Source of the DNA: Vicinamibacteraceae bacterium
GTDB lineage: Bacteria > Planctomycetota > Phycisphaerae > Phycisphaerales > UBA5793
Assembly (NCBI GenBank): GCA_011525805.1
Contig: WYBR01000114.1
Coordinates: forward strand, 1 to 64,000
Reading direction: 5' to 3'
Length of the DNA stretch: 64,000 nucleotides
In this document: positions 1-64,000 of the stretch, in pieces
Layout: each line of letters starts with the position of its first letter
Position numbering within the stretch: the first letter of the stretch is position 1
The notes under the pieces: model-generated
Database searches by the model: none
The model's input: only the letters and a program-made list of their open reading frames with translations
What the model was told of the DNA's origin: nothing
Program-made: the position numbers and the translations under genes

Positions 1-806
1 ACCCACGACCGGTCGCGCTCGTAGCCGAGATCGATGAGCGTCCGGCCTGCGTGGTGATCGAAGACCTCCGCCGCCTCGCGGGTGAAGTGGTGGCGCCAGT
101 CGCCCGCGACGCCCTTGCGCAGGAATGAGCCGCGATCCTCCACGCCGCGCTCGCGCCCGGCCATGCGGCTGAAGGAGTAGCGCTGCACCGTGGCGCGCAG
201 TCGATCCTCATCGACTGGCGCGTCAACAAACTTTTCAAGGGCGCGTCCCAGCGAGCCGGCGGCGTCGCGCAGCAGGTCCTCATAGGCGAGGTAGGCGATG
301 TGGCCATGTCTCGGCACGCACCACTGCGCGATGTGCGTCGGCCAGTTGATCCGGGCGTTCATCGGCCGGCGCATCTCAAGATCGATGAACGCCGGCAGGT
401 GCGCTCGAATGTCCTGCGCGTCAAAGCCGCGGCCGAAGGCCCGCTCATAGCGCAGCCGCATCCGCTGGTTGAAGGGCGAATCGGGCTTCTGCTCGATGTT
501 GCGCATGCGGTAGAAGTACAGCGAGACCATCACGTCGCGCCCATCGCGGTACAGGTAGAAGACGCGGCGAAGGCGCGGGTTGAACATCCAGTGATTGTGA
601 ATCACGCACGCGCAGCCCAGAGGCATGACGGTGTGCTGCGGCATGGGGATGTCGAGGTAGTCCGCGACCATGCGGCTCAGCCAGGTTCCGCCGGCCTTGG
701 GGTACTCGCACACGTACCAGAACGGAAACGACTCGCCCCAGTAGACGCCGATAAACTTCGTCGTCTTGTTGGCGAGTCGCTGCTGATGTTCCCTGAGAAG
801 CCCCAT
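1..806 (-). CDS. Sulfotransferase (PAPS-dependent), partial
   Basis: Reads on the minus strand from ATG at 806 off the left window edge, so the C-terminus is missing (268 codons visible). The start is supported by GGAGGG seven bases upstream; an in-frame ATG 15 bases earlier is less likely because that GGAGGG would then lie inside the gene. The protein shows the cytosolic sulfotransferase pattern: a 5'-phosphosulfate loop EYPKAGGTWL (about residue 34), a 3'-phosphate motif YRDGRDVMVS (about residue 85) and a late RKGVAGDWRHHFT motif that matches the family RKGxxGDWKxxFT signature. It should transfer sulfate from PAPS to an alcohol or sugar hydroxyl. No signal peptide is visible. Substrate cannot be read from sequence. 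It lies divergent to trpB. Confidence 0.9.
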   Translation of the reverse strand, partial: MGLLREHQQRLANKTTKFIGVYWGESFPFWYVCEYPKAGGTWLSRMVADYLDIPMPQHTVMPLGCACVIHNHWMFNPRLRRVFYLYRDGRDVMVSLYFYRMRNIEQKPDSPFNQRMRLRYERAFGRGFDAQDIRAHLPAFIDLEMRRPMNARINWPTHIAQWCVPRHGHIAYLAYEDLLRDAAGSLGRALEKFVDAPVDEDRLRATVQRYSFSRMAGRERGVEDRGSFLRKGVAGDWRHHFTREAAEVFDHHAGRTLIDLGYERDRSW

Positions 807-989
807 GGCGCAGCCCTCCATTGCATCGTGCTCCGAGTCAATGGTGCCCCACGAACGTGAGTGCAGCGCAAAAGTTCAGTGACGCGGGATGGGCATTGCG
901 TGAGCGCATCGTGCGGTCCGGAGCGGATGGGCGGTGGTCGAGGCCTGATCGCGGGCGGGCGGCGCCGATTCAATCGATGGCGATGACCC

Positions 990-1001
990 TACAATCGCCG
1001 C
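990..1001 (+). promoter_or_regulatory. Leaderless-type -10 box of trpB
   Basis: TACAAT at 990-995 is followed by six bases and then the trpB ATG at 1002. Transcription would start at or next to the A of ATG. No Shine-Dalgarno sequence is present and the -35 region is weak (GATTCA at 17 nt). Confidence 0.55.
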
Positions 1002-2219
1002 ATGACCTCCGCCGCCGCGTCTCCCACCCTTCCTGATTCCGCCGGGCGCTTCGGCGCGTACGGCGGGCGCTACGTGCCCGAGACGCTCGTGGCCGCGCTT
1101 GAGGCGCTGCTCGCCGAGTACGATCGCGCTCGCCGGGACTCGGCGTTTCAGGAGGAACTCGACGCCCTGCTGCGGCGCTTCGTCGGCCGGCCGACGCCGC
1201 TGTACTTCGCCCGCCGACTCACCGAACACGCCGGCGGAGCGAGCATCTGGCTCAAGCGCGAGGATCTCGCCCACACCGGCGCCCACAAGATCAACAACAC
1301 CATTGGCCAGGCGCTGCTGACGCGCCGCATGGGCAAGCAGCGCGTGATCGCGGAGACCGGCGCCGGTCAGCACGGCGTCGCCACCGCCACCGCCGCCGCC
1401 CACTTCGGCCTCGCCTGCGACGTTTACATGGGCCGCGAGGACATGCGCCGCCAGCGGCTCAACGTCGTTCGCATGATGCTCCTGGGCGCCCGCGTCGTCC
1501 CCGTCGACAGCGGCTCGCGCACTCTCAAGGACGCGACGAACGAGGCGATGCGCGACTGGATGGCCTCCGTCGAATCAACCCACTACATCCTCGGCTCCGT
1601 CGTCGGGCCGCATCCCTTTCCCATGATCGTCCGCGACTTTCAGTCAGTGATCGGGCGCGAGTGCCGCAGCCAGTGCCTCGACCAGATCGGTGCGCTGCCT
1701 GATGCAGTCATCGCTTGCGTGGGAGGCGGGAGCAACGCCGCGGGAATCTTTCATCCCTTCGTCGCGGACGCGAGCGTGCAGTTGATCGGCGTCGAGGCCG
1801 GCGGCCGCGGCGATCGGCCCGGCGAACACGCCGCACCGCTTTCCTTCGGGTCGCCCGGCGTTCTGCACGGCTCGCTCAGTTACGTCCTGCAGGATGAAGA
1901 CGGCCAGACGAGCGAAGTGCACTCCATCTCCGCCGGGCTGGACTACCCCGGCGTCGGACCCGAGCACAGCCACTGGCGCGACTCCGGCCGCGTCGCCTAC
2001 ACGACATGCCGCGACACCGAGGCGCTTGAAGCATTCGCGCTGCTGGCGCGCCTCGAGGGGATCATCCCGGCGCTCGAGAGCGCACATGCGATCGCCCGCG
2101 CCGTTGATGCGGCCCGACGACTCGGGCCAGGCCGGCATCTCGTCGTCAATCTCTCCGGTCGCGGCGACAAGGATGTCGATGAAGCGGCGCGCCTTATGGG
2201 AGTCAGGGAAACCACCTGA
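1002..2219 (+). CDS. trpB: Tryptophan synthase beta subunit
   Basis: Catalyses the PLP-dependent condensation of indole with L-serine to give tryptophan, normally as a complex with TrpA. At 405 residues it is standard TrpB1 length. The PLP lysine is K96 in HTGAHKINN, the catalytic glutamate is E118 in AETGAGQHG, and the phosphate-binding loop is GGGSN at 241-245. The SGRGDKD segment near 385 is also typical. There is no Shine-Dalgarno sequence; a TACAAT hexamer six bases before ATG suggests a leaderless message. trpA and trpF are not adjacent, and the neighbours are unrelated, so this is a stand-alone copy within the visible region. Two hairpins follow the stop codon. Confidence 0.97.
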
Positions 2220-2247
2220 ATCTGGTGGCAGCCCCCACCCCTGCATC

Positions 2248-2267
2248 GCCCATATGATGGGCTTCTT
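2248..2267 (+). terminator. Hairpin after trpB
   Basis: GCCCAT (2248-2253) and ATGGGC (2257-2262) form a tight stem with a three-base loop, followed by TTCTT, 29 nt past the trpB stop. Confidence 0.5.
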
Positions 2268-2285
2268 CACCTCTCACACGATCTG

Positions 2286-2306
2286 AACCCCAACATATGG
2301 GGTTTC
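2286..2306 (+). terminator. Second hairpin after trpB
   Basis: AACCCCA (2286-2292) pairs with TGGGGTT (2298-2304) across a five-base loop and runs into TTTCT. It may act with the hairpin at 2248. Confidence 0.45.
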
Positions 2307-2600
2307 TAACCCTGTTCGATGGGCCAAAAGATGGAGCGAACTTCACCACCTCGCCGATAGCAACCATGTCCGACGATGGATCGTCGGAAGACCCGGTCGG
2401 CGGGTGGAGACCACAGGGCAGTCCGGCAGCCACGCCGGGCGCGCCGACACGCCGACGCAGGATCGCGGACGAGGACGGCCCGGAGGCCCTCGTCCGACTG
2501 AGGACATTCCGGCGAACGTGGCTGAAGAAGCGTCCCCGATGCGCTGCGCGGTTGCTTTGCCGCCTGCGATCGGAGCGCGGCCTCGAAGGGAGGCAAGAAC
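2307..2600. other. Intergenic spacer with short palindrome
   Basis: No gene is supported here. CCGACGAT at 2370-2377 and ATCGTCGG at 2380-2387 form an 8-bp palindrome with a two-base loop. The last bases carry GGGAGG (2588-2593), the ribosome-binding site of the next gene. Confidence 0.5.
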
Positions 2601-3122
2601 ATGCGATGCGATCGCAATCTCGACGAGATGAGAAGCAACTTCGTTCTGCTGACCGGCGACCGGCGACTCGAACCGCGCCGTGCCTGCCGCGCGTCCGTGT
2701 GGCTCCTCGACGATGATCTCGCGCGCGTCGTCGAATTTGGCGCCGCCCTGGAAATCTCCCGCGAAGGCGTGACTTTCGAAGTCCCGCGCGATAGCGGACT
2801 GCGAGTCGAATCGCTCAGTCGCGGCCGGGAGTGGCTCGTCCTCCTTGACGATCCCTCCGGCCTTGAGCCGCTCGCGCACCAGCGACCCGCGCTGCTGCGC
2901 CTTGAGCGCGCCTGCGAGCGGCCCGACGGCTCGTGGCGCCTGGCCTGTCGATTCGCCTCGCGCTCCGTCGAGCGCTGTTCGAAGCGCCGCAACAGCGCCG
3001 GCGTGCCGGCCGGCGCCGACCTCTCCGACGTCGTCGCGGGCGACCTGCTCGATGAACTCGCCGACCGAGTCGCGCGCGATCTGGCCGCGACCGAACGAGC
3101 CGAGTCGTGGCGTCAGGCGTGA
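2601..3122 (+). CDS. PilZ-like domain protein
   Basis: A 173-residue protein whose start is fixed by GGGAGG seven bases upstream. Residues 20-60 look like a PilZ c-di-GMP-binding module: an arginine cluster EPRRACRASV (24-33) followed about 20 residues later by ALEISREGVTF, which fits the (D/N)xSxxG rule except that the acidic or amide residue is Glu. The middle (RLACRF, about 110-115) resembles the last strand of the barrel. The C-terminal 45 residues are charged and probably helical. c-di-GMP binding is therefore plausible but not certain. The FapA-like gene lies downstream, 243 bp away across a long hairpin, so cotranscription is uncertain. Confidence 0.6.
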   Translation: MRCDRNLDEMRSNFVLLTGDRRLEPRRACRASVWLLDDDLARVVEFGAALEISREGVTFEVPRDSGLRVESLSRGREWLVLLDDPSGLEPLAHQRPALLRLERACERPDGSWRLACRFASRSVERCSKRRNSAGVPAGADLSDVVAGDLLDELADRVARDLAATERAESWRQA

Positions 3123-3233
3123 GACTCGGCCCTTTCCACGGTCCGGATAAGGTCATCCGCCGCGCAACCCGATTGCTCCCCGTCGGCGGCAAAGATTGAA
3201 TAGTCGATGCGGATGCGTCGATAAGGCGCACAA

Positions 3234-3271
3234 GGTCCGCGCCCGACCGCCGGGCGGTCCGCGCGCGGACC
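3234..3271 (+). terminator. Long two-tier hairpin between pilZ-like and fapA-like genes
   Basis: Outer arms GGTCCGCGC (3234-3242) and GCGCGGACC (3263-3271) enclose inner arms GACCGCC (3245-3251) and GGCGGTC (3253-3259). The whole 38 nt forms an almost continuous stem. No T-run follows, so it could be a terminator, an RNA stabiliser or a leader structure. Confidence 0.4.
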
Positions 3272-3365
3272 CAACGCGGCTCGCGGTGGCGGGCCGATGC
3301 GCGTGTGCGGCAATGGGCAGGAGGCCGAGCGGGGGGATGGACCGGGCAGCGACAAGGGTTACCCA

Positions 3366-4805
3366 ATGGGGCAGCACTCCGCCCAGGCCGAACTCCAGGT
3401 CATCGTTGCAAAGGACGCCCAGTCCGCCGAGTTGTCGATTCCCCCCAACCTCAGCGCCGAGCAGATGACCGTCGAAGCGCTCACCGCGGCCCTTCAGACC
3501 GCGCAGGTCGAAATCACCCCCGCCGTCACCGAAGCCCTCGAACGCATCGCCTCCGAGCCGCGCTGCGAGTCTCCTCCCTGCCGCGTCGTCGTCGCGCGCG
3601 CCACGCCGCCGGTGCATGGCGTGGACGGGCGCGTCGAATGGCTCGTCGATGAAGGAAGCCCGGCGCCCGTCGACGAACACGGCAACATCTGCTTCTACGA
3701 GCAGTCCGCCTTCACGATGGTCACGGCCGGCCAGGTGCTCGGCCGCGTCGTGCCGCCGACGCAGGGCGTCGAAGGCCGCGACGTCTTTGGCAAGCCCATC
3801 GCGGCCAAGAACGGCCAGCCCGCCGACCCCAAACTTGACGAGACCATCGCCCACAACGAGAACGCCGATCTCGTGGCTCAGATCGCCGGCGTCTTCACAC
3901 GCAAGGGGCCCAAGCCCACCATCCGCGAACTGCTCGAAGTGCAGGGGTGCGTCGACTTCTCCACCGGGAACATCAACTTCGACGGCGAAGTGTCCGTGCG
4001 CGGCGGCGTGCGCGACCTCTTCCGCGTCGTCGCCACCGGACGCATCGAGATACGCGGCCTCGTCGAGGCGGCGACCGTTGAGTGTGAAGGCGACCTCATC
4101 CTCGCCGGCGGCATGGCCGGTCGCGAGCACGGACTCGTCCGCGCCGGCGGAAGCGTCACCGCACGCCACCTCAGCGCTTCGCGCCTCATCGTCCGCGGCG
4201 ATCTCAACATCGACAAGGAGATGATGGGCTGCCACGCCACCGTCAGCGGCCGCGTCCTGTGCCCAAAGGGATCGATCCTCGGCGGACGCCTCGTCTGCTC
4301 GCGCGAGTGGAACGTCGCCGTCTTCGGCAGCCAGGCCGGCGTCGAGACCATCATCGAACTCGGCTCGCTTCCCCTCCTCCGCGCCCGCGTCACCAAACTC
4401 GACGACGTCATCGACCAGCACCTGCACGTCCTGCGCACCCTCGTCGGCGAGCGCGAGGCGGTCGCGAGGCAGAGCGCCCGGCCCGGCTCGCGCGTCGGCG
4501 AACGCCTCCGCGCCGTCACCGCGGAGATGCACCGCGTCAACGAGGAACTCAAGGCCGCCCGCCACGAGCGCGAAGAGGCCGAGGCGCTCATCGCCAACCT
4601 CAAGGTCTTCACCGGCACCGTCACCAAATGCCTGCACGCCGGCACCATTTTCGCCGTCGGCCGGCGCCTGCTGCGCGTCTACATGGATGTGCTCGGCCCG
4701 CTGCAGATCACGGTGGCGGAGAGCGGCCAGATTCTCGTGCATCCCGAAGACGCCGCCGCCATCCCGCTCGACAAGATTGCCCGCCCCTTCGGCCTCGCGG
4801 CGTGA
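3366..4805 (+). CDS. FapA-family (DUF342) protein
   Basis: A 479-residue protein of the DUF342/FapA family ('flagellar assembly protein A' in databases). The diagnostic stretch is PPVHGVDGRVEW near residue 79 and PPTQGVEGRDVFGKPI near 132, followed by a parallel beta-helix-like run of V/I/G-rich repeats (about 200-345). A charged helical segment follows (about 360-430, with a coiled-coil-like EELKAARHEREEAEAL), then a short terminal sheet. The start was set at ATG 3366 with AAGGG upstream; an earlier in-frame ATG at 3297 would add 23 residues unlike the family. The family has roles in flagellar and cell-surface assembly, but no flagellar gene is nearby, so the role here is open. Confidence 0.85.
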   Translation: MGQHSAQAELQVIVAKDAQSAELSIPPNLSAEQMTVEALTAALQTAQVEITPAVTEALERIASEPRCESPPCRVVVARATPPVHGVDGRVEWLVDEGSPAPVDEHGNICFYEQSAFTMVTAGQVLGRVVPPTQGVEGRDVFGKPIAAKNGQPADPKLDETIAHNENADLVAQIAGVFTRKGPKPTIRELLEVQGCVDFSTGNINFDGEVSVRGGVRDLFRVVATGRIEIRGLVEAATVECEGDLILAGGMAGREHGLVRAGGSVTARHLSASRLIVRGDLNIDKEMMGCHATVSGRVLCPKGSILGGRLVCSREWNVAVFGSQAGVETIIELGSLPLLRARVTKLDDVIDQHLHVLRTLVGEREAVARQSARPGSRVGERLRAVTAEMHRVNEELKAARHEREEAEALIANLKVFTGTVTKCLHAGTIFAVGRRLLRVYMDVLGPLQITVAESGQILVHPEDAAAIPLDKIARPFGLAA

Positions 4806-4842
4806 GCATTTCACCCTGAATCCGCGCGATCGCCGCAACAAA

Positions 4843-4858
4843 CCGCCGCCATCGGCGG
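4843..4858 (+). terminator. Hairpin after fapA-like gene
   Basis: CCGCCG (4843-4848) pairs with CGGCGG (4853-4858) over a CCAT loop and is followed by CTTCTCC, 38 nt past the stop. Confidence 0.4.
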
Positions 4859-4967
4859 CTTCTCCGGTACACTCGAACGCCGGGCAGGTCGCTGCCGCCC
4901 GGGTTCCGGGCCGGCATGCGTCCCCGCCGCTTCCTTCGCCCGCCCGGCCGCGAGAAGGAGGGATGCG

Positions 4968-7136
4968 ATGCCGCTCGAAATATGCACTCGGCCCGCGATG
5001 GGATCGATCTTGGTTCGCACACTTCTCATCGCACTTGCGATGCTCCCGACGCCCTTCGCCGCGGGGCAGTCGAACTGCGTTGATTGGATGCTCAAGGCTG
5101 ATGTGTCGCTCGAGTGGCCGAGGCCGCGCAATGTCCCCGCCGTGGCCTATGACCGGCTGCACGGCCAGACGCTCATCATGGGCGGCTACGGGGGAGAGCC
5201 GCTCAGCGAGACGTGGGGCTGGGATGGACAGGAGTGGACTTTCTTCTCCGAGGGCCAACCCACGCCGCGCTATTCGCATTCCATGGCCTACGACACCGGT
5301 CGCGACACCGCGGTGCTCTTCGGAGGGTATGAAAGGCGGGACACTTGGGAGCGCGGCCCTTCGGGCGTGTGGACGCTGGCCGCGACGACCGGCCCTTCTC
5401 CTCGCACTTCAACAGCGATGGTCTACGACTCCAGGCGCGGCGTTACCGTGCTCTACGGCGGATACTCGTCAAGCGGGTTCAGGCTGGGCGACACCTGGGA
5501 GTGGAATGGGTCGACCTGGACCCAGGTGGCGAACACGGGCCCCGCGCCGCGAAGTTCTCACGCCATGGCCTATGACAGCGCGCGCGGAGTCACCGTGCTC
5601 CATGGCGGCTCCACGAACGCCGGGCGAACCTCGGATACCTGGGAATGGGACGGGACGACCTGGACGCTCGTCGATGAGATCGGGTTCGGACGGCGCTCCT
5701 ATCACCAGATGGCGTTCGACGAGGCGCGCGGCGCAAGCCTGCTCTTCGGCGGGTCGGACGAGACGTTCCGGCGGTTCGACGATCTCTGGTCATGGAATGG
5801 CAACGAATGGACGCTCCTGGCGCCAACGGGTCCGGGGCCGCAGGAGTTCCCTCGCATGGTCTACGACAGCCTGCGAGACCGGACGGTGCTTGTGACTGGC
5901 GCCGACCAGGGCCGCGTCCTCTGGGAGTGGGATGGCCAGCGTTGGACGGACCATCGACCGTCCGGCCTGGGCCAAAGCACCTACCACGCAATGGCCTACG
6001 ACAGCAACCGGCGTGTCACCGTTCTCTTTGGCGGATACACCAGCGATGGCCTGAGCGGAAAAACCTGGGAGTGGGACGGGCGGGAGTGGACGCCTGTCGC
6101 CGAAACCGGCCCTTCGCCACGATCGGGTCACGCGATGGTCTACGACAGCCGACGGCGCGTCGTCGTGCTCTTCGGCGGCAATCGTCTGGCCGACCTCTGG
6201 GAATGGAACGGAGAGACTTGGACGGAGATTCACGCGAGCGGGCCGACCGGTCGCAGCGGCCATGCCATGGCCTTCGACTCGCGCCGCGGAGAGATCATTC
6301 TCTTCGGCGGAATTGGCCCAGGGTTTCAACGTGACACCTGGGCGTACCGCGACGGACGATGGGTCTTTGTTACCAACCGCGGGCCAAGCGGCCGCACCGG
6401 CGCTCGCATGGCGTACGACCCCATCCGCGACAACGTCGTTCTCTACGGCGGATACTACGACGACTCCGAAAACTACTACGTCTACGACGAGACGTGGATT
6501 CTCGATTCACACGGCTGGCGCGTCATCCGCGACTCCCCGCCGGGTCCGCTGGTCTGGCACACCATGACCTTCGACCCGGATCGCGGCGCTGTGCTGATGC
6601 ACGGCGGCTCCTACACCGTCCGCGACGACACGCTCCGCGATGAACTCTGGCAGTGGGATGGCAGCGCCTGGACGCTGCTGAGCAACGTCGGCCCCACGCC
6701 GAGAAAAGACCACGCCATCGCCTATGACGCCCATCGACGCACGCTCGTGCTGTTCGGCGGCTGGGACAATCAGCCGTGGAATCGCGGCGACACATGGGAG
6801 TACGGCCACATCGTCAACCCCTCACTCACACTCGACACCTCCTGCCCACAGTCCGGCCCGGCCGTGCTCACCTGGTCCTGCGCCACGCCCGGCGGGACCG
6901 TCGGACTCGCCTTCTCGCCGCGCCTCGGCGCGTTCCGCATCCCCGACGGCCAGCCCTGCGCCGGCACCTGGATCAACCTGCATCCGCAGGGGCTGCTGCT
7001 CCTCGGCACCGCCCGCTCAAACCAGCAAGGCGGCGGCACGATCAACGGCGCCCTCCCCGCCCGCGCCTGCGGCGGATTCCTCCAGATGATCGACGCCACC
7101 CCGTGCGCGGTGAGCGGCACAGTCAGGATCGAGTGA
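4968..7136 (+). CDS. Secreted Kelch-repeat protein, copy 1
   Basis: A 722-residue exported protein. AAGGAGGG at 4955-4962 supports the ATG at 4968. A hydrophobic signal segment ends near AAGQ (about residue 34). Twelve Kelch-like units follow, each with a (A/V)(Y/F)D(S/x)xRxxxVLFGG core and a TWEWxGxxWT tail, enough for two six-bladed propellers or one large array. Residues 617-722 form a separate C-terminal domain with cysteines in TSCP, PCAGT, ACGGFLQ and TPC, shared with three other exported proteins in this window. It is a tandem paralogue of the next gene. Such propellers usually bind proteins or glycans at the cell surface; the ligand is unknown. Confidence 0.85.
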   Translation: MPLEICTRPAMGSILVRTLLIALAMLPTPFAAGQSNCVDWMLKADVSLEWPRPRNVPAVAYDRLHGQTLIMGGYGGEPLSETWGWDGQEWTFFSEGQPTPRYSHSMAYDTGRDTAVLFGGYERRDTWERGPSGVWTLAATTGPSPRTSTAMVYDSRRGVTVLYGGYSSSGFRLGDTWEWNGSTWTQVANTGPAPRSSHAMAYDSARGVTVLHGGSTNAGRTSDTWEWDGTTWTLVDEIGFGRRSYHQMAFDEARGASLLFGGSDETFRRFDDLWSWNGNEWTLLAPTGPGPQEFPRMVYDSLRDRTVLVTGADQGRVLWEWDGQRWTDHRPSGLGQSTYHAMAYDSNRRVTVLFGGYTSDGLSGKTWEWDGREWTPVAETGPSPRSGHAMVYDSRRRVVVLFGGNRLADLWEWNGETWTEIHASGPTGRSGHAMAFDSRRGEIILFGGIGPGFQRDTWAYRDGRWVFVTNRGPSGRTGARMAYDPIRDNVVLYGGYYDDSENYYVYDETWILDSHGWRVIRDSPPGPLVWHTMTFDPDRGAVLMHGGSYTVRDDTLRDELWQWDGSAWTLLSNVGPTPRKDHAIAYDAHRRTLVLFGGWDNQPWNRGDTWEYGHIVNPSLTLDTSCPQSGPAVLTWSCATPGGTVGLAFSPRLGAFRIPDGQPCAGTWINLHPQGLLLLGTARSNQQGGGTINGALPARACGGFLQMIDATPCAVSGTVRIE

Positions 7137-7191
7137 GGGATGGTGAAGTCGCGGTTTCGCAGACGCATGGTCTGCAGAGAAGAGGTCCGCA

Positions 7192-9357
7192 ATGCAACTC
7201 ACACGGCGAATCGCGCCCGCAGCGGGATTCATCATCGTTCGTCTCCTCATCATCACACTGCTGGTGCTTCCGACGCGCTCTGCCGCGGGACAGTCCAACT
7301 GCGTCGACTGGACGCTCAGGGCGGACGTCTCGCTCGAATGGCCGGAGCCGCGCGGCGCATTTGCGCTCGCTTACGACAGGCTGCACGGGCAGACACTGTA
7401 CGTCGCCGGCTATGGCCACGAGCCGCTGCGAGACACCTGGGGCTGGGACGGAGACCGATGGACCTTCCTCTCGGATGGTCAGATCACGTCTCGCTACTCG
7501 CACGCGATGGCCTATGACACCAGGCGCAACACCATGGTCCTGTTCGGTGGGCCGCTCCGCACCGACACCTGGGAACGCGGCCCATCCGGTGAGTGGCGTC
7601 AGGTGGCCACATCCGGCCCATCGAGCAGAATCAACTCGGCGATGGTCTATGACTCCCGCCGCGGCGTCATGGTACTCTTCGGCGGCGACGACAGTCGCGG
7701 CTTCAATCGAGGCGACACATGGGAGTGGAACGGATCAACGTGGACGCAGGTTTCGGAAACAGGTCCTGCCCCCCGCTTCGCGCATGCCATGGCCTACGAC
7801 AGCCGCCGCGGCGTAACCGTGCTGTACGGCGGATACGCGGGTGCAAGAATGTCGGACACCTGGGAGTGGAACGGCGAGACCTGGACGCTCGTGAACGAAG
7901 TCGGACTCGGGGCGCGCAATCATCACCGGATGGTGTTTGATGAAGCGCGCGGGGTCAGCCTGCTCGCCGGCGGCCTGGACGACGCGGCTCAACCCCGTGG
8001 CGACCTGTGGTCATGGGACGGGCAAGAGTGGCGGCTCGTCGCTCCGTCGGGTCCGGGAGATCACTTCGGTCATGGTCTGGCGTACGACAGTTCACGAGGC
8101 GTCACGGTCCTGATCGGCGGAGGCACCAGCGGCCGCAACGTCTGGGAGTGGGACGGGTCCGAGTGGACCCGCCACTTCCCCACCGACCTCGGGTCAACCA
8201 GATCGCATGCCATGGTGTACGATCCGGCGCGCCGGCGCACGGTGATGTTTGGTGGAAACACGACAGATGGCCTGAGCGGCAAGACCTGGGAGTGGGATGG
8301 GCGGGAGTGGACGCTTGTCGCGGAGACCGGGCCTTCGCCGCGCTCTGGCCACGCCATGGTCTATGACAGCCGCCGCCGCGTTACCGTACTTTTCGGTGGC
8401 AGCCGTCTGGCCGACCTCTGGGAATGGGACGGTCAGACTTGGACGGAGATTCACGTGAGCGGCCCGTCGGGCCGTGGCGGTCATGCAATGGCCTTTGACT
8501 CGCGCCGCGGCGAGATCGTCCTCTTCGGCGGCTTCGGCCCCGGCTTTAACCTTGACACCTGGGCGTACCGGGACGGGCGATGGGTACTTGTGACCCGACG
8601 AGGGCCAAGCAGGCGCACCGGCGCCCGAATGGTTTACGACCCCATTCGCGACAACTTCATTCTCTATGGCGGGTACTTCGACGACTCCGAAAACTACTAC
8701 GTCTACGACGAGACCTGGATTCTCGATTCACACGGCTGGCGCGTCATCCACAACTCGCCGCCGGGCCCGCTGGTCTGGCACACGATGACCTTCGACCCGG
8801 ATCACGGCGCTGTACTGATGCACGGCGGTTCCTACACGGCGCGCGAAGACACGCTCCGCGATGAACTCTGGCAGTGGGATGGGAGCGCCTGGACGCTGCT
8901 GAGCAACGTCGGCCCCACCGCGCGGATGGACCACGCCATCGCCTACGACTCGCATGAAAAACACCTCATCCTGTTCGGAGGCTTTGACAATCAGCCCGGC
9001 CAGCGCGGCGACACCTGGACCTACGGCCACATCGTCAACCCCTCACTCACACTCGACACCTCCTGCCCACAGTCCGGCCCGGCCCGGCTCACCTGGTCCT
9101 GCGCCACGCCCGGCGGAACCGTCGGCCTCGCCTTCTCGACGCGCCTGGGCTTCTTCCGCATCCCCGACGGCCAGCCCTGCGCCGGCACCTGGATCAACCT
9201 GCACCCGCAGGGCCTGCAACTCCTCGGCCTGGCGCACTCCAACAACCAGGGCGGCGGCACGATCAACGGCAACCTCCCCGCCCGCGCCTGCGGCGGATAC
9301 CTCCAACTCATCGACGCCGCAACCTGCGCCACCAGCAGCCCCGTCTTCATTGAATGA
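7192..9357 (+). CDS. Secreted Kelch-repeat protein, copy 2
   Basis: A 721-residue paralogue of the gene just upstream, with the same layout: signal peptide ending near AAGQ, twelve Kelch-like units and the same cysteine-bearing C-terminal domain of about 105 residues. The two copies differ mostly in the first half of the propeller. From about repeat 7 onward they are close to identical in protein and often in DNA, which suggests recent duplication with partial gene conversion. A GAAGAGG stretch lies upstream of ATG 7192. The 55-bp gap makes cotranscription with copy 1 likely. Function unknown; surface binding is inferred from the fold. Confidence 0.85.
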   Translation: MQLTRRIAPAAGFIIVRLLIITLLVLPTRSAAGQSNCVDWTLRADVSLEWPEPRGAFALAYDRLHGQTLYVAGYGHEPLRDTWGWDGDRWTFLSDGQITSRYSHAMAYDTRRNTMVLFGGPLRTDTWERGPSGEWRQVATSGPSSRINSAMVYDSRRGVMVLFGGDDSRGFNRGDTWEWNGSTWTQVSETGPAPRFAHAMAYDSRRGVTVLYGGYAGARMSDTWEWNGETWTLVNEVGLGARNHHRMVFDEARGVSLLAGGLDDAAQPRGDLWSWDGQEWRLVAPSGPGDHFGHGLAYDSSRGVTVLIGGGTSGRNVWEWDGSEWTRHFPTDLGSTRSHAMVYDPARRRTVMFGGNTTDGLSGKTWEWDGREWTLVAETGPSPRSGHAMVYDSRRRVTVLFGGSRLADLWEWDGQTWTEIHVSGPSGRGGHAMAFDSRRGEIVLFGGFGPGFNLDTWAYRDGRWVLVTRRGPSRRTGARMVYDPIRDNFILYGGYFDDSENYYVYDETWILDSHGWRVIHNSPPGPLVWHTMTFDPDHGAVLMHGGSYTAREDTLRDELWQWDGSAWTLLSNVGPTARMDHAIAYDSHEKHLILFGGFDNQPGQRGDTWTYGHIVNPSLTLDTSCPQSGPARLTWSCATPGGTVGLAFSTRLGFFRIPDGQPCAGTWINLHPQGLQLLGLAHSNNQGGGTINGNLPARACGGYLQLIDAATCATSSPVFIE

Positions 9358-9358
9358 C

Positions 9359-9386
9359 CCGCGCCCGGACCATCGGCCGGGCGCGG
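9359..9386. terminator. Bidirectional hairpin between convergent genes
   Basis: CCGCGCCCGG (9359-9368) and CCGGGCGCGG (9377-9386) form a perfect 10-bp stem with an 8-nt loop, placed in the 43-bp gap between the plus-strand Kelch gene and the minus-strand gene at 9401. Confidence 0.55.
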
Positions 9387-9400
9387 ATCATCCGCGAACT

Positions 9401-9808
9401 TCAGTGCGACTTCTTCCTGCCTTTGCGCGCCTCGCGCGCCGCCCGCACCCTCTTGAAGCACGTGCGGCCAAACTCCCCCGGCACCACCGCCAGACGATGC
9501 CGGCGCACGTCGAGCGTGCGCACGCGGCCCTGCGCCTCCTTCACCAGCACGAAAGGCAGGCAGACGGCGATGATCTTCACCGGCCCCGCCTCCTCCGCGT
9601 CCGGCCAGAAGGCGATGCGCCACGGCTCGCTGCGCTCAAACAGCCACGCCGATTCACAGAAGAGCGGCAGCAGTTCGTGCGTGATAGAAAGCGCCGCCAC
9701 GTACACTCCCCGACGCAGGTCTTCCGGCGCGACGGGATGCGCGATGCTGGTGTGCTGGTCCATGACAATGTCCTTGCCGCGATAAGCGCGGCGATGTTCG
9801 TATGACAT
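9401..9808 (-). CDS. Conserved planctomycete protein of unknown function
   Basis: A 135-residue protein if started at ATG 9808; an alternative ATG at 9763 has AAGGAC seven bases upstream and would give 120 residues. The body reads EDLRRGVYVAALS..., then KIIAVCLPFVLVKEAQGR and TLDVRRHRLAVV. I associate this pattern with small proteins that recur in planctomycete genomes, with a short SH3/KOW-like beta fold implied by the hydrophobic strand spacing. The C-terminal tail is very basic (RAAREARKGRKKSH), which could mean nucleic-acid contact. No catalytic motif is visible and the function is unknown. Confidence 0.6.
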   Translation of the reverse strand: MSYEHRRAYRGKDIVMDQHTSIAHPVAPEDLRRGVYVAALSITHELLPLFCESAWLFERSEPWRIAFWPDAEEAGPVKIIAVCLPFVLVKEAQGRVRTLDVRRHRLAVVPGEFGRTCFKRVRAAREARKGRKKSH

Positions 9809-10070
9809 GCGATTCAACCCCGCGCGGCGAGCCGCGCAGGCGAAGCAGTGACGACTCGGAAGGAGGGACGACGGATCAGCCGCCGCGGAAGCGGAAGCCT
9901 CGGAGATCGCGCAGGATCGCCCCGCCCGAACAAGTCGGGTGAGCGGACCCCACAATGCGGCTTGGACGCCTTCGCATGACGAATCTCCGGAAACCAAGTG
10001 GGACTCTTGATGCGCCGGGCGGGGCGATCAAGCGGATTTGAGAGGAGAACAACAAATGAAAGAGCGCCAA

Positions 10071-10143
10071 TAGCCCCGCCTGGATTCGAACCAGGGACCG
10101 AAGGATTATGAGTCCTCTGCTCTGACCGCTGAGCTACGGGGCC
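10071..10143 (-). tRNA. tRNA with CAU anticodon, probably Ile2 (k2C34)
   Basis: A 73-nt cloverleaf on the minus strand: acceptor GGCCCCG/CGGGGCT, an 8-nt D-loop, anticodon arm GAGGA-CTCATAA-TCCTT, T-arm CCTGG-TTCGAAT-CCAGG, discriminator A73 and no encoded CCA. The anticodon is CAU. Acceptor sequence, the short D-loop and CTCATAA loop resemble bacterial tRNA-Ile(CAU), whose C34 is changed to lysidine by TilS, more than elongator tRNA-Met. The initiator is excluded because 1:72 is a G:U pair rather than a C:A mismatch and the anticodon stem lacks three G:C pairs next to the loop. Confidence 0.85.
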
Positions 10144-10220
10144 GGTCGGCGCTTTGACGATACCGGCTCCGGAGAGGTTTGCAAGGCGAGGCGTGACGTG
10201 CTTGTGGCGCGAGGAGGCGC

Positions 10221-11204
10221 TCAGCGCCCTTCCCCGCTGGCCGGAGGCGCTTCGGCCCCGCCCTGGCCTTCTTCGCCTCCCGACCGGCGCTCCTCGATCC
10301 GGCGCTCGAGGCGTTCGACCATGTCATCAAAGGAGGTTCCCGGGACGGACTGCGGCGGCGTGTTGGCGGCGCGGGCTTCGGCGCTGACGAGGCCGGCGGC
10401 GACGGCGCGAAACGCCGTCTCCTCGCCGTAGCCCTCGCGCAGCAGGGCGACCAATTCACGGCGGCGCGGGCTGGCGACGAACTCGGCCGCGATGAGTCGC
10501 GTCGTCGCGATCGCCAGCGCTCCCGGTTCGCCGTCGAAGGAAGCGAGCCACGCTTTCTCCGTCAGCGCCGCCTCCGAGGCGCGCAGCGTCTCGTAGTCGC
10601 GCTGCGCCTGCCCGGCAAGGTCGGGCATGAGCGCGACGGCCATCATCTCGCCGATCAGGTGCGCGTACGGCTCGGGAACGAGTCGCAGGCGCTCTTCGAG
10701 TTTCTGCTCGAGCAGCGCGCGGCCGAGGAAGTGCGCCACCTCCGCCGCCTGCTCGCCGGGATCGAGCGAGGCCGCGGCGGAAGCGTCGTAGAGCACGAAG
10801 GTCGAGCGCCCCACGCCGCGAACGCCCCGAGCGCGGTCGTCGCGGCCGAAAACCTGGATCCACACCTGCCGCGCCTGCACCGCGTCGTCGAGAAGCGCGA
10901 TCTCGACGGGGCGCGCCGCCTCGGGAAAGACCGTCTGCACCGCGGCGGAGTAGGTGTCGAGCATCGCCCCGACGGCCGCGGTGAGGTCCGAATCCGCGGC
11001 ACCATACAGCGTCAGCCCCGGCGCAGCGCCGGCCTCGTCGGGAAACAGGCCGCGGGCGCTGTCGCTCAGCGCGGGGATCGGGCGGGTCAGCAGGCGCACG
11101 GCCAGGGGCGCCGCGGCGAGGAGGCACGCGATCGCCATGAACGCCGCCAGCGTGAAGCGGTTGCGCCGCTTGATCTCAGGGGAGAAGTTGCGGGCGCCGG
11201 GCAT
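10221..11204 (-). CDS. Membrane-anchored protein of unknown function
   Basis: A 327-residue protein with a basic N-terminus (KRRNR) and one membrane segment at about 16-38, so the rest is probably outside the membrane. The soluble part contains a run around GEQAAEVAHFLGRALLEQKL and PEPYAHLIGEMMAVAL, with alternating helices that recall peptidase-like or TPR-like helical repeats, but no HExxH motif is present. The C-terminus is Glu/Gly/Ala-rich and likely disordered. It sits between two tRNA genes on the same strand. I do not recognise the family. Confidence 0.7.
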   Translation of the reverse strand: MPGARNFSPEIKRRNRFTLAAFMAIACLLAAAPLAVRLLTRPIPALSDSARGLFPDEAGAAPGLTLYGAADSDLTAAVGAMLDTYSAAVQTVFPEAARPVEIALLDDAVQARQVWIQVFGRDDRARGVRGVGRSTFVLYDASAAASLDPGEQAAEVAHFLGRALLEQKLEERLRLVPEPYAHLIGEMMAVALMPDLAGQAQRDYETLRASEAALTEKAWLASFDGEPGALAIATTRLIAAEFVASPRRRELVALLREGYGEETAFRAVAAGLVSAEARAANTPPQSVPGTSFDDMVERLERRIEERRSGGEEGQGGAEAPPASGEGR

Positions 11205-11283
11205 CGTGCGGACTCACAGAGACGTGGTCAGGGCCGAAAACGAACGCCGGCCCGAGGAACGCTCCCGGGCCGCGCATCGACAA

Positions 11284-11369
11284 TGCGGATGAGAGGATTT
11301 GAACCTCCACGGGATTTTACTCCCACCAGAACCTGAATCTGGCGCGTCTGCCAGTTCCGCCACATCCGC
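11284..11369 (-). tRNA. tRNA-Leu (CAG)
   Basis: An 86-nt cloverleaf on the minus strand with acceptor GCGGATG/CATCCGC, a long class II variable arm, T-arm GAGG-TTCAAAT-CCTC and anticodon loop around TTCAGGT, giving anticodon CAG. The discriminator is A and CCA is not encoded. The long variable arm is what separates it from class I tRNAs. Confidence 0.93.
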
Positions 11370-12098
11370 GTGCAGGCGCGCTCGGCGCGCCGCCGACGAT
11401 AGCCGCATCGACGCCCGATTCAAGCGCGGCGCGGCAGTTGACGCCCGTGCCAGACACCCGGCCGGGGTTCGAAGCCGCCGCGTGGGTCGGGAATCGTCCC
11501 GAATCGCGGTCCGCAGCGTCGGTCCCGCGAACCGCGCAGGGCCGGCGGGGCCGGGCAGGGCATGGCGACGGGGCGGGAATCCGGGGATTCCACAGCGGGT
11601 TTCCATTGATGTTGGGCGGGGCGGCAGCCGATATCATCCAAGCCGCCTGTTCGCCGATTGCTGAAACCACGCGCCGGGGCGGGGCGTACAGGCTATTATC
11701 AATGATCGTGCGCGGCGGGGTTCAACCGCCGCCCGCGCGGCGCCGGCGGCTCTTCGCCGGGCCTGACATGCTGACCGAAGGGAGTCTTCCCTTGAACGAC
11801 GAAGACGACTGACGGTTCACACCGCGGCCCTGACCCGCCCTGGTGTGAACCGGGGCGGTTGAAAAACTGGACGACAGGGCCGACAACCCTCTCTCCCACC
11901 GCCGGCGAACGCGAAATCCCGCTCCGCCGCGGCGACCGCAAGACAACACGCACTGCGCCCGTACCCGTCGCTCGACGTGTACCGGTGTTCGTAGAAGCCG
12001 ACTTTCCCGTCGGCGATGAATCGGCAATGACCCGGCAACCGGCGCCCTCGTGGGGGGCCGGCCGCCGGCGGCGATGACAGACCAAAGGACCCGCGACC
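11370..12098. other. Long leader/intergenic region before fusA
   Basis: No convincing gene lies in these 729 bases. A six-codon open frame, TTG AAC GAC GAA GAC GAC stop, ends at 11812 and is preceded by AAGGGAG, itself half of the small stem AAGGGA-GTCT-TCCCTT. A perfect hairpin follows at 11813-11852. The rest up to the EF-G start shows no recognised RNA. Confidence 0.4.
11813..11852 (+). promoter_or_regulatory. Perfect hairpin upstream of fusA
   Basis: CGGTTCACACC (11813-11823) and GGTGTGAACCG (11842-11852) pair perfectly over 11 bp with an 18-nt loop that is itself GC-rich. It begins directly after a tiny acidic open frame. It could be an attenuator, an operator for a dimeric regulator, or an RNA leader element. 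Confidence 0.4.
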
Positions 12099-14210
12099 AT
12101 GACCGCCAACCTCCTCCTCACCCGCAACATCGGCATCTGCGCGCACATCGACGCGGGCAAGACCACCGTCACCGAGCGCATCCTGTTCTACACCGGCAAG
12201 AACTACAAGATGGGCGAAGTCCACGAAGGCACCGCCACGATGGACTTCCTCGTCGAAGAGCAGGAGCGCGGCATCACGATCCAGTCGGCCGCGACGACGT
12301 GCCCCTGGATCGTCAACGGCGTCGAATACCACATCAACCTCATCGACACGCCCGGCCACGTCGACTTCACCATCGAGGTCGAGCGATCGCTGCGCGTCCT
12401 CGACGGCGCGGTCGCGGTCTTCGACGGCAAGGAAGGCGTCGAGGCGCAGAGCGAGACGGTCTGGCGCCAGGCCGACCGATACCGCGTGCCGCGCCTGTGC
12501 TTCATCAACAAGATGGACAAACTCGGGGCCGACTTCGAGTTCAGTTTCAAGTCGATCGGCGAGCGCCTCGGCGCCAACGCCATCGCGGTGCAGATTCCCA
12601 TCGGCCAGGCGGACACCTTCGAAGGCCTCATCGACCTCATGCTGATGAAAGCGTACTACTTCGACAGCAACGAACTCGGGGCCGTGGTCGAGGAGCGCGA
12701 GATTCCCGCGAACATGCGCGACATGGCGGAACTGTGGCGGCACGAGATGATCGAGAAGGCCGCGGAGGTCGACGATGACCTCGCCGAAATCTTCCTCGCC
12801 GACAAGGAACCGACGATCGCCCAACTCAAGGCCGCGATCCGCAAGGGAACGATCAGCCGGCAGTGCTACCCGGTCTTCTGCGGCTCGGCGCTCAAGTACA
12901 TCGGCGTGCAGCGGCTGCTCAACGGCGTGGTCGACTACCTCCCCAGCCCGCCCGAGGCGGGCGAAGTCCACGGCGTCGATCCCAAGGACCGCAAACTCGA
13001 CCTGACGCGACCGCCCGATCCGCAGGCCCCCTTCTCCGCCCTGGTCTTCAAGGTCGTCGCCGACAGTCACGGCGATCTGACCTATCTGCGCATCTACTCC
13101 GGGACGCTCAAGCGCGGCTCGCGCGTCCTCAACCCCGGCAACAACCGCAAGGAGAACATCGCGCGCATCTTCGAGATGCACGCCAAGGACCGCATCGCCC
13201 TTGACGAAGCCTCCGCCGGCAGCATCGTCGGCGTGATCGGCTGCAAGAACTCCATCACCGGCGAGACCCTTTGCGACCCGGACGAGCCGATCCTCCTCGA
13301 GACCATGTCCTTCCCCGAGCCCGTCATCTCCATGTCCATCGAGCCCAAGACCGCCGAGGACAAGCGCAAACTCGGCGAGGCGCTCGTCACCATCCGCCGC
13401 GAAGACCCTTCCTTCCGCTCGCACTTCGACGACGAGACGGGGCAGACGATCATCGCCGGCATGGGCGAACTGCACCTCGAAATCATCAAGAACAAACTCG
13501 TGCGCGACATGAAGATCGGCGTCGAGGTCGGCAAGCCGCGCGTCACCTACCGCGAGGCGATCATCGGATTCGCCGAAGGCGTCCGCGGCAAGTTCGTCAA
13601 GCAGACCGGCGGCCGCGGGCAGTACGGCGACTGCACCATCAACGTCTACCCCTGTACCCGCGAAGAGGCCGAGGCCCTCGAAATCGACTTCGAGAACTCG
13701 ATCGGATTCGAGAACAAGATCGTCGGCGGCAAGATCCCCAAGGAGTACGTCCCCTCCGTCGAGCACGGCTGCCGCCAGGCGGCCCTCTCGGGCATCCTCG
13801 GCGGGTATCAACTCCTCAACGTGCGCATCGAACTGGTGGACGGCTCGACGCACCCGGTGGACTCCTCGCAGATCGCCTTCGAGCAGGCCGGCGCCCTGGC
13901 CATGCGCGACGCCTGCACCAAGGCCGGCCTGTGCCTGCTCGAACCCATCATGAAGGTCATCGTCATAACGCCCGAGGACTACGTCGGGCAGGTGACCGGC
14001 GACATCAACTCTCGGCGCGGCCACATCATCAACATGGAGCAGCGCGGCAACACCCGCATCCTCACGACCGAAGTGCCGCTGAGCGAGATGTTCGGCTACA
14101 CCACCGCGCTGCGCTCGCTCACTCAGGGCCGCGCAACGAGCACGATGGAGCCCTGCACCTACCGCCGCATCCCCGAGAGCCTCACGAAGGAGATCCTCGC
14201 GGCGGTGTGA
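12099..14210 (+). CDS. fusA: Translation elongation factor G
   Basis: A 703-residue EF-G GTPase that drives ribosomal translocation. All GTPase motifs are present: G1 AHIDAGKTT (15-23), G2 [12 protein letters not shown]3 DTPGHVDF, G4 NKMD, G5 CGSA. Domains II to V follow in full, ending in [16 protein letters not shown] and [17 protein letters not shown] lies upstream of the ATG. The gene is not in a str operon (no rpsL, rpsG or tuf nearby). Planctomycetes often carry an spdEFG1 translocase and an spdEFG2 recycling paralogue, and this gene could be either; the stand-alone setting and divergence from typical bacterial EF-G suggest an spd-type, which only a tree can settle. Confidence 0.92.
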
Positions 14211-14249
14211 GGCTTCGCCCGTCCGTCCGATCGCTGGAGGGTCCAGCAC

Positions 14250-14384
14250 GTAGGTCAGGTCAAGACCTGACGCAGCGTGCAGGTGCGGCCGAAAGTGCGG
14301 CGAGGATCATCCTCGATGCGGCGCAACGGACATCGTCGCTTCAATGCCCGTCGGACGCGAACGTCAGGTCGCGACCTGACCTAC
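14250..14384. repeat. Paired palindromes forming a 135-bp inverted element
   Basis: GTAGGTCAGGTC-AA-GACCTGACG at 14250-14272 and CGTCAGGTC-GC-GACCTGACCTAC at 14362-14384 are each self-palindromes and are also inverted copies of each other. The 89 bases between them carry no gene. This fits a small mobile or REP-like element. Confidence 0.6.
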
Positions 14385-14472
14385 TCGCCGACGCGGTTGT
14401 CCCCGCCACACATGCCGGGCCGATTGCCTCAATCGCCGAGATTCGAGAAGGTCGCACCACTCCCGATCGACC

Positions 14473-14484
14473 TACGCTCTGTGG
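14473..14484 (+). promoter_or_regulatory. Leaderless-type -10 box of the BamE-like gene
   Basis: TACGCT (14473-14478), six bases, then ATG at 14485. No Shine-Dalgarno sequence is present. Confidence 0.45.
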
Positions 14485-14928
14485 ATGGCGATCGGACCCC
14501 GCAGAGAGGCGCCAAGTGTGACCTGGCGACGAACCATCATCGGCGGATGCATTCTGCTCGCGACGGGAGCGATGTTGTTGGCTCTCCTGCTCGCCGAACC
14601 GCTGGCGGGTTACTACGGGCTGGACTTCTCCCCCACCCCCTTTGACTCGGACATCTGGCGGGGCTCGCCGTCGGACGATACCCACCACTCCATCCGCCTG
14701 CGCATGGTTGATGACCTCCTTGCCCGCCATTCGCCGGTCGGCCGGACGCGGGCCAACGTTGTCGCGCTCCTCGGCGAGCCCGATGGCACCACGTACTTTT
14801 CCGACTTCGACATGGTCTACCACCTCGGACTCGAGCGCGGCGGCGCATTCTCGATCGACTCCGAATGGCTCGTGCTGCGCCTCGACGACGCCGGTGTCGT
14901 TCAGGAAGCCCTTCTCGTGACGGACTGA
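14485..14928 (+). CDS. Membrane protein with SmpA/BamE-like domain
   Basis: A 147-residue protein with one membrane segment (about 17-38) and no lipobox cysteine. The rest resembles the SmpA/OmlA (BamE) fold: GRTRANVVALLGEPDGT near 87-103, where a helix meets a conserved L(L)GxP turn, then strands DMVYHLG and SEWLVLRLDDAGVV. Proteins with this domain often act in envelope assembly or bind other envelope proteins, but no other Bam component is near. The start is supported by a TACGCT hexamer exactly six bases upstream. The next gene begins six bases after its stop. Confidence 0.65.
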   Translation: MAIGPRREAPSVTWRRTIIGGCILLATGAMLLALLLAEPLAGYYGLDFSPTPFDSDIWRGSPSDDTHHSIRLRMVDDLLARHSPVGRTRANVVALLGEPDGTTYFSDFDMVYHLGLERGGAFSIDSEWLVLRLDDAGVVQEALLVTD

Positions 14929-14934
14929 GACGAC

Positions 14935-15180
14935 ATGCCCGACGGCTCAGAGGATCGATGCTCGCGATGCGGCCGGTTCGGACCCGGCGAGAGGCGCTGG
15001 ATGTTTCATCGGGTCCTCTCGCGCTTTCCTGACCCGGCGGTCGCGCGGGAGTTCTATTGCCATCGCTGCATCCGACTCATGCGGATCTACAGCGTCATCG
15101 GCGTGCTGCTGCTGGCCTTGCTGGCCGGAGGTCTGACCTTCGCGGTGATTCAGACCGTTTCTTCAGTGCCGACGCCTTGA
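14935..15180 (+). CDS. Small zinc-ribbon membrane protein
   Basis: An 81-residue protein. Two knuckles, CSRC at 9-12 and CHRC at 42-45, would bind one zinc. A single membrane helix (about 52-74) follows, so the zinc ribbon is probably cytoplasmic with the C-terminus outside. It starts six bases after the BamE-like gene and is likely cotranscribed with it. Function unknown; it belongs with the other short zinc-ribbon membrane proteins of this genome (54431 and 54931), though here the ribbon is at the N-terminus. Confidence 0.65.
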   Translation: MPDGSEDRCSRCGRFGPGERRWMFHRVLSRFPDPAVAREFYCHRCIRLMRIYSVIGVLLLALLAGGLTFAVIQTVSSVPTP

Positions 15181-15237
15181 CCGATCGTCCCTTCACGACC
15201 GTTTCAGTTGGTGCGTCCCGGAATGCGAACCTGACCC

Positions 15238-15756
15238 GTGCCCTTCGACCTCCAGCCCCATCTCGTCGGCGAACTCGTCGAACTCCGGCCGATGCGCGCG
15301 GACGACTTCGACGATCTCTATCCCGTCGCCTCCGACCCGCTCATCTGGGAGCAGCATCCGCGCCGCGATCGGTGGCAGGAGGCAGTCTTCCGCGCCTTCT
15401 TCGACCAGGGCCTGGCGTCGGGCGGGGCGCTGGTCGCGATCGACCGCGCCACGGGGCGCCTCATCGGCTCATCGCGCTTTCACCTCCACGACGATGAGCC
15501 GGACGCGATCGAAATCGGCTGGACCTTCCTCGCCCGCTCGCACTGGGGCGGGCGATACAACCGCGAGATGAAGCGCCTCATGCTGCGCCACGCCTTCCGG
15601 TTCGTCCCGCGCGTCTTCTTCCTCGTCGGCACGTCCAACGGGCGATCGCAGCGCGCCATGGAGAAGATCGGCGCCGTCCGCGTCGGCGTGCGCACGATCG
15701 AGGGCGGCTTGCCGCACTTCGTCTACCGCATCGACGCAGCGGCCTTTCGCGACTGA
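15238..15756 (+). CDS. GNAT acetyltransferase, RimJ/RimL-like
   Basis: A 172-residue protein starting at GTG 15238. It has the GNAT_3 pattern: N-terminal LVGELVELRPMRADDFDDLYP, central strands GALVAIDRATGRLIGSSRFH, the EIGWTFLARSHWGGRYN core (the pyrophosphate-binding turn takes the GGRYN form) and a late VGTSNGRSQRAMEKIGAV helix. RimJ/RimL relatives acetylate N-terminal or ribosomal amines, but many acetylate small molecules, so the substrate is open. No Shine-Dalgarno sequence is evident. It converges on the next gene with only 17 bases between stops, where an imperfect hairpin overlaps both ends. Confidence 0.85.
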   Translation: MPFDLQPHLVGELVELRPMRADDFDDLYPVASDPLIWEQHPRRDRWQEAVFRAFFDQGLASGGALVAIDRATGRLIGSSRFHLHDDEPDAIEIGWTFLARSHWGGRYNREMKRLMLRHAFRFVPRVFFLVGTSNGRSQRAMEKIGAVRVGVRTIEGGLPHFVYRIDAAAFRD

Positions 15757-15773
15757 CACGCACCGGCCCCGCG

Positions 15774-17045
15774 TCAGTTGAACCAGAACCCCCAGCGGAA
15801 CACGCGGCCGTTGAACGCGTCCTGCAGGCGCTCCCACAGGCCCGGGTTCGTCAGCGTTCCCTTTTCGAGATAGGGCGCCGCCGCCGTGCCCTGGATCCAC
15901 AGCACGAGGTCGAAGGTCTTCGGCTCGGTGAAGACCCGCTTGAGATTGATCCCCGTGCCTTCCAGGCGATCGTCCCACTGCGGCATGCGCCAGAAGCGCA
16001 CGAGGCGCTGGCCGTCGAGCACCAGGTCCGCCTCATCGAGGAAGATCAGCCAGGTGTCGCGGATCTCCGGCGTCACCCGTGCCTCGGGAATCACCGAAGT
16101 CTGGATCGGACTGGGCACCCACTCGCGGTCGTTGTCCGTCTCGGCGTTGATGTGCGTCCACATCTCCTTTCCCATCGCGATCACCATCTTGAGATGCCCG
16201 TGGGCCTTGAGCATTCGCTGCGGCTCCTTCACCTCAAAGCGCATCAGGTGGAAGAACGCGATCCAGTCGGTCACCTCCATCCACTCGTACTCGCGATAGT
16301 CGTACTCCTCGCGCAGAAAAGCAAAGGGCGTCTTCGGCCGGGCGAAGGCCACGTGCGAGCAATGATCAAAGAGCATCCGCCGATCGTGCGCCAGCACCGC
16401 CTCGCACAGGGCCATGAGCAGGTTGCAGTAGCCGCGCAGCCAGGAGACGTCGGCGCGGTCGAAGGCGATGATGAACTCGGCAGCGCCTTCCTCGCTGGGA
16501 TTGAAGCGACCCTGAAAGCGATTGAAGAGCGCCCAGATCGCCTCGCTGCGGTCTCCCTTGCCATCGCCGTTGATGTCCAGCCGCACCTGCCCGATGGCGA
16601 GGGGGAGTTTCACGTCCTCATCGGTGATGGCGGCGAGCGTCGCCTCCGCCCCGGCGACGGATTCGAGCCACGACTGGATCAGCGCGTTCAACTTCTCATA
16701 GGTAACCTCCTCAGGGTCGGGATTGCGCGGGATGGACTCCAAATCGACGGGCAGCATCTCGCCGAGGACCATGCCCTCCTGGAGGAAGCCGTAGCGATAC
16801 AGGCCGCTGAAGAGCACTTCGCCGCTGCGGAAGAACTGATTGAGCCCCAGCGCGAAGCGAACGTGGTCCGATTCGGGATGCTCGGCGAGATGCGCGGCCA
16901 GGGCCTTCTCGCCTTCCGCGAGGCTCTCGCCCGTGAGCGCGGCCTTGACGAGGAGCACTTCCTGGTCGCTCGGCGGCACGACGGCACTCGCGGTCGAAGC
17001 GGCGGCGCAGACGATCGCGATGATCCAGCAACGTGTGCGGTGCAT
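15774..17045 (-). CDS. Secreted protein with EF-hand-like loop, function unknown
   Basis: A 423-residue exported protein. ATG 17045 has AGGAG eight bases upstream and opens a signal peptide MHRTRCWIIAIVCAAAS with a likely cut after ASA. An earlier in-frame ATG at 17114 would bury the signal and is rejected. Around residue 150-165 the sequence DINGDGKGDRSEAI is a DxNxDGxxD calcium-binding loop of the dockerin/EF-hand type. The body is rich in helices with YEWMEVTDWIAFFHLMRFE in the middle. Similar 'hypothetical' proteins are common in planctomycetes. No enzyme motif is recognised. Confidence 0.75.
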   Translation of the reverse strand: MHRTRCWIIAIVCAAASTASAVVPPSDQEVLLVKAALTGESLAEGEKALAAHLAEHPESDHVRFALGLNQFFRSGEVLFSGLYRYGFLQEGMVLGEMLPVDLESIPRNPDPEEVTYEKLNALIQSWLESVAGAEATLAAITDEDVKLPLAIGQVRLDINGDGKGDRSEAIWALFNRFQGRFNPSEEGAAEFIIAFDRADVSWLRGYCNLLMALCEAVLAHDRRMLFDHCSHVAFARPKTPFAFLREEYDYREYEWMEVTDWIAFFHLMRFEVKEPQRMLKAHGHLKMVIAMGKEMWTHINAETDNDREWVPSPIQTSVIPEARVTPEIRDTWLIFLDEADLVLDGQRLVRFWRMPQWDDRLEGTGINLKRVFTEPKTFDLVLWIQGTAAAPYLEKGTLTNPGLWERLQDAFNGRVFRWGFWFN

Positions 17046-17298
17046 GAGAGTTCTCCTGCAAGCGAAGTGAAATGAGGGGCCGCAGGGAGAGGCGCAGCGC
17101 GGCCGATGAACCACCGCGGGATGCTAGCCGCGCCCTCGGGCAGCGCAGTCGGCGGGAATCGACCCTGTTTTGCGGCCGCGGCGCCGCCGCCCGGCTCAGT
17201 CCCGGCCGTCGCGTTGCGGCGGCCGGACAGGTGAACCGCACGATTGATCGGGATGGAAAGAGGGGAGAAGGCATCGGGGCACTTGGGACTTGGCACTA

Positions 17299-17338
17299 GG
17301 CACTTGGCAATGGGCACTTGGCAATGGGCACTTGGCAA
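17299..17338. repeat. 14-bp tandem repeat, about three copies
   Basis: GGCACTTGGCAATG is repeated at 17299, 17313 and 17327 (last copy ends ...CAACA). Degenerate further copies (GGGACTTGGCACTAG) lie just upstream. Confidence 0.75.
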
Positions 17339-17826
17339 CAGGGAGGGCAGCAAGGGAGGGGAGCAACGGAGTCGCGGGGAGGCGGTGTGCCATCTCGGCG
17401 GGATGGTGCGCGGGCGTGCGCGGGCGGGGCGGATTGGCGGCCGTGGAGGGGGTCGGCGGAGAGTCGGCGGGAGGGCGGGCGCGAAAAAGATCGCGGCCGG
17501 CGCAGCGCCAGGGGCGATTCGGGAGAATCTGCGGGGCAAAGTGCGTGCCAGCACAAGGGCGCGCCATCGGAGGCGCAACCCGCGCGCGCCGGAGCGCTCC
17601 TGTGCGCCGATTCCGAGCGCGAGCGTGCGCGCGCCGGTGCAAAAAGGGCCGGTTTGCGATTATGAGACCATCGCTTTCAGGAATTTTCGACGATTTTCAT
17701 TTTTCTGAGGGGGGTGTCGGAGAGTTTCCGCGCGTTTTTCTGCGTTTCCGGAAGGTCGGCGCACGGGATGCACCGGAAGTGCAGCGCGCGCTGGCGCGCG
17801 GGTGGGATCAAGTTTTGGCGGAGCGT

Positions 17827-18012
17827 TCACAGCCACGGATCGACCGGCTCGCTCTCCATCGCGAGCGCGGCAAAGACGCACTCATTCACCCGCCGAAGCG
17901 GTTCGCGGCGAACGAATCGCTCCAGCGCCCCCATGCCGAGAGCCGACTCCTCGGCCGCCAACGCGGGGGCAATGTATGCACTCCGGAGCCTAGGGCTCCA
18001 TAAGTCAGACTC
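17827..18012 (-). pseudogene. Possible C-terminal gene remnant
   Basis: One minus-strand frame without its own start reads about 60 codons to a TGA at 17827-17829, with protein-like composition (ALGMGALERFVRREPLRR, then VNECVFAALAMESEP). A stop closes it upstream at about 18013. It has the high-GC third-position bias of real genes. I do not recognise the family; it may be a leftover from insertion of the adjacent island. Confidence 0.3.
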
Positions 18013-18057
18013 TCATCACTCTGCGGCATGGTCCATTGACCAGATGGGGTTTTCAGT

Positions 18058-18612
18058 ATGAGCGGAAGAGTCGGACATCGCAAACGGTTGGTTTGCGTAA
18101 GCGCCGCCAATCTTCGCCAGAATCACCTCTACCTGACCGGGCATGCGGATTTCTTCCCGGCTGAAGCCTTTGGTCCCTCGTCGAGCAGAGAAGGCGCAGG
18201 CAAAGCAGTGCGATTGGATGTGTAAGGGCTCGCGGAACCCGTTTTCACGGACATTCCTACGGACGCGCGAACAGGGAAACCGCGAAAGCTCTTTCGCAAA
18301 CGCGCGTGGGTCGGTGAGTTCTTCGCACGGCACGGAATCAAGGCCGGCGACACAATCGCCATCGAGCGGATCGGCGCACGACGATTCAGGGTGCTCCTTT
18401 TCGATGCGAAGGAACAGCGGCAATGCCCCACGACGTTTGACTTTTCACGCGAACCCGAAGGCGACGGCCCGACGATTATTGAGCTCTTCGCCGGATGCGG
18501 AGGCATGGCGCTTGGTTTCAAGGACGCGGGATTCCGCACGGTCCTCGCCAACGAATGGAACCGGGACGCTTGCGACAGCCTTCAAGCCTCGGCACTCGTC
18601 ACGGCCGCGTAG
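18058..18612 (+). pseudogene. Broken DNA cytosine-5 methyltransferase with N-terminal B3-like domain
   Basis: From ATG 18058 the frame reads a plant-B3/EcoRII-N-like DNA-binding domain: ANLRQNHLYLTGHADFFPAE, then after an in-frame TAA at 18223-18225 VFTDIPTD, KLFRKRAWVGEFFARHGIKA and GDTIAIERI. This joins directly to motif I of a C5 methyltransferase, IIELFAGCGGMALGFKDAGF followed by ANEWNRDA. A TAG at 18610-18612 ends it about 30 residues later. The catalytic PCQ motif and all other MTase motifs are missing. So the gene carries one nonsense codon and has lost roughly the last three quarters of the enzyme. It is in the same frame as the HNH gene downstream. Confidence 0.85.
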
Positions 18613-18621
18613 AAAACTCCC

Positions 18622-19395
18622 GTGATTGTACGGCCCGCCAACGACGGTGGACTTTGGGCGCGTGAAGAATTGATTCTCGTGTTTGAATTGTACTGTCGCA
18701 TCCCTTTTCCGCGTACTAAGGCGACCGACCCACGTGTGAAAGAACTCGCCTCCCTTCTCCAACGCATGCCAGCCTCCGTCGCCCGCACACTCGGCAACTT
18801 CGGGGCCTTCGACCCGCAACTCGCAGCCCGCAACATCTCAGGCCTCACGCATGGAAGCAAACTCGACAAGGCCATCTGGGACGAGTTTCATGCTGACTGG
18901 AACGGGCTGAGCGTTCGCGCCTACGACCTCCGCCGTGAGCACGCGCCAGTAGAGCGTGCAGATGCTCTGCTTGCTCCGCCGACTGGTCCATCGGAGACGA
19001 TCGTCACTGTGAAACAGCGATTGCACCAGGCGTTCTTCCGCGATGCCGTCATCAGCAGTTACAACACCCGCTGTTGCGTCACCGGGATTCCGATCGTGGA
19101 GTGCCTGATCGCGGGGCACATCGTTCCGTGGAGCGTGGACGAACACCGGCGCGCCGACCCGACCAACGGCGTATGCATGTCGGCCACCTTCGATCGCCTG
19201 TTCGATTGCGGCCTCATCACGATCGAGGAGGATCTGACGCTGTGCGTCAGCGGGCGCGTTCGCAAACTGAAGGACCAAGCCGTCGCCGACATCGTCGCGG
19301 CCCGGCACGGCCAGAAGATCATCCTGCCGACACGCTTCTATCCCGATCCCACGTGCCTGCGCTGGCACCGGGATAATCGCTTTCAAGCCGCGTAG
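18622..19395 (+). CDS. HNH endonuclease, restriction-type
   Basis: A 257-residue protein starting at GTG 18622 without a clear ribosome-binding site. Residues 11-95 (WAREELILVFELYCRIPF... SVARTLGNFGAFDPQL...) match the helical N-terminal region often seen on HNH nucleases encoded next to cytosine methyltransferases. The nuclease part has CC at 151-152, AGHIVPW (164-170), NGVCMS (182-187) and FDRLFDCGLIT. The last metal position carries FD rather than HD, which occurs in some members, so activity is uncertain. It lies ten bases after the methyltransferase remnant, in the same frame. Presumably the restriction half of a system whose methylase is gone. Confidence 0.8.
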   Translation: MIVRPANDGGLWAREELILVFELYCRIPFPRTKATDPRVKELASLLQRMPASVARTLGNFGAFDPQLAARNISGLTHGSKLDKAIWDEFHADWNGLSVRAYDLRREHAPVERADALLAPPTGPSETIVTVKQRLHQAFFRDAVISSYNTRCCVTGIPIVECLIAGHIVPWSVDEHRRADPTNGVCMSATFDRLFDCGLITIEEDLTLCVSGRVRKLKDQAVADIVAARHGQKIILPTRFYPDPTCLRWHRDNRFQAA

Positions 19396-19411
19396 TCAGG
19401 AGTAACACCCC

Positions 19412-19828
19412 ATGCAGACTTTGCCCAACGCACACATTGATGAACTCGCCAAATCCTGTGTACACAATGTGGGCGACATCTTCTGGGGTTACGACGAACG
19501 GCGCGATGCGCCCCTCGGATTCTGCGAGCCCCGACGCCTTGCAGCCGAGTCGGTGGCGGCGACATTGCACGAGTTTGCCTTGACCTTGGAGTCGAACCCG
19601 ATTTACACGAGCTCACTCCGGCTGGAGTATCGGGAGATCATCCGCCGGATTAGGGGCATCTCAGACGATCAGCAAATCATTTCGATGCTGATCGAGGAAG
19701 CGGCCTGGACCGATCGAGGGGCACATGTCGTGTTGCAACTCGCCAAGTATTACGGAACGAGTATCCTGCGCAACGCGCTCGCACTAGCGGAGGCGATGGA
19801 TATCGAGGACGGCGAAGCCGGACTCTGA
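19412..19828 (+). CDS. Island protein of unknown function
   Basis: A 138-residue protein with AGGAG nine bases before ATG 19412, starting 16 bases after the HNH stop, so the two are likely cotranscribed. It is acidic and mostly helical (for example RLAAESVAATLHEFALTLES and DDQQIISMLIEEAAW), with no membrane segment. I do not recognise the family. Its position between a nuclease and a Vsr remnant makes a role in the restriction system or its control possible, but nothing in the sequence shows this. Confidence 0.65.
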   Translation: MQTLPNAHIDELAKSCVHNVGDIFWGYDERRDAPLGFCEPRRLAAESVAATLHEFALTLESNPIYTSSLRLEYREIIRRIRGISDDQQIISMLIEEAAWTDRGAHVVLQLAKYYGTSILRNALALAEAMDIEDGEAGL

Positions 19829-19861
19829 TTCGGCCCGAAACGCCCCAACGGGGCGCCGGGG

Positions 19862-19921
19862 TGTAGCCACGGGTGGAGCCGCAGCGCGGCCAAGCCCGCA
19901 GACGCGCAACCCGTGGAAAGT
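19862..19921 (+). repeat. REP copy 1 (left of transposase)
   Basis: TGTAGCCACGGGTGGAGC opens and ACCCGTGG closes a hairpin of about 50 bases. The same unit occurs at 20504-20560 (inverted), 28617-28660 and 28808-28863 (inverted). Confidence 0.85.
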
Positions 19922-19989
19922 GTGCCCTCCTACCCTCTTCCCGCCCCGACGGGGCGGAGGAAACGCGCGGCACACCGAAGGGCCCCGAC

Positions 19990-20442
19990 ATGCCAGGCAC
20001 TTACTCCCAACTCCTGCTCCACATTGTCTTCTCCACGAAGGGCCGCGCACCGTGGATTACGGCCGAGATCGCGGATCGCCTTTACCCATACATCGGCGGC
20101 ATCGTTCGGGCCGAGAAGGGCATGCTCTACGACATCGGCGGCATCGAAGACCACGTGCATCTGTACCTTCGCTGGCGGCCTGACGGCAGCATTTCGGACC
20201 TGATGCGCACAGTCAAATCGCGCTCCTCAAAGTGGGTCCACGACACACTCCCAGCCCTCAGCGCATTTGCGTGGCAGGAAGGATACTCGGTTTTCTCCGT
20301 CAGCAAATCACAGGAGGGCGCGGTCAAGGCGTACATCGCTGCGCAGCACGAGCGTCACAAAAGGGAAGATTTCAGGACCGAGTTGCTTCGAATGCTCCGG
20401 CTGCACGAGATTGAGTTCGACGAGCGGTTCGTGTTCGACTGA
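19990..20442 (+). CDS. IS200/IS605-family tyrosine transposase, REP-associated (TnpA_REP)
   Basis: A 150-residue Y1 HUH transposase. The metal-binding HVH is at 55-57 in GIEDHVHLYL and the catalytic tyrosine is Y115 in KAYIAAQHERH. MPGTYSQLLLHIVFSTKGR is a typical start for IS200-like transposases; an upstream in-frame ATG at 19873 falls inside the REP and is rejected. Such enzymes cut and rejoin single-stranded DNA at REP hairpins. The gene looks intact, so it may still act on the other REP pair at 28.6-28.9 kb. Confidence 0.92.
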   Translation: MPGTYSQLLLHIVFSTKGRAPWITAEIADRLYPYIGGIVRAEKGMLYDIGGIEDHVHLYLRWRPDGSISDLMRTVKSRSSKWVHDTLPALSAFAWQEGYSVFSVSKSQEGAVKAYIAAQHERHKREDFRTELLRMLRLHEIEFDERFVFD

Positions 20443-20503
20443 TCCAGCGCGCAACTGGTCGCTTCCTCTGCCCCTTCGGGGCAGGATCGATAGACACACC
20501 GCG

Positions 20504-20560
20504 TTCCACGGGTTGCGCTTCGCCCGTGAGGACGCGGCTGCGCTCCACCCGTGGCTACAC
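20504..20560 (-). repeat. REP copy 2 (right of transposase, inverted)
   Basis: Inverted copy of the REP at 19862: TTCCACGGGTTGCGC at the left and CTCCACCCGTGGCTACAC at the right. Confidence 0.85.
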
Positions 20561-20583
20561 TCCGTCGTCCCTTGGGGACGAAG

Positions 20584-20900
20584 ATATCGTGTTGCCGCGC
20601 CTTCGGGCTGTTGTTCTGATTCACGGCTGCTTCTGGCACCGGTACTCATGCGAGCGAGGCCGAAGCGAGCCTTCGACTCGGCGGGTATTTTGGCGAGCGA
20701 AGTTCGCGGGCAACGTGCAGCGCGACAAGCGAGCTTTGCGCGCGCTGCGCCGTGCGGGGTGGCGCGTGCTGGTAGTGTGGGAGTGCCAGACGCGCGATGT
20801 GGATCGGCTCCGCACGAGGCTGTCGCGGTTCCTTTCCGCAAAGCCGAAAGTCCGCCCCCGACAAGGCTGGAGGAGCAGACTCGAATACAGCCGATCTTGA
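20584..20900 (+). pseudogene. vsr: Vsr mismatch endonuclease, N-terminus lost
   Basis: The frame reads DIVLPRLRAVVLIHGCFWH, then a zinc-ligand-like HRYSC, FWRAKFAGNVQRDKRALRAL and GWRVLVVWEC. These match the catalytic and zinc-binding half of Vsr, which nicks T:G mismatches arising from deaminated 5-methylcytosine. The first 50 or so residues are missing and are replaced by the right REP of the IS200-type element. An ATG inside the REP (20526) could give a 124-residue hybrid, but the family N-terminus is gone. Vsr genes accompany C5 methyltransferases, which fits the remnant at 18058. Confidence 0.8.
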
Positions 20901-20912
20901 ACACTGGACCCT

Positions 20913-21125
20913 TCAGACGCGCACCGACTCGAAGCCGAGGTGGTAGGGGCGGCCGACGAAGGTTTGGGTTGCTTCGGGAGTGGTTGGTGAGGGCGAGTTT
21001 CGGTTGATCCCGGCGGCTAGGCGCCAGGAAGTTTGGGCTTCCGGCTCGCCTTCAGCGTTGGCCGAGACCTTCGCCTTGATCGCGTCGGCGCACTTGCGAA
21101 GGGCTTCCGTCAGGGCTTCCTGCAT
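20913..21125 (-). CDS. Small open frame of unknown function
   Basis: A 70-residue frame starting MQEALTEALRKCADAIKAKV, a plausible amphipathic helix, followed by a low-complexity Pro/Thr region and FVGRPYHLGFESVRV. There is no clear ribosome-binding site. It may be a real small gene or chance. Confidence 0.3.
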   Translation of the reverse strand: MQEALTEALRKCADAIKAKVSANAEGEPEAQTSWRLAAGINRNSPSPTTPEATQTFVGRPYHLGFESVRV

Positions 21126-21213
21126 GGTGGGGTAAGGTAGGCGGTTGGAAATTGGTTTTCACTTCCGTTGATCCATCCGCGGGCTCGGCGATCTCCGTGG
21201 TGAACCCTGTATT

Positions 21214-21490
21214 CTGATCCCAACCTGCACACTCCCCTCGGTGCTCTCTGTGTTCTCTGTGGTGAGATGCTTCTCCTGGAGCCCTTGTGTGTTGGCGGTG
21301 AGACTTTTCTGCCTGATGAATCCGGACCGCTCCCTCACGGTCGGGGCTCGGATTGATCCCAATCTCCACACGTCTCTCGGTGCTCTCTGTGTTCTCCGTG
21401 GTGAGATGCTTTTCCTGGAGCCTTTGTGTTTTGGGGGTGGGACTCCTCGGCCTGGCAAAGCCGGACCGCTCCCTCACGGTCGGGGCTCGG
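21214..21490. repeat. Direct duplication of about 138 bp
   Basis: 21214-21351 and 21352-21490 are similar units. Each contains CGGTGCTCTCTGTGTTCTC, GTGGTGAGATGCTT, CCTGGAGCC and ends in CGGACCGCTCCCTCACGG. The first part is one arm of the 'CACCACGAAGG' inverted-repeat family found elsewhere in the window. Confidence 0.75.
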
Positions 21491-21772
21491 TTTGATGCCG
21501 AGAGAGCCGGACCGCTCCCTCACGGTCGGGGCTCGGTTTGATGCCGAGAGAGCCGGACCGCTCCCTCACGGTCGGGGCTCGGATTGATGCCGAGAGGGCC
21601 GGACCGCTCCCTTACGGTCGGGGTTCGGATTGAGCGTGGAAAGCCGGACCGCTCCCTTACGGTCGGGGTTCGGATTGAGCGTGGAAAGCCGGACCGCTCC
21701 CTTACGGTCGGGGTTCGGATTGAGCGTGGAAAGCCGGACCGCTCCCTCACGGTCGGGGCTCGGTTTGATGTG
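21460..21772. repeat. Tandem array of seven 45-46 bp units
   Basis: Units begin GCCGGACCGCTCCCT(C/T)ACGG at 21460, 21506, 21552, 21598, 21643, 21688 and 21733. The period is 46 bp in the first four units and 45 bp afterwards. Each unit carries GACCG...CGGTC as a short inverted repeat. An eighth copy of the core is at 21322. The array ends 55 bases before the threonine aldolase start, and no open frame in it is credible. Confidence 0.9.
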
Positions 21773-21826
21773 GCGTCGGTTCTAGGATTGTTCCGGGCGA
21801 CTCGTCTGGGGGAGGTCGGGCGGGAC

Positions 21827-22876
21827 ATGGGAACTGAAGCGATCGATCTTCGCAGCGATACGGTGACCAAGCCGACGGCGGCGATGCGCGAGGTGATGGC
21901 GCGGGCGGAGGTCGGCGACGACGTGCTCGGCGACGAGCCGACCGTGCTGCGCCTCCAGGAGAAGTCGGCGAACCTCCTGGGCAAGGACGACGCGGTGTAC
22001 GTCCCCTCGGGCACCATGGCGAACCTCTGCGCCATCTGTTCGCAGACGCATCACGGCGATGAGATCATCGCGCACAACGAGAGCCATTTTTATTTTTACG
22101 AGACGGGCGGGTTCGCCGCGGTCGCGGGCTGTTCGGTGCGCTTTGTGGCGGGCAAGCGGGGGCTGTTCGGGCCGGAGGTGATCGAGCCGAACATCCGCCC
22201 GACGCAGATTCACTTCCCGCGCACGCGGCTGCTGGTGATTGAGAACACGCACAACCGCGGAGGCGGGTCGATCTGGCCGGTGGCGCAGGTGAAGGCGGTG
22301 GCGGACCGGGCGCACGAACTGGGCCTGCGCGTGCACATGGACGGCGCGCGTCTCCTGAACGCGTGCGTGGCGACGGGACTTGATCCGCGCGAGTACACGC
22401 AGCACGTGGATTCGGTCTCGATGTGCTTTTCGAAGGGGCTGGGGGCGCCGGTCGGGTCGATCCTCGCGGGCGACCAGGAGATGATCCAGAAGGCGCACCG
22501 GTTCCGCAAGATGCTCGGAGGGACGATGCGGCAGTCGGGCGTCATCGCGGCGGCGGCGATCTATGCGCTGGACCATCACGTCAAGCGTCTGGCCGAGGAC
22601 CACGCGAACGCGAAGCGCTTCGCGGAGATTCTCAGCAAAACGCCGGGCGTCACGATCGACCTGGGCGAAGTCGAGACGAACATGGCGTTTTTCGACATTG
22701 ACGCGCAGTGGGGCAACGGGAAGAAGTTTGCGCGCGTCCTGGAGCGCGAGGGAGTGCGGATGTTTGCGACGGGGCCGCAGCGGCTGAGGGCGGTGTTCCA
22801 TCTGGAGATTTCGGCGGAGCAGGCGGTCCGCGCGGCGGAGATCGTCGCCCGCGTGATGCAGCGGGTTCCCGCGTGA
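21827..22876 (+). CDS. ltaE: L-threonine aldolase (low-specificity type)
   Basis: A 349-residue PLP enzyme cleaving threonine or allo-threonine to glycine and acetaldehyde. It opens with the family hallmark AIDLRSDTVTKPTAAMREVM. The PLP lysine is K203 in FSKGLGAPVGS, the cofactor aspartate is in HMDGAR (D172), and DDVLGDEPTV and YVPSGTMAN are typical. The start is ATG 21827, with GGGGGAGG a little far upstream (12 nt). A longer frame running back through the repeat array gives a repetitive, unrelated N-terminus and is rejected. The next gene starts three bases after the stop. Confidence 0.95.
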   Translation: MGTEAIDLRSDTVTKPTAAMREVMARAEVGDDVLGDEPTVLRLQEKSANLLGKDDAVYVPSGTMANLCAICSQTHHGDEIIAHNESHFYFYETGGFAAVAGCSVRFVAGKRGLFGPEVIEPNIRPTQIHFPRTRLLVIENTHNRGGGSIWPVAQVKAVADRAHELGLRVHMDGARLLNACVATGLDPREYTQHVDSVSMCFSKGLGAPVGSILAGDQEMIQKAHRFRKMLGGTMRQSGVIAAAAIYALDHHVKRLAEDHANAKRFAEILSKTPGVTIDLGEVETNMAFFDIDAQWGNGKKFARVLEREGVRMFATGPQRLRAVFHLEISAEQAVRAAEIVARVMQRVPA

Positions 22877-22879
22877 ACG

Positions 22880-23986
22880 ATGGGAGAGGGCGTGCTCGAT
22901 CACTTTGCTTGCCTGGGGCTGGGCGGCCTGGCGATCCTCCGTGACGCCGAGACGCGGTCGATCTCGGCCGAGAATCCCGACGGCGCCAAGGGCGGCGGCG
23001 CGAAAGCGGCGCCGGGGCAGGATGAGCATTGCACGCCGGCCGCTTCCGAACTCGGCCGCGGCTGGAAGGTGCGCCCGTGCATTCGGGTGCGCAGCGGGGA
23101 GCGGGTGGTGCTGGCGGACGTGGCCGGGCCGGGAGTGGTGCAGCACATCTGGATGACGGTGCTGCACGAGCGCCTGCGGATGATCGCGCTGCGCGTCTAT
23201 TACGACGATCAGGCGACGCCGAGCATTGAGACGCCGCTGGGCGACTTCTTCGCCAACGGCCTCGACGGCTGCGCGCTGATCGGGTCCATTCCCGTGGCGG
23301 TCAATCCGCGCGGCGGGATGAACTCCTACTGGCCGATGCCCTTCGCCAAGCGGCTGCGGATCGAGATCGCCAACGACGGACCGCAGGACCTCAACGAGTT
23401 TTTCTACCAGATCACCTACGCGCGCACCGACGTGCCGGGCGAGGCGGGGTACTTGCACGCGCAGTGGCGGCGGTCGATGACGACGCGGCAGCGGCCCGAG
23501 CACGTGATCCTCGAAGGGGTGCGCGGCCGGGGGCATTACGTGGGCACGTATCTGGTGTGGAACCAGTTCTCCAACCAGTGGTGGGGCGAGGGCGAGGTCA
23601 AGTTCTTTATTGACGGCGACGGCGAGCACCCGACGATCTGCGGCACGGGCACGGAGGACTATTTCGGCGGCGCGTGGGGGTTCCGCGCGGCGATCAATCC
23701 GGAGACGAGCGGGCCGGTGACGTACAGCACGCCGTATCTCGGCTATCCGCAGGCGCTGATCGGGGGCGAGCGCGTGCCGTGCCACGGCCTGTACCGCTGG
23801 CACATTCCCGACCCGATCCGCTTTCAGCGCGACCTGCGCGTGACGGTGCAGGCGCTGGGGTGGTACCCGACGCGGAAGTTTCAGCCGCTCACCGATGACA
23901 TCGCGAGCACGGCCTACTGGTATCAGGCGCTGCCGACCGGTTCGATGCCGGGCTTGCCTTTGATGAACGAGCGTCTGCCGCGCTGA
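22880..23986 (+). CDS. GH172 (DUF2961) glycoside hydrolase-like protein
   Basis: A 368-residue DUF2961 protein. Hallmarks are AENPDGAKGGG near 30, GERVVLADVAGPGVVQHIWM at 73-92, NPRGGMNSYWPMPF near 142, and the signature GEGEVKFFIDGD (236-247) leading into CGTGTEDYFGGAW (254-266). Glu in GEGE and E259 in GTEDYF are the candidate catalytic pair. GH172 includes enzymes acting on difructose dianhydride and on D-arabinofuranose or fructofuranose linkages. No signal peptide is visible, so it is probably cytoplasmic. It starts three bases after the threonine aldolase stop, implying translational coupling, although the two activities have no known link. Confidence 0.88.
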   Translation: MGEGVLDHFACLGLGGLAILRDAETRSISAENPDGAKGGGAKAAPGQDEHCTPAASELGRGWKVRPCIRVRSGERVVLADVAGPGVVQHIWMTVLHERLRMIALRVYYDDQATPSIETPLGDFFANGLDGCALIGSIPVAVNPRGGMNSYWPMPFAKRLRIEIANDGPQDLNEFFYQITYARTDVPGEAGYLHAQWRRSMTTRQRPEHVILEGVRGRGHYVGTYLVWNQFSNQWWGEGEVKFFIDGDGEHPTICGTGTEDYFGGAWGFRAAINPETSGPVTYSTPYLGYPQALIGGERVPCHGLYRWHIPDPIRFQRDLRVTVQALGWYPTRKFQPLTDDIASTAYWYQALPTGSMPGLPLMNERLPR

Positions 23987-24014
23987 GACACATCGCGGCA
24001 GTCTCGCTCCAACG

Positions 24015-24242
24015 CTCACCACAAAGAGCACCAAGGCACAAAGGAGGCACGAAGCAAGCCGAATTGGCCGAAAGGAGGCTCAAGATGCACAGAACGGCGC
24101 CGGTTGCACGCTTTCAACTCCCTTGCGCTCGGCCTCGATTCCCAAGTCCCAAATCCTTCTTGTGCCTTCTGTGCCTTTTTTGCGGCCAATGTCCGACTCT
24201 CACTTTGTGCCCCCTTCGTGACTTCGTGTCCTTCGTGGTGAG
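24015..24242. mobile_element. MITE-like inverted-repeat element (copy b)
   Basis: The left arm (24015-24054) begins CTCACCACAAAGAGCACCAA and the right arm (24203-24242) ends TCGTGTCCTTCGTGGTGAG. The arms are inverted copies over about 40 bases, roughly 31 matching by eye. Another half-arm (CTTGTGCCTTCTGTGCC) lies inside. No gene is contained. Confidence 0.7.
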
Positions 24243-24262
24243 ATATCGACTCCCGAACTGGA

Positions 24263-25270
24263 ATGCCGCCCATGCGAATCGCCCTTGTGACCGACGCCTG
24301 GCTGCCGCAGGTCAACGGCGTCGTGACGACGCTCGGCCAGGTGGTGCGCCAACTCGAAGCGATGGGCGATGAGGTGCTTGTCGTCAATCCGCAACTCTTC
24401 CGAACGTACCCCTGTCCGCGCTACCCGGAAATCCGCCTAGCGTGGATGCCGGGGCGGAAGGTCCGCGCGTTGCTGCGCGAGTTTCGGCCCGACGCGATCC
24501 ACATCGCGACGGAAGGGCCGCTCGGGATCGCCGCGCGCCTGCACTGCGGCCGGCGGCGCCTGCCCTTCAACACGTCGTATCACACGCAGTTTCCGCAATA
24601 CCTGCGCCGCTACGCCGGCATTCCCGAAGGGTGGACCTATCGCGTCATGCGCTGGTTCCACGGCCGGGCGAACGCGACGCTCGTGCCCACGGCGCGCGTC
24701 AAGGATGAACTCGATGCGCGCGGTTTCACCAACGTGCGCGTCTGGACGCGCGGCGTGGACACCGATCTCTTCAGGCCCGGCGACAAGTCGCTGCTCACGG
24801 GGGAGCGGCCGATCAGCCTCTACGTCGGCCGCATCGCGCGCGAGAAGAACATCGAGGCGTTTCTCGAAGCGGAGGTACCGGGCACGAAGTACCTCGTCGG
24901 CGACGGCCCCGCGCGCGCTTCGCTGGAGAAGCAGTATCCGGCGGCGCGCTTCGTCGGCGTCAAGAAAGGCGAAGACCTCGCCCGGCACTACGCCGCGGCC
25001 GACGTCTTCGTCTTTCCCAGCCGCACCGACACCTTCGGCGTGGTGATGCTCGAAGCGATGGCGTGCGGCGTGCCCGTCGCGGCGTATCCCGTCACCGGGC
25101 CGATCGACGTCGTCAAGGCCGGCGTCTCCGGCGCGCTGCACGATGATCTCGCCACGGCGATGCGCGAAGCGCTGAAGATCGATCCCGCGTCGTGCCTGAG
25201 ATACGCGCAGGGGTTTTCGTGGCGGCGATGCGCGGAGATGTTTCGCGAGGCGCTGCCCATTCGGAAGTAG
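24263..25270 (+). CDS. Glycosyltransferase family 4
   Basis: A 335-residue GT-B enzyme that transfers a sugar or glycosyl unit from a nucleotide donor. The N-terminal Rossmann start is MRIALVTDAWLPQVNGVVTT, whose NGV turn is typical of GT4 (MgtA/SQD2-like). The donor-binding domain has YVGRIAREKNIEAFLEA near 193, AADVFVFPSRTDTFGVVMLE and ACGVPVAAYPVTGP. The start may be ATG 24263 or 24272; neither has a clear ribosome-binding site. Related enzymes make glycolipids and cell-surface glycans. A 113-bp inverted element begins one base after the stop. Confidence 0.88.
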   Translation: MPPMRIALVTDAWLPQVNGVVTTLGQVVRQLEAMGDEVLVVNPQLFRTYPCPRYPEIRLAWMPGRKVRALLREFRPDAIHIATEGPLGIAARLHCGRRRLPFNTSYHTQFPQYLRRYAGIPEGWTYRVMRWFHGRANATLVPTARVKDELDARGFTNVRVWTRGVDTDLFRPGDKSLLTGERPISLYVGRIAREKNIEAFLEAEVPGTKYLVGDGPARASLEKQYPAARFVGVKKGEDLARHYAAADVFVFPSRTDTFGVVMLEAMACGVPVAAYPVTGPIDVVKAGVSGALHDDLATAMREALKIDPASCLRYAQGFSWRRCAEMFREALPIRK

Positions 25271-25271
25271 A

Positions 25272-25384
25272 TCGGGCCCGCTGCTCTGGGCGCGGCCCGG
25301 CAGTTGGCGGTGTACGCGATGAAGGGGTGCGATGAGGCGTGTCACACCCCGGAGTGCCGGCCCGGCGCAGAGCAGCGGGCCCGA
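25272..25384. repeat. Inverted-repeat element with ~30-bp arms
   Basis: TCGGGCCCGCTGCTCTG opens at 25272 and its inverted copy CAGAGCAGCGGGCCCGA closes at 25384. The pairing continues inward through GCGGCCCGGCA / TGCCGGCCCGGC. GGGGTG...CACCCC pairs inside the loop. It starts immediately after the GT4 stop and could also serve as its terminator. Confidence 0.7.
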
Positions 25385-25539
25385 CCTACACCACTGCGGT
25401 GCCAGAGCGTCGCTACGACCGCCCCGCCTCGCCGACTAACATGGCTCCGGGAGATTGGCCTATTGATGCCGGATTCCGCACGTCTCCGCCGTCACTGTGG
25501 GCCGGGCGTTGCGGCGGGAGTTTGGAGCAGGAGTCGAGC

Positions 25540-26562
25540 ATGACCGCCATCGTATCGAGTCTGGTCGCAACGGCAGTGTGCGGCATTGCGTCAATACCCA
25601 CCCAGCCGCCGCCGCCGGAGGTGTCCAGCCTCGGTCAACTGCTGGCCGCGGCGCGATCGCACCCGCTGCTCGTGTGCCACGAGGTCGGGTACCAGTTCGT
25701 CGATGACCGAGTCTTTGAATGGTCGGTCAGGTTTGATGATCGGGAGTTGGATCGGGACTATGAACTACGCGGCGGGATGGATGACCTGATCAACATTCGG
25801 CGTCGGCGCCTGCAATGGGGAGAGCGAGCCGCGGCAGTGTTGAACGACCTGACTCGTGAGTATCTTCTCAACCGAGGCGATGAGCGTGTGAATCCTCGCA
25901 CCGATGTTGCCGTGACCGTTCTGGGCACGATTGGACGGGGCGTCGACGGCTTCATGGCCTTGATGCAAGGGCAAGTCGATGCGCGCGAATTCTTTCGGGT
26001 TTATGCCGCGGTTACTCCGTTCGAGTCTCGGTGGCGCGGCGATCGGCTCGTGGACCTTCGCCAACCTGTGGAGCGCGCTACATGGGAGGACCCTTCCGCC
26101 GCGGCACTCGTCGCCTTGCGGCGGTTGACCATCACGCCTGAGGCGAATGGCGCGGCGGTCGAGGAATCGATCTTCCGCGCCGAGTCTGAAGCGCGCTACG
26201 ACTGCGCTGATGGGCTGATTCGCTGTCGCATTCAATGCACGAACATGAGTGCGGCGGCGGCGTGCCTTCCAATGGACATCCGCCAGGCCGTCCGAATCCG
26301 TCAGAGCGACGGCGACTTGCTCCGGCTGCCCCATGAAAACGGTCATGACTTCGAAGAGCGCGAGAACCCTTCATTTCGATACTTGCGCGTCTCGCCGGGT
26401 CGCAGTGTGGACTTGTTACTGGAGATTCGTCTCAGTGCCTTGGAGCATGCGGGTACGATGCACGACGGTGCGATTGAACTCTCACTTGCGGCACTGTTCC
26501 ATGAGTTCTTGATTGACGGCGAGACCGGGGTCGTTGTTCCGGTGCGCGACGTGGGGCGCTGA
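25540..26562 (+). CDS. Exported protein of unknown function
   Basis: A 340-residue protein. The start ATG 25540 is backed by GGAGCAGGAG six bases upstream; the longer frame reaching 25339 is not. The N-terminus is a weak signal peptide (IVSSLVATAVCGIASIPT), so export is likely. The body mixes helices and strands (DDLINIRRRRLQWGERAAAV, then AALVALRRLTI, LLLEIRLSALEH). No cysteine pattern or catalytic motif stands out. Family not recognised. Confidence 0.7.
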   Translation: MTAIVSSLVATAVCGIASIPTQPPPPEVSSLGQLLAAARSHPLLVCHEVGYQFVDDRVFEWSVRFDDRELDRDYELRGGMDDLINIRRRRLQWGERAAAVLNDLTREYLLNRGDERVNPRTDVAVTVLGTIGRGVDGFMALMQGQVDAREFFRVYAAVTPFESRWRGDRLVDLRQPVERATWEDPSAAALVALRRLTITPEANGAAVEESIFRAESEARYDCADGLIRCRIQCTNMSAAAACLPMDIRQAVRIRQSDGDLLRLPHENGHDFEERENPSFRYLRVSPGRSVDLLLEIRLSALEHAGTMHDGAIELSLAALFHEFLIDGETGVVVPVRDVGR

Positions 26563-26780
26563 GGTCGGACGTGTGCGGCGACGTGACGTCCCGATCGAGC
26601 CCACGGAATCCATCTTGAGCAACGAGATCGTCGTCTCCACCGCGCCGAGGGCGGGCGCCCTGGTCCGAAAGGAGGCTCCGCGACTGGAAGGCCACGCCAA
26701 TGCGCAAACGGATGATCGATCTCGTTCGATAATCAACCGCGAGCCTTCTTGGCAAAGCCTCCGCGCTCCTCTGCGCAAAG

Positions 26781-26807
26781 CCTCGGGGTCGTCATTCAAC
26801 CCCGAGG
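26781..26807 (-). terminator. Hairpin after tig
   Basis: CCTCGGGGT (26781-26789) and ACCCCGAGG (26799-26807) form a perfect 9-bp stem, 40 bases past the trigger factor stop on the minus strand. No U-tract follows. Confidence 0.5.
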
Positions 26808-26846
26808 GGCGGCTCACCGGCCGGCATCGAGCGCCCGCCGCTGCCC

Positions 26847-28364
26847 TCAATCGTCATCGTTCTTGCTCTTCTTTTTCGTCGAAGTCTTCTTCTTGCTCGT
26901 CTTCTTCTTCGACGATTCGGACTTCTCGCCCTTGCTCTCGCCCGTCTGGCCCGTCTCGCCGGCCTCCGCCATCGCGGCGGCTCGCTCGGCCTCCATCTCC
27001 TTGTTCCACTCCTCGGAGGAGATCTCGGCGATCTCGGCCATGTCGATGAGGCGGTCGGCGGCCTTCTCGTGGCGGATCTGGCTGATGAGCATCGGGCCGC
27101 GGCCCGAGCGGATGAGTTCCTGGCGCAACTTCTCGGGGCGCATGTTCTGGCGCATGGCGATCTGGGCGATGCGCCCGTTCACTTCGTCCTCGCTCGTCTC
27201 GATCTTGAGCGTTTCGCAGAGGCGCTCCATGATGAACATGATCTTGAGATCCTTCGCGGCCCGCTCGGCGCCGGCGTCGCGGATCTCGGCCATGCGCTCC
27301 TCGACGAGGTACGCCGGCATGCCCTGGTTGAGCAGGCGGAGGCGGAACGACTCGATCGTCCGGGCCGTCTGTGCGGCGCTGGCGCGCTGCGGAAGTTCCA
27401 TCTCGGTGTTCTCGATGAGGTACTTCGCCACCTGGCGCCGCAGGATGTCCTGCTGCTCCATGGCGATCTGCGCCCCGAGGGCCCGCTCGATCTGCTCGCG
27501 CAACTGTCCCTCGATCTCGAGGCCGAAGTGGGCCAGCAACTGCTCCATGGTGAGGGGGATGAGGCGGCCGACGTTGGCGATGCTGAACTCGATGGTGATG
27601 GGGTTGCCGCGCACCGCTTCGAGTTCGTGGTTCTCCGGCCCGGTCGTCTCGGCGGTGACAACCTCGCCGGCCTTGCGGCCGCCGAGCAGGGCGCGGACGC
27701 CTTCGATCTGGATCCCCGCGACGGGCCCCTTGTCTTCGTCGCCCGCGAGCGGCAGTCGGCTGACGGTTTCGGCGACGGTGCCGAGGACTTTGCCCTCGCG
27801 GTCGTTGATTTTGGCGCTGCCGAAGAAGTAGTCGCCCGGCTCGGGCTCACCGTCGACGGCGACGACGCTGCCGCGGCGATCCAACTGGATCTTGATCTCC
27901 TTGTCGACCATCTCGCGGGTGATTTCCAGCGTCGGCCGGCGGAGCGGAATGCCGTCGTACTTCGGAAGATCGAACTCGGGCACGACCTCCACTTCGCAGG
28001 TGAAGACGAAGGGCTTGCCTGGTTCGAGGTTGAGGGACGTGTCCTTGGAAATGACCGGGTCGCCGACGACCCGGAAGTCGCGCTCGCGAATGACCTGCTG
28101 GAAGGCCTGGCTGATGAGCCGGTTGCGGGTCTCCTCGGCCATGCCCTTGGCGAAGCGGCGCTCGACGAGTTTGCGCGGCGCCTTGCCGGGGCGGAAGCCG
28201 GGCAGGCGCGCGGCCGTGACGAGTTCGCTGAACCCCGTGTTCATCCGCTCGTCGATGACGGAGGCGGGAATCTCGATGGTGATCTTCTTGCACGCGGCGC
28301 CCGCGTCCTCGATGTTGACGCTGCCGAGCTTGATTTCTTCGGTCGTTTCAGTGGTCGTGGCCAT
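26847..28364 (-). CDS. tig: Trigger factor chaperone
   Basis: A 505-residue ribosome-bound chaperone and prolyl isomerase. The ribosome-docking signature is GFRPGKAP at 56-63. An FKBP-like domain follows (PEPGDYFFGSAKIND about 178, then LPLAGDEDKGPVAG), though the isomerase domain is divergent. The long helical chaperone arms come next. Unusually, the last 40 residues are a low-complexity tail of Lys/Ser/Thr runs (SSKKKTSKKKTSTKKKSK, ending NDDD). This is longer than typical trigger factors of about 430-450 residues. AGGAA lies before ATG. clpP and clpX do not follow. Confidence 0.93.
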   Translation of the reverse strand: MATTTETTEEIKLGSVNIEDAGAACKKITIEIPASVIDERMNTGFSELVTAARLPGFRPGKAPRKLVERRFAKGMAEETRNRLISQAFQQVIRERDFRVVGDPVISKDTSLNLEPGKPFVFTCEVEVVPEFDLPKYDGIPLRRPTLEITREMVDKEIKIQLDRRGSVVAVDGEPEPGDYFFGSAKINDREGKVLGTVAETVSRLPLAGDEDKGPVAGIQIEGVRALLGGRKAGEVVTAETTGPENHELEAVRGNPITIEFSIANVGRLIPLTMEQLLAHFGLEIEGQLREQIERALGAQIAMEQQDILRRQVAKYLIENTEMELPQRASAAQTARTIESFRLRLLNQGMPAYLVEERMAEIRDAGAERAAKDLKIMFIMERLCETLKIETSEDEVNGRIAQIAMRQNMRPEKLRQELIRSGRGPMLISQIRHEKAADRLIDMAEIAEISSEEWNKEMEAERAAAMAEAGETGQTGESKGEKSESSKKKTSKKKTSTKKKSKNDDD

Positions 28365-28450
28365 GGTCGGGTGATTCCTGGTTCGCCGGCGCCCAAGGGC
28401 GCGGGTTCAAGCGTGCGTAGCGTGTCGCGGGACGATCCGTTAAGTCTGTG

Positions 28451-28456
28451 AGGGTA
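28451..28456 (-). promoter_or_regulatory. Candidate -10 box for tig
   Basis: TACCCT on the minus strand, about 87 bases upstream of the tig start. It has the same TAnnnT form as the leaderless boxes elsewhere, but here with a real leader. Confidence 0.35.
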
Positions 28457-28616
28457 GCGCCCGGCGGGGGAACGTGCCAGCGGCGCGACCGGGCGGGTGT
28501 AGTCCAGATTTGTGGCACTTGCGATGCACGGTTTGACGGCGCGTCATTCGGGATCATGGTCGGCGAGCAGCCGGCGGCAGCCGGTTGCCTTTCGGGCCCC
28601 AACGGGGCCGGCGAAT

Positions 28617-28660
28617 GTAGCCACGGGTGGAGCGAAGCGCAGCAAGCGGAACCCGTGGAA
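28617..28660 (+). repeat. REP copy 3
   Basis: TGTAGCCACGGGTGGAGCGA at the left, GGAACCCGTGGAA at the right; same unit as at 19862. Confidence 0.85.
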
Positions 28661-28711
28661 GAGAGCGCGCTAAGTCTTCTAATCGCCCCGGGAGGGGCGA
28701 TGGAAGTGTGA

Positions 28712-30562
<1,851 letters not shown>

Positions 30563-30586
30563 CGGGTGGTGAGCCGCGACCCGGAG

Positions 30587-30616
30587 GCTCTGCGGAGGGG
30601 AGCGCGAGCGCAGAGC
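30587..30616. terminator. Hairpin between convergent genes
   Basis: GCTCTGCG (30587-30594) pairs with CGCAGAGC (30609-30616). It lies between the stop of tpl (30562) and the stop of the minus-strand gene at 30643. Confidence 0.4.
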
Positions 30617-30642
30617 AGGCGCGTTTCGTCCTTCGTTGCACC

Positions 30643-31518
30643 CTACCTGATCTCCGCCGTGTTGCTTGTGCCGCACGTCGTCAGATCAAGGAGTTGCAGG
30701 AAGCCGCCGCAGGCGCCCGGGCCGATGTTGCCCTGGATCATGCGCGAGCCGCCCTGGCCGGCGCCGCCGGTGAAGGCGACCTGCAACTGATTGCTCGACA
30801 GGCCGAGCACCGTCCCGGCGCAGGGCCGGTTGTTGGGAATGACGAAGTTGCCCGCGGAGCGCGCGAAGAGCAGCGCGACCTGCCCGTTGGGCGACGCGCC
30901 TCCCCACTCGACGATGATCCCGCCTCCGCCCGGGCACTGCGCCGAGACGGCCAGGGTGATCCGCGAGGGCGCCGCGGCGATGACGCGGGCCATGAAGTTG
31001 ATCGGCCGGCCGTTCGGGTCCGTCAACTTCGTCCACGTCGAGCCGTTGCCAAACCAGGCGTAGTCGGGGCTGGAGCCGACGCCCGGCGGGTTGTAGTGCG
31101 GCAGTCCGGCGGCGACGGGGCGGGTGTCGGAAATCTGGATCGTCCACGTAAACGTGTCGGGAACTTCGATGTGCGGCACGTTGAACTGAATGAGGTCGTC
31201 CCCGCCGGTGAGGGGTACGTCGTTGCGCACCGCGCCTTCCCAGATGAGCGTGCCGGGCAACCCGTTGAGGCCGTCGTTGGCGTAGAGGCGGGGCTGGAGG
31301 TCGGCCGTACCCGCCTGTCCCTGCATCGAGACGCCGATGTGCAGTTCAGTGACGGTGCGCAGCGTCCCGGCCGCCTGCACCTCATCGCCGATCTGGAGTT
31401 GGGTGAAGGACCGCGTCTGGCTGCCGCTCGTCGTGTTGTCGTAGATGACGTCGGCCGTGGCGGCGTGGGCGGCGAAGGCAACCGCCAGCGCGGCGGGAAT
31501 GCGGAATCGACTGTTCAT
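30643..31518 (-). CDS. Secreted beta-sandwich protein with cysteine C-terminal domain
   Basis: A 291-residue exported protein. ATG 31518 has GAGGAG nine bases upstream and opens a signal peptide (FRIPAALAVAFAAHAATA). Residues 25-180 start VIYDNTTSGSQTRSFTQL and continue with strand-rich text of the kind seen in PEP-CTERM and 'choice-of-anchor' surface proteins, but no PEP-CTERM tail is present. Residues 185-291 form the four-cysteine domain shared with the Kelch proteins and the small protein at 55401 (AQCP, PCAGT, ACGGFLQ, TTC). Likely a surface or periplasmic binding protein; role unknown. Confidence 0.75.
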   Translation of the reverse strand: MNSRFRIPAALAVAFAAHAATADVIYDNTTSGSQTRSFTQLQIGDEVQAAGTLRTVTELHIGVSMQGQAGTADLQPRLYANDGLNGLPGTLIWEGAVRNDVPLTGGDDLIQFNVPHIEVPDTFTWTIQISDTRPVAAGLPHYNPPGVGSSPDYAWFGNGSTWTKLTDPNGRPINFMARVIAAAPSRITLAVSAQCPGGGGIIVEWGGASPNGQVALLFARSAGNFVIPNNRPCAGTVLGLSSNQLQVAFTGGAGQGGSRMIQGNIGPGACGGFLQLLDLTTCGTSNTAEIR

Positions 31519-31714
31519 GGCGAGGCTCCTCTCCTGCTCCTGAGAGCATACCCGAGAGCGGCCGCCGCGCCAAGGGTGCTTCCGGAAATCGCGGTGGATC
31601 ACGCCGCTTGCGGCTTCGCGTGCGAGCGCGCTCCCCTGCGCCGAGCCTTCGGGTCGCGGCTAAACGGCGGAATCTGCGGGCGCTGCACCCTTCGCGTTCT
31701 GCGCCCGTGCCTCC

Positions 31715-31726
31715 TACCCTTGCCTC
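31715..31726 (+). promoter_or_regulatory. Leaderless-type -10 box of glyS
   Basis: TACCCT (31715-31720), then six bases, then ATG at 31727. No Shine-Dalgarno sequence. Confidence 0.45.
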
Positions 31727-33412
31727 ATGACGAGCGAAAGCGCCAATCCCTCATCGACCCCCGCCGCGACGCGCAGCATGGACGACATCGTCGCGCTGTG
31801 CCGCCGCCGCGGCTTCATCTGGCAGTCCTCCGAGATCTACGGCGGCATCAACGGCTTCTGGGACTACGGCCCGCTGGGCACCGAACTCAAGCGCAACCTG
31901 AAAGAGGCATGGTGGCACGACATCGTCCGCTGCCCCGGCCGAGGGCCGGATGGCGAACTCATCGACATGGTCGGTGTGGATTGCACGATCATCATGAACC
32001 CGAAGGTGTGGGAGGCGAGCGGACACGTCGGCGGGTTCAACGATCCGATGGTGGATGACAAGGAGACGAAGCAGCGATTCCGCGCGGATCACTTGCAGGG
32101 CATGTTTGGTGCGATCGAGTCAGAGCACGCGCCCGCAGTGATGAAGTTCCGCAACAACCTCGTCGACACAACTGTGATCCCTCTGCGCACCTTTATTGCG
32201 TCGAATCCCAGCGAAGCAGTGTCAATTCTTGAGCACGACAAGCGCATGCAGAAAGATCTTGGCATTCGCAAGATCCGTTTCACTCCGGAGCACGTGGGAG
32301 AGCGGTTTCGCATTGCGCTCGCAGACATCGGCGACGGTGAGAGGTGTTATTACATCGATGTTATTGAATCTGGTCTTCTGGAGAAGGCGGCGGAGCGCGT
32401 TCCTTCACCATACACTGGAAAGCCCGGGTCGCTCACCAAGCCTCGTCAGTTCAATCTCATGTTCATCACTTTCGTCGGAGCGGTTCAGGACGAAGAAAGC
32501 AAAGCCTACCTCCGCCCCGAAACCGCGCAGGGCATCTTCTGCAACTTCTGGAACGTCGTTGACACCAGCCGCGTGAAAGTTCCCTTCGGAATCGCGCAGC
32601 AGGGCAAGGCCTTCCGCAACGAAGTCACGCCGCGCAACTTCACTTTTCGCAGCCGCGAGTTCGAGCAGATGGAAATCGAGTTCTTCATCCGCCCCGACCA
32701 GGCGAACGAGTGGTACAGGTTCTGGCGCGACAGCCGCTACGCGTGGTGGAAGTCGATCGGCCTCGCCGGCGACAACCTGCAACTCCGCGAGCACGAGAAG
32801 GAGGAACTCGCGCACTACGCCAAGGAAGGGGCGGGCGTGTGCGACATCGAGTACCGCTTCCCGTTCACGGCGCCGGGCTTTGGCGAACTCGAAGGCGTCG
32901 CCCACCGCGCCGACTTCGACCTCAAGGCCCACGCGAACGCGTGCGGCAAGGGCGACAAACTGCGCTACTTTGACCAGGAGCGCAACGAGCGCTACTTCCC
33001 CCACGTCATCGAGCCCTCGGCCGGGGCCGACCGCGGCACGCTGGCGCTGCTGTGCGAGGCGTACACGCCCGACGGCGCGCGTCCGAGCGGGGTGTTCATG
33101 AAGTTCCACCCGCGCCTGGCGCCGATCAAGGCGGCGATCTTCCCGCTCGTCAACAAGGACGGCATGCCGGAGATCGCGGAGAAGTTGTACATGCTGTTGC
33201 GCGAGAAGTGGGCGGTGCAGATCGACGTCAAGCAGACCATCGGCAAGCGCTACGCCCGCATGGATGAGGCCGGCACGCCCTACTGCTTCACCATCGACTC
33301 GGATACGCTCCAGGACCAGACCGTCACGGTGCGCCACCGCGACACGCTGCAGCAGGAGCGCCTCGGGATCGACAAGGTGCAGGCGTTTCTGAGCGAGAAG
33401 ATCGGGGGGTGA
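31727..33412 (+). CDS. glyS: Glycyl-tRNA synthetase, homodimeric (eukaryote/archaeal-like) type
   Basis: A 561-residue class II synthetase charging tRNA-Gly. Hallmarks: EIYGGINGFWDYGPLG (about 36-51), motif 2 region AYLRPETAQGIF and FRSREFEQMEIEFF, LEGVAHRADFD and motif 3 GADRGTLALL. The anticodon-binding domain closes the protein. Between about 118 and 235 it has a long insertion without the paired cysteines that many bacterial relatives carry there. That segment (about 32,100-32,480) is also poorer in GC: two hand-counted lines give 28/60 and 30/60, against 37/60 for 32941-33000, and it uses more AT-ending codons. A possible mosaic gene. Confidence 0.95.
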   Translation: MTSESANPSSTPAATRSMDDIVALCRRRGFIWQSSEIYGGINGFWDYGPLGTELKRNLKEAWWHDIVRCPGRGPDGELIDMVGVDCTIIMNPKVWEASGHVGGFNDPMVDDKETKQRFRADHLQGMFGAIESEHAPAVMKFRNNLVDTTVIPLRTFIASNPSEAVSILEHDKRMQKDLGIRKIRFTPEHVGERFRIALADIGDGERCYYIDVIESGLLEKAAERVPSPYTGKPGSLTKPRQFNLMFITFVGAVQDEESKAYLRPETAQGIFCNFWNVVDTSRVKVPFGIAQQGKAFRNEVTPRNFTFRSREFEQMEIEFFIRPDQANEWYRFWRDSRYAWWKSIGLAGDNLQLREHEKEELAHYAKEGAGVCDIEYRFPFTAPGFGELEGVAHRADFDLKAHANACGKGDKLRYFDQERNERYFPHVIEPSAGADRGTLALLCEAYTPDGARPSGVFMKFHPRLAPIKAAIFPLVNKDGMPEIAEKLYMLLREKWAVQIDVKQTIGKRYARMDEAGTPYCFTIDSDTLQDQTVTVRHRDTLQQERLGIDKVQAFLSEKIGG

Positions 33413-33454
33413 GGCGGGCAGCGACGCCTGCGAACCGCACCGCAAACCTCGCGC

Positions 33455-35770
33455 TCAGTTCAACCGGAGCATCTTGCGGCCGATCCACTCGGTCGTGAGC
33501 AGCAGCACGACAAGGATGAGGCACAAAGGTGTGTCCCACAGCGGCTCGACGAGATCCATCGGCGTGCGGATGGAGCGGTTGGGCAGGTCGCGCAGCGCCT
33601 CGAGCGGCGCGGCTTGGCCGCCCGCGGAGGGATCGATCACCTGGCCGCCCGTCTCCTCCGCCAGCGTCCGGAGCAACTCGTGATCCGCGTCGGGACGGCG
33701 CATCTCGTCCTCCGGCCGGGCCACTTCGATCCGCTGACCGAGGTCGAATCGCGCCAGCGCCGGATCGACGATTCGCACCTCGAGGATTCCGGCGCGGTCC
33801 GGCACGTACGCCGCCTCGTAGCGCGTCAGCGTGTCGTCCACGGCCGAGAGCGAGAGGGCCACGACTGAGCCGTCGGCGGGATCGACGAGTTCGACGGGAA
33901 TCTCCGAGACGGCTCGCTGGGCGAGTTCGGCGTCGAGGAGGCGCAGTTCGATCACGATCGGCTGGCCGACCTCGGCCCTGCGGGGATTCACCGTCAGCGC
34001 CGCCGGCCGGCCCGAGAGCGTGAGGCGGTCGCGGCCGAGCATGCGGATGAGTTGGTTCCAGAACTGCTCTTGGAGGAGGTCGCCCAGCCCGAAGCGCCAC
34101 CGCCACGTCTCGTCCGTGGCGACGAACACGCTCTGCCCCGCGCCGAAGCGCATGAAGGTCACGAGCGGGAGCGGCTCGCCGCCGTCGAATGGCTGGGCGG
34201 TTGTCGCCAGCACTTCGACGGCCGGCTTGAGCGCCCGACGGTCGAGGCGCAGCGCCCATTGCAGATCGGCCCAGGGCTGGCTCGGATCGGTGAGCACCTC
34301 CCACGCGTCGCGGTCGCCGAGCATCAATTGCAGCACGCTCAGGCGGTGGGCCGTGTCGGTCGGCTGCATGCGCACCGGCTCGCCGACGAGCGGCAGGTTG
34401 AGATTGCCCCGCATGGGAAGCAGCGCCGAGAGCGGGCTGTCGGCGAACGCGCTCGGATTGGCGCGCGCGCCGGCGATGAACAGCAGGCCCGCCCCCCGCT
34501 CGGACACGTGCGCTCGGATCATGTCCTGCTGCGCCGCGGAGAAAAAGTCCGCGTGGACGTCGCCGAGGACGATCACGTCATACGGCTCCCACTCCTCGGG
34601 CGAGTTTGGCAGCCGCGTGATCGGCGTGTTGCCCTCCTGCGCGAAGTCGCGGTCGGCCGAAAGGAGCATCACGCTCGAGTCGATCGTCCGTTCGCGGATG
34701 GTCATGTCCTTGATCCAGCGGTATTCCCATCGCGGCCGGGCCTCGACGTAGAGCACCTTGAGTGGTCGATCGACGAGGTCGATGTCGAACTCGCGCTCGT
34801 TGTTGCCTTCGATGAGGTCGAGGCCGGCGGACTCGATGACGACGCGCCACGTCGCCGGGCCGGCCAGGCGCGGGCGGGCGAGCAGCGTCACGCGGTCGCG
34901 TTCGTCGCCCGGGCCGAGCGTCTCGCTGTCGTAGACCTCGCCGGTGAGGGCGTCGACGAGTCTGACTTCGGCCGCGGCGCCATCGCGGCCGTCCCCGAGG
35001 CGGTCGATCGTCACATCGACGGGCACGATGTCGTGGGCGAAGGCGCGGGTGGGCGATTCCACGCGCCCGACGGCGAGATCGCGCACCGCCTCGCCCGAGC
35101 CCAGCGGGACGACGATGATCGGCACGGCGTTGGCCTCGAGTTGCCGCAGCACGGCCCGCGTCGCCGGCTGGGGCGTCTGCCCGTCGGAAAAGAGCACGAT
35201 CGAGTTGACCGGCCTTGCCGACAGGCGGCGCAGCGCCTGGTCGAGCGACGCGGCCAGCAGCGTCCGCCGACCCTGCGGCTCATCGAGCCTGGGCGGACCC
35301 GCGGGCCCGGACGGCTCCAGGTCGTAGGCTCCTTCATCGAAGCCCAGCCACAGCGTCTCGTGGTCGGCCGCGACGGCGTCGAGCACCCCCGACGAGGCGC
35401 TCAGCACGCGGCGCAGTTGCTCTTCCCGGCTGATGCGCCCGGGCAGGTCGCCGATTGACATTGATCTGGACCGGTCGAGAAGGTACACGACCCAGTCGCG
35501 CTCGATGAGTTCGCGCGGAACGACGATCGCCGGACCGGCGAGGAGCGCGACGAGCAGCAGGAGCAGAGCCGCGCGGGCGAGCGCCATGGCGCCGCGGCCG
35601 CGGCGATTGCCGATCAGCCCGCTGTAACTCCACACCGCGTACAGGCCCAGGAGCACGATCGCCAGCACCCACAGCCATCCCGGCAGCGGCCGCTCCCACC
35701 CCAGCGCCATGTTCTGCGCGTCGGGCGGGAGGCGGTCGAGGTTGAGCAGCCAGCGCCACAGGTCGTTCAT
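33455..35770 (-). CDS. Membrane protein with VWA and GATase-like domains (Bat operon)
   Basis: A 771-residue membrane protein. ATG 35770 overlaps the stop of the gene before it (ATGA), which fixes the start. Two membrane helices (about 32-50 and 63-85) precede a von Willebrand A domain with a MIDAS-like VYLLDRSRSMSIGD. After a long beta-rich middle comes a class I glutamine-amidotransferase-like segment (YDVIVLGDVHADFF... GLLFIAGARANP), as in other planctomycete and Bacteroidetes operon members. A last helix near the C-terminus (LCLILVVLLLTTEWIG) is followed by a basic end. Last gene of the moxR operon. The operon type is linked to envelope stress and metallo-chaperone roles; the exact job is unknown. 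Confidence 0.8.
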   Translation of the reverse strand: MNDLWRWLLNLDRLPPDAQNMALGWERPLPGWLWVLAIVLLGLYAVWSYSGLIGNRRGRGAMALARAALLLLLVALLAGPAIVVPRELIERDWVVYLLDRSRSMSIGDLPGRISREEQLRRVLSASSGVLDAVAADHETLWLGFDEGAYDLEPSGPAGPPRLDEPQGRRTLLAASLDQALRRLSARPVNSIVLFSDGQTPQPATRAVLRQLEANAVPIIVVPLGSGEAVRDLAVGRVESPTRAFAHDIVPVDVTIDRLGDGRDGAAAEVRLVDALTGEVYDSETLGPGDERDRVTLLARPRLAGPATWRVVIESAGLDLIEGNNEREFDIDLVDRPLKVLYVEARPRWEYRWIKDMTIRERTIDSSVMLLSADRDFAQEGNTPITRLPNSPEEWEPYDVIVLGDVHADFFSAAQQDMIRAHVSERGAGLLFIAGARANPSAFADSPLSALLPMRGNLNLPLVGEPVRMQPTDTAHRLSVLQLMLGDRDAWEVLTDPSQPWADLQWALRLDRRALKPAVEVLATTAQPFDGGEPLPLVTFMRFGAGQSVFVATDETWRWRFGLGDLLQEQFWNQLIRMLGRDRLTLSGRPAALTVNPRRAEVGQPIVIELRLLDAELAQRAVSEIPVELVDPADGSVVALSLSAVDDTLTRYEAAYVPDRAGILEVRIVDPALARFDLGQRIEVARPEDEMRRPDADHELLRTLAEETGGQVIDPSAGGQAAPLEALRDLPNRSIRTPMDLVEPLWDTPLCLILVVLLLTTEWIGRKMLRLN

Positions 35771-37989
35771 GTTGCGCGGCCTCCGGCTGCGATCGTCGAG
35801 GTCAGCGCCAGACGGTCGGCGTCGAGTCCGCCGCCTTCGAGTTCGCGCCGCAGGCCATGGCTGAACCGGCGAGCCAGGATCGTTTCGAGCAGCGTCAGCG
35901 CCAGCACCGCCAGCAGCAGCGCGAGGCTGACTTCGCCCCACGTCGTCTGTTCGGCCAGGGCCGTCGCGCTCTCGTCGAGCCAGCGCCAGGCGCCGCTCGT
36001 CGCCAGCCAGTCGCGCACCTGCGCGGCCCCGAGCGCCTCAGTGCGGGCGGCGTCGGGCTCAACGTTGACGCCGAGCCGGCCAAGCGCCGCGCCTCGCTCA
36101 TCGAGCACGTCGTAGACGCCGGCCTCGGCGATCGGCCGGTCGAGGCGCGCCGCGCCGTCGCGATCGAGGATGGTGATCGCCTCGCCGCCCGGTGCGCGAA
36201 GCGTCGCCGCGCCGAACGGAAGCGCCGCCGCCAGCGCCTCTCCGGGAGCGAGCGACCGCTGCTGATAGGCGTGGCCGATCCCCTGCCGCACCACCTCGTG
36301 AACCAGCGCCACCATGAAGGGCTTGGCGGGCAGGCTCGTCCACTCGAGGTGAACGGCGCTGGCGAGGTAGACGACCGATCCTCTCCGCGTCCCGCCGCCC
36401 GGGCTCCAGACCATCCACGGCGAGCCGTCCGAGAGCCGCAGCACGACCTGGCTCGGTTCCACTCCCTCCGCGACGGGGAGCACGCGCGCCACGCGCACAG
36501 GCTTGATGAGTTCCCCGAGTTCGCTTCCGAGCAGCGCGAGCAGTTCGCTCGTCGGCTGGTCGTCGGCGAGGGCAACGTCGGTTTCACCTTCGCCCGCGGC
36601 GACCGCTTCCCGCGCCCAGCGCCAGTCGAGTCCGAGGCGCGACGCGGCCAGGTCCGTCCACGTCGCGACCTGGTCCCGCTCTGACGGCGCGATCCAGAGC
36701 AGGCCGCCCGCATCGAGGAACTCGCCGAGAACGCCCCAGCCTTCGTCCGTCACCAGATCGGGTCGCGTGAGGATGGCGGCCTGGAGGCGCCGCATCGCGG
36801 CGCGATCGATCGACGCCGGATCGAGGTCCATCAGGCTGATCTGCGATCCCGTTCCCGGGTCAAGCGCCCGCCGGAACCACGACCCGCTGGGGTAGGATGC
36901 GAGATCGCCCGGTCGGCCGAACTCGCGCCGATCGAGCACGGCGACGCGCAGGGCCTCGCGCACCTCGAGGACGTTGAATCGCGCGTTGTCGGCCGCGAGG
37001 GCGTCGCGGTCGATCGAGGCGGTTACGACGACTTCGCCCGCCTCGACGCCGCGCAGATCGAGCCGCAGGTCCACGGTCGCTTCGCTCTGGCCCCGGCTCC
37101 AGCGCACGGTCGCGGGCGGGGGCGCCGCGAGAGGCTCGGCGCTGAGGCGCACGACCGTAACCGCCTCGTCGCTCGTCTCCCCGACGCGGCGCAGGCGGAC
37201 GGTGAACTGCCCGCTCAGGTCCGTCGCGCCGGCGAGCGCGACGCGGCGCATCGAGTCGATCGACGTCACCTGCACGTTGCGCACCGACTCGGCCGCGGGC
37301 GTGGAGGCGATGAGCGTGACCGGCCGCCCCTCGATCGCCAATCGCGCGCTCAGCGGCCTCGTCAAGTCCGCCGAACCGCTCAGAAAGTCGCTCAGCAGGT
37401 AGACGAACGCGGGACTCGGGTCATCCTGGCGCAGCGTGATGGACTCGCGCACGCGGTTGAGGGCGGCGTCAAGGTCGGCCGGCGCATGCACCGCCGCCAT
37501 CTCCCCGAGGCGCGCCAGCACCGCGGCGTGATCGACTGCCGGCGGATCGACGAGCGCTTCGATCGGCCGCGCCGCCGAGACGAGCGCGACGCGATCCGAC
37601 GCGGTCAGGGTGTTGATGATGGCCGTGGCGCTCTGGCGGTGGCGCTGCAGCGCCGTGGTGCCCGCCGCGTCGGTGACCGTTGATGCCACGCCGTTGTCGA
37701 TGATGAGGTAGACGACGCGGCTGCCCGGCCCGATGGGCAGGGCCGAATCGCTCAGCAGCGGCCGCGCCAGCGCCAGGCCGAGAAGCGCCAGAATCAGGCA
37801 GCGCACCGCCAGCAGCAGCCACTGCTCGAGTCGCATGCGGTGGCGCGAGCGCCGGTAGGCCTCGAGCAGAAAGCGCATCGCGCCCCACTCGATCGGCCGG
37901 CGGCGCTGGCGGAACAGCAGGTGAATGATGATCGGGATCGCCACCGCGGCGAGTCCGGCGATCGCAAGGCCGGCGTGAACGAAGTTCAT
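35767..37989 (-). CDS. BatA N-terminal domain / VWA-like membrane protein
   Basis: A 740-residue protein. The N-terminus is the classic aerotolerance-regulator (BatA) domain: a helix (GLAIAGLAAVAIPIIIHLLF), the RQRRRPIEWGAMRFL loop and a second helix (LLLAVRCLILALLGLALARP). A VWA-like region follows (VVYLIIDNGVAST), with the MIDAS DxSxS not intact (DNGVAST), then a GATase-like region (AAILTRPDLVTDEGWGVL). A last helix lies at about 690-710. Both ends overlap neighbours by four bases (ATGA at 37986-37989 and 35767-35770), so the operon is translationally coupled. Confidence 0.85.
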   Translation of the reverse strand: MNFVHAGLAIAGLAAVAIPIIIHLLFRQRRRPIEWGAMRFLLEAYRRSRHRMRLEQWLLLAVRCLILALLGLALARPLLSDSALPIGPGSRVVYLIIDNGVASTVTDAAGTTALQRHRQSATAIINTLTASDRVALVSAARPIEALVDPPAVDHAAVLARLGEMAAVHAPADLDAALNRVRESITLRQDDPSPAFVYLLSDFLSGSADLTRPLSARLAIEGRPVTLIASTPAAESVRNVQVTSIDSMRRVALAGATDLSGQFTVRLRRVGETSDEAVTVVRLSAEPLAAPPPATVRWSRGQSEATVDLRLDLRGVEAGEVVVTASIDRDALAADNARFNVLEVREALRVAVLDRREFGRPGDLASYPSGSWFRRALDPGTGSQISLMDLDPASIDRAAMRRLQAAILTRPDLVTDEGWGVLGEFLDAGGLLWIAPSERDQVATWTDLAASRLGLDWRWAREAVAAGEGETDVALADDQPTSELLALLGSELGELIKPVRVARVLPVAEGVEPSQVVLRLSDGSPWMVWSPGGGTRRGSVVYLASAVHLEWTSLPAKPFMVALVHEVVRQGIGHAYQQRSLAPGEALAAALPFGAATLRAPGGEAITILDRDGAARLDRPIAEAGVYDVLDERGAALGRLGVNVEPDAARTEALGAAQVRDWLATSGAWRWLDESATALAEQTTWGEVSLALLLAVLALTLLETILARRFSHGLRRELEGGGLDADRLALTSTIAAGGRAT

Positions 37990-38939
37990 CCGCGCCTCCT
38001 CTGCCCCTGCGCCATCCGCCTTGCGAGGAAGTGGCTGAGCACCGGGCCGAGCGAATCGTGCGAGTCGATGCGCTGGTAGTCGAAGTGAAAGCCGCGGGCC
38101 GTCTTTTCGAGCGTGCGGCAGTGCTCACCGAGGATATCGAGATAGGCCTGCCGCAACGAGCGCGGGTCGAGGTTGAGCCGGCCCTCCTCCTCCATGCCCT
38201 CGAAGGGCGCGGGGGTGCGGAAGTCGAAGCGCATCTCCTGCCGGTCGAGCACCTGGAAGAGAATGAGGTCGTGGCCGCGGTGGCGCACCCGGGCCATGGC
38301 GCTGCGGATCTGCTCGGGGTCGTCGAAGAAGTCGCTGATGATGACGAAGAGGACGCGATTGGTCACCTTGCCCAGCGCCTGGTCGACGCAGCGGGCGATG
38401 TTCGTCGGCGCCTCGACGGGATGGGTGTTGAGGGCGGAGATGATCTGCCGCCAGTGCCCGCCGGCGCTGCTGCGGTTGACGAGCGCCCGCACGGCGTCGG
38501 CGTAGACGATCATGCCGACGCGGTCCTGCTGCTGGAGGGCGAGAAACGCCATCGCGGCGCCGAGGGCGGTGGCGTGATCGAACTTGCGCCAGATGCGCTT
38601 GGTGGCGTCCTCACCCGTCGCGTTGAGCGTGCCGAAGCGCATCGAGCCCGAGGAATCGACGAGGAGGACCACGTCGAGGTTCGTCTCCTGCTCATACTGC
38701 TTGAGGTAGAGTTTGTCGCTGCGGCCGAAGACTTTCCAGTCGAGGTGCCGAATGTCATCGCCCTGGACGTACTGGCGGTGCTGGGCGAACTCGACGGAGA
38801 AGCCGTAGTACGGGCTGGCGTGCATGCCCGAGCGAATGCCCTCGACGATCATGCGGGCGCGCAACTCAAACGCGCCGAGGCGCGCCAGCGTCGCGGGGGC
38901 GAGATAGTCGTCGGTCTGGAGAGGGGTGGCGGGCGGCAT
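37986..38939 (-). CDS. DUF58 family protein
   Basis: A 317-residue DUF58 protein, the usual partner of MoxR ATPases. The family core is GMHASPYYGFSVEF, YVQGDDIRHLDWKVFGRSDK and YLKQYEQETNL, followed by a VWA fold with intact MIDAS start LLVDSSGSMR and IISDFFDDPEQI. The start used is ATG 38939, with GGTTGAG upstream; an in-frame ATG at 39023 would extend across the divergent gene's promoter. It couples to the BatA gene by an ATGA overlap. It is separated from moxR by an oppositely oriented two-gene insertion, which is unusual. Confidence 0.88.
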   Translation of the reverse strand: MPPATPLQTDDYLAPATLARLGAFELRARMIVEGIRSGMHASPYYGFSVEFAQHRQYVQGDDIRHLDWKVFGRSDKLYLKQYEQETNLDVVLLVDSSGSMRFGTLNATGEDATKRIWRKFDHATALGAAMAFLALQQQDRVGMIVYADAVRALVNRSSAGGHWRQIISALNTHPVEAPTNIARCVDQALGKVTNRVLFVIISDFFDDPEQIRSAMARVRHRGHDLILFQVLDRQEMRFDFRTPAPFEGMEEEGRLNLDPRSLRQAYLDILGEHCRTLEKTARGFHFDYQRIDSHDSLGPVLSHFLARRMAQGQRRRG

Positions 38940-38967
38940 GAGTTTCTCAACCGAGGTGATGATGAAC

Positions 38968-38996
38968 TTGGCGGATCTTTTGTCCTTTGGTAGGAT
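38968..38996 (+). promoter_or_regulatory. Sigma70-type promoter of the DUF4258 gene pair
   Basis: TTGGCG (38968-38973), 17 bases, TAGGAT (38991-38996). Transcription would start near 39003, 25 bases before the GTG at 39028. It lies over the start region of the divergent DUF58 gene. Confidence 0.5.
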
Positions 38997-39027
38997 AGGT
39001 TGAAGCAGACGAATTCGAGACACGACC

Positions 39028-39312
39028 GTGGGCCAACTCTTCGACCGAATTCGGGCAGCCGTGGAAGCGGATCGCTACGCGGTTGCTCTTCATGCGGCGC
39101 AGCGACTGCGCGAGCGCCGAGTTCCGCAATGGCAGGCCGTGAGCGGGCTTCGTGACGCGACGCTTCTGGCGGAGCGGCCGCGCGCGCGACCGAATCCCTG
39201 TGTCGAAGTCGAGCAGATGCTTGCGGACGGCACGCCGGTTAAAGCCGTCTGGGCGTGGCTTCCCTATGATCAGGCAGCCAAACTGGTGACGCTGCATTAT
39301 CTGAACAGGTGA
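39028..39312 (+). CDS. DUF4258-family protein, toxin-like
   Basis: A 94-residue protein starting at GTG 39028. FDRIRAAVEADRYAVALHAA with QRLRERRV, then VEVEQMLADGTPVKAVWAWL and KLVTLHYLNR, follow the DUF4258 layout: helix, His-containing helix, then a three-strand sheet, an RelE/ParE-like small fold. Families of this kind are usually the toxin of toxin-antitoxin pairs. A second small gene starts three bases after its stop. Both lie on the plus strand inside the minus-strand moxR operon. Confidence 0.6.
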   Translation: MGQLFDRIRAAVEADRYAVALHAAQRLRERRVPQWQAVSGLRDATLLAERPRARPNPCVEVEQMLADGTPVKAVWAWLPYDQAAKLVTLHYLNR

Positions 39313-39315
39313 ACG

Positions 39316-39549
39316 ATGAGGCTCAAAGGCGAACGCGCCAAGCAGACGATGTGGTTTGAGAGCGGCTCCCATGCTGTTCGCGTCGTGGTCGAGGCTGTGT
39401 ACCCGCGCGACGACCCGTCTGAACCGTGTTTCGAGCCTGATGTTGTGAAGTTTCTGAGCGAAGTTCAAGAACGCGCCAACGCCGGCGACATCGAGTGGCT
39501 CAAGACCGTCGGCGATGTGTACGTCCTCGCGCACGCGAAGTCGGCGTAG
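39316..39549 (+). CDS. Small partner of the DUF4258 gene (putative antitoxin)
   Basis: A 77-residue protein starting three bases after the upstream stop, so translationally coupled. It has a strand-rich first half (TMWFESGSHAVRVVVEAVY) and a helical second half (DVVKFLSEVQERANAGDIEW). It lacks the CxxC zinc finger of YgiT-type antitoxins that often partner DUF4258, so the antitoxin assignment rests only on position and size. Confidence 0.55.
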   Translation: MRLKGERAKQTMWFESGSHAVRVVVEAVYPRDDPSEPCFEPDVVKFLSEVQERANAGDIEWLKTVGDVYVLAHAKSA

Positions 39550-39581
39550 ATGACGTCCATTCATCAACGTCACCGTCCATC

Positions 39582-40670
39582 TCACTTCAACACCGCATCC
39601 ATCTTCCGCATCGTCGCCGCGTCGGTGCCTTCCACCGGGATCGTCTCCAGCAGGCTCTCGATGATGTGGTCCGTCGTGACGCCGTCGGCTTCGGCGTTGA
39701 AGTTGGTGATGATGCGGTGCCGCATGACGGGGCGGGCGACGGCGCGGATGTGCTCGGGCATCACGTGCGTGCCCCCCGCGAGGATCGCCTTCGCCTTGGC
39801 CGCGAGGACGAGGTACTGGCTGGCGCGCGGCCCGGCGCCCCACGAGAGATAGTCCGTCACGATCCTGGGTTTCACCGCCTCCGGGTCGCGCACCCGCGTG
39901 GCGCGGACGAGATTGAGCGCGTAACGCAGCACGTGATCGGCCACGGGGACCTGCCGCACGAGGTCCTGCACCGTCGCCACGTCCTCGCCGCTCAGGACGG
40001 CGGTGATCGTCGCCGCGTGCGTCGCCGTCGTGCGCCGGATCACCTCCAGTTCCTGCTCGGGCTTCGGGTAGCCGATGCGGATCATGAACATGAAGCGGTC
40101 GAGTTGGGCTTCGGGCAGGGGGTAGGTTCCCTCCTGCTCGATGGGGTTCTGGGTGGCGAGGACGAAGAAGGGCTTGGGCAGCGGGTGGCCGTGCCCCCCC
40201 ACCGTCACCTGCCCCTCCTGCATCGCTTCGAGCAGCGCCGCCTGCGTCTTGGGCGGCGTGCGGTTGATCTCATCGGCCAGAATCACGTTGGCGAAGACCG
40301 GGCCGCGCACGAAGCGCAGGCTCCGCTGACCCGTCGCCTTGTCTTCGTCGATCACTTCCGTGCCCGTGATGTCCGCGGGCATGAGATCGGGCGTGAACTG
40401 CACGCGGCTGAAGCGCAGGTTGAGCGTCCGCGCGATCGTCGAGATGAGCAGCGTCTTGGCCAGGCCCGGCACGCCTTCGAGGATCGCGTGGCCGTGGCAG
40501 AAGAGGGTAATGAGCATCTGCTCGACGACCTCATCCTGCCCGACGATGACTTTGGCAATCTCGCTGCGCAGCCGCTCGTAGGCCTCGCGCGTCTGGCGGA
40601 TGGCGCTCTCGGGGTCGGTGGCGACGGTGGCGATGGCGCGGGGGGTGATCGGCGATCCGGAGTCCGACAT
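39582..40670 (-). CDS. moxR: MoxR-family AAA+ ATPase
   Basis: A 362-residue AAA+ ATPase. Walker A is GVPGLAKT at 66-73, Walker B VILADEINR, sensor 1 LATQNPIEQEGTYPLPEAQL and the arginine-finger region DRFMFMIRIGYP. MoxR proteins act with DUF58/VWA partners as chaperones that load metal cofactors or remodel envelope enzymes. AGAGGA precedes the ATG and TATACT lies about 120 bases upstream. Its usual partners (37986, 35767, 33455) follow on the same strand but after a 640-base gap occupied by a plus-strand gene pair. Confidence 0.93.
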   Translation of the reverse strand: MSDSGSPITPRAIATVATDPESAIRQTREAYERLRSEIAKVIVGQDEVVEQMLITLFCHGHAILEGVPGLAKTLLISTIARTLNLRFSRVQFTPDLMPADITGTEVIDEDKATGQRSLRFVRGPVFANVILADEINRTPPKTQAALLEAMQEGQVTVGGHGHPLPKPFFVLATQNPIEQEGTYPLPEAQLDRFMFMIRIGYPKPEQELEVIRRTTATHAATITAVLSGEDVATVQDLVRQVPVADHVLRYALNLVRATRVRDPEAVKPRIVTDYLSWGAGPRASQYLVLAAKAKAILAGGTHVMPEHIRAVARPVMRHRIITNFNAEADGVTTDHIIESLLETIPVEGTDAATMRKMDAVLK

Positions 40671-40790
40671 GCTGCATCCATCCTCTCGAAGGCGCTTCGG
40701 GGCGATGCACGGCTCGCCCCCGGGCCGCCCCGGCCCGGCAGGCGATACCGCCCGCGCAAGGAAGATCGGCCCGGCGCCCGCACCAGGTCG

Positions 40791-40796
40791 AGTATA
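40791..40796 (-). promoter_or_regulatory. Candidate -10 box of moxR
   Basis: TATACT on the minus strand, 121 bases before the moxR ATG. The -35 region is weak. Confidence 0.4.
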
Positions 40797-40850
40797 GTCG
40801 CCGCCTGGTCAAACCGTTGCACGCTGCGATCGAGGCCTGGCGCAACGACA

Positions 40851-40880
40851 GCCTCCGACGGATGCCTGTCCGTCGGAGGC
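40851..40880. terminator. Perfect hairpin between moxR leader and the gene at 40939
   Basis: GCCTCCGACGG (40851-40861) and CCGTCGGAGGC (40870-40880) pair perfectly over 11 bp around an 8-nt loop. It is 59 bases past the stop of the minus-strand gene that ends at 40939, with no T-run in that direction. It may be a terminator or a dispersed palindrome. Confidence 0.5.
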
Positions 40881-40938
40881 CGGGAGGTGTTTTCGGCTCC
40901 CTCGCCGGTCCGCGGCGAAGGGCTGCTCGTTCGAGGCG

Positions 40939-41556
40939 TTACTTCTGCATCGAAGCCGTCTCAACCGGGCCGGGCACGCTGCCGTCAGTAATGAGCACGC
41001 GCGTGGGCGAGAGGCGATGCACCTCGAGCGGCAGGTCGCGCGTCGAGGGATTCCTTCCGGGGACGGGGATGATCATGATGGGCTCGGGCGCCGCCCCCTC
41101 GGACTGCTCCTCCACGCTCGCCGGCCGGATCGCGCGGCGCACCAGCCGCGCCTGGTTCACCATTCCCGACTCATTGAGCCAGTAGCGTTGAGCGCGGTAC
41201 AACTGGCCCGGCGTGCCGGGGCGGAAGGAGGAGAACGGATCGAACGAAATCGCCACCTCGCCGACGAGCGCGTGCGCCCGCACGAAGGTGTCCGCCGGGG
41301 CGCCGTACCACGCCGGGCCGGGCGTTGCGCACCAGGGTTGATCGGCGGGCGTGCGGCTGAGCACCCGCTCGCCGTCGATGATGAACTCGGGGGTGGCGGG
41401 CATGTCGCGGCTGACGATGCGCGACCGGCCGTAGGGATACGGGGTGCATTCGAGGAGCACTTCGCGCAGGCTGCCGCGCGACACCGGCTCGTTGAGGATG
41501 TAGTTGGGGTTGGCGGCGCCCAAGGCCGCGGCGGCGCAGAGAACAAGAACGCTCAT
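40939..41556 (-). CDS. Exported protein of unknown function
   Basis: A 205-residue protein. AAAGGC lies eight bases before ATG 41556. The N-terminus (SVLVLCAAAALGAANP) is a short signal peptide. The rest has no cysteine cluster and reads RGSLREVLLECTPYPYGRSR, then PMIIIPVPGRNPS-like proline-rich text. No family recognised. It is divergent from rex. A much longer upstream extension (to 41919) is open but has no protein-like features. Confidence 0.65.
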   Translation of the reverse strand: MSVLVLCAAAALGAANPNYILNEPVSRGSLREVLLECTPYPYGRSRIVSRDMPATPEFIIDGERVLSRTPADQPWCATPGPAWYGAPADTFVRAHALVGEVAISFDPFSSFRPGTPGQLYRAQRYWLNESGMVNQARLVRRAIRPASVEEQSEGAAPEPIMIIPVPGRNPSTRDLPLEVHRLSPTRVLITDGSVPGPVETASMQK

Positions 41557-41860
41557 GGTCGTGCCTTTCTTCAGTTGGAGGGACCGCCGGTCGCGATGCA
41601 ACCGCCGTGCCCGGCCCCGCCGATCGCCGCGCCGCAGGAACGCGGACGTTGACTGTGCGGCGTGTTGCCGCGACGCGACATTCAGATGCGGCGTCACCGC
41701 AACGCGGCGGCCCCAGGCGGGCCGGTTCGATCCGCGCCCTCCGACGGAGTATGGTACACGGTGGCGGCCCGGGCGCAAGGCCCGGTCGCCGCCGGGCGGC
41801 GGAAAACTGCCCCGGATTCGACCACTTTTGCGGTTATCGAACCTTTCGCACGGGTGTGCC

Positions 41861-42520
41861 ATGTCCCGCAACCCCGCGGCCCGCGAGCCGTTGCCCTCGA
41901 TCCCCCTTCCCGCCGTCAAGCGCCTCAGCCTCTATCTTCGCGAGATCGAGGAACTGCTGGACCACGGCCGTACGACGGTGTCGTCCAAGCAACTGGGGCA
42001 GGCGTTGAGCCTGACCGATGCGCAGGTGCGCAAAGACCTCGGGTACTTCGGGCAGTTCGGCCAGCCGGGCATCGGCTACAGCGTCGCGCAACTGGCCGCG
42101 GAACTGCGCCGGCTGCTCGGGAGCGACCAGGTCTCCAACGTCTGCCTCGTCGGGGTGGGCAACATCGGCCGGGCGCTGCTCGACCACGCGGGCTTTCGGC
42201 GCAAGGGCTTTCACCTCGTGGGCGCGTTCGACGTGAGCGAGTCGATCGTGGGCCAGAGCGTTCACGGCGTGACGGTGCATCCGATGGCCGACCTGCCGCG
42301 CGTGGTGCGCGAGCAGGCGGTGCGCTTCGGCGTGATCGCCGTGCCCGCCCCGGCGGCGCAGAGCGTGTGCGACGCCCTCGTCCGCGCGGGCGTCTCAGGC
42401 ATCCTCAACTTCGCGCCCAAGCGCCTGCAGGTCCCGCCGCACGTCTCGATCAACAGCGTCGATCTCGCCGTGCAACTCGAGCAACTCGCCTTCCAGGTCA
42501 TGCTCGCGCAGCGGGGATAA
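41861..42520 (+). CDS. rex: Redox-sensing transcriptional repressor Rex
   Basis: A 219-residue NADH/NAD+-sensing repressor. The winged-helix domain holds KRLSLYLREIEELLDHGRTT and LTDAQVRKDLGYFGQFGQPG, a very conserved Rex helix. The Rossmann fold starts VCLVGVGNIGRALL (94-107), the GxGxxG NADH site. The C-terminal swap helix is AVQLEQLAFQVMLA. The start ATG 41861 fits family length. Rex normally represses fermentation and respiratory genes when NADH is low. I could not find a convincing Rex operator (TTGTGAANNNNTTCACAA-like) in the window. Confidence 0.96.
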   Translation: MSRNPAAREPLPSIPLPAVKRLSLYLREIEELLDHGRTTVSSKQLGQALSLTDAQVRKDLGYFGQFGQPGIGYSVAQLAAELRRLLGSDQVSNVCLVGVGNIGRALLDHAGFRRKGFHLVGAFDVSESIVGQSVHGVTVHPMADLPRVVREQAVRFGVIAVPAPAAQSVCDALVRAGVSGILNFAPKRLQVPPHVSINSVDLAVQLEQLAFQVMLAQRG

Positions 42521-42535
42521 AGAGCCGGAGTCGCC

Positions 42536-43018
42536 ATGAAGGGGATTCCACAGGACATTCGCCGGCCACGCTGGTTGCGCCGCGTGCTTCTCGCCGTGCT
42601 TTGCCTGGTGTTGCTCAGCCTCGCTTGGCACGAACTCGCCCAATGGAATGCGCTTTGGGCGTACCGTCGCAGCCGAACGTACCCCTTCTCAGGACTCCAG
42701 AGTTTTGAGTTTCTGTCATTCGGCGTTGTCGCGGGCGACACCGCAGCGGAAGTGGATCGCAATCTGGCGGGCGCCGTACTCGTGACCGGCCCCAGCCCTC
42801 TCGGACCGCACTGGCCGACATCGATGAAGCACTACAAGTTCCACTACGGACGGGGCATCCTGCTGCCTTCAAGCACGCCTCTCCTCACCGAATCTCTCAC
42901 TGTCTTCTTCGATGTGAACGGCGGCGCGGAGGTGATCGAGCATTCGCTCACTGGGCGCGACGGCTCCCGTCGACATCGCCTCAATCTCATCACCCGAACC
43001 GTTGAAAGCCTGAATTGA
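42536..43018 (+). CDS. Membrane-anchored small protein of unknown function
   Basis: A 160-residue protein, 15 bases after rex and likely cotranscribed. A basic N-terminus precedes one membrane helix (about 13-34, VLLAVLCLVLLSLAW). The rest reads GVVAGDTAAEVDRNL, KHYKFHYGRG and LTVFFDVNGGAEVIEHS, which has the helix-then-strands rhythm of BamE-like domains but without the LGxP turn. Function unknown. Confidence 0.6.
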   Translation: MKGIPQDIRRPRWLRRVLLAVLCLVLLSLAWHELAQWNALWAYRRSRTYPFSGLQSFEFLSFGVVAGDTAAEVDRNLAGAVLVTGPSPLGPHWPTSMKHYKFHYGRGILLPSSTPLLTESLTVFFDVNGGAEVIEHSLTGRDGSRRHRLNLITRTVESLN

Positions 43019-43151
43019 CGGCGTTGCGGCCTCGCCCGAGCCGCTGCCAGTTCCGAATCAAGTGGAGTCCGGCTGCCGTCCGCTTGGTGAGTCGTCGCGC
43101 GTCATGGGCCGCCGCGCCCATCCCGTCCTGTGCCGACTGCTCGACTTCCTC

Positions 43152-44114
43152 TCAAGAAAGCTGACGCGCGTTCGCCGGCACCTTGTCGCCGTCGAGGTCG
43201 CGGCGGTTCACGACGGGCGCCCGCCACAGGCGCCACATGTTCCGCGCCTGGAACCGCCAGATCGACTTGAGGTGCGTCTTGAGGCGCGGGTGAAAGACCC
43301 CGCGCTCCTCGCGCTCGTAGAAGTGCGTCACCACGGCCGCGGGCTGATACCAGTTCTCGAAGCCGGCCCGCCTGGCGCGGAAGCACAGGTCGTAATCCTC
43401 GTACTGGTAGAAGTAGCCTTCGTCGAATCCGCCGATCGCCCGCGCGGCGCGGTTGCGCACCAGCATCGCGGCGCCGTAGACGCAGTCGATGGGCATGAGT
43501 TGATCGTGGCTGACATGGCGCATGTCCACCCGGGCCGGTACGCCCGTCCACTCGAAGTATCGCCGGTACTTCGTCCCCTCGATGAGGATGTGGTGCAGGC
43601 GCGGAAAGGGGCGGCAACTCAGTTGCAGCGAGCCGTCCCGGTACACGAGTTTCGGCGCCACGATCGCCGCTCGCTCCTTCGCCTCCGCCGTGTCGATGAG
43701 TGTGTCGATCGCGCCGTCGTGCACGAGCGTGTCCGAGTCGAGGATCATCGTGTACTTGGCGCGGCTGTTCCAGAAGAGGCGGTTGCGCCCCCCCGCGACG
43801 CCGAGGTTCGTTCCATTCTCCAGTATCGTGACGAACGGGTACTTGTCGCGCACCATCTCGCGCGTCCCGTCCGTCGAGCCGTTGTCGGAGAGGAGATACT
43901 CGTAGCGGTAGCGCCGGCTCGACCGGAGAATCGAGGCGAGAAGGTCGTCGATGAACTGCCGGTCGCGGTAGCACAGCAGGCCGATGGAGACGTCAAAGTC
44001 GTGGCGAGAGCCGTCGGCCTCGGGGGCGCAGCGCGACTCGCGCGCGCCTTCGGGGAGCGAAGCGGGCGCTCCCGGCGGGACCGGGCGCTCGGACGTGGCG
44101 GCATGGGTGGACAT
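43152..44114 (-). CDS. Glycosyltransferase family 2
   Basis: A 320-residue GT-A enzyme. After a Pro/Ala-rich leader, VSIGLLCYRDRQFIDDLLAS leads into the nucleotide-binding turn LLSDNGSTDGTREM, then NLGVAGGRNR and the metal-binding ILDSDTLVHD. GGFDEGYFYQYEDYDLCFRA is the ED(Y)DL acceptor loop of rhamnosyl/galactofuranosyl-type GT2 enzymes. GAAGG lies upstream of ATG 44114. It lies 140 bp after the molybdoenzyme gene on the same strand and is functionally unrelated. Confidence 0.9.
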   Translation of the reverse strand: MSTHAATSERPVPPGAPASLPEGARESRCAPEADGSRHDFDVSIGLLCYRDRQFIDDLLASILRSSRRYRYEYLLSDNGSTDGTREMVRDKYPFVTILENGTNLGVAGGRNRLFWNSRAKYTMILDSDTLVHDGAIDTLIDTAEAKERAAIVAPKLVYRDGSLQLSCRPFPRLHHILIEGTKYRRYFEWTGVPARVDMRHVSHDQLMPIDCVYGAAMLVRNRAARAIGGFDEGYFYQYEDYDLCFRARRAGFENWYQPAAVVTHFYEREERGVFHPRLKTHLKSIWRFQARNMWRLWRAPVVNRRDLDGDKVPANARQLS

Positions 44115-44255
44115 CGGCAGACCTTCGCGGCTGGCGGCGTTCGTGAAGGCAAAAGGGTAGCAGGACCGTCGGCTTCTATCGGCGCGCGCGGGGAGCGGGT
44201 TCACGGTTGGCGCGGCCGGCCGGGCGCGGAAGTGCGGCCCAACCCCGCCTCTCCC

Positions 44256-47093
44256 TCACACCGCGCGATACGCCTCCGCGCTCGGCCGCACCGCCCGGGC
44301 CAGCCACAGAGGCCGGCGCAACCCGCCCGGCCCTGGACCGGGACGCGCCTTGCCCAGCCACTCGCGGTACACCTCCATCGACCTGTTCGTGTCCACGAAG
44401 ACGTCGCCGTACGCATCGCCCGGCCCGGCGCGCGAGATCGTGACCGCCTGGTGCCAGCAGTGCATTCCCGAAACCGGGTCGGGCTGCACGGGGAAGGTCA
44501 GGTTCTGATGCACCCCGCCGTCGGACCACCAGATGCGCTTCGTGTCCGGGTCGCTGCTGGCGTAGGGGCCGATCTTCTCGATCTTGCGGAAGCGGAACTG
44601 CCCCGGCGCGATTTCCTCGCGCGACACCTTGCACGCGGCCATGCGATCCGTCCCGTCGTCGAAGAGGCGCCAGCGGCCGAGGTGGTGCGAGCACGCGATC
44701 ACGCCGGGGCGCATCGCCTCCGTCACCCACACCTTGTTGACGAAGTAGCCGATGCGCGTGGCGACCTTGATGAGGTCCGTCGTCTTCACACCCTGCATCT
44801 CAGCGTCTTGCGGATGCATCCACACCGGGTTGGCGTTGGAGAGTTCGTAGAGCCACTTCGCGTTGGCGCTGCGCGTATGAATGAGCGTCGGCAGGCGGAA
44901 CGTCGGGATCAGGACGTATTCGCCTTTGCGGCGATCCATGTGCCTGCGGTGGATGTGGCTCTCGATGTAGGCGGGCAGGTCATACTCGGGCCAGTTCCAC
45001 TGGCGCATCGTCTCGCTGTAGATTTCGAGTTTGCGCGAGGGCGTGGCAAAGCCGGTGACGACCGCGTCGCCGTACCGCACGCCGATCGGTCTGCCGTCCT
45101 TGGTCACGCTGCCGTCTTCGCGCGCCTCGGCGCCCTGAGTCTGCTCCGCCTTGAGTTTCGCGAGGTGTCCCGTGTACGCCTCGGCCTCAACGAGAAACGC
45201 GCCGTGGCGCTTCATGTATTCGAGAGGCGTCATGCCCACCGTCCTGGCCGCCTCGGGCAGGCCCGGCACCGAGTTCTCGAAGATCCAGCGGTAGTACTCC
45301 TCGATCGTGATCTTCGCGCCGGGCCGATACGGCGACTCGAAGTACTTGCGCACGCCCAGCGAGCCGTCCGGATCGATGCGCCAGGAGAGTTCGATCCAGA
45401 ACTCATCTTCCTCCCACACCTCGCCGGGGTTGGCCTGATACGAGAACTCGACGCTCTTGCCGAGGCGCTCGGCTGCGACGCGCAGCACCGGCTGGCGGAA
45501 ACTGATCCACTTGGCCGCGTGGGTCTCCTGGCTCATCAGGTCGTGGCGCTCGGCCCCGTTGCCCATCGGCAGGACGTAGTCGGCGTATTGCGCCGTCTCG
45601 CTCCACACCGGCGTGAGGGCGGCGTGCAGGCCGATCTTCCTCTCATCGCGCAGCATCTTCTCCCACATCATCCCGTCGGGATTCGTCCACACCGGGTTGT
45701 AGACGCGGGTGAAGTAGACATCGACCTTGCCGCGACCCTCTTCAAGGAAGTGCGGCAGCAGGTAGGAGAGTTCGTGGTAGGCGAGCGGATACTCGATCGG
45801 ATAGAGCAGTTCGCTCCAGACGTTCTGCGGCGGGGGCTTGAGGAAGGGCGGCGGGACGAACTTGTTGTTGCTGTTGAGGTGCGTGCCGCCCACCGTGTTC
45901 ACCGCGCCCATGAGCACCACGATGAACTGGAGGCACCGCGCCACCTGCCAGCCGCCGAGGTTGCCGGCCGCGGCGTTGCGCCAGACGTGCGTCGCCAGCG
46001 CGCTGCCGGCCGCGCCGATCTCGCGCGCGATCGTGCGGATCGTCTCCGCCTCGACGCCGCACTCCTGTTCGGCCGCCTCGGGCGTCGTGCAAGCGTAATG
46101 CGCCTTGAGGTGCTCGACGAAGCGGTCGAAGTCGAGCGGCTCATGCGGCGCCTTGGCCTTCAGGTACTCGCGCCAGTTCACCCATTGCCTGACGTATTCG
46201 CGGTTGAAGAGATTCTCGTTGAGCAGAACGTGCGCGATGGCCAGCAGGAGCATCGCCTCGGTGCCCGGCCAGGGCGCGAGCCAGTGATCGGCCATTGATG
46301 CGGTGTTCGAGTGGCGCACGTCGATGACGCAGACCTTCGCCCCCTTGTTGCGCCCCTCGATGATGCGCTGCGCGTGCGGGTTGAAGTAGTGCCCCGTCTC
46401 GAGGTGAGATGAGAGCATGAGGATGAACTTCGCGTTGCCGTGATCGGGCGAAGGGCGGTCAGCGCCCGACCACAGCGCGTAACCCACGCGCGCGGCGGAC
46501 GAGCACACGTTGGTGTGCGAATTGTGCCCGTCCACCCCCCACGCCTGCAGGACGCGGTCCATGTAGCCGTCGTGCCCCGGCCGGCCGACGTGATACATGA
46601 TCTCCGTGCGCCGGTCCTCGATGAGCGCTTTGCGGATGCGGGCGGCAAAGGTGTCGAGCACTTCATCCCACGTCGTGCGCTCGAACTGGCCCGAGCCGCG
46701 CGGCCCGACACGCTTGAGCGGATAGAGAATGCGATTGGGATCCTGCACCTGGTTGATGGTCGCGGGGCCTTTGGCGCAGTTCCTGCCGCGCGAGGCGGGG
46801 TGGTGGGGATTGCCCTCGAGTTTGGTGATCTTCAATTGAGGAAGTGAAGACGCAAGCGGGCGCGATGATCGTGGAACGCCGATTGCGTCTTCGCGTTGCG
46901 CGATCGCTTCGTCGCCTCCCGCCCCCTTCTCGACGTACGCCACCAGTCCGCACGCGGCTTCGCAGTTGAAGCACGTCGTGGGCACGAGCACGTAGCGCTT
47001 CTCCACCTTGCGCGGCCACGCGGCGGGGTCGTACTCCACCCAGTCATCCCACTGGTCCATCGGCGGGAAAGACTCCAGAGGCGTCGTCGTCAT
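44256..47093 (-). CDS. Molybdopterin oxidoreductase catalytic subunit (DMSO-reductase/CISM family)
   Basis: A 945-residue Mo/W-bisPGD enzyme. ATG 47093 has GAGAAC upstream. The N-terminal [4Fe-4S] site is CFNCEAAC (C41, C44, C48) with the fourth cysteine C106 in GRNCAKG. The putative metal ligand is C197 in HTNVCSSAAR, as in the Cys-ligated PsrA/PhsA-like branch. There is no twin-arginine signal, so the enzyme appears cytoplasmic. Between C48 and C106 sits an extra ~30-residue, low-conservation segment encoded around a 10-bp inverted repeat. The Fe-S/NrfD gene is directly upstream and MobA is close by. Substrate not predictable; sulfur compounds or formate-like donors are possibilities. Confidence 0.9.
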   Translation of the reverse strand: MTTTPLESFPPMDQWDDWVEYDPAAWPRKVEKRYVLVPTTCFNCEAACGLVAYVEKGAGGDEAIAQREDAIGVPRSSRPLASSLPQLKITKLEGNPHHPASRGRNCAKGPATINQVQDPNRILYPLKRVGPRGSGQFERTTWDEVLDTFAARIRKALIEDRRTEIMYHVGRPGHDGYMDRVLQAWGVDGHNSHTNVCSSAARVGYALWSGADRPSPDHGNAKFILMLSSHLETGHYFNPHAQRIIEGRNKGAKVCVIDVRHSNTASMADHWLAPWPGTEAMLLLAIAHVLLNENLFNREYVRQWVNWREYLKAKAPHEPLDFDRFVEHLKAHYACTTPEAAEQECGVEAETIRTIAREIGAAGSALATHVWRNAAAGNLGGWQVARCLQFIVVLMGAVNTVGGTHLNSNNKFVPPPFLKPPPQNVWSELLYPIEYPLAYHELSYLLPHFLEEGRGKVDVYFTRVYNPVWTNPDGMMWEKMLRDERKIGLHAALTPVWSETAQYADYVLPMGNGAERHDLMSQETHAAKWISFRQPVLRVAAERLGKSVEFSYQANPGEVWEEDEFWIELSWRIDPDGSLGVRKYFESPYRPGAKITIEEYYRWIFENSVPGLPEAARTVGMTPLEYMKRHGAFLVEAEAYTGHLAKLKAEQTQGAEAREDGSVTKDGRPIGVRYGDAVVTGFATPSRKLEIYSETMRQWNWPEYDLPAYIESHIHRRHMDRRKGEYVLIPTFRLPTLIHTRSANAKWLYELSNANPVWMHPQDAEMQGVKTTDLIKVATRIGYFVNKVWVTEAMRPGVIACSHHLGRWRLFDDGTDRMAACKVSREEIAPGQFRFRKIEKIGPYASSDPDTKRIWWSDGGVHQNLTFPVQPDPVSGMHCWHQAVTISRAGPGDAYGDVFVDTNRSMEVYREWLGKARPGPGPGGLRRPLWLARAVRPSAEAYRAV
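46846..46892. repeat. Inverted repeat inside the molybdoenzyme gene
   Basis: GAAGACGCAA (46846-46855) and TTGCGTCTTC (46883-46892) are perfect inverted copies with a 27-nt spacer. They fall in the segment that encodes the unusual insertion at about residues 56-86. A related CGTCTTCGCGT also occurs upstream at 47208-47218. Confidence 0.65.
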
Positions 47094-47223
47094 GTTCTCA
47101 GGATCGTGTGATCGCACGTTGTTCACTCCATCCCTTCGCGCCGCAGCGCCCCGCTCTCGTTGCACTGGGGCGCTCAGACTTCCGACCCGCCCGCACGCCG
47201 CTTGGCGTCTTCGCGTCACTCAA

Positions 47224-48726
47224 CTACGACAGCGGCGGCAACTGGCCGGCCCGCACAAACGCGTACTCATACAGGTAGAGACCCAGCACCAACGGAATGA
47301 TTGTCGCCCCCGGAAAGAAGAACAGAACGATCAGCGCCCCCATCACTCCCGTGAGCAGAGACTCATTGAAGCAACGCATCCACCCGAGTCGTACCACACC
47401 GAGGAATCCTGCCGCCTGGCGCGCATTGTCCGTATCATGGGATCCGAATCGCTCATTGATGGCGAAGATGAGATGCGCGACGCCTGATGCGAGCAGCACG
47501 ATCGTGGCGAGCGGATTCGCCTCGGCCATCCAGCGCCAGGCGGCGGGATTGAACGCGAGAAACACCGCGCTCCCCAGCATCACCGCCTGCGCGATGAGGT
47601 GCGGCAGGAGCCACTTGCTCTCCCACAGGTCGCGACCCTTGCACTGCGCGAACAGAAACGCCGTGTATCCCGCGACGGCAAGGGCGATCGGCACGTTGAT
47701 CCAGCGCACGACGTTCGCCGCGGCATCCATCTCCAGCCAGCGCAGCAGGATCGCCAGCGGCGTCGTCACGAGGTAAACACCGAGAATCACCCCGCCTTTG
47801 ACGAGCCACGAGTTCCAGTTCGGCCGCGTGACCATGCGATAGAACCGCATCGGCTTGGCGAGATCTTCGACCAGCAGAGCACAGGTGATGAGCGTGAAGA
47901 TCAGCGCGATGATCTCAGGCATGAATCGCTGCGCCCAACTGCCGTGTTCGAGGCCGAGGATGTGCGCGAAAGGCGCGAGAATGCCCGTGCCCGCCGCGAG
48001 GCCCTTGGTGACGAGATACAGCGCCACCGGCCAGCCCCACTCGACCTTGTGCCCCGCGTCGAGCACGGTGCGCGCGTGGGGCGTCGTCGGCACGGAGGCC
48101 GGCCAGGGCTCGCGCTTGTGCGGCGGGCGGTCGCTCCAGAGGTACATCTCCGGCCGCTCGGCGCTGCCCGGCCGCAGCGCCACCTCCGACGCGCCGATGT
48201 AGCGGACGTTGGGCCCGGTCTTCTGCTCGGGGCGGCGCACCTTCGTCTCGTGGTTGAGGATCATCAGCGAAATGCGCGAGGCCGGGTCGTGCAGGTCGCC
48301 GGAAACGATCGCGCCGACGGGGCAGACGTTCACGCACGCCGGCTCAAGGTGCTTCTCGACGCGGTGGGCGCAGTAGTGGCACTTCTCCACCGCCCCGAGG
48401 TCTTCGTTGAGGTAGATCGCGTCATACGGACACGCCTGCATGCAGGCCCGGCAGCCGATGCACGCGTCGCGATCGAGATCGACGATGCCGTCGCGGCGCT
48501 TCTCGAGGGCGTTGACGGGGCAGATCGTCACGCACGGCGCATCGGTGCAGTGGTTGCAGCGCTGCACGAGGAACATGCGGCGGATGTCGGGGAAGAGGCC
48601 GACTTCGGTGTACTTGACCGAAGTGCGGAAGCCCCCGACGGGCACGCTGTTCTCGGCCTTGCACGCGACGGTGCAGGCGTGGCAGCCGATGCAGTCGTCG
48701 TGATTGATGACAAAGCCATACTGCAT
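47224..48726 (-). CDS. Fused four-cluster ferredoxin and NrfD-type membrane anchor
   Basis: A 500-residue fusion. Residues 8-155 carry four [4Fe-4S] motifs: CIGCHACTVAC, CNHCTDAPCVTICP, CIGCRACMQACP and CHYC...ACVNVCP, as in DmsB/PsrB-type electron-transfer subunits. Residues 240-500 are about eight or nine membrane helices of the NrfD/PsrC quinone-reactive type. The two are usually separate proteins. The ATG at 48726 follows TACACT by six bases with no Shine-Dalgarno sequence. With the molybdoenzyme 130 bases downstream, this makes a two-gene quinone-linked complex. Confidence 0.9.
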   Translation of the reverse strand: MQYGFVINHDDCIGCHACTVACKAENSVPVGGFRTSVKYTEVGLFPDIRRMFLVQRCNHCTDAPCVTICPVNALEKRRDGIVDLDRDACIGCRACMQACPYDAIYLNEDLGAVEKCHYCAHRVEKHLEPACVNVCPVGAIVSGDLHDPASRISLMILNHETKVRRPEQKTGPNVRYIGASEVALRPGSAERPEMYLWSDRPPHKREPWPASVPTTPHARTVLDAGHKVEWGWPVALYLVTKGLAAGTGILAPFAHILGLEHGSWAQRFMPEIIALIFTLITCALLVEDLAKPMRFYRMVTRPNWNSWLVKGGVILGVYLVTTPLAILLRWLEMDAAANVVRWINVPIALAVAGYTAFLFAQCKGRDLWESKWLLPHLIAQAVMLGSAVFLAFNPAAWRWMAEANPLATIVLLASGVAHLIFAINERFGSHDTDNARQAAGFLGVVRLGWMRCFNESLLTGVMGALIVLFFFPGATIIPLVLGLYLYEYAFVRAGQLPPLS

Positions 48727-48738
48727 GGGTCCAGTGTA
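48727..48738 (-). promoter_or_regulatory. Leaderless-type -10 box of the Fe-S/NrfD gene
   Basis: On the minus strand TACACT, then GGACCC, then ATG at 48726. This would start transcription of the molybdoenzyme operon at the start codon. Confidence 0.45.
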
Positions 48739-48862
48739 TGAGGGTCGGCGTCGCGGTTCATTGAGCAGCGTGCAGGCGGCGTCGTGAACATCGGGCGCCA
48801 GAGCCGTCGGCGGCAGCCGACGGTTGATCGGCGCAGCCTTCGCAAGCACGATCTTCGCGCGA

Positions 48863-48868
48863 TAGAAT
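48863..48868 (+). promoter_or_regulatory. Candidate -10 box of the CMD-like gene
   Basis: TAGAAT at 48863-48868, 42 bases before ATG 48910, leaving a short leader with CAGGAG as ribosome-binding site. Confidence 0.35.
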
Positions 48869-48909
48869 GCGGTCACCCCATCCGCAAGACCCGCGACAGG
48901 AGCGACGAC

Positions 48910-49278
48910 ATGGCCAGGCGTTCAACCGCAAAGAAGCCCTCCGCGAAGAAGCCCCGCGGCAACTCCGCCGTCCCCCAGACCTTCAGGGACTTCATCACGA
49001 AGTACCCCGCGCTGGGCGAAGCGCACGAGCGCATCGCGCGGGCGGTCGAGACGGTCGGGCCGCTCGACGAGAAGACCTGCGCGCTGGTGAAGATCGGCAT
49101 CTGCATCGGGGCCGGGCTCGACTCAGCCCTGCGCAGCCACGTGCGCCGGGCGATGCAGGCGGGGGCGACGGAAGTGGAGATTGAGCAGGCGATCCTCCTC
49201 GCCATGAACACCTGCGGCCTGCCGCGCACCGTCGCCGCCTGGTCGTGGGCGCACGAGCAGTTCGCCCGCGGCGTGTGA
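48910..49278 (+). CDS. Carboxymuconolactone decarboxylase-like protein
   Basis: A 122-residue CMD/AhpD-fold protein. CAGGAG lies eight bases before ATG 48910. The core is DEKTCALVKIGICIGAGLDS, then ALRSHVRRAMQAGATEVEIE and ILLAMNTCGLPRTVAA. The ExxxxCxxH/CxxC peroxidase motif is absent (LDSALRSH has Ser where AhpD has Cys), so it is not an alkylhydroperoxidase by that mechanism. The first 18 residues are basic and Lys/Ala-rich. Divergent from the Fe-S/NrfD gene. Reaction unknown. Confidence 0.85.
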   Translation: MARRSTAKKPSAKKPRGNSAVPQTFRDFITKYPALGEAHERIARAVETVGPLDEKTCALVKIGICIGAGLDSALRSHVRRAMQAGATEVEIEQAILLAMNTCGLPRTVAAWSWAHEQFARGV

Positions 49279-49295
49279 GGAGCCCGCCGCTTCAG

Positions 49296-49434
49296 TCACC
49301 GCCAAGGACACAAAGGCACAAAGGGGGCACAAAGGCAAGAGCAGGTCAGACAACGCAATACAGCGCCGCAATCGACTCCTGCAATGGTCCGACCCTTTGT
49401 GCCCTCCTGGCGACTTGATGCCTTTCGAGGTGAG
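49296..49434. mobile_element. MITE-like inverted-repeat element (copy c)
   Basis: Left arm TCACCGCCAAGGACACAAAG from 49296; right arm (49393-49434) ends GCCTTTCGAGGTGAG. Its interior shares CAGCGCCG...AATCGACTC and CAATGGT with copy d next to it, so the two are related along their whole length. Confidence 0.7.
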
Positions 49435-49463
49435 CACACACATCGCGTTACGAACACCATCCA

Positions 49464-49610
49464 TTCACCACGAAGGACACAGAATCACGAAGGTTGCACC
49501 AAGGATCGAGTAAAGTCAGCAGCCAACTCAATGCAGCGCCGCCGGAATCGACTCACTCAATGGTTTCACCCTTCGTGACCCCTTGGTGCCTCTGTGTCCT
49601 TTGTGGTGAG
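49464..49610. mobile_element. MITE-like inverted-repeat element (copy d)
   Basis: Left arm TTCACCACGAAGGACACAGA from 49464; right arm (49569-49610) ends TCTGTGTCCTTTGTGGTGAG. Separated from copy c by 29 bases. With copy c it fills the 353-base gap between the CMD-like gene and mobA, which holds no other feature. Confidence 0.7.
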
Positions 49611-49631
49611 CGCATGACGCCCGGGTGATTC

Positions 49632-50261
49632 ATGGTCTTGCTGCCCGTCTACATCCTCGCGGGGGGAAAGAGTTCGCGCTTCGGCAGCGACAAGGCGCGG
49701 GCGCTGCTCGAGGGCGAGGCGCTCATCGCACGGCTGGCGCATCAGATCGCGCCGATCGCGGCGGGCGTGACCGTCATCGCTGATGCACCTGATCGCTATG
49801 CCGACCTCGGTCTGCGCACCATCGCCGACCGCCGCCCCGGCCTCGGCCCGCTCGCCGGCCTCGAAGCGGCGCTGCTCGATTTGATCGACTTGCCCGCGCC
49901 GCGCCGGAAAGGGTACGAGGGACCTTTTCCGGACGGGCCTTTTTCGTGGCTGGCGATGCTCACCTGCGACATGACGGCCGTGCGGCCCGCGTGGATCGGG
50001 CAGTTGCACGAGGCCGCGACGGGCGGGGCGAAAGTCATCTGCTTCTGCGATTCCGCCGGGCGGCGGCATCCCTTCCCCGGCCTGTATCGCCTCGACCTGC
50101 TCCCGAACGTGCAGCGTCGCCTCGATGAGAGCGCCCTTGCGGTGCAGGTGTTCATCGACGGCGTCGATCACCTCGAGGTTTCGGTCCCCGCGGACTGGCC
50201 GAATGTGGCGCAAGTCAACACGCCCGAAGACCTCCGCCGCGCTGCGCAGGGGCCAGGCTGA
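49632..50261 (+). CDS. mobA: Molybdenum cofactor guanylyltransferase
   Basis: A 209-residue nucleotidyltransferase joining GMP to molybdopterin to form the guanine dinucleotide needed by DMSO-reductase-family enzymes. The signature LAGGKSSRFGSDKA is at 9-22, and the metal-binding loop is MLTCDMTAV. RPGLGPLAGLEAAL is the usual ligand loop. The start ATG 49632 lies just after the MITE-like element and lacks a clear ribosome-binding site. It fits the molybdoenzyme operon 1-5 kb away. Confidence 0.93.
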   Translation: MVLLPVYILAGGKSSRFGSDKARALLEGEALIARLAHQIAPIAAGVTVIADAPDRYADLGLRTIADRRPGLGPLAGLEAALLDLIDLPAPRRKGYEGPFPDGPFSWLAMLTCDMTAVRPAWIGQLHEAATGGAKVICFCDSAGRRHPFPGLYRLDLLPNVQRRLDESALAVQVFIDGVDHLEVSVPADWPNVAQVNTPEDLRRAAQGPG

Positions 50262-50320
50262 TATCCTGATGAACCGTGCCCGGCCCCGCCGCCGGGCCGC
50301 GTGAAAGGAAGGTTCGCTCC

Positions 50321-50872
50321 ATGAACGGCGCCTGGGTTCACCTCGGTTCGGTTCACCTGCCCATCGCTCTTGCGGTGATCTCCGTCCTGCTCGTGCTCTT
50401 CGCGCTGGTCACCAAAAGCCCCGCGCGCTTGAAGTTCGCGCTGGAGATGATCGTGATCGGCGCGGTGCTGAGTTGGGGCGCGTTCCTGAGCGGCGAGAAG
50501 GCCGAGCACGTCGTCGAGGATTTCCGCGGCAACGTCAGCGAGCGCCTCAGCCAGGAAGATGTCGATCTCAAGCACTTCATCCACGAGCACGAGGAGTGGG
50601 CGGAAAAAGCGCACTACTGCTTCCAGGCGGCGGGCGTCATCGCGCTGCTCGGCTGGATCTTCTGCCGCAGCGCCGACAAGTTCCGCATGCCCCTGGCGAT
50701 CGTGGCGCTGCTCTTCGCGGGCGGCACGGCGGGCCTGATGGGCTGGACCGGCCACATGGGCGGGCAGATCAGACACATTGAAGTGCGCCAGGCCGCGGCG
50801 TCCAACCCGACCGCGCCAGCCCCGCCGCCGCCGAGCGGCGAATCGGAAGGTGAAGGGGATGAGGATAACTGA
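50321..50872 (+). CDS. DUF2231 membrane protein
   Basis: A 183-residue protein with AAAGGAAGG before ATG 50321. WVHLGSVHLPIALAVISVLL is the DUF2231 start (HxxxVHxPIA), with four membrane helices and conserved histidines (IHEHEEWAEKAHY in the loop, GHMGG near 145). The tail is Pro/Ala/acidic and disordered. Histidines in such proteins may bind haem or metal. Its stop overlaps the next gene by 14 bases. Confidence 0.8.
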   Translation: MNGAWVHLGSVHLPIALAVISVLLVLFALVTKSPARLKFALEMIVIGAVLSWGAFLSGEKAEHVVEDFRGNVSERLSQEDVDLKHFIHEHEEWAEKAHYCFQAAGVIALLGWIFCRSADKFRMPLAIVALLFAGGTAGLMGWTGHMGGQIRHIEVRQAAASNPTAPAPPPPSGESEGEGDEDN

Positions 50873-52919
50873 TCGTGCGTGTATCGCTCCGTCCGGCACT
50901 CCAGCGCCGCGCACCGCAGCAGTGGCTGTCGCCGCGCTTGCGCTGGCATCGCTCGCGCGAGCCGACGTCCGCCTCCCCTCGATCCTCTCCGATCACATGG
51001 TCCTCCAGGCCAATGCCGAAGTCACGCTCTGGGGCTGGGCCGAGGCGGGCGAGCGGGTCGCCGTCGCCCCGTCGTGGGAGCAGCGCGGCGAGGCGCGCTC
51101 GACGCGGGCCGATGAGCATGGGCGGTGGCGACTCTCACTGCGAACGCCCGGCCTCGGCGGACCGCACTCGCTGCGCGTCAGCGGCGACAACAGCCAGATC
51201 ACCATCACCGACATTCTCCTCGGCGAAGTCTGGCTCTGCGGCGGGCAGTCCAACATGGAATGGTCCGTCAACGCCATCGGACCGGGCGGCGCCGGCTACG
51301 AGGGAACCGAAGCGATCAAAGCGGCGGCCGATCAGCCCACGATCCGCTTCTTCGATGTGCCCAACGTGCTCGCCGCGTCGCCGATGGAGGAGTGCGGCGG
51401 GCGGTGGATCGTCTGCGCGCCGCAAAGCGTCGGCGAGTTCACGGCCGTGGGCTACTTCTTCGCCCGCGCCCTTCAGGCTCGACTGAACACGCCCGTCGGC
51501 CTCATCGGCTCCAACTGGGGCGGCACGCGCATCGAGGCGTGGATGAGCGAAGGGGCCCTGCGGTCGCTCAACGTCTGCGGGCAGGAACTCGACTTTCTCG
51601 CGCGGGTGCGGGCGCAGCCTGAACTTCCCGAGCGGATGCTCGACGAGCGGAGGCTGCTGTGGTGGTCGCGGCTGGGCGCGATCGACGCGGGCAGCGGCGA
51701 TGCGGCGTGGCACGCGGACGCGTTCGATGCCTCCGATTGGGCGCTGGCGCCGCTGCCGGGCGCCTGGGATGCGCTGCCCGCCGGCGCGTTCGACGGCGTC
51801 GTCTGGTATCGCCGCAGTTTCGATGTCCCTTCGGACGCGGCGGCGCGGCCGGGCACGCTTCATCTCGGCCCGATTGACGACATGGACACGGTGTGGATCA
51901 ACGGCCGGCGCCTCGCGGGCACGGAGACGGTCGGCCAGTGGTTTGCGCCGCGCGAGTACGCCCTCCCCCAGGGCGCGCTGCGCGCGGGCGCCAACACGAT
52001 CGCGATTCGCGTCGTGGACACCGGCGGGACGGGCGGGCTGACCGGCAGCGCCGAGAATCTGCGCCTGGCGATTCAAGCGCCGGCCGGGCAGGAAGCGGGC
52101 CAGAAATCGATCGCGCTTGCCGGCCAGTGGGCGATGCGCCGCGGCGCCGCCATGTCGCAACTCAGCGCATTTCCCTCCGACGCCGGCCTGAATGCCAACT
52201 CCCCCTCGGTCCTCTACAACGGCATGATCGAACCGATCCGCCGCTTCGCCGTGCAGGGCGCGATCTGGTACCAGGGCGAATCGAATCGATCGAACGCCTA
52301 CGACTACCGCCGCCTCTTTCCGGCGATGATCGCCGACTGGCGCGCGTCGTGGGGCGTCGATGCGGCGCACTTCCCCTTCTATTTCGTGCAGATCGCGCCC
52401 TTTGCGTACTGGGGCGAACAAGGCGAGACGCCCGTGGTGCGCGAGTCGCAGCATCTCGCGATTCAACTCGCCCGCAACTCCGGAATGGTCGTGACGATGG
52501 ACATCGGCGACGTCGGCGACATCCACCCGCGCAACAAGCGCGCAGTGGGCGAGCGCCTGGCGCTGTGGGCGCTGAGCCAGACCTACGGCCACGACGTCGG
52601 TCCGGTGAACGGTCCGGCCTACCAGTCGATGCGCCTCGACGGCCATCGCGTTGAGATCACCTTCGCCGCGCCGGATGAATTGCAGTGGCGCGGCGGCAAG
52701 GCGATCGGCTTCGAAGTCGCCGGCGCCGATCAGCGATTCGTCGTGGCTGAAGCCAGGATCGAGGGCCACCGCGTGATCGTGTGGTGCGAGGCGGTGCCCG
52801 AGCCTGTCGCCGTGCGCTACGGCTGGGATGATGATGTCGAGCCGACGCTGATGAACGCGGCCGGCCTGCCCGCCGCGCCCTTTCGCACGGACGACTGGCG
52901 CGTCGTCACGCAGCCTTGA
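50859..52919 (+). CDS. Sialate O-acetylesterase-like exported esterase
   Basis: A 686-residue SGNH-fold carbohydrate esterase. ATG 50859 has GGAAGGTGAAGG upstream and overlaps the DUF2231 stop. A signal peptide (VAVAALALASLARA) is followed by a beta domain (ILSDHMVLQ, family hallmark). The nucleophile is S131 in LCGGQSNMEWSV, and WYQGESN and DIGDVGDIHPRNK provide the oxyanion and catalytic D/H blocks. A jelly-roll insertion (about 300-400, IDDMDTVWINGRRLAGTE) splits the SGNH domain, as in planctomycete relatives. It should remove acetyl groups from sialic acid or other glycans outside the cell. Confidence 0.92.
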   Translation: MRITDRACIAPSGTPAPRTAAVAVAALALASLARADVRLPSILSDHMVLQANAEVTLWGWAEAGERVAVAPSWEQRGEARSTRADEHGRWRLSLRTPGLGGPHSLRVSGDNSQITITDILLGEVWLCGGQSNMEWSVNAIGPGGAGYEGTEAIKAAADQPTIRFFDVPNVLAASPMEECGGRWIVCAPQSVGEFTAVGYFFARALQARLNTPVGLIGSNWGGTRIEAWMSEGALRSLNVCGQELDFLARVRAQPELPERMLDERRLLWWSRLGAIDAGSGDAAWHADAFDASDWALAPLPGAWDALPAGAFDGVVWYRRSFDVPSDAAARPGTLHLGPIDDMDTVWINGRRLAGTETVGQWFAPREYALPQGALRAGANTIAIRVVDTGGTGGLTGSAENLRLAIQAPAGQEAGQKSIALAGQWAMRRGAAMSQLSAFPSDAGLNANSPSVLYNGMIEPIRRFAVQGAIWYQGESNRSNAYDYRRLFPAMIADWRASWGVDAAHFPFYFVQIAPFAYWGEQGETPVVRESQHLAIQLARNSGMVVTMDIGDVGDIHPRNKRAVGERLALWALSQTYGHDVGPVNGPAYQSMRLDGHRVEITFAAPDELQWRGGKAIGFEVAGADQRFVVAEARIEGHRVIVWCEAVPEPVAVRYGWDDDVEPTLMNAAGLPAAPFRTDDWRVVTQP

Positions 52920-53018
52920 TGCAGTTGGTGTGAGCGCGCGATTGAGCGGAGGAAGGACCCCCGACGGCAACCGGGGCTGTTGCTTCAACCCTCAAACTCC
53001 GGGCCCCCGGCCTCTCCC

Positions 53019-53030
53019 TAGAATCCGCTC
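53019..53030 (+). promoter_or_regulatory. Leaderless-type -10 box of the gene at 53031
   Basis: TAGAAT (53019-53024), six bases, ATG at 53031. No Shine-Dalgarno sequence. Confidence 0.5.
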
Positions 53031-54158
53031 ATGCGGGCGATCGTCACCGGGCAGGTCGGGATGAACAAGAAGGAGTACCTTGACGCCGTCGCGCGCACCT
53101 CCAGCGAGCAGGGCGCCGGCATCGACGTCTTTCACGTCGGCGACATGATGTACGCCGAGGCGCCCGACGTTCGGCCCGGGCGCATCCTCGACCTGCCGCT
53201 CAGCCGCCTCCACGCCCTGCGGCGCAGCGTCTTCAAGGACATCATCAGCCTCTCCGCCGCGTCGCGCCATCTCATCGTCAACACGCACGCGACGTTCCGC
53301 TGGCGCCACGGCCTCTTCTCCGCCTTCGACTTCGACCAGATTCACTCGCTCCGCCCGGACATGCTCATCTGCCTCGTGGACAACATCGAGGTGGTGCATC
53401 ACCGCCTGCACCGCGAACACGACATTGACGCCACGATGAAAGACTGCATGGTCTGGCGCGAGGAGGAGATTCTCGCGACCGAACTCATGGCCCAGGCGGT
53501 CGGATGCCGCGACCGCTTCTACATCCTCGCCCGCGGCCGGCACCAGGACACCGTGCGCTCGTGCGTGCAACTCATCACGCGCGAAGACATGCGCAAGGTC
53601 TACCCGAGTTTCCCGATGAGCCACGTCTTCGACATGCCCGAGGTGCTCGCGGAGATCGACCGCTTCCGGGCCGAACTGAGCAGGCACTTCATCACCTTCG
53701 ACCCCGGCGACGTGGATGAGAAACTGCTTCTGGAGCGGGCGATCGCGGCGGCGCGCGAGGGGCGCGACTTCCTCGATGTGGAGCCGCACTCCTTCGGCGG
53801 GCGCAAGGTCAGCGACGATCCGATCCGCGTGCCGGTGCGGCAGGTGCTCGACATCGCCGGCGACGTGGACGGGCAGATCTACATGCGCGACTTCAAGTTG
53901 ATCGACCAGGCGGACATGATCGTCTCACTCATCCCCGAACTGCCCGGCGGCATTCCCGGCCTGAGCAGCGGCGTCGAGCGCGAACTCCAGCACGCCTTCG
54001 AGCACACGAAAGAGGTCTACGTCGTGTGGAAGCCCGCTAAAAACCCCTCGCCCTTCATCACCGAAACGGCGACGAAGATCTTCCGCACCGTCGATGAAGC
54101 CCTGGCGTGGTTCGAGAGCAAGGGGATGTTCGCTTCGCGCGATCTGTTCGGGAATTGA
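53031..54158 (+). CDS. Putative P-loop kinase-like / deoxyribosyltransferase-like fusion
   Basis: A 375-residue protein of no named family. Residues 1-210 look like an archaeal-adenylate-kinase-type nucleoside kinase: IVTGQVGMNKKEYLDAV at 4-20 (P-loop shape but with NKK in place of GK(S/T)), HLIVNTHATFRW and a helical lid (EVVHHRLHREHDID). Residues 255-365 resemble the nucleoside 2-deoxyribosyltransferase or TIR-like fold: QIYMRDFKLIDQADMIVSLI, GLSSGVERELQHAFEHTKEV and YVVWKPAKNPSPF. The altered P-loop suggests changed or lost phosphotransfer. The domain reading is from pattern only. Role unknown; nucleotide metabolism or signalling is inferred. Confidence 0.6.
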   Translation: MRAIVTGQVGMNKKEYLDAVARTSSEQGAGIDVFHVGDMMYAEAPDVRPGRILDLPLSRLHALRRSVFKDIISLSAASRHLIVNTHATFRWRHGLFSAFDFDQIHSLRPDMLICLVDNIEVVHHRLHREHDIDATMKDCMVWREEEILATELMAQAVGCRDRFYILARGRHQDTVRSCVQLITREDMRKVYPSFPMSHVFDMPEVLAEIDRFRAELSRHFITFDPGDVDEKLLLERAIAAAREGRDFLDVEPHSFGGRKVSDDPIRVPVRQVLDIAGDVDGQIYMRDFKLIDQADMIVSLIPELPGGIPGLSSGVERELQHAFEHTKEVYVVWKPAKNPSPFITETATKIFRTVDEALAWFESKGMFASRDLFGN

Positions 54159-54202
54159 CTCAATTGAGCATTGATCCGCTGTTTGAATTCGCATGCCGAA
54201 CC

Positions 54203-54379
54203 CTCACCACGAAGGGCACGAAGACACGAAGTGCGCACCAAGGGAAACCGAGACCAGGAACCGTCTGCGAACACGGGTTCTCAGGAGTCCGAGTCGGTTG
54301 CGCTTCATGCTCGAGCCTTCTGCGAAGCGAAATACCCCTCTTCGTGACCTCTTCGTGCCTTTGTGTCCTTGGTGGTGAG
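54203..54379. mobile_element. MITE-like inverted-repeat element (copy e)
   Basis: Left arm CTCACCACGAAGGGCACGAA from 54203; right arm (54335-54379) ends TTTGTGTCCTTGGTGGTGAG. The 90-base interior has no gene. Confidence 0.7.
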
Positions 54380-54430
54380 CACTGGACTCAGGGCGGATCG
54401 ACGGCAAGATGAACGGCGCATGATTGAGCC

Positions 54431-54865
54431 ATGATCCCGGATTGCGAGCCGCGCATGTCCACGCCTCAACGCGAGTATCTGCTGGCGCGACGGACGCGCT
54501 TCTTCGTCTTCGTCGCCTGCCGCCTCGGCGCGATTCTGCTCATTGTTCTCGGCTCGATACAGACGCTTCAGGGGCTGCTGCTTTACCTTCAGTCGCGCGG
54601 CGGCCCGCCACCGGGCGTGCCGGGCGCCGTCGAGGCGTACTGGTTCTTCATCGGCCTGATCCAACTCATCCCCGGCATCATCCTCGCGGTCGCCACCGAA
54701 GGCATCGCGAGGTGGATCGCCCCGGCGCCGGAGTTCCGCTGCCTGCGCTGCGATTACGACGCGGGCAAGTCCGGATCGCGCCGCTGCCCCGAGTGCGGCG
54801 CGCCGCTCGGCGTCGAGCCGGGCGACGAGGCCGTCCCGGGAGACGACGCTCACTGTTCGCGGTAG
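54431..54865 (+). CDS. Membrane protein with C-terminal zinc ribbon, copy 1
   Basis: A 144-residue protein (ATG 54431; an alternative ATG at 54455 would drop eight residues). Two membrane helices (about 25-50 and 70-92) precede a zinc ribbon CLRCDYDAG...CPECGAPL. The same two-helix plus ribbon plan is repeated by the next gene. The CLRC(D/G)Y...CPECG ribbon is frequent in planctomycete membrane proteins. Function unknown. Confidence 0.7.
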   Translation: MIPDCEPRMSTPQREYLLARRTRFFVFVACRLGAILLIVLGSIQTLQGLLLYLQSRGGPPPGVPGAVEAYWFFIGLIQLIPGIILAVATEGIARWIAPAPEFRCLRCDYDAGKSGSRRCPECGAPLGVEPGDEAVPGDDAHCSR

Positions 54866-54930
54866 TCGTACGGATCTTCGCCGCATCGGGCGTTCGCGCG
54901 GCGCCGTGATGCGTCGAAAGGAGCCCTGTC

Positions 54931-55314
54931 ATGAACGATCTGGATCGCGCCCACCACTTCGCCCGCAGCCTTCGCATGATCGTCGTCGCGGCCGCGCGCG
55001 GCGCGGCGCTGGTGTACCTGTTTCGCGGGCTGTCGACGCTGGTCGGCGGGGCGTTCTGGTACATGGAGCGAAGGCCCCTGCTCAAGGCCGGCATGATGCC
55101 TTCCTCCGAAGCGTACGAGTGGCTCTATGAAGGGGCCGAACAACTGCTCCCCGCCGTTCTGCTGGCGCTCTTCAGCAGCGCACTCGCTCAGTGGCTTGTG
55201 CCCGCGCCGCGGGCCGCCTGCCTGCGCTGCGGTTACTCGACGGAGAAGTTGACCAAGCCGGTGTGTCCGGAGTGCGGCTCGCCGGTGCCGCTGGACCGGC
55301 CTGAGGGAGATTGA
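54931..55314 (+). CDS. Membrane protein with C-terminal zinc ribbon, copy 2
   Basis: A 127-residue protein preceded by GAAAGGAG. Two helices (about 14-34 and 66-86), then CLRCGYSTEKLTKPVCPECG. It shares topology and ribbon with the gene 66 bases upstream but little other sequence, so the pair is probably an old tandem duplication. Likely cotranscribed. It ends at a strong hairpin between convergent genes. Confidence 0.7.
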   Translation: MNDLDRAHHFARSLRMIVVAAARGAALVYLFRGLSTLVGGAFWYMERRPLLKAGMMPSSEAYEWLYEGAEQLLPAVLLALFSSALAQWLVPAPRAACLRCGYSTEKLTKPVCPECGSPVPLDRPEGD

Positions 55315-55338
55315 CGGCCCGGCCCGCGCCGAAAAGCA

Positions 55339-55378
55339 CCGAAGTCGCGCCGCCGCTCCTGCGGCTGCGCGACTTCGG
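55339..55378. terminator. Bidirectional hairpin between convergent genes
   Basis: CCGAAGTCGCG (55339-55349) and CGCGACTTCGG (55368-55378) pair perfectly over 11 bp, with CCGC/GCGG continuing the stem inside. It is 25 bases past one stop and 22 bases before the other. Confidence 0.6.
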
Positions 55379-55400
55379 CGGGTCGGAAGATGAACGTGCC

Positions 55401-55790
55401 TCACGGAAGTTGACGCACCGGAGAGGTCTCGCACGTCTCCAGCGAGATCGCCTGCACGTAGCCGCGGCAGGCGCCGCGCGGCAGGGTCAGGTCATAGGTC
55501 GCGTAGCCGAATTCGTCCGTGTGGAAGTTGATGAGCACGCGGATGTTCTGAGGGCTCAGCCCCAGCACCGTGCCGGCGCAGTAGCGGTAGCCGTTGGGAA
55601 TGCGAAGCGAACCGCGCGCTGTGGAGAACGCCACCGCCACCGTCGTCTCCGGCTCCCAGCCGGAGATGGTGAACGTCACCTCGCCGGGACACGTTCCCGA
55701 GACTTCCAGGTCGGAAGCCCGAGCGGGCTCGAGGCCGATGAACGAGGCAACGAGTGCAACTGCGGCGAGAATTCCGGTGAAACGGTTCAT
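55401..55790 (-). CDS. Small secreted protein made of the four-cysteine domain
   Basis: A 129-residue exported protein. AAGGAG seven bases before ATG 55790 fixes the start (a second ATG lies 15 bases upstream at 55805). A signal peptide (MNRFTGILAAVALVASFIG) is followed directly by one copy of the domain seen at the C-termini of the Kelch proteins and the protein at 30643: GTCPGEV, YCAGTVLGLS, ACRGYVQAISLETC. Here the domain stands alone, which suggests it is a true folding unit. Function unknown. Confidence 0.75.
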   Translation of the reverse strand: MNRFTGILAAVALVASFIGLEPARASDLEVSGTCPGEVTFTISGWEPETTVAVAFSTARGSLRIPNGYRYCAGTVLGLSPQNIRVLINFHTDEFGYATYDLTLPRGACRGYVQAISLETCETSPVRQLP

Positions 55791-55922
55791 GGTGGACTCC
55801 TTCATGTGTGAGTTGGGGTAGAGGAAAGCCGCGGCGGGATGACAGACCCGCCCGAAAGCACACTCGCACAATGGGCCTCCCGAAGGCAATTCAGATTCAG
55901 TCGGCGGCAGCCCCGTGGGCGC

Positions 55923-56390
55923 TTACCCCTCGCGGTAGGTCTGGGGATCCTGACCGTCTTCGATCAGGCGGACCTTGCGCAGACGGCGCTCGTGGCGGCC
56001 GCCCTCGAACTCGGTATCGAGCCATTTTGTGAGGATCATCCGGAGGTCCGTCGGCCCGACGAGGTCGGCCGGCAGGCACAGGACGTTGCAGTCGTGGTGG
56101 GCGCGGCTGATTTCCGCGCTCCACTGGTCGTAGCCGACGACGGCGCGGACACCCTTGAACTTGTTGCTCGAGAGGCAGGTTCCGATCCCGCTGCCGGTGA
56201 GGAGGATGCCGCGGTCGGCGCGCCCTTTGGAGACGGCGCCGGCGACGATGTACGCCTGGTCGGGATAGTCCACCTGCGTCTGGTCGAGGTGGCCGACGTA
56301 CTGCACTTCGTGTTGAAGGGACTGGAGAAGTTCGACGACTTCCAGCGCACCCTTTACGCCCCGATGATCGGCCCCGACGATGATCTTCAC
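55923..56390 (-). CDS. rpiB: Ribose-5-phosphate isomerase B
   Basis: A 155-residue RpiB/LacAB isomerase interconverting ribose-5-P and ribulose-5-P. It starts at GTG 56390, which overlaps the stop of the upstream gene (GTGA). KIIVGADHRGVKGALEVV and VDYPDQAYIVAGAV are typical, as is the catalytic loop GILLTGSGIGTCLSSNKFKG (RpiB usually has Cys or Ser there; here Ser-Gly) and AHHDCNVLCLPAD. Coupled to the phosphatase gene. Confidence 0.93.
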   Translation of the reverse strand: MKIIVGADHRGVKGALEVVELLQSLQHEVQYVGHLDQTQVDYPDQAYIVAGAVSKGRADRGILLTGSGIGTCLSSNKFKGVRAVVGYDQWSAEISRAHHDCNVLCLPADLVGPTDLRMILTKWLDTEFEGGRHERRLRKVRLIEDGQDPQTYREG

Positions 56391-56839
56391 CGCGCCAGTT
56401 CCTTCAGCCTCGCCTCGAGGAGTCGCCGGATCGTTCGGGCGGTGTGATCGTAGACCTCCTGCGACCGGCCGATGGGATCTTCGACATCCACCTCGGGATC
56501 GAGCCGCCTGACCTTTTCGCGCGCATGCGGATCGAGCGAGAGCACCTGGTCGAGATGCGATTGCGACATGGCGAAGATGACGGCGGCCCAGTCGATGAGG
56601 TCCCTGGTGAGCGGCTGAGAGCGGTGCGTCGAGATGTCCACTCCGAGGCGACGCATGGCGTCGATCGCCTCGGGGGTGGCGGGACTGCCCAGCGACGCCC
56701 AGGCCCCGGCCGACTGAATCTGCCAGTTGCGGTCCCCTTCGAGCAGGCCCTGAGCAAGCAGGTGCCGCGCCAGCCCCTCGGCCATGGGCGAGCGGCAGGT
56801 GTTGCCGGTGCAAACGAAGAGGATGGTTCGGCCCTTCAT
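56387..56839 (-). CDS. Low-molecular-weight phosphatase, arginine-phosphatase (YwlE)-like
   Basis: A 150-residue LMW-PTP-fold enzyme starting at ATG 56839. The P-loop is CTGNTCRSP (C10, T14, R16). Thr at the fourth position after the cysteine is the feature that gives Bacillus YwlE protein-arginine-phosphatase specificity; tyrosine phosphatases carry a larger residue there. The acid DPIGRS lies near the C-terminus. The gene overlaps rpiB (GTGA), the same pair as ywlE-ywlF in Bacillus. No McsB-type arginine kinase gene is in the window, so the substrate remains open. Confidence 0.9.
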   Translation of the reverse strand: MKGRTILFVCTGNTCRSPMAEGLARHLLAQGLLEGDRNWQIQSAGAWASLGSPATPEAIDAMRRLGVDISTHRSQPLTRDLIDWAAVIFAMSQSHLDQVLSLDPHAREKVRRLDPEVDVEDPIGRSQEVYDHTARTIRRLLEARLKELAR

Positions 56840-57042
56840 GGCGGTGCGGAGTCCGTGAGGCGCGGTGCGCGCGGCATCCCGAAACGATATGGCGGGCGCG
56901 GGCGGATCGCGCATCCGGAAGAGGGAACCGCCGCCGGCGCTCCTCTTGGCTCGGGCGCGGCGCGCCGATAGACTCCCCCGGGCGGGTCCGGCCAGCGGGC
57001 CGTCCAAGCCACGACTGCGAACCGTCAAGCGGAGATTGTCCG

Positions 57043-57621
57043 GTGGAGTTCGTCCAGTACCGCGAGGTTCTGCCCGGCCTTCAGGAACAGGGACTCATCG
57101 AGGCCGCCGACGAGGACGGGCTGATCCGCCTCGAAATCGAACCTCAGCCTCGACTCAAGACGCTGCATCTCCGCGATCCTCACAGCCGCGTCACGCCCTA
57201 TCCCGATGCCTGCGTGCTCGATCGTCCCAAGGCCGAACTCAGCGGCATCCTCGAGCAGGCACTCGATCGCATCCATCTCGCCGAGGTGCTCGTCATTCCC
57301 GTCGGCCAGTGGCGCGACGTGATCGACTGCGTCGCCTACGACCTCGCCGCCGACGAGGAGTGGCGGGAGATCGACGCCCTCGCCGCCCTGCACCAGAACA
57401 CTCGCAACGCCCTGGCCGTGACGCGCGGCGAGACGCGCCTGCTCATCGACATGGTGCGATCGCTGCTCTCCAACGGCTCTTCGCCGCGGCAGGACCTGGC
57501 CATCACCTCCGACGTCGCCCCCCTGCTCGTCGAGGTCTTCCACGACGGCGCGATCAGCCTGACGTGGGAAGGGGCGATCATCAATTCCATCCTCAAACAC
57601 CTGCGGACCGCCTCCGCCTGA
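57043..57621 (+). CDS. Cytoplasmic protein of unknown function
   Basis: A 192-residue protein starting at GTG 57043, with GCGGAG upstream. A candidate -10 box TAGACT lies about 70 bases before. There is no signal peptide or membrane helix. Strand-rich opening LIEAADEDGLIRLEIEPQP, then RPKAELSGILEQALDRIHLA and VTRGETRLLIDMVRSLL. No catalytic motif is obvious and I do not recognise the family. It is divergent from the phosphatase-rpiB pair. Confidence 0.7.
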   Translation: MEFVQYREVLPGLQEQGLIEAADEDGLIRLEIEPQPRLKTLHLRDPHSRVTPYPDACVLDRPKAELSGILEQALDRIHLAEVLVIPVGQWRDVIDCVAYDLAADEEWREIDALAALHQNTRNALAVTRGETRLLIDMVRSLLSNGSSPRQDLAITSDVAPLLVEVFHDGAISLTWEGAIINSILKHLRTASA

Positions 57622-57776
57622 CGGCCTCCTTGAGCGGCGCCCGTCGCGCCCGCGCGGACGATCGCCCCTGTCCGCCGCACTGCACTCTCGCCCAGAGCGG
57701 CGAGCGTGCTGTGGCACCCGGCCTTCGTTGAACTCCGAACCCCTCCGCGGCGGCGCTTCTGGGGCGTGAGGGGCGC

Positions 57777-58337
57777 TCAGTCGCCGGCGGTCGAGTGCGC
57801 GGGCGCTTCGGCGAACTGGTGAATGAGGTCGCGCAGCCGGTCGGCGGGTTCGAGCAGCCGTTCGTCGCCGTCGTCCAGCGCGAGGTTCAGGGCGCGGTTC
57901 GCCTTGTCGATGCACCGCTGCCGCTGGCGGCCCGGGCTCGAGTCGCAGATGTTGTCGTACACGTCCGCGAGCTTGATGAGTTTCACGCGCCAGTCCGACG
58001 CGGCGAGTTGCCGGTCATACGCCGGCTCGCGCTCGGCGTCGGGCAGGCGCATGTCCTTAGTGAGAGCGGCGACGAGGTCCGCCACGTCGACGCCGCACGC
58101 GTGGAACACATCGTCGTAATCCGCCGGCGTGTCTTCGATCACGTCGTGCAGGAGCGCCGCGGAGAGCACGATGGGATCATGCACCTGAAACACATTTGAC
58201 ACGACCAGCGCCACCCGGAACGGATGAGCGACGTAGGGCGTGCGGCCATCCTTGCGCGCCTGGTTGACATGAAACCGGGCCGAGAGCGACGCGGCCTTCT
58301 GCCAGAGATGCGGATTGGCGCCTTGATCGCCGGTCAT
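57777..58337 (-). CDS. HD-domain (p)ppGpp-hydrolase-like protein
   Basis: A 186-residue RelA/SpoT-type HD hydrolase, single domain. ATG 58337 overlaps the ispF stop (TGATG). Metal site residues: ARFHVNQARKDGRTPYVAHP (first His pair), LLHDVIEDTPADYDDVF (HD-ED) and KLIKLADVYDNICD. It has no synthetase, TGS or ACT domain, resembling MESH1 and small alarmone hydrolases. It could hydrolyse (p)ppGpp or NADPH-type pyrophosphates. Confidence 0.85.
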   Translation of the reverse strand: MTGDQGANPHLWQKAASLSARFHVNQARKDGRTPYVAHPFRVALVVSNVFQVHDPIVLSAALLHDVIEDTPADYDDVFHACGVDVADLVAALTKDMRLPDAEREPAYDRQLAASDWRVKLIKLADVYDNICDSSPGRQRQRCIDKANRALNLALDDGDERLLEPADRLRDLIHQFAEAPAHSTAGD

Positions 58338-58861
58338 CACGACGGAGCTTCCTTGGCCATGAGAAGCACGACGGCGTGAACGGCCACGCCGCGCCCCGCA
58401 CCGAGGGCATCCAGTTCTTCGTGCGTTTTGCCCTTCAGGTTCACCCGCGAGGCGTCCACCCCGAGCAGGCGGGCCAGATTGAGGCGGATCGCGTCCTTGT
58501 GCGGGGCGACTTTCGGCTTCTGGAGGATAACCGTCGCATCCACGTTCCCCAACTCGAATCCCGCCGACTTCATGCGATTTACGGCCTCCGCAAGGAAAAT
58601 CGCCGAATCGGCCCTTGCCCACTTCGGGCTGGAGTCCGGGAAGAGTTCGCCGATATCCGGCTGGCCCAGAGCGCCGAGGATCGCGTCCGTCACGGCATGG
58701 AGCAGCGCATCGCCGTCGCTGTGCCCCACCGGGCCGAGCCGGTGCTCGATCCGCACGCCGCCGAGAATCAGCGGCCTGCCCGCCCCCTCGGGAGCAAGGG
58801 CCTCGAGCCGGTGCAGGTCAAAGCCGTGTCCGACGCGGCATGGGGGTCTGGCGCTGGCCAT
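58337..58861 (-). CDS. ispF: 2-C-methyl-D-erythritol 2,4-cyclodiphosphate synthase
   Basis: A 174-residue enzyme of the MEP isoprenoid pathway, forming the cyclic diphosphate. Zinc ligands are in VGHGFDLHRLE (D15, H17) and HSDGDALLHA. FPDSSPKWARADS and KGKTHEELDALGAGRGV are conserved. ATG 58861 is preceded at seven bases by TATCCT on the minus strand and has no Shine-Dalgarno sequence. ispD is not adjacent. It is coupled by overlap to the HD hydrolase. Confidence 0.95.
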   Translation of the reverse strand: MASARPPCRVGHGFDLHRLEALAPEGAGRPLILGGVRIEHRLGPVGHSDGDALLHAVTDAILGALGQPDIGELFPDSSPKWARADSAIFLAEAVNRMKSAGFELGNVDATVILQKPKVAPHKDAIRLNLARLLGVDASRVNLKGKTHEELDALGAGRGVAVHAVVLLMAKEAPS

Positions 58862-58874
58862 GGCAGGGAGGATA
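58862..58874 (-). promoter_or_regulatory. Leaderless-type -10 box of ispF
   Basis: TATCCT on the minus strand (58869-58874), seven bases, then ATG at 58861. Confidence 0.4.
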
Positions 58875-59013
58875 CGCGGCCAACGCAATCGAATCAGCGC
58901 CGCGTCCCCCTCGGACTGCACCGGATCGCCCGGCGCGATTGAACGACCCGGCGGCGGCGTCTATGATCGCAACTGCCCGGATTCCGGCCAGGAAAGCGGT
59001 TTCCCGGGCGCCC

Positions 59014-59087
59014 GGCGGCATAGCTCAGTTGGTTAGAGCGAGGGATTCATAAGCCCTAGGTCGGTGGTTCGAGTCCACCTGCCGCCA
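59014..59087 (+). tRNA. tRNA-Met (CAU), elongator type
   Basis: A 74-nt cloverleaf: acceptor GGCGGCA/TGCCGCC, D-arm with a 9-nt loop, anticodon loop TTCATAA, T-arm GGTGG-TTCGAGT-CCACC, discriminator A, no encoded CCA. The anticodon is CAU. It is not the initiator, since 1:72 is G:C. Position 31:39 is A:G, an odd mismatch at the top of the anticodon stem. Confidence 0.9.
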
Positions 59088-59307
59088 CTTCCCCCTCTTC
59101 ACTCGAAGACGACGAACCGGCCCGGCGCGGCGCGCCCCGTGGGAGCCTTCACTTGATCGGCCTCGGCGGCGAAGTCGAGTGGTTCTCGCGTTTCCACCCA
59201 GACGGAAAGTGCAGCGCGCGGAGTTCGCCGCAAGTTCGACTCGCCGCATGGTCGGCCGATTTGCGTGACCCGATCGGGGCATTCTCCTCCCGATTCTGTC
59301 TTCACCA

Positions 59308-59336
59308 TTGCAATCCAGCGCGTCTTCGATTAGACT
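59308..59336 (+). promoter_or_regulatory. Sigma70-type promoter
   Basis: TTGCAA (59308-59313), exactly 17 bases, TAGACT (59331-59336). Start predicted near 59343. Confidence 0.5.
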
Positions 59337-59532
59337 CTAGTAATCGGTGAAGTGGCGACTGACGGCCGAGGCTGCGGATCGTCCCGCCTTCCCGAGACGG
59401 GGAATCGTGGTCGGGGCACTCTACGCTTCGGATTGCAATCTCGCACCAGTTTAATCCGCTCGCGATGCAGACTTGGCATCGATGTTGCGGCTTGGGGGTT
59501 ACGAAAGCTGGATCGGAGGCGACTGGAATCGA

Positions 59533-59567
59533 CTGAGTCGGTTTTCCGGACTCAGCGAGGCCGGTTT
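59533..59567 (+). terminator. Hairpin with T-tract, candidate terminator
   Basis: CTGAGTC (59533-59539) pairs with GACTCAG (59549-59555), a 9-nt loop, followed within 12 bases by TTTT. Confidence 0.35.
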
Positions 59568-59631
59568 TATCGTGACCTGCCTTGTTCGGGCAGCCGCGCG
59601 GTGACTTGGAACTGGTGGGCAGGAGCCTGAA

Positions 59632-61470
59632 TTGGCCAAAGTTCTCGTCAGCAAGCATGACCAAAGGAGGCGCATGGGTCGCCAGGAAGGCGGCCGACGG
59701 TCGGCCGCAAGGGGTTTGGTCCGATTTGCGAAGTCGCACCGGGCCTCTTTCGCGGGGGGACTTGTCGCGGCTCTGGTAGTCGTCGGCGCACGGCTGGCGC
59801 TGCCTTGGACCCTTCGAGCCGCCCTGGAGCCGATTCTCTCGGCTGACTCGGCTTCGCGCGGCGCCTCAGGCGCGCTCCGTTTGCTTGAGTGGCCGCTGCT
59901 GCTTTGGGCAGTCCTGTTCCTGGGCCTGCTGACCATCATGGGATACGCAGATCACCGCGAGCGGCTTTCGTTCGCGCGCTTCTCAATCGGAGTCGTCCAC
60001 GATATTCGGTCAAAGGCGGCCCGCGCTATCTCTTGCGTGTCGGTCCAGCCTTCGGGCCCCGGTGTTCGGCGGGGCGACATCATTGCTCGACTCATCGGGG
60101 ATACGGCGCGCATCAAGGCGGGACTGAAGGGCTTCCTCGTCCACGTCGCGACGAACGGGATCATGGCGCTCGGTGTTTCGATCGTGCTCATCGTCATTGA
60201 CCCGGCCCTCGGTTTGGTCTTCAGCCTTGGTGTGCTGCTTACGATGTTGGTCACCTGGCGCGCGGCCCGGGGCGTGTACCGACGGGCTGCAAAGTACCGC
60301 GCCCGGGAAGGTGCACTGGCCGACACCCTGCACGCGACGCACTCCGAGAGCGCAGGCAGCGACCTGTTCACGACCGGCAGTTCGGAGAGCGCCGGCCACG
60401 AAGCCGGCATCACCCTGCTGCAGGGCCGTGCCACATGGGCATCTCACTCGATCTTCGGCGCCGCGGTCCTCGCCTGCCTGCTTGTCGGCGTCGCCGGGGC
60501 GAGATCAGGCCGCATTGATGCGGGCCACCTCGTGGTGTTCGCGTTCTACGCTTTGATGATGCGCGCGCCGCTCGTGCAGTTGACGCGGCAGGGCGTCCGC
60601 ACCGGGAAGATCATTGCATGCCTCGAGCGAGTGCTTGAAATCGCTGACCTCGAATCGGCGCGGAGCGACACCCGTCAGCCGCTGGTGCTCTCGTCGCGCC
60701 TGTGGCTGAGGGACGTTCGCGTGCGGTTGGGCAAGGGTGCCGCGAAGCGCAGCGCTCTGCGCATTGATTCGATCGAGATACCGGCGGGGCAGAGGGTGGC
60801 GCTGATTGGGCCTCAGGGCAGCGGCAAGACGATGCTCTTGCAGTTGCTCGCGGGAAGCCAGCGATTCGCTCGCGGCCGGATCGGCTGGGATGAGGAGGTA
60901 TGGGACTTGAGCGAGGGCGTGTGCGATCTCACCGGGAGGTCGCAGTTCGTGCCGGCGCTTCCGACGTGGCCCAGACAACCGCTCCGCAGCACTCTGGGCG
61001 CGGGCCCAGGCGTGCCCGATGAACAGGCCGTGGCGGTGCTTCGAGCCTGCGGAGCAGGCCGGATCATCCGCCGTCTGCCTGATAGCCTCGACAGCAAAGT
61101 CTCGTCCGATGATCTGTCGCTGGGCGAGCGCAAACAGGTCGCGCTGGCGCGAGCCTTGCTTTGGACTCCCGCCCCGCCGCTGCTGCTCGTTGACGACGTG
61201 ACGGCCGGCCTGACCAAGCGCGGCGCCAAGAAGGCTGTGTCCGCGGCGCTGAGCCATGCCGGCTCGCGCACGATTGTCATGTCGTTTTCGCGACCCATCC
61301 AGATCAAGAGGTTCGATCGCATCATCGAACTGCGCAATGGTCGCATCACCTCTGATGCCGGTCCTGCCGCGCTCATTCAACCTCGCGGGCAATCAGGCCT
61401 CGATCCGTGTGTTTCAAGTTGCGAGTGTGAGCCCGCGGCCGCGGGAGAGAGGGCTCAGGAGTCTGCATGA
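59632..61470 (+). CDS. ABC exporter, half-transporter with altered catalytic residues
   Basis: A 612-residue TM-NBD fusion. The start is TTG 59632 with AGGAG six bases upstream, or ATG 59674, which has AAAGGAGG only three bases away. The membrane domain spans about 40-320. The ATPase has Walker A GPQGSGKT (393-400) and a signature LSLGERKQ (about 495) in place of LSGGQ. Walker B LLLVDDV has Asp (D522) where the catalytic Glu is expected, and the switch His is replaced (MSFSRP, S553). So it may be a slow or heterodimer-type exporter. It overlaps the next gene by four bases. Export of a glycerol-phosphate polymer or its precursor is inferred from neighbours. Confidence 0.88.
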   Translation: MAKVLVSKHDQRRRMGRQEGGRRSAARGLVRFAKSHRASFAGGLVAALVVVGARLALPWTLRAALEPILSADSASRGASGALRLLEWPLLLWAVLFLGLLTIMGYADHRERLSFARFSIGVVHDIRSKAARAISCVSVQPSGPGVRRGDIIARLIGDTARIKAGLKGFLVHVATNGIMALGVSIVLIVIDPALGLVFSLGVLLTMLVTWRAARGVYRRAAKYRAREGALADTLHATHSESAGSDLFTTGSSESAGHEAGITLLQGRATWASHSIFGAAVLACLLVGVAGARSGRIDAGHLVVFAFYALMMRAPLVQLTRQGVRTGKIIACLERVLEIADLESARSDTRQPLVLSSRLWLRDVRVRLGKGAAKRSALRIDSIEIPAGQRVALIGPQGSGKTMLLQLLAGSQRFARGRIGWDEEVWDLSEGVCDLTGRSQFVPALPTWPRQPLRSTLGAGPGVPDEQAVAVLRACGAGRIIRRLPDSLDSKVSSDDLSLGERKQVALARALLWTPAPPLLLVDDVTAGLTKRGAKKAVSAALSHAGSRTIVMSFSRPIQIKRFDRIIELRNGRITSDAGPAALIQPRGQSGLDPCVSSCECEPAAAGERAQESA

Positions 61471-62279
61471 TACAGGCATTGATCTTGGCGGCGGGAACGG
61501 GGAGCCGCCTGGGCGCCCTGCTCAACGGCAAGCCCAAGGGACTGCTCTCCATTGGGGGCAAGTCTCTCATCGAGCACCAGATCGCTGCCCTGAGCGCGTG
61601 CGGCATCTCGCGGATTGGCGTCGTAGTCGGCCATGGAGCCCATTACGTTCGCGCAGCGATCGGCAGTGCAGCTGAGTACATCGAGAACGAGAAGTACGCC
61701 TCGACGAACAGCCTGTACTCGCTCTGGATGGCGCGCAAATGGCTGAAGTCGGGGTTCATCATGGTCAACAGCGACCTCTTCGCCGATGTTCGCATCTACA
61801 AGCGAGTTGCGGCGGCGCCCGGCTCCGGATTGGCGTACGACTCCACTTCCGGCTCGGATCCCGAGGAAATGAAAGTGTCGCTGCGCGACTGTCGCGTCGT
61901 GCGGCTGAGCAAGTCGATGGGCCCAGGCGAATCGGGCGGGGAGAGCATCGGACTTCTCAAATTCGACGGGGAGGCGGCCACGCGGCTGCTTGAGGCGGCC
62001 GACCGGATTGTGCACCGCGGGTCGGTCATGGAGTGGGCGCCGGCCGCTGTTTCGGCAATCGCTTCCGAGGTCCGCATCGACGCGATCGACATCGCCAACA
62101 TGCCCTGGGCCGAAATCGACTTCCCGGGAGATCTCGAATACGCCGCCGGCAGCGTCTGGCCGCGCATGAGAATGAGAGGCGAGAATGGTTCGTGCGACCG
62201 TGGCGCGATCCGCGTCAACGGCCATGCGGCAGACCACAACTGCGCCCCCAACCGCCAGGATCGGGGGCGGCGAACATGA
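61467..62279 (+). CDS. LicC-like nucleotidyltransferase
   Basis: A 270-residue sugar/alcohol-phosphate nucleotidyltransferase. LILAAGTGSRLGALLNGKPK opens the active site, and EKYASTNSLYSLWMARKWL and MVNSDLFADV follow. ENEKYASTNSLYSL is typical of the LicC/phosphocholine cytidylyltransferase-like branch. The last 40 residues are disordered and basic. The start overlaps the exporter stop and the end overlaps the next gene (ATGA both times). It probably makes a CDP-activated unit used by the next enzyme; the exact substrate is not visible. Confidence 0.85.
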   Translation: MIQALILAAGTGSRLGALLNGKPKGLLSIGGKSLIEHQIAALSACGISRIGVVVGHGAHYVRAAIGSAAEYIENEKYASTNSLYSLWMARKWLKSGFIMVNSDLFADVRIYKRVAAAPGSGLAYDSTSGSDPEEMKVSLRDCRVVRLSKSMGPGESGGESIGLLKFDGEAATRLLEAADRIVHRGSVMEWAPAAVSAIASEVRIDAIDIANMPWAEIDFPGDLEYAAGSVWPRMRMRGENGSCDRGAIRVNGHAADHNCAPNRQDRGRRT

Positions 62280-63490
62280 GTCGGCTGCGCTCGGTTCGGG
62301 TGCTCTTCACCGGCTACGCGCCCGTGCACTTCGCGTGCTTCAGGCCGCTGTTCGAGCGCCTGCTTCGCATGGAGGCGGTGGAGGTCAGGCTCTCGGGCGG
62401 GCTGCGGTCCGGGTCGGGAAACTCCATCACCTACGACGAGCAGGGAATGTACGGGCCGTTCGGAATCGCACCCGGGCTGATCATCCCGACCGTGGAACTG
62501 GACCGATGGCGTTGCGACGTACTGTTCGCCGGCAACACCAACATGATTGCCCCCGCCGAAGTCGGCCGACGCGTCCAGATCTTCCACGGAATCTCCTTTC
62601 GCAACAAGGCGGTGCGCGCCGACAACATGGGAGCCGACCACTACTTCATGGTCGGCCCGTACATGAAGCGACGCTTCGTCGAGTCGGGACTCATGAATCC
62701 CGATGATCCGCGGGCCCTCGAGATCGGGTTCATGAAGACCGATCGACTTCTCAACGGCGCGCTCGATCGCGATCGGCTCCTCGCGCAGTACGGACTCGAC
62801 GGCTCGCGGCCGATCGTGCTCTACGCGCCCACGGGACAGAAGTACAATTCGCTCGAAACCATGGGCGAGGCCGTGATTGCCGAGATCGCCGCAAGCGACG
62901 GCTTTGATCTGATCGTCAAGCCGCACGATCATCCGAAGAACGCGGACATCAACTGGTTTGAGCGGCTGGCGCCCCAATGCGGTCCGCACGTCCAGGTGAC
63001 GCGGGAGGTGGATGTCATCCCGCTGCTCTTCCTCGCGGATGTGCTGATCACCGATGCTTCGTCGGTGTCGAGCGAGTATTCGCTGCTCGACCGCCCGATC
63101 CTGTTCCTCGATGTGCCGCGCCTGATCAAGCGGGCCGTCCGCGGCGCCGGGAGCCAGATCGATCTTGAAACGTGGGGTCGGCACGCGGGCCCTGTCATCG
63201 CCGAGCCGGCGAAAGTGGTCGAGGCTCTGCGCCAGGCGCTGGGGAACCCGTCAGAGTTTTCCGCGCAGCGGCGGGCCATGGCGAACGACCTGTTCTTCAA
63301 TCCCGGCTGCGCCACCGACCCTGCTGCGGAGTGGTTCAGGCAGGTCGTTCTGAATGGTGACGCGTCGCAACGCGGCCGATCAAACGGTCTGCAAACGGAA
63401 CAGACCGGATTCAAACTGCCATTGCCCGGTGTGCCCTGCGGCGAGTACCCGCAAGGGACCGGAAGGCCGGCCGCTTCGGCCGGAAACTAA
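62276..63490 (+). CDS. CDP-glycerol glycerophosphotransferase (TagB/TagF-like)
   Basis: A 404-residue GT-B-like polymerase family member. VRVLFTGYAPVHFACFRPLF and the acceptor region VQIFHGISFRNKA come first. VLYAPTGQKYNSLE, DLIVKPHDHPKN and ADVLITDASSVSSEYSLLD, ending PILFLDVP, are the signature of CDP-glycerol:(poly)glycerophosphotransferases. In Gram-positives these build teichoic acids; in a diderm planctomycete it likely builds a glycerol- or polyol-phosphate decoration. The ATG overlaps the upstream stop (ATGA). The last 50 residues are low-complexity. Confidence 0.9.
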   Translation: MSRLRSVRVLFTGYAPVHFACFRPLFERLLRMEAVEVRLSGGLRSGSGNSITYDEQGMYGPFGIAPGLIIPTVELDRWRCDVLFAGNTNMIAPAEVGRRVQIFHGISFRNKAVRADNMGADHYFMVGPYMKRRFVESGLMNPDDPRALEIGFMKTDRLLNGALDRDRLLAQYGLDGSRPIVLYAPTGQKYNSLETMGEAVIAEIAASDGFDLIVKPHDHPKNADINWFERLAPQCGPHVQVTREVDVIPLLFLADVLITDASSVSSEYSLLDRPILFLDVPRLIKRAVRGAGSQIDLETWGRHAGPVIAEPAKVVEALRQALGNPSEFSAQRRAMANDLFFNPGCATDPAAEWFRQVVLNGDASQRGRSNGLQTEQTGFKLPLPGVPCGEYPQGTGRPAASAGN

Positions 63491-63506
63491 CAGGAGGAGA
63501 TGAGAC

Positions 63507-64000
63507 ATGAGTCGTGGATTCTTGGTCACCGCGCTGGCGCTCTGGCTTGGCGCCGGTGCTTCAGCGGCTGAGGCCCAGCGGTACGATGTGATCGATCTGG
63601 GCACGCTCGGTGGAAACGACAGCGAGGCGCGCGGCCTCAACGGTCAGGGGCGCGTCGTCGGCTACTCCGACATCGTCGGGGGAGACGACCACGCCTTCTA
63701 CTGGGACGGCATTCAGATGGTCGATCTCGGAACGCTCGGCGGCCGCGAGAGCAATGCGCGCGCGATCAACGGCTCGGGAGTCATCGTCGGCCGCGCCGAC
63801 ATCAACTACTGGACTCAGCACGCGGTGCGCTGGCAGGGCAATCAGAAACTCGATCTGGGCACGCTCGGGGGGCTGCAGAGTTCGGCGTACGACATCAACA
63901 GTTCCAACCAGATCGTCGGCTGGGCGGACACCAACACCGGTGCGACTCGGGCCTTCCTCTGGCAGAACGGACAGATGAACGACCTCGGCACGCTCGGCGG
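63507..64000 (+). CDS. Exported HAF-repeat protein, partial
   Basis: AGGAGGA (63493-63499) precedes ATG 63507, 16 bases after the upstream stop. A signal peptide (LVTALALWLGAGASA) is followed by HAF repeats, each with a DLGTLGG core and an A(R)xINxxGxIVG step; four such cores are visible before the window ends. HAF-repeat proteins are extracellular, often with autotransporter or PEP-CTERM partners, and form beta-propeller-like arrays. The C-terminus is beyond the window. It is likely cotranscribed with the polymer cluster. Confidence 0.85.
   Translation, partial: MSRGFLVTALALWLGAGASAAEAQRYDVIDLGTLGGNDSEARGLNGQGRVVGYSDIVGGDDHAFYWDGIQMVDLGTLGGRESNARAINGSGVIVGRADINYWTQHAVRWQGNQKLDLGTLGGLQSSAYDINSSNQIVGWADTNTGATRAFLWQNGQMNDLGTLG

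Follow-up and report, generated by a model that had tools for sequence, protein, structure and literature searches.

The window, i.e. the whole 64-kb stretch of DNA analysed here, carries on its forward strand two neighbouring open reading frames, 4968-7136 (722 amino acids) and 7192-9357 (721 amino acids), which according to their Kelch Pfam matches and signal-peptide-like N-termini code for secreted Kelch beta-propeller proteins and are tandem paralogues of each other. Both end in a four-cysteine domain (type A) that occupies positions 6819-7133 in the first protein, where it reaches the stop codon, and 9040-9354 in the second, as delineated by alignment and by single-query and profile searches; the two caps are 84% identical. 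On the reverse strand, a frame at 30643-31518 codes for a secreted protein of 291 amino acids with an N-terminal beta-rich cargo region followed by a type A domain (30646-30960; alignment, profile search and AF2 model), and a frame at 55401-55790, recognised by single-query search, signal-peptide test and AF2 model, codes for a standalone protein consisting of a signal peptide and a single type A domain (55404-55715, delimited by alignment and used as input for the AF2 model). The 5′ part of a further signal-peptide-bearing protein lies at 63504-64000 on the forward strand, and a cysteine-less relative of the domain (type B) forms its end in the same open frame beyond the window edge, at contig positions 64521-64790.

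The four type A copies in the window, of about 105 residues each, have four cysteines common to all and 22 invariant columns in their alignment. With the standalone copy as query the other three are retrieved at E-values from 1e-14 to 2e-11, so that the shared motif pattern and the four cysteines, which an earlier note on this DNA had located in just these segments, are not a product of chance. The same note had spoken of four unrelated proteins; as the Kelch pair are tandem paralogues, the window holds three architectures and not four. In line with its expectation of many copies per genome, the standalone query gave 130 matches in the source genome overall and a profile of the four window copies gave at least 149, while an iterated profile applied to the stretches around the 130 single-query matches recovered about 150 domains, including the four of the window. 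Based on about 150 copies and about 47 predicted genes per 64 kb, it is estimated that roughly 4-5% of the genes carry the domain.

Sequence anatomy and predicted fold

The type A consensus reads C-P-G ... W-S-G-A-x-P ... G ... I-P ... C-A-G-T-x-L-G-L ... G ... A-C-G-G-Y-L-Q ... C-x-T-S-N-V-V-R/Q-I, and its end, TC-x-TSNVVRI followed by the stop, is a soluble strand. The cysteine columns 7, 42, 79 and 91 are occupied in 92, 98, 87 and 99% of the copies, respectively, and Q84 (95%) and S94-N95 (92 and 86%) are likewise among the most conserved positions. Amongst 234 distinct copies, C7 and C79 (C1 and C3) show 12 joint losses as against 5 and 4 single ones (Fisher 9e-13, a value inflated by the shared ancestry of the copies). 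Since these two cysteines are lost together, a pairing of C7 with C79 and of C42 with C91 is suggested, and the domain probably contains the two disulfides C1-C3 and C2-C4, which gives indirect support to the two disulfides proposed in the earlier note.

The C-terminal bias is pronounced, as 142 of the 145 copies with a readable end in this genome terminate no more than a few residues from the stop codon, and a protein almost always has a single copy. One of the three exceptions is the first copy in a two-copy protein and the other two are paralogues (L041:5257-6642 and L049:1159-2052) which extend beyond the four-cysteine domain by a further cysteine-rich C-terminal region of about 113 residues that may be another terminal module. 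By a simple home-made test, a signal-peptide-like start was found in 114 of 131 complete capped proteins compared to 43 of 186 neighbouring open reading frames. A search of the linker preceding the domain revealed no conserved cleavage site.

With respect to the fold, an AF2 model of the standalone copy based on 49 sequences predicts an eight-strand Ig-like sandwich (pLDDT 96.4), and in the model of the full 30643-31518 protein, whose N-terminal part is poorly predicted, the same strands recur offset by 186 residues (pLDDT about 90-98). The recurrence of the same strands in both models implies that the standalone and the fused copy share a fold, and the domain is thus predicted to fold independently, as had been supposed from the existence of the standalone copy. 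The idea of a donor-strand pilin was rejected, since the modelled sandwich lacks no strand and the standalone copies begin right after the signal peptide.

In Foldseek searches against the PDB and viral structures, all matches were to generic folds of the Ig/FnIII kind and none had an E-value below 0.001. The matches listed by VIA-align, i.e. Nir2, DHS dehydratase, A2ML1, neocarzinostatin and C-1027, are effectively tied (Z 8.0-8.4), so that the likeness may mean only a common arrangement. This also holds for the neocarzinostatin-type apoproteins (C-1027, actinoxanthin), which resemble the domain as secreted Ig-like sandwiches of about 110 residues and superimpose with a Z of 8.0-8.2 at about 2.5 A over 82-86 residues, although Ig-like folds unrelated to them score equally well. 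They differ in that the sequence likeness is not significant, that the domain here caps other proteins and that there is no evidence for a ligand; their Pfam profile has no match, one type B copy reached E 0.095 with the NCBIfam enediyne chromoprotein model, short of its cut-off, and when types B and C (the latter with two cysteines, see below) are compared with PDB sequences, neocarzinostatin-like proteins make up almost all of the best matches but none is significant (E 0.18-0.7).

Distribution, relatives and cargo

No credible match to Pfam or NCBIfam was obtained for 50 type A copies, nor for 30 copies of types B and C; type A also has no match among PDB sequences, a plasmid search gave no match for the domain, and no description of it was found in the literature searched. 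The earlier note, which knew of no name for it, therefore stands on this point. Type A is present in all six searched genomes of the taxonomic family of the source, representing two genera, with 77 to at least 149 copies each, and in none of 245 other genomes of the order. A diverged type A was detected in 20 of 21 genomes of a second planctomycete family, which have at most 29 copies each; of the copies read there, almost all end at the stop codon. A pattern search of contigs, the strict pattern of which misses the diverged second family, revealed relatives only in uncultured planctomycete MAGs; relatives of the source family include the MAGs UBA5793, KLAP200, PLA5 and PNC21.

In the same genome, type B and type C relatives are likewise found at protein ends, and in the loci that were read they finish at the stop codon or close to it. 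One type B copy used as query gave 54 matches in the genome, and profile-profile comparison links type A to types B and C (96.7%, E 4.5e-10). Of 392 genomes from the whole phylum, 58 contain types B and C, which are absent from the listed sister families. In four cases (L069/L222, L082/L221, L090/L219 and L103/L220), one to four standalone type A genes lie directly upstream of a gene for a large secreted propeller-like protein ending in type B. In two large array proteins an in-frame TAA/TAG replaces a tyrosine inside the terminal type B domain (L220:1627-1629 on the forward strand, and in L221 directly after the reverse-strand frame at 3258-4754), with the frame open to its proper end. Stop-codon readthrough or recoding is disfavoured as an explanation, because a relative in genome G002 has different stops at other sites, which makes gene decay likelier.

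The 103 proteins with a real N-terminal region fall into about 41 groups, comprising, e.g., Kelch, FG-GAP and SBBP propellers, subtilases, multicopper oxidase, CHRD, HAF repeats, and choice-of-anchor B and Q, and 27 copies consist of a signal peptide and the domain only, often in tandem arrays of two to four. In a tree of 121 copies, which rests on only about 100 columns and therefore gives rough counts, the standalone or fused state changes 13 times compared to 24 times after shuffling, and the seven large cargo labels change 20 times (minimum 6, shuffled 44). For the most part the caps hence stay with their gene, although some exchange appears to have taken place. Together with the generic fold, such tracking is what would be expected of a stabilising or ligand-binding Ig-like cap which has no role in location and was spread through gene duplication. 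However, the strict terminal position, the about 41 cargo groups and the exchange with a known sorting tag outlined below speak against such a cap, which is accordingly considered unlikely. The gene neighbourhoods of the capped loci revealed no candidate partner, as only ABC transporters, kinases and an array-associated propeller protein recur at more than three loci.

Exchange with PEP-CTERM and comparison with known C-terminal tags

For the N-terminal region of the 30643-31518 protein, a search of 101 genomes of the order found only one homologue outside the family, a sister-family protein (pairwise E 3e-11) whose C-terminus, VPEPATLTLLAVTGGMLLTRRHRSR, is by eye a PEP-CTERM tag, with a PEP-CTERM Pfam score of 17.7 bits that lies under the cut-off of 20.7. 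When 80 further sister-family PEP-CTERM proteins were read and their N-terminal parts compared with 230 cargo regions, five PEP-CTERM proteins, this homologue included, proved to have a domain-capped homologue (E 2e-21, 2e-9, 8e-7, 3e-6 and 1e-4). In the two best pairs (E 2e-21 and 2e-9) the homology extends on both sides up to about 25 residues from the tag, and the remaining three swaps (E 1e-6 to 1e-4) are partial alignments. As homologues of five cargo proteins thus carry PEP-CTERM, the domain most likely serves as a C-terminal localisation tag.

PEP-CTERM proteins number 0-9 per genome in the source family versus 34-123 in two sister families, where this range holds for five of the six genomes. 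The two tags do not simply alternate, since further families of the order lack the domain and are also poor in PEP-CTERMs. Across the order, the PEP-CTERM counts range from 0 to 123 per genome, and exosortases occur even in genomes without a PEP-CTERM match. An exosortase is found in all 21 genomes examined, with or without the domain, and its presence is therefore uninformative about the latter; on these grounds, and because the domain has no membrane helix, exosortase was rejected as its partner.

PEP-CTERM (PF07589) is a short motif followed by a membrane helix and a basic tail (PMC1569441). It resembles the present domain in being a C-terminal tag on diverse exported proteins, some of which are sister-family homologues of cargo capped here, but the present domain is folded and soluble, with about 105 residues and without motif, helix or basic tail, and none of 50 copies matches the Pfam PEP-CTERM model. 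MYXO-CTERM, the tag associated with myxosortase, consists of a short motif in three parts, has a single invariant cysteine and is borne by dozens of substrates per genome (PMC11980579); it is similarly a lineage-wide C-terminal tag, while its tripartite architecture is missing here, as no hydrophobic segment or basic tail of the MYXO-CTERM/GlyGly-CTERM kind follows the domain. Of the features of LPXTG/sortase substrates, the tail shows neither an LPXTG-like motif nor a helix or basic tail.

A further close parallel is the C-terminal domain (CTD) of type IX secretion system (T9SS) substrates (TIGR04183, Por_Secre_tail), which in the RgpB structure has an Ig-like fold (PMC4804311) and which likewise closes many unrelated Sec-exported proteins with an Ig-like beta-sandwich. 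The location at the C-terminus, the comparable size, the fold and the Sec signal peptide would all agree with a divergent substrate domain of a true T9SS (PMC4804311). However, the domain here has four conserved cysteines and belongs to a different phylum, and the NCBIfam T9SS tail model matches none of 50 copies nor, over its curated cut-off, anything in the six family genomes. No T9SS CTD, and no sortase-like partner of the kind considered in the earlier note, was identified, and T9SS membership was rejected as highly improbable. SprA_N had no match in 21 genomes, though the control genomes gave none either. The position of a C-terminal tag is consequently of a known kind, shared with T9SS CTD, PEP-CTERM and MYXO-CTERM, while the domain is a different family without known machinery.

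A putative localisation tag and its significance

On balance, we lean towards the domain being a C-terminal localisation tag of Sec-exported proteins in this planctomycete family, in the form of an autonomous, disulfide-stapled Ig-like beta-sandwich. This reading is modestly favoured by the C-terminal position, which is kept in the second family, by signal peptides in 114 of 131 proteins, by the about 41 cargo groups, by the PEP-CTERM swaps and the low PEP-CTERM numbers in this family, and by the predicted autonomous fold. Of the three roles named in the earlier note, i.e. sorting, anchoring or ligand binding, the first two are therefore favoured by strict position, cargo diversity and swaps, if not proven. 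A Sec-type signal peptide would bring the proteins into the periplasm, where the domain would fold, probably with the disulfides C1-C3 and C2-C4. An envelope machinery or a cell-surface ligand might then recognise the folded surface instead of a peptide motif, and the cargo would thereby be retained at the outer membrane or moved beyond it. The domain would in this way take the slot that PEP-CTERM has in sister families, as seen for a few cargo families. The standalone copies might be small proteins of the cell surface that share this address, or units onto which capped proteins are attached; the existence of 27 copies without cargo is nevertheless odd for a pure address label. Further points against this reading are the linkers, in which no cleavage site is conserved, the gene neighbourhoods, in which no candidate partner recurs, the partial alignments behind three of the five swaps, and the families of the order that are poor in both tags.

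More tentatively, the domain might mark the substrates of a planctomycete system not yet described, which would move proteins exported by Sec, in their folded state, over the outer membrane or onto it. Such an analogue of the T9SS would recognise a disulfide-stapled Ig-like cap and have about 200 substrates per genome if types B and C are included.

Ig-like folds are frequent binders of other molecules. An alternative hypothesis, possible but rather doubtful, accordingly assumes a module for surface assembly or matrix binding, in which the domain binds itself or a component of the cell wall, matrix or S-layer, no export machinery reads it, and the standalone copies form or coat a layer into which the capped proteins plug. 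The 27 standalone copies, often two to four in tandem, and the arrangement, seen four times, in which standalone genes immediately precede the gene of a large secreted protein ending in type B are in favour of this scenario. However, a binding module should also be repeated within single proteins and occur elsewhere than at their end, and only 3 of 145 copies are non-terminal.

To our knowledge, little is known about how proteins are placed on the unusual planctomycete envelope. That a domain so frequent in one genome is absent from sister families and from both Pfam and NCBIfam suggests a route of sorting or anchoring which annotation overlooks. The domain provides a defined tag, a list of substrates and a phylogenetic profile for finding the partner machinery. 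A profile model of the domain would, in addition, annotate hundreds of exported proteins now termed "hypothetical".

Follow-up and report, generated by a model that had tools for sequence, protein, structure and literature searches.

A 5mC restriction-modification operon possibly exchanged in place for a methylase-independent HNH nuclease

In the window (the whole stretch of DNA analysed, 64,000 nucleotides of an uncultured planctomycete), two genes, HNH1 and UNK, lie where related operons have the 3' end of a cytosine-5 methylase (MTase) gene and a conventional nuclease gene. They are followed by a REP-flanked transposase and a vsr gene that lacks its start. We propose that this locus is a 5mC restriction-modification operon that was exchanged in place for an MTase-independent, perhaps 5mC-dependent, nuclease, and we give this reading a probability of about 0.5. 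Losing a restriction-modification operon is considered difficult, since a host without the methylase is left open to attack by its own nuclease. In the present loci, the methylase has been lost repeatedly, with one nuclease family at the cut each time. These loci thus offer a natural takeover series for testing post-segregational killing, epigenetic conflict and defence exchange. Literature searches found no published account of this arrangement, which is no proof of absence.

The methylase remnant (18,058-18,612; + strand, as are all features below) encodes the N-terminal part of a cytosine-5 methylase with a B3-like domain, that is, a 137-residue domain and motif I. It is a single frame in the 138-contig assembly, interrupted by an in-frame TAA at codon 56 (18,223-18,225), where the nearest relative, L019, has a codon for an amino acid. 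PF00145 matched only residues 139-177, corresponding to profile positions 2-40 of 324; the set of motifs I to X is therefore incomplete in the window, and PCQ and every later motif are missing. The remnant is 87% identical to residues 1-178 of L145, and its homology to intact MTases of 480 amino acids extends up to residue 178. A reading made earlier from the letters only (the sequence-only reading) had described an MTase gene with an internal TAA, ending about 30 residues past motif I with loss of PCQ; the internal TAA, the end soon after motif I and the loss of PCQ were all found. It had also placed a B3-like domain before motif I. The 137-residue domain is real and conserved, although its label as a B3 or EcoRII-N-like DNA-binding domain is weak: PF02362 matched the remnant at E 0.096 and 2 of 13 relatives at E 0.05 at best, all under the gathering score, and a search of the domain against PDB profiles gave no match at E ≤ 1.

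The pN/pS of the remnant is low (0.09, window versus L019). The dead catalytic part of the MTase in L027 (residues 138-297) has a pN/pS of 0.13-0.17, compared with 0.10-0.16 for intact pairs. A stand-alone role for the B3 remnant, considered because of its low pN/pS, was rejected, since the dead catalytic part in L027 is equally conserved. Both low values are explained by recent truncation; the MTase remnants look as if they were broken only recently. Recent breakage also fits a long-lived pair of MTase and HNH1.

A left junction of 30 nt (18,592-18,621) leads from the end of MTase homology to the start of HNH1 (18,622-19,395), which encodes a three-helix N-terminal domain and an HNH_2 nuclease. 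The gene is full length, as the earlier reading had judged, and stop-free, and it matches PF13391 and PADLOC HNH. In fold, HNH1 is closest to two modification-dependent enzymes, VcaM4I and TagI (VIA-align Z 13.5 and 12.6, respectively; next row 5.3), and all four catalytic residues of VcaM4I (H, N, D and D) are kept as H166, N182, D191 and D195. The N-terminal helices span residues 14-26, 37-46 and 50-61, and residues 8-66 align weakly with spliceosomal or Myb-type chains (Z about 4.3). The weakness of this Myb-type match counts against the explanation proposed here. The pN/pS of HNH1 is 0.18 (window versus L019), which indicates that the gene is under constraint. The window copy may be starting to fail, because it starts with GTG, its Shine-Dalgarno stretch is poor, and it carries two changes among 60 columns conserved at ≥90%. 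HNH1 matched 127 plasmid records, 3 of them covering ≥80% of it, as well as two loci in viral contigs and eight phage records. How a host tolerates a nuclease that survives without its methylase was rightly raised at the outset.

In intact relatives, the gene order is methylase, conventional nuclease and Vsr. The conventional nuclease is found whole or in pieces in relatives, but no HNH2 or L147-type match was found downstream in the window. Complete operons with the B3 MTase carry nucleases other than HNH1, which occupies the slot in 0/23 of them (the slot of L229 is cut by the contig end). Conversely, HNH1 and UNK occur together without an adjoining methylase, for example, in L029, L031, L033 and L038. 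This suggests that HNH1-UNK is a separate cassette in the nuclease slot, replacing the 3' end of the methylase and the old nuclease. The sequence-only reading had seen one broken 5mC system. A methylase/Vsr operon is indeed broken here, but its view of the HNH enzyme as the operon's own nuclease does not agree with the complete operons. The order it had expected in relatives (B3 MTase, HNH, UNK homologue, Vsr) does exist, only with a truncated MTase; the finding set beforehand as its refutation, that the pieces never occur together, was not obtained, as they do so repeatedly.

UNK (19,412-19,828) encodes 138 amino acids, of which the C-terminal 75 or so residues form the conserved core. Searches of Pfam, NCBIfam and PADLOC gave no family at a meaningful E-value, and no relatives were found in viral contigs, plasmids or phages. 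UNK had been counted as part of the methylase/Vsr unit, a view that its pairing with HNH1 where no methylase adjoins does not support. It would act as a partner of HNH1, in dosage or activity, rather than as a controller of the methylase system. Together, HNH1 and UNK might even form a nuclease-immunity pair of the toxin-antitoxin type, in which UNK would be one of several small, mutually unrelated partners. UNK is present in 13/15 window-like loci, and a small gene lies directly 3' of HNH1 in 36/66 HNH1 loci, where these genes fall into four unrelated families and are mostly acidic. Nearly half of the 66 loci, however, have no such partner, UNK stands without HNH1 nearby in several genomes, and a PDB search with its structure model (mean pLDDT 74, pTM 0.43) gave nothing at E ≤ 0.001. 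We regard this pairing as improbable.

The architecture recurs in related bacteria. In a survey of loci ascertained by the N-terminal domain of the methylase, all 16 loci whose slot holds HNH1 have a truncated MTase, whereas the MTase is complete in 23 of the other 27 (Fisher p 1.8e-8). Leaving out L229, whose slot runs off the contig, a complete MTase is present in 22/26 loci without HNH1 (p 2.9e-8). In the B3 tree (28 rows), the HNH1-bearing loci are polyphyletic, with six changes, at least three of them forced by starred branches. Their union in one clade has an AU p of 3.6e-52 in these 28 rows, and the same test on 10 rows gave 6e-5 for protein and 2e-4 for DNA. The Phycisphaerae rows are not resolved in the HNH1 tree, which therefore gives no reading of congruence with the B3 tree. 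Left breakpoints are many, at MTase residues ~35-53, 39, 55, 82, 107, 130, 142-153, 178-181, 297 and 417, and, for most of the 10 loci in which the distance was measured, MTase homology stops about 12-50 nt 5' of HNH1. On the right, four loci break flush with UNK, 2-11 nt from its stop, and five break at a near-constant spacing of 131-161 nt past the stop of the transposase. In L227, the replacement has occurred in another operon background, between an MTase cut before motif X and the C-terminal piece of another nuclease.

These results bear on whether HNH1 was instead the cognate restriction enzyme of the B3 MTase in an older operon, with the MTase recently lost in every sampled lineage and the nuclease now inactive, silent or restrained by UNK. 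The MTase remnants are without sign of long decay, as in L027, and the MTases were therefore functional until recently; moreover, HNH1 relatives fused to complete MTases exist. We nevertheless consider a cognate enzyme very improbable, because not one of the 16 loci has a complete B3 MTase beside HNH1, complete operons carry other nucleases, HNH1 keeps its active site and its constraint, and the loci that bear it are polyphyletic. In the wider HNH1 family, HNH1 and a complete MTase form one fused gene at 6/69 loci, and at four loci a complete MTase lies nearby, unfused; both kinds of locus count against the proposed exchange.

Behind UNK, left REP-type repeats (19,841-19,965) begin 12 nt past its stop, followed by a Y1 (IS200-type) transposase gene (19,990-20,442) and right REP-type repeats (20,460-20,580) inverted against the left arms (19,841-19,879 against 20,542-20,580, and 19,939-19,965 against 20,460-20,486). 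Similar repeats are present at other places in the host genome. The transposase passes the curated cut-off as Y1_Tnp/IS200, with 72.3 against a cut-off of 55 in the IS200 equivalog model. The NCBIfam model for REP-tyrosine transposases, NF047646, gave only 16.9 of 80 bits, under its cut-off, and for this reason we call the element, a Y1 gene with REP flanks, RAYT-like only. The C-terminal part of vsr (20,583-20,900) is flush with the right REP end and runs from about residue 51 (DIVLPR); what is left of the Vsr domain starts at about residue 48-51 (profile position 44-48), and about the first 50 residues are absent. The sequence-only reading had described a REP-associated element in place of the Vsr N-terminus, with which the REP-flanked transposase and the loss agree.

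A Y1 transposase lies within 4.5 kb in 9/16 HNH1-slot loci and in 0/23 complete ones (8/11 and 0/19, respectively, among loci with long flanks only). HNH1-UNK could be nothing more than a mobile or homing-like unit, with Y1 transposases perhaps assisting its entry into defence operons that are expendable; the loss of the MTase would be mechanical and silent on methylation dependence. The flush ends of the cassette, its varied flanks and the occurrence of HNH1 in unrelated contexts agree with this. On the other hand, the transposase is absent from 7/16 loci, neither terminal repeats nor duplicated target sites were noticed for HNH1-UNK, albeit without a systematic search, and the repeated choice of the same slot is left to explain. 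We think this unlikely. A possible reading, though a doubtful one, is that HNH1-UNK, often with the REP/Y1 transposase, is a specialised mobile displacer of 5mC restriction-modification operons. It would enter the nuclease slot, eliminate both the methylase and the previous nuclease, and set up a 5mC-dependent barrier against systems of the kind that it had displaced. If so, a single locus could let populations switch back and forth between methylating and anti-methyl defence.

The in-place exchange that we favour would have started from an operon of a B3-like 5mC MTase, a type II nuclease and Vsr. A foreign HNH1-UNK cassette would have occupied the nuclease slot, with removal of the 3' part of the MTase and the original nuclease. 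The REP-flanked Y1 transposase would have settled behind UNK, and at the window locus the flanking loss would have extended into vsr. By analogy with PcaRCII, HNH1 may be an MTase-independent nuclease that cuts DNA with 5mC in certain contexts; unmodified host DNA would therefore be safe, and keeping the cassette would require that the resident MTase making that mark be dead. Broad 5mC dependence of HNH1 is disfavoured, because the host genome (G000) has another, apparently intact, 5mC MTase adjoining Vsr, and because another long 5mC MTase is commoner in genomes with full HNH1 relatives (12/30, versus 69/370 others, the two listings being taken as the same 400 genomes because their handles agree). 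The latter counts also contradict the idea that HNH1 excludes 5mC MTases from the whole genome. The fusion of some HNH1 relatives to complete methylases likewise speaks against broad 5mC dependence.

Several known systems resemble parts of this locus. DpnI and DpnII are alternative cassettes, by which methyl-dependent and methyl-sensitive systems are exchanged at one locus; to our knowledge, these are clean cassettes with no MTase fossils, unlike the window. The mark of drg/DpnI-type loci, a nuclease gene located at a truncated methylase gene, was found in the window. As far as the available accounts describe them, VcaM4I (6yex; PMC7897488) and TagI (6ghs; PMC6212794) share the HNH domain fold and active-site residues with HNH1, but carry EVE or SRA sensor domains instead of its three-helix domain. 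PcaRCII of Pectobacterium carotovorum is described in the available text as an HNH enzyme that depends on 5mC and has no neighbouring MTase; its three-helix N-terminus is TRF1-like, and its C-terminal half resembles VcaM4I and TagI (PMC8989522). By that description, it is similar to HNH1 in lacking its own MTase, in both domains and in its conflict with a 5mC MTase resident in the host; in that system, however, methylation of the promoter by the MTase silences the nuclease gene (PMC8989522), whereas at the window locus the MTase gene has been truncated. The drg (dam replacing gene) of Neisseria may be analogous: it is a methylation-dependent nuclease gene inserted into a methylase gene, which it truncates; it differs in concerning GmeATC and dam, not 5mC, and in its nuclease, and the available account mentions no Vsr, UNK or transposase (PMC4269198). 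At the NgoAXIII locus of N. gonorrhoeae, Vsr adjoins a truncated, inactive cytosine MTase, but the MTase type and gene order are different, and no HNH gene is mentioned in the portion of the report available (PMC6789123). In L165, an HNH1 relative lies 3' of a truncated cytosine MTase remnant with Vsr, as at NgoAXIII, and its gene content suggests that L165 is the NgoAXIII locus.

The window locus keeps a short remnant of the cytosine-5 methylase (B3-MTase) in front of an intact nuclease gene. The remnant (18058-18612) is one reading frame of 184 residues with a sole TAA at codon 56, and its PF00145 match is confined to residues 139-177. The B3 label of its N-terminal domain comes from profile matches below threshold. 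HNH1 (18622-19395) is full length (PADLOC HNH model PDLC04132, E 6e-75), and the following gene, UNK (19412-19828), had no match among curated families. The transposase, between its inverted REP arms, and the C-terminal portion of Vsr lie where the sequence-only reading placed them. That reading took the genes as one broken methylation operon; the wreck is real, but we read it as what is left of an operon displaced around a conserved cassette. We give displacement of the B3-MTase operon by HNH1-UNK a probability of about 0.85. Further on, a 45-nt unit that contains a palindrome is repeated in tandem (21457-21770, about 7 copies, 94% matches) directly ahead of a gene starting near 21828; one other array of this unit is on contig C1 of the same genome.

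With the longest MTase remnant (L027) as query, intact relatives were sought in 400 genomes of the order. Complete B3-MTases are about 480 aa, and the gene order around them is MTase, nuclease slot, Vsr. The slot holds HNH2, a 192-aa HNH protein, in L116 and a 297-aa enzyme in L147, both type II restriction enzymes according to PADLOC, and in L149 a 313-aa HNH protein with weak matches to type IV and type II models. HNH1 was absent among these three slot genes. The earlier view of HNH1 as the system's own nuclease is not supported, since intact relatives carry other nucleases there.

A survey ascertained by the methylase domain, not by HNH1, ran profile A3 against the class (397 genomes) and the phylum (392 genomes). 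Together with the L027-query matches it gave 52 loci, duplicates of genome-contig loci (e.g., L213 = L024) being counted once; removing seven that lacked an MTase match and two that lay at contig ends left 43. The MTase is incomplete in all 16 loci with HNH1 in the slot, and in the others it is complete in 23 and incomplete in four (L152, L153, L218, L223) (16/16 vs 4/27; Fisher p 1.8e-8, the loci being non-independent events). Leaving out L229, in which the contig ends within the slot, gives 22/26 complete without HNH1 (p 2.9e-8). In L233 the HNH1 match is distant and partial and lies past Vsr, outside the slot. Because loci are not independent events, the question was put to a B3 tree of 28 rows. 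On it the HNH1 label takes 6 changes (bootstrap 5-95% range 6-8), of which starred branches force at least 3, and a single clade of HNH1-bearing loci is rejected (AU p 3.6e-52, for a group set by gene content and with a smaller version of the test already seen beforehand). The label is also clustered, as shuffled labels average 8.9 changes.

The dead catalytic part of L027 (residues 138-297) has pN/pS of 0.13-0.17 against complete MTases, which give 0.10-0.16 among themselves; the B3 domains of the remnants in the window and L019, its nearest relative, give 0.09-0.11 against each other and the complete locus L145. Remnants thus resemble complete pairs, indicating that the breaks are recent relative to locus divergence. 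This fits repeated separate events, and it is also compatible with a long-lived MTase-HNH1 operon that recently lost its MTase. However, none of the 16 HNH1-slot loci pairs a complete MTase with HNH1, and for this reason repeated separate events are favoured.

Scanning genome contigs for HNH1 revealed 66 loci, of which 14 (L019-L032), each carrying the label Planctomycetota or that of one of its classes, are 65-83% identical to window HNH1. With the window included, UNK follows HNH1 in 13/15; the exceptions are L032, which is without it, and L030, which ends 121 nt past its HNH1 match. A 5' piece of B3-MTase with varying end point directly precedes HNH1 in 10/15, and HNH2 or Vsr pieces come after UNK or the transposase. 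HNH2 picks up 2-11 nt past the UNK stop at residue 44-47 (L024, L025, L027), and Vsr at residue 20, 9 nt past it (L026); in five transposase-bearing loci the flank restarts 131-161 nt past the transposase stop, at four different HNH2/Vsr points. Therefore, HNH1-UNK has sharp ends, and its flanks are eroded to differing depths. The REP-flanked transposase (window 19841-20580; L019, L021, L023, L028) is always behind UNK, and its right flank restarts at four gene positions, as if deletions might begin at its right end. Y1 transposases occur within 4.5 kb in 9/16 HNH1-slot loci vs 0/23 complete operons (8/11 vs 0/19 when the B3 domain is followed by 2.9 kb or more of sequence), although an operon in decay may simply put up with such insertions. 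In L219, a Y1 transposase of another family (1249-1740 from the B3 start) is directly behind HNH1. Across the 66 loci the small genes behind HNH1 form four unrelated families, UNK in 17 (counting tblastn) and the others in 10, 7 and 2; the products are mostly acidic, except one with a pI of 8.7 and a few close to 6.

The single most informative locus is L227. Its MTase is open to residue 417, ending before motif X, and is followed by HNH1, the final third of a nuclease of the L147 type and intact Vsr; a like replacement thus took place in another operon background too. In L217, of another B3 clade, the MTase breaks off at almost the codon where that of L019 does. Other HNH1 branches repeat this picture in part: the MTase of L035 (titled Deltaproteobacteria) breaks off after the first half, its stop overlapped by HNH1, the MTase is cut early in L037 (Hydrogenedentota), and a fused-type MTase with a stop and a frameshift lies ahead of open HNH1 in L059. 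In L165 (N. gonorrhoeae) the order is Vsr, MTase cut before PCQ, short frame and HNH1 relative (3992-4741), which resembles the published NgoAXIII remnant (PMC6789123).

That HNH1 acts 5mC-dependently is, in our estimate, an even bet, and the following results speak against it. Contig C132 of the window's genome carries a cytosine MTase of 427-434 aa that looks intact, with Vsr adjoining; in this locus (L174, 1862-3600) a complete Vsr overlaps the HTH-cytosine MTase and a 424-aa protein is encoded alongside, making it a second, apparently intact 5mC system. Among 400 genomes, a long-frame 5mC MTase is commoner with a full HNH1 relative (12/30) than without (69/370; odds ratio 2.9, p 0.009). 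Among 69 HNH1 loci, a single frame of about 680-700 aa joins HNH1 to a complete cytosine MTase in six (L052, L056, L058, L063, L072, L077), a complete unfused MTase lies nearby in four (L036, L047, L055, L082), the catalytic domain is a truncated piece in seven (window, L019, L027, L035, L037, L059, L165), and there is no catalytic match in 52, seven of these with a B3-only piece. Therefore, any 5mC dependence would have to be sequence-context-specific or to vary among branches of the family.

A second HNH1 relative (37%) is on contig C48 of the window's genome. The HNH1 structure model (mean pLDDT 90) has three N-terminal helices that align weakly with spliceosomal chains, which we take to be the Myb-type protein Cef1. 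The model's best matches are VcaM4I (Z 13.5, 130 residues) and TagI (Z 12.6, 109 residues), the next row being Z 5.3, and H166, N182, D191 and D195 correspond to VcaM4I H224, N241, D250 and D254. PcaRCII is reported to restrict CCNGG-methylated DNA and to have no MTase nearby. It is described in terms matching HNH1, with a three-helix N-terminus and a VcaM4I/TagI-like HNH (PMC8989522), and by this predicted architecture HNH1 is a putative nuclease of the PcaRCII kind.
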